From the NCBI GenBank assembly GCA_031287975.1, contig JAITSF010000026.1, forward strand, positions 1-10,319: DNA of 10,319 nucleotides, in the 5' to 3' direction. A program made the translations under genes and the position numbers. Numbering within the stretch: position 1 is the stretch's first letter; every line of letters starts with the position of its first letter. Under the pieces are notes generated by a model. It saw only the letters and a list, made by a program, of their open reading frames with translations. It was not told where the DNA came from and ran no database searches. Positions 1 to 10,319 of the stretch are shown here, piece by piece. Origin of the DNA: Candidatus Nomurabacteria bacterium (GTDB lineage Bacteria; Patescibacteriota; Saccharimonadia; Saccharimonadales; Saccharimonadaceae).

Positions 1-339
1 TTCATCTGGGCTGTAGGTTTTGTCGCCGAGTTCGACACCAGCGTTACCTTTGTTAGAAACGATTTTGTAGGGCATGATTTTGATGTCGTTTTGGACATCT
101 TTGTCGCTGAAATTGCGCCCGATTAGGCGTTTGATACCGTAAACTGTACCTTCGGCGTTCGTAACGCGCTGGCGCTGAGCGACTTTGCCGACCAAGCGCT
201 CGCCTTTTTTGTTGACTGCCACCACACTAGGTGTGGTTCGGTCGCCTTCGGCGTTAGTGATAATTTCTGGTTTTCCGGCTACCAAATACGCCACCGCGCT
301 GTTGGTTGTGCCGAGATCGATTCCGATAATTTTTCCCAT
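1..339 (-). CDS. dnaK: Chaperone DnaK (Hsp70), N-terminal part, runs off the window
   Basis: Only the first 113 codons are present; the rest lies beyond the left edge. The protein begins [19 protein letters not shown], the phosphate-1 loop of the Hsp70 ATPase domain (GIDLGTTNS, residues 6-14). It continues through the conserved [11 protein letters not shown] segment and a YGIKRLIGR motif typical of bacterial DnaK. DnaK is the cytosolic ATP-driven chaperone that works with DnaJ and GrpE. The start is fixed by the universal N-terminus and by a strong Shine-Dalgarno AAGGAGG ending about 7 bases upstream. No hrcA or grpE precedes it, so dnaK is the first gene of its transcript here. Two perfect HrcA operators lie upstream, so heat-shock control by HrcA is expected. 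Identification is secure; whether the full gene is intact cannot be seen. Confidence 0.98.
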
Positions 340-364
340 TTCTTTCCTCCTTTTATGCTTATCT

Positions 365-391
365 TTAGCACTCGTTGGGGTTGAGTGCTAA
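365..391 (-). promoter_or_regulatory. CIRCE operator 1 (HrcA site) in the dnaK leader
   Basis: TTAGCACTC, nine bases, then GAGTGCTAA: an exact match to the CIRCE consensus recognised by the HrcA repressor. It lies just downstream of the predicted dnaK start point (about 394) and about 25 bases before the start codon, so it can block transcription and also sits in the mRNA leader. Confidence 0.95.
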
Positions 392-400
392 CCTACCTCT

Positions 401-429
401 ATGTTAGCAAACTAGCACTCGGCTGTCAA
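401..429 (-). promoter_or_regulatory. dnaK promoter (vegetative sigma type)
   Basis: On the minus strand, TTGACA (429-424) is followed after exactly 17 bases by TAACAT (406-401). The -35 box matches the consensus fully and the -10 box in four of six positions. The predicted start is near 394, giving a leader of about 55 nt. The -35 box is the spacer of CIRCE 2, and CIRCE 1 begins just after the start point, so the two repressor sites bracket the promoter. Confidence 0.85.
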
Positions 430-441
430 GAGTGCTAGTTT
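409..441 (-). promoter_or_regulatory. CIRCE operator 2 overlapping the dnaK -35 box
   Basis: CTAGCACTC, nine bases, GAGTGCTAG at 412-438, extended by three more paired bases each side to make perfect 12-base arms (409-420 and 430-441). It differs from the CIRCE consensus only by T to C and A to G at the outermost positions. The -35 hexamer of the dnaK promoter is inside its spacer, so HrcA binding here would exclude RNA polymerase. Confidence 0.9.
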
Positions 442-473
442 GTCGTTAGAAACCTGACTGATGCGCGGCAGAT

Positions 474-502
474 TTGCTATTTCTTTGTGAGAGCGGTATA
501 AA
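474..502 (+). promoter_or_regulatory. Possible plus-strand promoter with no obvious gene
   Basis: TTGCTA (474-479), 17 bases, TATAAA (497-502, continuing as TATAAAAT). Spacing is ideal and the -10 box is good, but the -35 box is only partial. Transcription would run into the palindrome at 564-595 and then antisense through the HD-domain gene. The plus-strand reading frames there look like shadows. It may be a chance A/T match; the rest of 442-563 shows no gene, only a small hairpin at 544-558 (CCAGT, five bases, ACTGG). Confidence 0.3.
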
Positions 503-563
503 ATACAGCTCGAGCAAAAAATAGTAAAGATGCCGTACAGCAGCCAGTTTTCTACTGGGAACC

Positions 564-595
564 TAGCACTCTTGACAGCCGAGTCAAGAGTGCTA
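564..595. promoter_or_regulatory. Stretched CIRCE-like palindrome at the 3' end of the HD-domain gene
   Basis: Perfect 13-base arms, TAGCACTCTTGAC (564-576) and GTCAAGAGTGCTA (583-595), around a 6-base loop. It contains both CIRCE half-sites, TAGCACTC and GAGTGCTA, but 16 bases apart instead of 9. Positions 563-584 are an exact inverted copy of 22 bases of CIRCE 2. The right arm contains the TAG stop codon of the HD-domain gene. No T-run follows on either strand, so it is not a typical terminator, although it could act as a 3' hairpin. An HrcA-related site or the remains of a duplicated operator are both possible. Confidence 0.6.
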
Positions 596-1135
596 ATTCC
601 CCTGTCGGCGGATTTTATTTCGTATTACCCTAACCCGATGTTTCGGTTTTATCCAAGCCCGATGATAAAAATTCTCCATCGTAGCCGCAAACCAATCTGC
701 CGAAATCACCGAAAACGCCTCAACATGTTTGGGTTTTCCCCTAGTAAGCGGCCAATGATGTCGCAAAATAATCTCGCAAACTTCGGTCGAAATCGCAAAA
801 TAATTCTGAGCATTCGTCAACGACTCGCTGGGATGAATTTTTAGGTGCTTAAGATATTTATAATCTTTCCGATATCTCTGATAAGGATAAAAATCGTGCA
901 ACAATGCCGCCCGCAACGTTGTCTCGACATCGCCACGCAAAAACCGCGCGATTTTAACAGCGTAGTACGCCACGTTCATCAAATGTTTCAAACGAATCTC
1001 GTACTTATGCGAATAAAACTGACCTATACCAATAAATTCTGGGTGTGTCAAAATATCGCCAGCATATTCCATCAACACCGGATCATTGAGAAAAAACCGA
1101 TAACTGGTTATTAAATCTTTTGCGAAATATATCAT
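593..1135 (-). CDS. HD-domain phosphohydrolase-like protein, 180 aa
   Basis: A metal-dependent HD-superfamily protein. The ligand pattern is complete: H51 (in KHLMNVAYYAV), H80-D81 (ALLHDFYPY), H101 (KIHPSESL), H126-H127 (ILRHHWPLT) and D147 (VISADWFA). The order H..HD..H..HH..D, the helical character and the HHWPLT segment resemble the small, uncharacterised HD proteins common in Firmicutes and related groups; the substrate is unknown, and nucleotide or phosphate-ester hydrolysis is only family-level inference. No signal peptide or membrane segment is visible. The C-terminus is very basic (IKPKHRVRVIRNKIRRQGN), which could allow nucleic-acid contact. The start is the only ATG near the 5' end; no Shine-Dalgarno is present and a -10-like TAATAT lies 7 bases upstream, so the mRNA is probably leaderless. 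It diverges from the acetyltransferase gene across 19 bp and ends inside the palindrome upstream of dnaK. Confidence 0.85.
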   Translation of the reverse strand: MIYFAKDLITSYRFFLNDPVLMEYAGDILTHPEFIGIGQFYSHKYEIRLKHLMNVAYYAVKIARFLRGDVETTLRAALLHDFYPYQRYRKDYKYLKHLKIHPSESLTNAQNYFAISTEVCEIILRHHWPLTRGKPKHVEAFSVISADWFAATMENFYHRAWIKPKHRVRVIRNKIRRQGN

Positions 1136-1148
1136 TTTGTAATATTAT
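1120..1148 (+). promoter_or_regulatory. Promoter of the acetyltransferase gene, placing the start point at its ATG
   Basis: TTGCGA (1120-1125), 17 bases, TATTAT (1143-1148). The expected start point, about 7 bases after the -10 box, coincides with the A of the ATG at 1155. The -35 box lies inside the opposing HD-domain gene. Confidence 0.55.
1142..1147 (-). promoter_or_regulatory. -10 box of the HD-domain gene within the shared 19-bp gap
   Basis: Read on the minus strand this is TAATAT; the expected start point falls on the A of the start codon at 1135. The -35 position (1170-1165, TTTCAA) is weak. It overlaps the plus-strand -10 box at the centre of an A/T palindrome. Confidence 0.45.
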
Positions 1149-1154
1149 TTTAAC

Positions 1155-1595
1155 ATGATTAAAATTGAAATATTAAAAGAATTGAGCGCCGGCGACCTAG
1201 ACGACATAAACCGTATGTTACCTAGCCTGACCGAACTCTACGATGGTCGAACCGTTAACGAACAAGCTATCAGAAAAGCCATTGCTTCGCCGTTACATGA
1301 ACAATTTGTGGCGCGTGATGAATCCGGACGGATTGTCGGCATGGCGAACTTAACCGAGGTTATTAGTATTTATTATGGTAGCATAGCTTATCTCGAAGAG
1401 CTATTTGTCGCCGCCGATGTCGCCCAACGCGGTATTGGCAGCGCTATCTGGGAAGAAATGTTGACTTGGTGCCGTCAGCGTGGCATTAAACGCATGGAAT
1501 TTACCTGCCGCCCCGAGAGAGTGGCGGCACACAATTTTTACCTCAAACACGGCTGTAAAGTTAGGAACACCGATGCTTTCCGACTAGATATTTAA
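1155..1595 (+). CDS. GNAT-family N-acetyltransferase, 146 aa
   Basis: A single-domain GNAT acyltransferase that would move an acetyl group from acetyl-CoA to an amine. Motif A is clear: a beta strand LEELFVAADVA (80-90) followed by the pyrophosphate-binding loop QRGIGS (91-96, the Q/RxxGxG/A signature) and helix AIWEEMLTWCRQRG. Motif B follows as MEFTCRPERVAAHNFYLKHGCKV (114-136), with a tyrosine (Y129) in the position often used as general acid. The length is normal for the family. The substrate cannot be told; small stand-alone GNATs of this shape act on amino acids, protein N-termini, polyamines or drugs. The ATG has no Shine-Dalgarno and lies where transcription is predicted to start. The gene is monocistronic: the next gene converges on it with only 6 bases between the stop codons. 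Confidence 0.92.
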   Translation: MIKIEILKELSAGDLDDINRMLPSLTELYDGRTVNEQAIRKAIASPLHEQFVARDESGRIVGMANLTEVISIYYGSIAYLEELFVAADVAQRGIGSAIWEEMLTWCRQRGIKRMEFTCRPERVAAHNFYLKHGCKVRNTDAFRLDI

Positions 1596-1601
1596 GGAAT
1601 T

Positions 1602-1985
1602 TTAGTGTTTTGAGGCTAAGATTTTCTTAACAAAACTAGTGACCGAGACAGCTTCTTCTAAACTTTCCTCTGGCCAGATACCTAAAATTTGAGCGTGGTG
1701 TTGCACAAAATCGGCTTGATCGCCGATTGTTTTATCGCCGTTTTTAGCGAGCGCCTTGGCTATCGGGCTGGTTGAGCCGGCCGTTCTGACTCGTCGGGGG
1801 AGATTAGCTAAATTGTCGGCGTGGGTCATTTCACTGATAGCTTCCGGCACTTGCATATCTTCGGTCGGGCTGAAATAAACCAGTTGTGGTTGGCTGCCGT
1901 CAATCAAAAGACAGGCTAAATTACCAATCGTTAATTCTGTCTGCTCGGCAGTTTGGTAATTCGACTGGTTGCGTTTTGACTCCAT
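1602..1985 (-). CDS. Uncharacterised protein, 127 aa
   Basis: I do not recognise this protein. It looks genuinely coding: it fills the space between fusA and the acetyltransferase, has its own promoter, and ends 6 bases from the convergent gene. It is soluble and slightly acidic, with no signal peptide or membrane segment. The N-terminal half has hydrophobic strand-like segments (LTIGNLACLLIDG, 18-30; PQLVYFSP, 33-40). The middle holds a basic turn (NLPRRVRTAG, 61-70), and the C-terminal half is probably helical (IGDQADFVQHHAQILGI, then SLEEAVSVTSFVKKILASK). The start codon is 11 bases after the -10 box with no Shine-Dalgarno, again suggesting a leaderless or nearly leaderless mRNA. It could also be read from fusA transcripts, since no strong terminator separates them. 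Its position behind fusA says little about its role. Confidence 0.7.
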   Translation of the reverse strand: MESKRNQSNYQTAEQTELTIGNLACLLIDGSQPQLVYFSPTEDMQVPEAISEMTHADNLANLPRRVRTAGSTSPIAKALAKNGDKTIGDQADFVQHHAQILGIWPEESLEEAVSVTSFVKKILASKH

Positions 1986-1996
1986 GACTTAACAAC

Positions 1997-2025
1997 AGCT
2001 TAGCACAGTCTAGTGCCAAAGTCAA
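1997..2025 (-). promoter_or_regulatory. Promoter of the 127-aa gene with a palindrome in its spacer
   Basis: On the minus strand TTGACT (2025-2020), 17 bases, TAAGCT (2002-1997). The predicted start point near 1989 leaves a leader of about 4-5 nt. A near-perfect palindrome, TTAGCAC-6-GTGCCAA (2000-2019), covers the spacer and the edge of the -10 box, a classic operator position. It resembles a CIRCE half-site but its spacing is wrong for HrcA. Confidence 0.6.
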
Positions 2026-2047
2026 ATTTTACACACTAGATATAGTG

Positions 2048-4132
2048 CTATTTACTGCGTTTTTCAATAATTTCCTGCGCGACGCTGGGCGGGACTTCTT
2101 CGTATTGGGCTAGTTCCATACTGCTGGAAGCCCGACCTTGCGACATCGAGCGCAGCTCGGTGGTGTAGCCGAACATGCTGGCCAGCGGTACGTGAGCGGT
2201 GATTTGTTTGACGCCGCCCATTAAATCTTCCATTTCGTCGATTCGACCGCGCCGCGAATTCATATCGCCGATTACATCGCCCATAAAATCTTCGGGGGTA
2301 ACAATTACGACTTTCATAACTGGCTCGAGCAAAATCGGCTTGGCTTGCTTGACACCGTCGCGGGTGGCTAGAGCGCCAGCCATCTTAAACGCCATTTCGG
2401 ACGAGTCAACATCGTGGTAGCTGCCGTCGTAGAGCGCGGCTTTAATATCGACCACCGGATAACCAGCGATAACGCCGCCGTCCAGAGTTTCTTCGATACC
2501 TTTTTTGACTGCCGGACGATATTCTTGCGGCACCACGCCGCCTTTGATTTCGTCGATAAACTCAAAACCTTTGCCGGCTTCGTTCGGCTCTAAACGCAAA
2601 TAAACATCGCCGTATTGACCGCGACCGCCAGATTGTTTGATATATTTGCCTTGAACCTGGGCGACGCCTTTGATGGTTTCGCGAAAAGCCACTTGCGGCT
2701 CGCCGACATTGGCTTCGACGCTAAATTCGCGCTTCATCCGATCGACAATAATATCCAGGTGAAGCTCGCCCATGCCACTGATAATGGTCTGACCGGTTTC
2801 TTCGTCGGTGTGAACCCGAAAGGTTGGGTCTTCTTCGGCCAGTTTTTGCAGGGCGATACCCATTTTTTCTTGGTCGGCTTTGGTCTTCGGCTCGATGGCG
2901 ATCGACACCGGCGGCTCGACAAAAGTGATACTTTCCAGCTGAATCGGTTGGGACGGATCGCAGAGTGTCGTACCCGTAGTGGTGTTTTTAAGCCCCACCA
3001 CAGCGGCGATATCGCCAGTTTCGACTTCGCTGATATCTTCGCGTTTGTCGGCGAACATCCGCACAATCCGGCCGATACGCTCTTTGTCGCCAGTGGTGGT
3101 GTTCAGCACATAGCTGCCGGCCTCGAGTCTGCCAGAATAAACTCGCACAAAAATCAGCTTACCGACAAATGGGTCAGTGGCGATTTTGAAAGCTAGGGCG
3201 CTGAGCGGCTGCTTAATGCCCGGTTTGCGCTCGATTTCGTCGCCGGTTTTGGGGTTTTTGCCCCAAACCGCTTCGATATCGGTCGGCGCTGGCAGATATT
3301 CCACCATTAAATCCAGCAGTTTTTCAACAATCACACCGCGCCCGTCGCCGCCGGTAACAAGGTAAAAATCGCCCGACAAAACCGCTTTTCGAAGCGCCAC
3401 TTTCAGCTCCGGCTCAGTAATAGAATCCTCGCCTTTTTCGAAGAACCGCTCCATTAGTTCGTCGTCGTACTCGACAGCTTTTTCGACTAGCAATGAGCGG
3501 GCGTTCTTGGCTTTGTCAACCATATCAGCTGGGATTTCGCCCTGTATCAGCTCCTTGTCGTGGTATTCGGTGTAAGTGTAAGCTTTCATGTCGATCAAAT
3601 CAACCACGCCGCGGATGTCCTTTTCAAAACCAATCGGCAGATGAATCGGCAGGGCGTTTTTGCTCAGCCGAGCGTGAATCGACTCTAAAGATTTATAAAA
3701 ATCGCCACCGGTTTGGTTAATTTTGTTGATAAAACAAATTCGCGGCACGCCGTATTTGCTGGCCTGTCGCCAGACAGTTTCGCTCTGCGCCTCGACGCCC
3801 ATTTTGCCGTCAAAAACCGTAACCGCGCCGTCGAGAACGCGCAAAGATCGCTCGACCTCGACCGTGAAATCGATATGCCCCGGCGTGTCGATAATGTTGA
3901 TTTTGTGATCTTTCCAAAAAGTCGTTACCGCCGCGCTGGTGATGGTAATACCGCGCTCGCGCTCCTGTTCCATCCAGTCGGTGGTGGTATCGCCCTCGTG
4001 GACCTCGCCGATTTTGTGGGAAAGCCCGGTGCGATACAAAATCCCCTCCGTTGTAGTGGTTTTGCCAGCGTCAATATGGGCAATAATACCAATATTTCTA
4101 ACTTTGTCGAGCGCCACTTTTTGTACTGCCAT
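2048..4132 (-). CDS. fusA: Translation elongation factor G, 694 aa
   Basis: EF-G is the GTPase that drives translocation of tRNA and mRNA on the ribosome and helps recycle ribosomes. Visible GTPase motifs are G1 AHIDAGKT (18-25), G2 RGITI (60-64) and G3 DTPGH (82-86). G4 is NKIN (136-139) where the family has NKxD, and the G5 position reads TGGDGRG (260-266) where bacterial EF-G normally has a GSA motif. The remaining domains are canonical: [10 protein letters not shown] (domain III), the domain IV loop SGGRGQYGD and [11 protein letters not shown], then [17 protein letters not shown] and [24 protein letters not shown] (domain V). Length is normal. A longer frame reaches 4240 but overlaps rpsG; the start at [15 protein letters not shown] has GGAGAATT just before it and matches the family N-terminus. 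It is the third gene of the rpsL-rpsG-fusA operon, 31 bases after rpsG. No tuf follows. Confidence 0.97.
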
Positions 4133-4163
4133 AATTCTCCTTTTTCTTGTGACTAAATTAAAT

Positions 4164-4640
4164 TTATCTCGCAAAATGCGCGAAAGCGCGGTTGGCTTCG
4201 GCCATTTTGTGAGTGTCTTCTTTTTTCTTGAATGCGCCACCGGCTTGGTTGTAGGCGTCGACGATTTCGTTCATTAAGCGCTTTTCGTACGGCATACCAG
4301 CGCGAGCGCGGGCCGCCGACACCAACCACACAAAGGCGAAGTGTTCGCGGCGATGTCCGCTGATCGGGAAAGGAATTTGATAATTTGCTCCGCCGACACG
4401 GCGGCTTTTAACCTCGAAATCCGGGCTGATGTTTTCAAAAGCTTTTTCAAACACCGCTACTGGGTCGTCCGATTCGACCTTTTTAGCTGCCGCTTCCAGG
4501 GCGGCGTAAACCGCTCGCTCGGCGACTTGCTTTTTGCCGTTGAGCATCGACTTGTTGATTAGCCGCTGCACCAGCACACTGTTGTATTTTTTATCAGGGC
4601 TGATTTTGCGGCTGAGAGATTTGGTAACTTTACGTGGCAT
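4164..4640 (-). CDS. rpsG: 30S ribosomal protein S7, 158 aa
   Basis: S7 is the primary binding protein of the 16S rRNA 3' domain and shapes the head and the E-site of the small subunit. Family landmarks are present: [12 protein letters not shown] at the N-terminus, a [22 protein letters not shown] helix, [14 protein letters not shown] (beta-hairpin region), [11 protein letters not shown], and the C-terminal [21 protein letters not shown]. The size fits the usual 156 or so residues. The start codon overlaps the rpsL stop by one base (TAATG), and an AAGGAG Shine-Dalgarno lies within the end of rpsL at 4648-4653. Translation of the two is therefore probably coupled. In many bacteria S7 represses its own operon by binding the mRNA between rpsL and rpsG; here that gap does not exist, so any such control must work differently. 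Confidence 0.97.
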
Positions 4641-5053
4641 TATTTATCTCCTTTCTTAGCGCCGTATTTACTGCGACCTTGTTTGCGATTAGCGACACCC
4701 TGTAAATCCAGCGCGCCGCGCACAATATGATAGCGCACACCCGGCAAATCCGGCACCCGCCCGCCGCGCACCAAAACCACAGCGTGTTCCTGTAAATTAT
4801 GCCCCTCGCCGCCGATGTAGGCCCAAACTTCTTGACCATTTGTCAAGCGTACCCGAGCGACTTTGCGTAGCGCCGAGTTGGGTTTTTTCGGGGTTTTGGT
4901 GGTAGCTTTAATCACCACACCGCGTTTCAGCGGACCGTTTTGTTTATAAATGCGTGTTTTAAGGGTGTTTTGAATCGTCCCCAGCGCCGGCGCGCCCGAT
5001 TTCTTCACCGCCATTTTGCGCGGTTTTCGCACTAACTGATTAAAAGTTGGCAT
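4640..5053 (-). CDS. rpsL: 30S ribosomal protein S12, 137 aa
   Basis: S12 sits at the decoding centre at the subunit interface and monitors codon-anticodon pairing. The protein starts [13 protein letters not shown] as in the family. It has the two conserved loops that face the A-site: [12 protein letters not shown] (53-64) and [35 protein letters not shown] (82-116). The aspartate that is methylthiolated in some bacteria is present (D102, in GRVPDLPG). The lysines where streptomycin-resistance substitutions usually occur are intact, so no resistance allele is seen. It is the first gene of the operon, with AAGGAG at 5059-5064 as its ribosome binding site. Two upstream promoters and a structured leader precede it. 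Confidence 0.98.
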
Positions 5054-5083
5054 TATTCTCCTTAGAATTTTAACTTAAACATT

Positions 5084-5115
5084 CGCTCGTCGGGCTCAGC
5101 ACGACACCGACAGCG
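5084..5115 (-). promoter_or_regulatory. Stem-loop in the rpsL operon leader
   Basis: Arms at 5107-5115 and 5084-5093 pair over nine base pairs (CGCTGTCGG with CCGACGAGCG, one bulged base) around a 13-base loop. It lies in the leader of both predicted rpsL transcripts, about 20 bases before the ribosome binding site. A smaller hairpin, GATGA-3-TCATC, lies just upstream. Ribosomal-protein operons are often controlled by binding of one of their products to such leaders, so feedback by S7 or S12 is a reasonable but unproven guess. Confidence 0.45.
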
Positions 5116-5130
5116 ATGAAACTCATCTAC

Positions 5131-5158
5131 ATTATAGCGGTTTTTTGGAAAAAATCAA
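5131..5158 (-). promoter_or_regulatory. rpsL operon promoter P2
   Basis: On the minus strand TTGATT (5158-5153), 16 bases, TATAAT (5136-5131). The -10 box is perfect. The start point would be near 5124, giving a leader of about 70 nt that includes the stem-loop. Confidence 0.75.
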
Positions 5159-5199
5159 GCTAAATTTTCGCAATAAAGAGCACACTCAACTATCCCCCT

Positions 5200-5228
5200 A
5201 TTATACCATACTTTTCATAAAAAAGCAA
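5200..5228 (-). promoter_or_regulatory. rpsL operon promoter P1
   Basis: On the minus strand TTGCTT (5228-5223), 17 bases, TATAAT (5205-5200), with an extended -10 TGG just before it. The -35 box is part of the terminator stem of the upstream surface-protein gene, so the two elements share bases. Confidence 0.7.
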
Positions 5229-5260
5229 CCTAAATCCGGTCAATCAGATTTAGGTTGCTT
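5216..5260 (-). terminator. Rho-independent terminator of the surface-protein gene
   Basis: A perfect 14-bp stem (5247-5260 with 5223-5236) and 10-base loop, followed on the minus strand by a run of six T. It starts 18 bases after the stop codon of the surface-protein gene. It separates that gene from the rpsL operon. Confidence 0.93.
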
Positions 5261-5278
5261 GGGTTTTGCAGGATTTTA

Positions 5279-6145
5279 TTATTTGCGGGAAAGTTTTCTC
5301 AAGACCACACCGCTAACGCCAGCCGCTGTTAGGGCAGCGACAGCCGCTGCCAAAGCTGCTGTCGGCAGAGAGCCGCCAGCTTGGCCGGTTTCCGGCGAGG
5401 TTAGGGCTACAGCGCCGCCACCGCCGCCACCGCTACCACCACCAGTCGCGCCGCCGCCATTGTTGCTGCCGCCATTGTTGCCGTTATCACTGTAGGCGAT
5501 CTTGGCGGCATCGTAATTAGCCGCGCCGAAGAAAGCCGCTGGATCAGTTCCGACCGGCAACTCGATCTTGATGGCATCCAGCGTCATTTTGCCGGTCGCC
5601 TCATCAGCGATGGTCTTACCAACATAATCATCAGTTGGATCGCCGAAAGTTACCGTACCGTCAACATAAACCTCGATATTGGGATCGGGCTTAGGCGCGG
5701 CGCCATTGATACCGCCAGCCAAATTTGCTAATGTCCCTAAATAACCCAGGTCGTTCGGAATAATCTCGGCATCGCCGTTAATCTTAATCTTCAGATCTGA
5801 TATGCTGCTAAGTTTATTGCCAAAGGCCGCCAATTCGGCCGCATCATTAGCATCACTTGGATCGAGCGCTGCGATATAGCTATAGAGAGCGATTAAAGCG
5901 CCCCGCACATCGTCAATCGTTGCACCCTCAATACCCAACGTAGTATCGCTGTCGCTAATCAGGGCTTGGCCGCTGGCGCCGTCCAGCATATAGCCACTTG
6001 GATCGCCATCGGTAATCTCTTTCGTAGCGTAAATTGTATTAGTCACCGCATCGTAACTCGAAGCGTAAGTCGCCGCCGGCAACACCGCTACGCCCAGCAA
6101 CGCTGTAACAGCACCAACTGCGGCAATATTTAATATTTTTGTCAT
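5279..6145 (-). CDS. Secreted, probably sortase-anchored surface protein, 288 aa
   Basis: Function unknown, but the architecture is clear. Residues 1-28 form a signal peptide: short basic start MTK, hydrophobic core NIAAVGAVTALLGVAVL, likely cut after ATYA. Residues 29-220 form an acidic, alanine- and aspartate-rich extracellular domain with several GDP or DP turns (DGDPSGY, LDPSDAND, FGDPTDDY); I recognise no enzyme motif. Residues 221-245 are a Gly/Asn-rich linker. The C-terminus is a cell-wall sorting signal: SPETG (250-254, an LPxTG variant), a hydrophobic stretch 260-282, and a basic tail RKLSRK. Sortase would cut in SPETG and attach the protein to the envelope. The start at 6145 is chosen because AAGGGG lies 6 bases before it and the signal peptide begins there; the longer frame to 6196 would overlap the promoter. 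Monocistronic. Its promoter contains nine G. Confidence 0.85.
   Translation of the reverse strand: MTKILNIAAVGAVTALLGVAVLPAATYASSYDAVTNTIYATKEITDGDPSGYMLDGASGQALISDSDTTLGIEGATIDDVRGALIALYSYIAALDPSDANDAAELAAFGNKLSSISDLKIKINGDAEIIPNDLGYLGTLANLAGGINGAAPKPDPNIEVYVDGTVTFGDPTDDYVGKTIADEATGKMTLDAIKIELPVGTDPAAFFGAANYDAAKIAYSDNGNNGGSNNGGGATGGGSGGGGGGAVALTSPETGQAGGSLPTAALAAAVAALTAAGVSGVVLRKLSRK
5453..5482 (-). repeat. 15-bp tandem repeat encoding the Gly/Asn linker
   Basis: Two adjacent copies (5453-5467 and 5468-5482) differ at one base and encode NNGG(S/G) units. They lie in the flexible linker before the sorting signal, next to a run of glycine codons. Gain or loss of a unit keeps the frame, so the linker length could vary between strains. 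Confidence 0.7.
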
Positions 6146-6194
6146 TTTTCCCCTTTCTTGTTTATTATCCATGTTCACCACGAACGTTACCAAC

Positions 6195-6224
6195 ATAATA
6201 ATACCCCCCCCCTCGATTTGTCAA
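6195..6224 (-). promoter_or_regulatory. Promoter of the surface-protein gene with a poly-G spacer
   Basis: On the minus strand a perfect TTGACA (6224-6219) is followed by a spacer containing nine consecutive G (6212-6204) and then TATTATTAT (6203-6195). The triplet repeat offers two TATTAT boxes, at spacings of 15 (6203-6198) and 18 (6200-6195) bases, neither being the optimal 17. The start point would be near 6188-6190, about 45 bases before the start codon. The homopolymer in this position suggests expression that changes with tract length. Confidence 0.75.
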
Positions 6225-6315
6225 GGACTTTTTTACAACACCACTGATATTAAAGTGTGGAAAACTCGCTTTTTCACGCAAAAACCCCTGTCGGCGAAGG
6301 AAGAAATTTTATGTA

Positions 6316-6344
6316 TTGACTTTTTAGAAAGAGTGTGCTATAAT
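6316..6344 (+). promoter_or_regulatory. Near-consensus plus-strand promoter
   Basis: TTGACT (6316-6321), 17 bases, TATAAT (6339-6344), with an extended -10 TGC directly before it. It matches the vegetative consensus at 11 of 12 positions and is the best promoter in the window. It points towards the 3' end of rpoC, and a terminator begins only 25 bases after the -10 box. Confidence 0.85.
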
Positions 6345-6350
6345 AAGGAG

Positions 6351-6410
6351 AGGTAGAGGTTAATTACTACTAAAAACCGACTCTGACAAGGAGCCGGTTT
6401 TTAGTTTTTT
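6351..6410 (+). ncRNA. Predicted small RNA of about 60 nt
   Basis: Predicted from its borders only: a near-consensus promoter ending at 6344 and a strong hairpin with T-run ending at 6410. The start is estimated as about 7 bases after the -10 box. The RNA would have an 18-nt single-stranded head (AGGTAGAGGTTAATTACT) followed by a terminator hairpin. It contains no ATG, so it cannot encode a conventional peptide. It could be a trans-acting sRNA, a transcription roadblock protecting the convergent rpoC end, or a remnant of a lost gene. I recognise no RNA family. Confidence 0.5.
6369..6410. terminator. Hairpin terminator between rpoC and the small RNA, probably bidirectional
   Basis: Arms 6369-6383 and 6391-6405 pair over 15 positions with one A-C mismatch, loop of 7. 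On the plus strand it is followed by TTTTT, making a strong terminator for plus-strand transcripts. On the minus strand, 7 bases after the rpoC stop, the stem holds its own T5 but no clean T-run follows, so it should end rpoC transcription less sharply. Confidence 0.85.
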
Positions 6411-6416
6411 CGGCTT

Positions 6417-9400
6417 TTAGATGTTTATTTCGTCGATACTGTCGCCGGCGGTTTGCGCCAGATAGAAATCTTCTTCTGGGATAGCCCCGGTGCCGACTGG
6501 AACTTTTCGACCGATAATAACGTTTTCTTTAAGACCTCGCAGACGGTCAACTCTTCCGGATATAGCGGCGTTGATTAGCACGCGGGTGGTGTCTTGGAAC
6601 GAGGCGGCCGATAGGAAGCTGTCGCTGTAGATCGAGACTTTGGTAATGCCAAGTAGAAGCTGAGTGTAGACCGCTGGTTGGTCGCCGTTTTCGACTAAGC
6701 GGGCGTTTTCTTCGACCACTGCGGCGCGCGACACGATATCGCCAGCCACAAAGGAGCTGTCGCCGGAGTCTTCGATCTGGACACGGCTGAACATTTGCCG
6801 AACGATGATTTCCAGGTGTTTGTCGGCGATGTTTTGACCCTGGGCGGCGTAAATCCGCAAGATGTCATTGATGATATAGCGCTGGGTAGCCGCTACACCT
6901 TTAAGCTCCATCAGCTTGTGCGGGTCGATTGAGCCGGTCGATAGTCGATCGCCAGCCTCGACTTGGTCGCCGTCGTGCAGGATTAGATTACCGGCTTTGT
7001 CGCGCAGCATACGGGCTTCGTGGATTTCGTATTCGATCGGGCTGGCGCTGTCGGGTTGCTTAACGACGATATCGTGGGTTAAGAGCTTGATTTTGCCGTC
7101 AAACGGTGCTACCAGCGGCGCTTTGTCTTTGGCTTCAGCCAAAATCGCGCCAGCTTCGACCATTGCGCCGCTAGGGACTTTGATTTCGTAGCCGTCGTGG
7201 TTGAGACGTTCCTCGACAGTGGCAGTTGGGACAACTTTGACTTTAACTTTGTCGGATTTGCTGTCGGTGGTGATTTGCAATACGCCGGAAATTTCGGCAA
7301 CGGTGGCTTCGCCTTTCGGCTTGCGAGCTTCCAAAAGCTCTTCGACGCGCGGCAGACCTTGAGTGATGTCGCCGGCTTCTGTTGCCTCGCCGCCAGAGTG
7401 GAAAGTCTTCAAAGTCAACTGTGTGCCTGGCTCGCCGACCGATTGCGCGGCGATAACACCGACTGGTTCACGCTCGGCAACCAAATAGCCAGTCGCCATG
7501 TCGATACCATAGCTGCGCTGCGGAATGCCCTGCAACTGTTTCGTCGACAAAATCGACATTATTTTGATTTGACTGATTGACTCGTCGTTTTGGATTTTGT
7601 CGGCGATTTCGCGGGTAATGAGGTCGTGGTCGCCGATGATTTCTCCGCCGTCAGCGCCAACAACCGACTCGGCTGTGTAGCGACCATACAAGCGATCGCC
7701 AAATTCGATCATGGTTTCTTCTGTTTCGTCCCTGGTAATAATATAGCCTGGGTCGTCGCCGCGAACGTCGTCAACTGTGAAAACGTCCTGCGCTACGTCC
7801 ACTAAACGCCGCGTCAGATAGCCAGAGTCAGCGGTTTTCAGCGCGGTGTCGATCGAGCCTTTGCGAGTCGAGCGCGTGTAGAGGAATTCTTCCAGCGGTG
7901 TCAGACCTTTTTTGAAAGACGATTTAACCGGCAGCTCCGATTCGTGACCGAAAGCGTCGACTGTTACGCCGATCATGCCAGTCGCCCATTTAATGTTGGA
8001 CAGGCTACCGCGCGCACCGGAATTTGCTAAAATTGAGATAGCGGTGTCGGTTTTTTGAAGTTGTTCTTGCAGTAAATCTTTGACGGTATCGTCAACTTTC
8101 ATCCAAGTGTCAACAGTGCGGCGGTAGCGTTCGTTTTCGGTCATTAAGCCTTGCTCGGCAGTTTCGTTGATTTTTTCGGTTCGCAGTTCGCCCTCGCGGA
8201 TAACATGGTCGAGTCCGTCGATATCGAAGTAATCGTGTATACCAGTTGACACTGCCGATTGAGTGGCGTGTTCCAGCGCCAGCTCTTTAACTGCGTCGGC
8301 GATTTGAGCGGTGGTTTCAGCGCCGTAGATGTTGAAAACTTTAGCCATGACTTTGTTTAGAGTTTTCTTGGTCATGACATCATTCACAAACCCGAAATCC
8401 GCCGGTAGTTGTTCGTTAAACAGCAGCCGACCAAGCGTGGTTTCGCGAATTTCGCCCTTGTAGGGAGCTTTGATCGGCGTTTGATACAGTATCGCGCCCT
8501 TGTCTTTAGCCATAATGGCTTCGTCAATTGAACTGTAAACATGAACATGTTTAGTCTGGGCCGACGGTTTGACATAAGTTAGATAATATGCTCCTAGCAC
8601 GATGTCTTGATAAATCGACAACACCGGCGCGCCGTCCGACGGCTTGAGCAGGTTGTTGGTGGCGCTCATCAGGTCGCGGGCTTCGGCTTGAGCTTCGACA
8701 CTCAGCGGCAAGTGAACCGCCATTTGGTCGCCGTCAAAGTCGGCGTTAAAACCAGTCGTTACCAGCGGGTGCAGCTGAATCGCCGAACCTTCGATCAGTT
8801 TCGGTTGGAAAGCTTGAATACCCAGCCGGTGCAGAGTCGGCGCGCGGTTTAGTAGCACATATTTGCCCTGAATCACTTCGTCCAGCGCATCCCAAACAAC
8901 AGTGTCGCCGGCGTCAATCAAACGCTGCGCCGACTTAATATTATGAGCTTGTTCCCACTCTAAAAGTTTGTTGACAACAAACGGCCGAAACAGCTCCAAC
9001 GCCATTTTCTTAGGCAGGCCGCATTGTTCAATTTTCAGATCCGGACCCGGCACGATGACGGAGCGACCAGAATAATCCACCCGTTTGCCGAGCAAGTTTT
9101 GGCGAAAACGGCCTTGCTTGCCTTTTAGTAAATCACTCAGCGACTTCAGCCGACGGCGGTTGTTGGTGGAATTTGCCACTCGGTTGCCACGCACCATCGA
9201 GTTGTCGATCAGAGCATCGACAGCTTCTTGCAACATGCGTTTTTCGTTGCGCTGGATAACTTCCGGCGCGTTGAGGTCGGCTAGTTTTTTCAGCCGGTTA
9301 TTGCGGTTGATAACCCGCCGGTACAAATCGTTCAAATCCGAAGTCGCAAAGCGGTCGCCAGAGAGCTGCACCATCGGTCGCAAATCCGGCGGAATCACCG

Positions 9401-10301
9401 GTACAACTGTCAAACACATCGACACTGGGTCGATTTTGGCTGACAAAATCCCTTCCAAAATCTTCAGACGTTTTTGAATTTTCTTCTTGGCTTGACCTTT
9501 GCGAGCCTCGACTTCTTCGGCCACTTCCAAAACCAACTCTTCGAGATTGACATTTTTCAGCAGCTCCATTAGCGCTTCGCCGCCCATGCCGACCTTTATC
9601 AAAGTTTCGTACTGTTCGTCGAGATTGCGATATTCGCTTTCAGAAATCAACGAGCCTTTGGTAAACCGGCTGAGCGTCGATTTCTTTTCTTCGTAACTTT
9701 CGGTTAGGTCGTCTAGTTCTTTGGTCATTTCTTCGGACAGTTTGACGAGATCAACATCTTTGCTTTTAGCGGCGGCTTCGTAGCGCATTTTAATAGCGGT
9801 TTTGCCGGCGTCAAACTCGGCTTCGTTGTCGGCTTGCAGCTGCTCGACTTTGTCCGAGTCAACTTCTAAAATCACATAAGACGCGAAATAAGCAACCCGC
9901 TCTAGTTGTTTGTTAGTCAGCCCCAGCAGCAGCGACATTGGGCTGGGAATGTTACGCATAAACCAAATATGCGCCACTGGTGTGGACAGTTTAATATGCC
10001 CCATACGTTCGCGCCGCACCGAAGACTTCGTTACCAACTCGCCGTTTTTGTCAACTGCCGCTTCGCGCGAGCGAATACCGCGGTGTTTAGTGTCGTTGGG
10101 GTTGATATCTTTGGTTGGACCGAAAATCCGTTCACAAAACAGCCCGTCGCGCTCTGGTTTTTGTGTGCGGTAGTTAATCGTTTCCGGCTTTAAAACCTCG
10201 CCGTAACTCCAATTTCGCATGTCTTGTTCGCTGGCGACGCTTAAGCGCACCGCGTCGAAACTGGAAATATCGCGCCCGCCGTCTTTTGGATAATATGCCA
10301 T
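6417..10301 (-). CDS. rpoC: DNA-directed RNA polymerase subunit beta-prime, 1294 aa
   Basis: Beta-prime forms the clamp and most of the active centre of RNA polymerase. Visible landmarks: the N-terminal clamp (GLFCERIFGPTKD, VRRERMGHIKL), PVIPPDLRPMVQL (304-313), rudder and lid region GRFRQNLLGKRVDYSGRSVIVPGPDL (397-422), and the absolutely conserved Mg-binding NADFDGD (519-525). These are followed by SGARGSLSNIKWATG (761-775), the bridge helix (about 800-830), the trigger loop (GEPGTQLTLKTFHSGG, 956-971) and VEELLEARKP. A charged coiled-coil insert spans about 150-215. Odd points: all eight cysteines of the two zinc sites are replaced at unchanged spacing (P68, D70, V83, N86; V846, T920, P927, S930). 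The bridge helix reads YTRSTRKGS where THGARKGL is usual, and the trigger loop has LK for MR. There are only three cysteines in the protein. The start follows AAGGAGG and directly abuts an upstream stop codon. Confidence 0.97.
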   Translation of the reverse strand: MAYYPKDGGRDISSFDAVRLSVASEQDMRNWSYGEVLKPETINYRTQKPERDGLFCERIFGPTKDINPNDTKHRGIRSREAAVDKNGELVTKSSVRRERMGHIKLSTPVAHIWFMRNIPSPMSLLLGLTNKQLERVAYFASYVILEVDSDKVEQLQADNEAEFDAGKTAIKMRYEAAAKSKDVDLVKLSEEMTKELDDLTESYEEKKSTLSRFTKGSLISESEYRNLDEQYETLIKVGMGGEALMELLKNVNLEELVLEVAEEVEARKGQAKKKIQKRLKILEGILSAKIDPVSMCLTVVPVIPPDLRPMVQLSGDRFATSDLNDLYRRVINRNNRLKKLADLNAPEVIQRNEKRMLQEAVDALIDNSMVRGNRVANSTNNRRRLKSLSDLLKGKQGRFRQNLLGKRVDYSGRSVIVPGPDLKIEQCGLPKKMALELFRPFVVNKLLEWEQAHNIKSAQRLIDAGDTVVWDALDEVIQGKYVLLNRAPTLHRLGIQAFQPKLIEGSAIQLHPLVTTGFNADFDGDQMAVHLPLSVEAQAEARDLMSATNNLLKPSDGAPVLSIYQDIVLGAYYLTYVKPSAQTKHVHVYSSIDEAIMAKDKGAILYQTPIKAPYKGEIRETTLGRLLFNEQLPADFGFVNDVMTKKTLNKVMAKVFNIYGAETTAQIADAVKELALEHATQSAVSTGIHDYFDIDGLDHVIREGELRTEKINETAEQGLMTENERYRRTVDTWMKVDDTVKDLLQEQLQKTDTAISILANSGARGSLSNIKWATGMIGVTVDAFGHESELPVKSSFKKGLTPLEEFLYTRSTRKGSIDTALKTADSGYLTRRLVDVAQDVFTVDDVRGDDPGYIITRDETEETMIEFGDRLYGRYTAESVVGADGGEIIGDHDLITREIADKIQNDESISQIKIMSILSTKQLQGIPQRSYGIDMATGYLVAEREPVGVIAAQSVGEPGTQLTLKTFHSGGEATEAGDITQGLPRVEELLEARKPKGEATVAEISGVLQITTDSKSDKVKVKVVPTATVEERLNHDGYEIKVPSGAMVEAGAILAEAKDKAPLVAPFDGKIKLLTHDIVVKQPDSASPIEYEIHEARMLRDKAGNLILHDGDQVEAGDRLSTGSIDPHKLMELKGVAATQRYIINDILRIYAAQGQNIADKHLEIIVRQMFSRVQIEDSGDSSFVAGDIVSRAAVVEENARLVENGDQPAVYTQLLLGITKVSIYSDSFLSAASFQDTTRVLINAAISGRVDRLRGLKENVIIGRKVPVGTGAIPEEDFYLAQTAGDSIDEINI

Positions 10302-10319
10302 TTACGCATCCTCCTTTCC
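10302..10319 (-). CDS. rpoB: Probable last codons of rpoB, runs off the window
   Basis: Read on the minus strand the last 18 bases give G-K-E-D-A and a TAA stop that touches the rpoC ATG. rpoB almost always precedes rpoC, and the rpoC Shine-Dalgarno (AAGGAGG) would lie inside its last codons, giving tight translational coupling. Identity rests on gene order only; the stretch is far too short to recognise. Confidence 0.4.
   Translation of the reverse strand, partial: GKEDA

Follow-up and report, generated by a model that had tools for sequence, protein, structure and literature searches.

The gene for the RNA polymerase beta-prime subunit (rpoC) lies on the minus strand at positions 6417 to 10301 of the window, the whole 10,319-nucleotide stretch of DNA analyzed here, and encodes a protein of 1294 residues in an unbroken frame of 1294 codons. 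RpoC contains the five Pfam RNA_pol_Rpb1 domains (1–5), of which domain 4 is marginal (27.7 bits against a cut-off of 24.8) and the other four are clearly above cut-off. Together with the catalytic motif NADFDGD, these domains identify it as a bacterial beta-prime subunit. The gene is the single match within its own genome, and no second rpoC indicative of a zinc/zinc-free paralogue switch was found in this draft, whose 70% completeness does not fully exclude another copy. The relevant features, in window numbering, are:

6417..10301, minus strand: rpoC, RNA polymerase beta-prime, 1294 aa, single copy found
9993..10121, minus strand: finger 1 (residues 61–103) without zinc ligands, DINPND...AAVDKNGELV in place of the CxC...CDKCG knuckles
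10098..10100, minus strand: P68 codon, ligand position 1; P in 48/51 of the order, C in 78/78 outside
10092..10094, minus strand: D70 codon, ligand position 2; D in 51/51 of the order
10053..10055, minus strand: V83 codon, ligand position 3; V 42, I 8, R 1 among 51 of the order
10044..10046, minus strand: N86 codon, ligand position 4; N in 43/51 of the order
8727..8747, minus strand: catalytic motif NADFDGD, residues 519–525, intact
7722..7799, minus strand: site 2, first part, residues 835–860; C814 equivalent is V846 or R847
7458..7565, minus strand: site 2, second part, residues 913–948; T920, P927, and S930 at three ligand positions

Zinc-binding beta-prime subunits carry four cysteines in finger 1 (CxC...CxxC) and four more in site 2, C70, C72, C85, and C88 and C814, C888, C895, and C898 in E. 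coli. The window RpoC has 0/4 at each site, and the preliminary description was right both in reporting no zinc-ligand cysteine at any of the eight positions and in finding the catalytic motif preserved. Its claim that finger 1 has kept its length also holds: the stretch from PTKD to MGHI is equally long in the two proteins compared, although it counts 42 residues and not the 44 given there. In the PDB, finger 1 matches RNA polymerase subunits, and in each of the three alignments shown a 58-residue segment containing it pairs without gaps with an RpoC chain of the zinc type. The equation of V846 with C814 stands insofar as the residue is not a cysteine, but the window RpoC has one extra residue beside it and the alignment places R847, likewise not a cysteine, at that position.

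Distribution of the zinc ligands among relatives

The eight positions, whose scoring across relatives had been proposed at the outset, were compared in 51 full-length RpoCs of the window's order (judging from what its relatives are called, probably Saccharimonadales, of the Saccharibacteria) and 78 from outside it. All four finger 1 ligands are absent in 51/51 proteins of the order, while all four are present in 78/78 outside; the short in-order protein L077 and 14 named loci (L031–L044), counted separately from the 51, are all 15 cysteine-free in finger 1. A complete site 2 occurs in 0/51 versus 77/78, and all eight cysteines are kept in 77 of the 78 proteins outside the order. Close relatives with cysteines, the observation named beforehand as contradicting the loss, were looked for within the order and not found. 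One or two leftover site 2 cysteines persist in 12/51. At the DNA level, the pattern of the second finger 1 knuckle is found in 0/360 genomes of the order versus 28/32 others of the class, a count that does not itself show the presence of rpoC in each genome. The loss of zinc ligands at both RpoC sites is fixed throughout the order, and the protein is a zinc-free (C-minus) form, i.e., the same protein in the same place with all or most of its ligands replaced lineage-wide.

In the tree, the order forms one clade (support 100), and finger 1 changes once. Since the sister family f18 retains the zinc ligands, the sequences indicate that those of finger 1 were lost once, on the stem of the order. 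Elsewhere, L102, from another class, lacks three of the four site 2 cysteines on its own; a family-wide site 2 loss in f64 is ruled out, as member G251 retains them.

Other zinc proteins and retained cysteines

Parallel losses were surveyed in 25 genomes, 13 of them in the order, with the sister family sampled through one genome (G102). L36 lacks its cysteines in 13/13 genomes of the order and has the zinc form in 11/11 found outside, with SPDD taking the place of the CxxC (SEDD in one case) and Asn that of a cysteine further along. L31 is zinc-free in 12/12 found in the order and of the zinc form in 11/11 found outside. S14 lacks the CxxC pair in 13/13 genomes of the order, nine of which retain one cysteine, and has the zinc form in 9/11 outside. 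As G102 has zinc forms of all three, their ligands were, by sequence comparison, lost on the same stem as those of RpoC. The DnaG zinc ribbon is absent in 13/13 and present in 8/11 found outside, and L33 is mostly zinc-free in the order (three cysteines are kept in G107). The notion that all losses fall on one branch is ruled out: S4 and L32 are zinc-free throughout the sampled class and not just in the order, and DnaG and some S14 proteins lost zinc in other orders too. Mapped on the RpoC tree, the DnaG ribbon disappeared two or more times, barring a regain. LigA keeps its four cysteines in 5/13 genomes of the order, with no zinc-domain match above cut-off in the other 8/13 (gene absent or domain cysteine-free). 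A motif search for Adk in 20 stretches matched in G230 only.

A general avoidance of cysteine finds no support in the genomes sampled: two from the order have overall contents of 0.88 and 0.62%, and two from outside it have 0.62 and 0.64%. Proteins with two CxxC motifs are fewer in the order (3.7 and 6.4 versus 11.4 and 10.9 per 100,000 residues, two genomes each). In G111, UvrA keeps 10/10 CxxC cysteines and PilB and prepilin peptidase 4/4 each, which rules out a zinc-free proteome; MsrB has four such cysteines in both G111 and G015, while the G015 protein matched to PilB has 0/4 and may be a paralogue. Because cysteine content is unreduced in the sampled proteomes and UvrA keeps its cysteines, the loss of zinc ligands is selective. 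The earlier suggestion of an adaptation to zinc limitation is strengthened by the shared stem of the L36, L31, and S14 losses, by the zinc-free state of DnaG and most L33 proteins, and by the unreduced cysteine content of the sampled genomes, but not every zinc protein followed, as UvrA and others show, and limitation itself is something that we infer.

These data also bear on whether thiols, not zinc, were selected against, either because oxidants drive the metal out of its thiol sites or because cysteine is costly to an auxotroph. Zinc-bound thiols are oxidant-sensitive, and non-ligand cysteines in RpoC are slightly fewer in the order (mean 4.06 versus 4.70 and 5.22). Against this stand several observations: overall cysteine content is not lower in the two sampled genomes of the order, glutaredoxin, PheRS, and other proteins besides UvrA retain CxxC cysteines in G111, and the leftover site 2 cysteines in 12/51 RpoCs are unable to form a full site. 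We regard this explanation as unlikely.

Replacement residues in finger 1 and site 2

The order shares a conserved substitute motif in finger 1, P-x-D ... V-D-K-N-G, with D70 in 51/51, P68 in 48/51, V or I at position 83 in 50/51, and N86 in 43/51 proteins. Mean pairwise identity of finger 1 is 0.85 versus 0.69 for the whole protein in the order and 0.82 versus 0.55 outside it. Finger 1 is thus relatively even more conserved among the zinc-bearing proteins, and its constraint has not risen within the order. The conserved substitute motif argues that finger 1 is rebuilt, not decayed, as far as sequences can tell. Within the order, the two stretches of site 2 have identities of 0.58 and 0.66 versus 0.69 for the whole protein; outside it, the values are 0.45 and 0.52 versus 0.55. 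Their relative conservation is thus about equal to that in zinc-bearing relatives, while the ligand positions themselves hold varied residues.

Four carboxylates of finger 1 raise the question of whether it binds Mg, Mn, or Ca through oxygen ligands instead. D70, E80, and D84 are invariant (51/51) and E88 nearly so (47/51); D70, E80, and E88 are novelties of the order, and D70 occupies a former ligand position. The same carboxylates could equally form salt bridges with the invariant R77 and R79, and no loop contains a recognized metal motif. An AlphaFold2 model of residues 8–345 (mean pLDDT 61.9) suggests a hairpin at residues 80–83/89–92 but is of low confidence there, with values below 50 at almost every finger 1 position, which makes it too unreliable for distances. 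We consider a carboxylate metal site improbable.

Neutral decay, in which the zinc domains became dispensable (e.g., after loss of binding factors) and then drifted, would account for the varied residues and leftover cysteines of site 2 and has a precedent in the solitary loss in L102, whose family member G251 keeps the ligands. Decay is hard to reconcile with a finger 1 that is more conserved than the whole protein and has invariant residues of its own, with a site 2 whose relative conservation is about that of the zinc-bearing proteins, or with the parallel changes in L36, L31, S14, and DnaG, and we give it as small a chance as the carboxylate site. An assembly, frame, or contamination error in a fragmented draft of 78 contigs is ruled out for all practical purposes by the unbroken frame and by the same state in 51/51 RpoCs of the order, some from single-contig genomes (G111, G058, and G072).

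Proposed removal of structural zinc and comparison with known systems

We favor, with a probability of roughly two in three, a selective elimination of structural zinc from the core machinery of gene expression on the stem of the order, in which finger 1 would be held by metal-free turns and which would serve zinc economy; zinc sparing is probably the cause. RNA polymerase would have given up its structural zinc on that stem, finger 1 keeping its length and place while its knuckles became turns expected to be stable in the absence of metal, with Asn-Pro-x-Asp forming a turn at the former CxC and Asp-Lys-Asn-Gly a hairpin turn at the former CxxC. Asp70 and Asn86, from opposite knuckles and at two former ligand positions, could bond directly, and Pro68 and Val83 could pack against each other. 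We infer both the absence of bound metal and the way the fold is held. At site 2, the ligands were lost with less uniform replacements. The removal would include the L36, L31, and S14 losses, which fall on that stem too, with DnaG, L33, L32, and S4 zinc-free as well. Abundant gene-expression proteins hold much of the cell's zinc, and a small host-dependent cell would therefore most likely gain by being spared its supply to them. On a slender balance of probability, the transcription, translation, and priming machinery of the whole order may be almost without structural zinc (both RpoC sites, L31, L32, L36, S4, S14, mostly L33, and DnaG), with RpoC and L36 sharing one solution, a turn ending in Asp that faces an Asn.

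We know of no earlier description of a zinc-ligand-free RpoC, and none is among the matches listed in the open-access literature, a scope outside which most subscription journals fall. If the machinery of the whole order is indeed almost without structural zinc, the order would be, as far as we know, the first cellular lineage whose multisubunit RNA polymerase is naturally free of zinc. A clade that has lost both RpoC sites provides designs for a zinc-free finger 1 that are natural and conserved. It opens the old question of what RNA polymerase zinc does to direct testing and connects the economy of metals with how host-dependent bacteria live, some of them, such as Ca. Nanosynbacter lyticus with its Schaalia host (excerpt of PMC13059738), being already in culture. 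According to an excerpt of PMC11112998, there is no known organism that survives in the absence of zinc, and the example of a zinc-dependent enzyme given there is RNA polymerase.

The window RpoC resembles other bacterial RpoCs in domain order, catalytic motif, and the length and place of finger 1 and differs in lacking all eight zinc ligands, with finger 1 rebuilt around P68, D70, V83, and N86. Alphaproteobacteria and other groups with zinc-free ribosomal proteins are not known to have given up zinc in RpoC. Zinc-free forms of this sort are widespread in the Alphaproteobacteria and similar phyla (excerpt of PMC3087516); ribosomal losses alone thus do not explain the loss in RpoC. A close parallel is provided by the C-minus forms of ribosomal proteins such as L31, L33, L36, S14, and S4, in which a cysteine-free form replaces the zinc form in whole lineages (same excerpt, PMC3087516). 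The change is of the same kind but reaches RNA polymerase and is an in-place replacement, with one rpoC found and no zinc copy beside it. Thermus RNA polymerase with finger 1 deleted (delta-ZBD) remains active in an assay without finger 1 zinc, Rho-dependent RNA release still being intact according to an excerpt of PMC9908020. That enzyme is a laboratory deletion, whereas the order carries a natural, conserved, full-length substitute throughout.

Zinc ligands of the window RpoC and its relatives

Two genes of the window are considered here.
6417-10301, minus strand: rpoC (L001), complete, 1294 aa; its five Pfam domains are those of RNA polymerase's largest subunit
5279-6196, minus strand: a 305-aa Gly/Asn-rich protein, between rpoC and rpsL

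RpoC is matched only once in its genome of origin, a draft of 506 kb (78 contigs, 70% complete). Its N-terminal zinc site, finger 1 (E. coli C70, C72, C85, and C88), reads GPTKDINPNDTKHRGIRSREAAVDKNGELVTKSSVRRERMGHI; the three PDB alignments shown pair it, ungapped, with RpoC chains of zinc type, and it carries P68, D70, V83, and N86 at the ligand positions. At the second zinc site, site 2 (E. coli C814, C888, C895, and C898), the last three ligand positions are T920, P927, and S930, while the first is either V846 or R847, an ambiguity caused by one extra residue there in the window copy. None of the positions read is a cysteine, which bears out the preliminary description of an RpoC devoid of zinc-ligand cysteines at both sites but with an intact catalytic NADFDGD motif. 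The finger-1 stretch is indeed of equal length in the window and E. coli proteins; it counts 42 residues, not the 44 first claimed.

The 305-aa neighbor looks, by eye, secreted or surface-anchored. It has no Pfam match and, among the gathered loci (including L031, the nearest relative with long flanks), no tblastn match except the window's own L001.

The preliminary description proposed scoring the eight ligand positions across relatives, and this was done for 129 full-length RpoCs: (i) 51 from 15 families of the window's order (L001-L030, 19 of L065-L084, L143, and L144), (ii) 20 from other orders of its class (L045-L064), and (iii) 58 from other classes of the phylum (L085-L142). Finger 1 has zero ligand cysteines in 51/51 RpoCs of the order and all four in 20/20 and 58/58 of the other two groups. 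A complete site 2 occurs in 0/51, 20/20, and 57/58, respectively; within the order, 39 copies retain no site-2 cysteine, nine retain one, and three retain two. Finger 1 is also Cys-free in all 15 loci outside this set (the short L077 and the named loci L031-L044). In another class, L102 (genome G430, family f64) has independently lost three of the four site-2 cysteines and kept finger 1; G251, of the same family, keeps site 2.

The second knuckle was also searched as a DNA pattern, [VI]-x-C-D-[K, R and a few others]-C-G-V, in 392 genomes of the class. It is present in 0/360 genomes of the order, a count that does not itself establish rpoC presence in each, versus 28/32 other genomes, of which the G116 match does not lie at a known rpoC and that of G469 is not confirmed as rpoC. 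The class-wide rpoC search gave a match in every listed genome of the order. The four genomes missing the pattern are G117 and G129, with no rpoC match, G120, whose split match lacks that part, and G470, which lay outside the rpoC search. The reversed pattern, used as a control, matches in 2/392 genomes (G521 and G123).

The 14 named loci are labelled Candidatus Saccharibacteria (nine), Candidatus Nomurabacteria (three), or only "bacterium" (two). NCBI taxonomy places the order Saccharimonadales within the class Saccharimonadia, and we infer that the former is the window's order. L031 and L032 come from public MAG records labelled Candidatus Nomurabacteria; their RpoCs fall within the window's order, and the labels are probably wrong.

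Single origin and redesign of finger 1

The 129 RpoCs were placed in a FastTree phylogeny from which the zinc segments were masked. The order forms one clade (support 100), and across the whole tree there is one change in finger 1 and two in site 2. A quick IQ-TREE analysis of 38 rows also recovers the order as one clade (100), with family f18 (L045 and L046) as its sister (100). Both f18 RpoCs keep all eight cysteines, which places the loss on the stem leading to the order, once f18 had diverged. The loss of the finger-1 zinc ligands is thus real, clade-wide, and of single origin, with site 2 lost alongside.

Finger 1 has been redesigned rather than left to decay, in that the replacement residues are themselves fixed. 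Across the order, D70 is found in 51/51 RpoCs, P68 in 48/51, V or I at position 83 in 50/51, and N86 in 43/51; D65, G75, R77, R79, E80, A82, D84, G87, V90, and T91 are likewise invariant (51/51). Mean pairwise identity is 0.85 for finger 1 (residues 65-94) versus 0.69 for the whole protein within the order, and 0.82 versus 0.55 outside it. Constraint on finger 1 is therefore strong with or without the zinc ligands, and no stronger in the order. The site-2 ligand positions hold varied residues in the order. Mean identities of the two stretches of this site are 0.58 and 0.66 for the order versus 0.45 and 0.52 for the RpoCs outside it; relative to the whole protein, they are no looser than in zinc-bearing relatives.

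An Asn-Pro-x-Asp turn may stand in place of one finger-1 knuckle and an Asp-Lys-Asn-Gly hairpin turn in place of the other, such that D70 and N86 would meet at the former zinc location. A structure model of residues 8-345 (14 sequences) has a mean pLDDT of 61.9, but most of finger 1 scores under 50; the model hints at a hairpin around DKNG and is too unreliable to use.

Loss of zinc ligands in the ribosome and primase

Other zinc proteins were surveyed in 25 genomes: 13 of the order, eight of other orders, and four of other classes. L36 has no cysteine in 13/13 genomes of the order and is of the zinc form in 11/11 copies found outside (none in G101). L31 is zinc-free in 12/12 copies found in the order (none in G000, the window genome) and of the zinc form in 11/11 found outside (none in G108). 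S14 lacks the CxxC pair in 13/13 genomes of the order, nine of which keep one cysteine; outside, 9/11 copies over the cut-off are of the zinc form, G105 and G113 are zinc-free, and G101 has only a sub-cutoff match. As far as one sister genome shows (G102, with zinc forms of all three), the changes in L36, L31, and S14 fall on the stem where RpoC changed.

For DnaG and L33, the zinc-free or nearly zinc-free state of the order is shared with some other orders. None of the four DnaG zinc ligands remains in 13/13 genomes of the order; the ribbon is lost in 3/7 copies found in other orders (G101, G105, and G113, of which G113 keeps its His; G102 gave no DnaG) and kept in 4/4 genomes of other classes. 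Among the DnaG loci (L284-L307), CPFH...CFGC has become SPF...DFSS in the order, and nearly the same residues appear, apparently separately, in G101, G105, and G113 (families f17, f21, and f23). The matched L33 stretch is Cys-free in 11/13 genomes of the order (G107 keeps three cysteines and G133 one); its CxxC pair is present in 2/8 genomes of other orders and 4/4 of other classes.

For S4 and L32, every copy sampled in the class is zinc-free. The S4 N-terminal stretch is Cys-free in 11/11 copies read in the order and 6/6 in other orders; in other classes, G341 has four cysteines and G230 and G285 none. L32 has no cysteine after the likely start in 11/11 candidates of the order, all weakly identified below the family cut-off (none found in G000 and G111), nor in 7/7 copies found in other orders (none in G102), and is of the zinc form in 4/4 genomes of other classes.

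LigA over the cut-off with Cys4 occurs in 5/13 genomes of the order, 2/8 of other orders, and 4/4 of other classes. No LigA zinc-domain match over the cut-off was found in the remaining 8/13, where the domain may be Cys-free, or it or the whole gene absent. RecR, read in one genome each, keeps one of four zinc-finger cysteines in G111 and has them in G112.

Cysteine usage was sampled in evenly spaced stretches of two genomes of the order (G015 and G111) and two outside (G102, 38 kb masked, and G112). Cysteine makes up 0.88% and 0.62% of residues versus 0.62% and 0.64%, and two CxxC motifs occur in 4 and 7 versus 11 and 12 proteins (of 391, 349, 338, and 382 open frames, from a simple script). 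Most CxxC cysteines in reciprocal best hits are kept, redox motifs included: 34/36 cysteines of G102 and 23/28 of G112 in G111, and 10/12 and 4/4, respectively, in G015. UvrA, PilB (T2SSE), and prepilin peptidase retain theirs in G111, and MsrB keeps its four in G111 as well as in G015. G015 also has a PilB-like protein, perhaps a paralogue, with none of the four cysteines of its G111 counterpart. Non-ligand cysteines average 4.06 per RpoC for the order, 4.70 for other orders, and 5.22 for other classes. Cysteine has therefore not been purged as such, nor zinc avoided everywhere; the sampled losses lie in ribosomal proteins, RNA polymerase, and primase, plus RecR in one genome.

Comparison with known zinc-free proteins

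Assembly and termination studies of the RpoC zinc domain were reportedly published by Markov (1999) and King (2004). No earlier report of a zinc-free RpoC was found among the matches listed in open-access literature. In E. coli, finger 1 is a putRNA-binding element located at the RNA exit channel (PMC9378689), and Rho-dependent RNA release still proceeds with a Thermus RNA polymerase lacking it (PMC9908020). RNA polymerase is also named as an example of why zinc is essential, and a Cupriavidus zinc-transport mutant fails to load zinc into RpoC (PMC11112998). Widespread Cys-free forms of ribosomal zinc proteins have been connected with zinc economy (PMC3087516). A Cys-free form of a zinc protein is of a known kind; to our knowledge, one in RNA polymerase is new. 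As read from sequence, the loss comes with a conserved substitute at finger 1, and ribosomal proteins and primase have shed zinc ligands in parallel. The L36 replacement in the order resembles that of RpoC: SPDD, or SEDD in G111, stands in place of CxxC, and Asn in place of a Cys further on. The last zinc ligand of L36, a His, is Asn in the four sampled genomes of family f1 (L167, L163, L165, and L156) and is kept in the nine others of the order.
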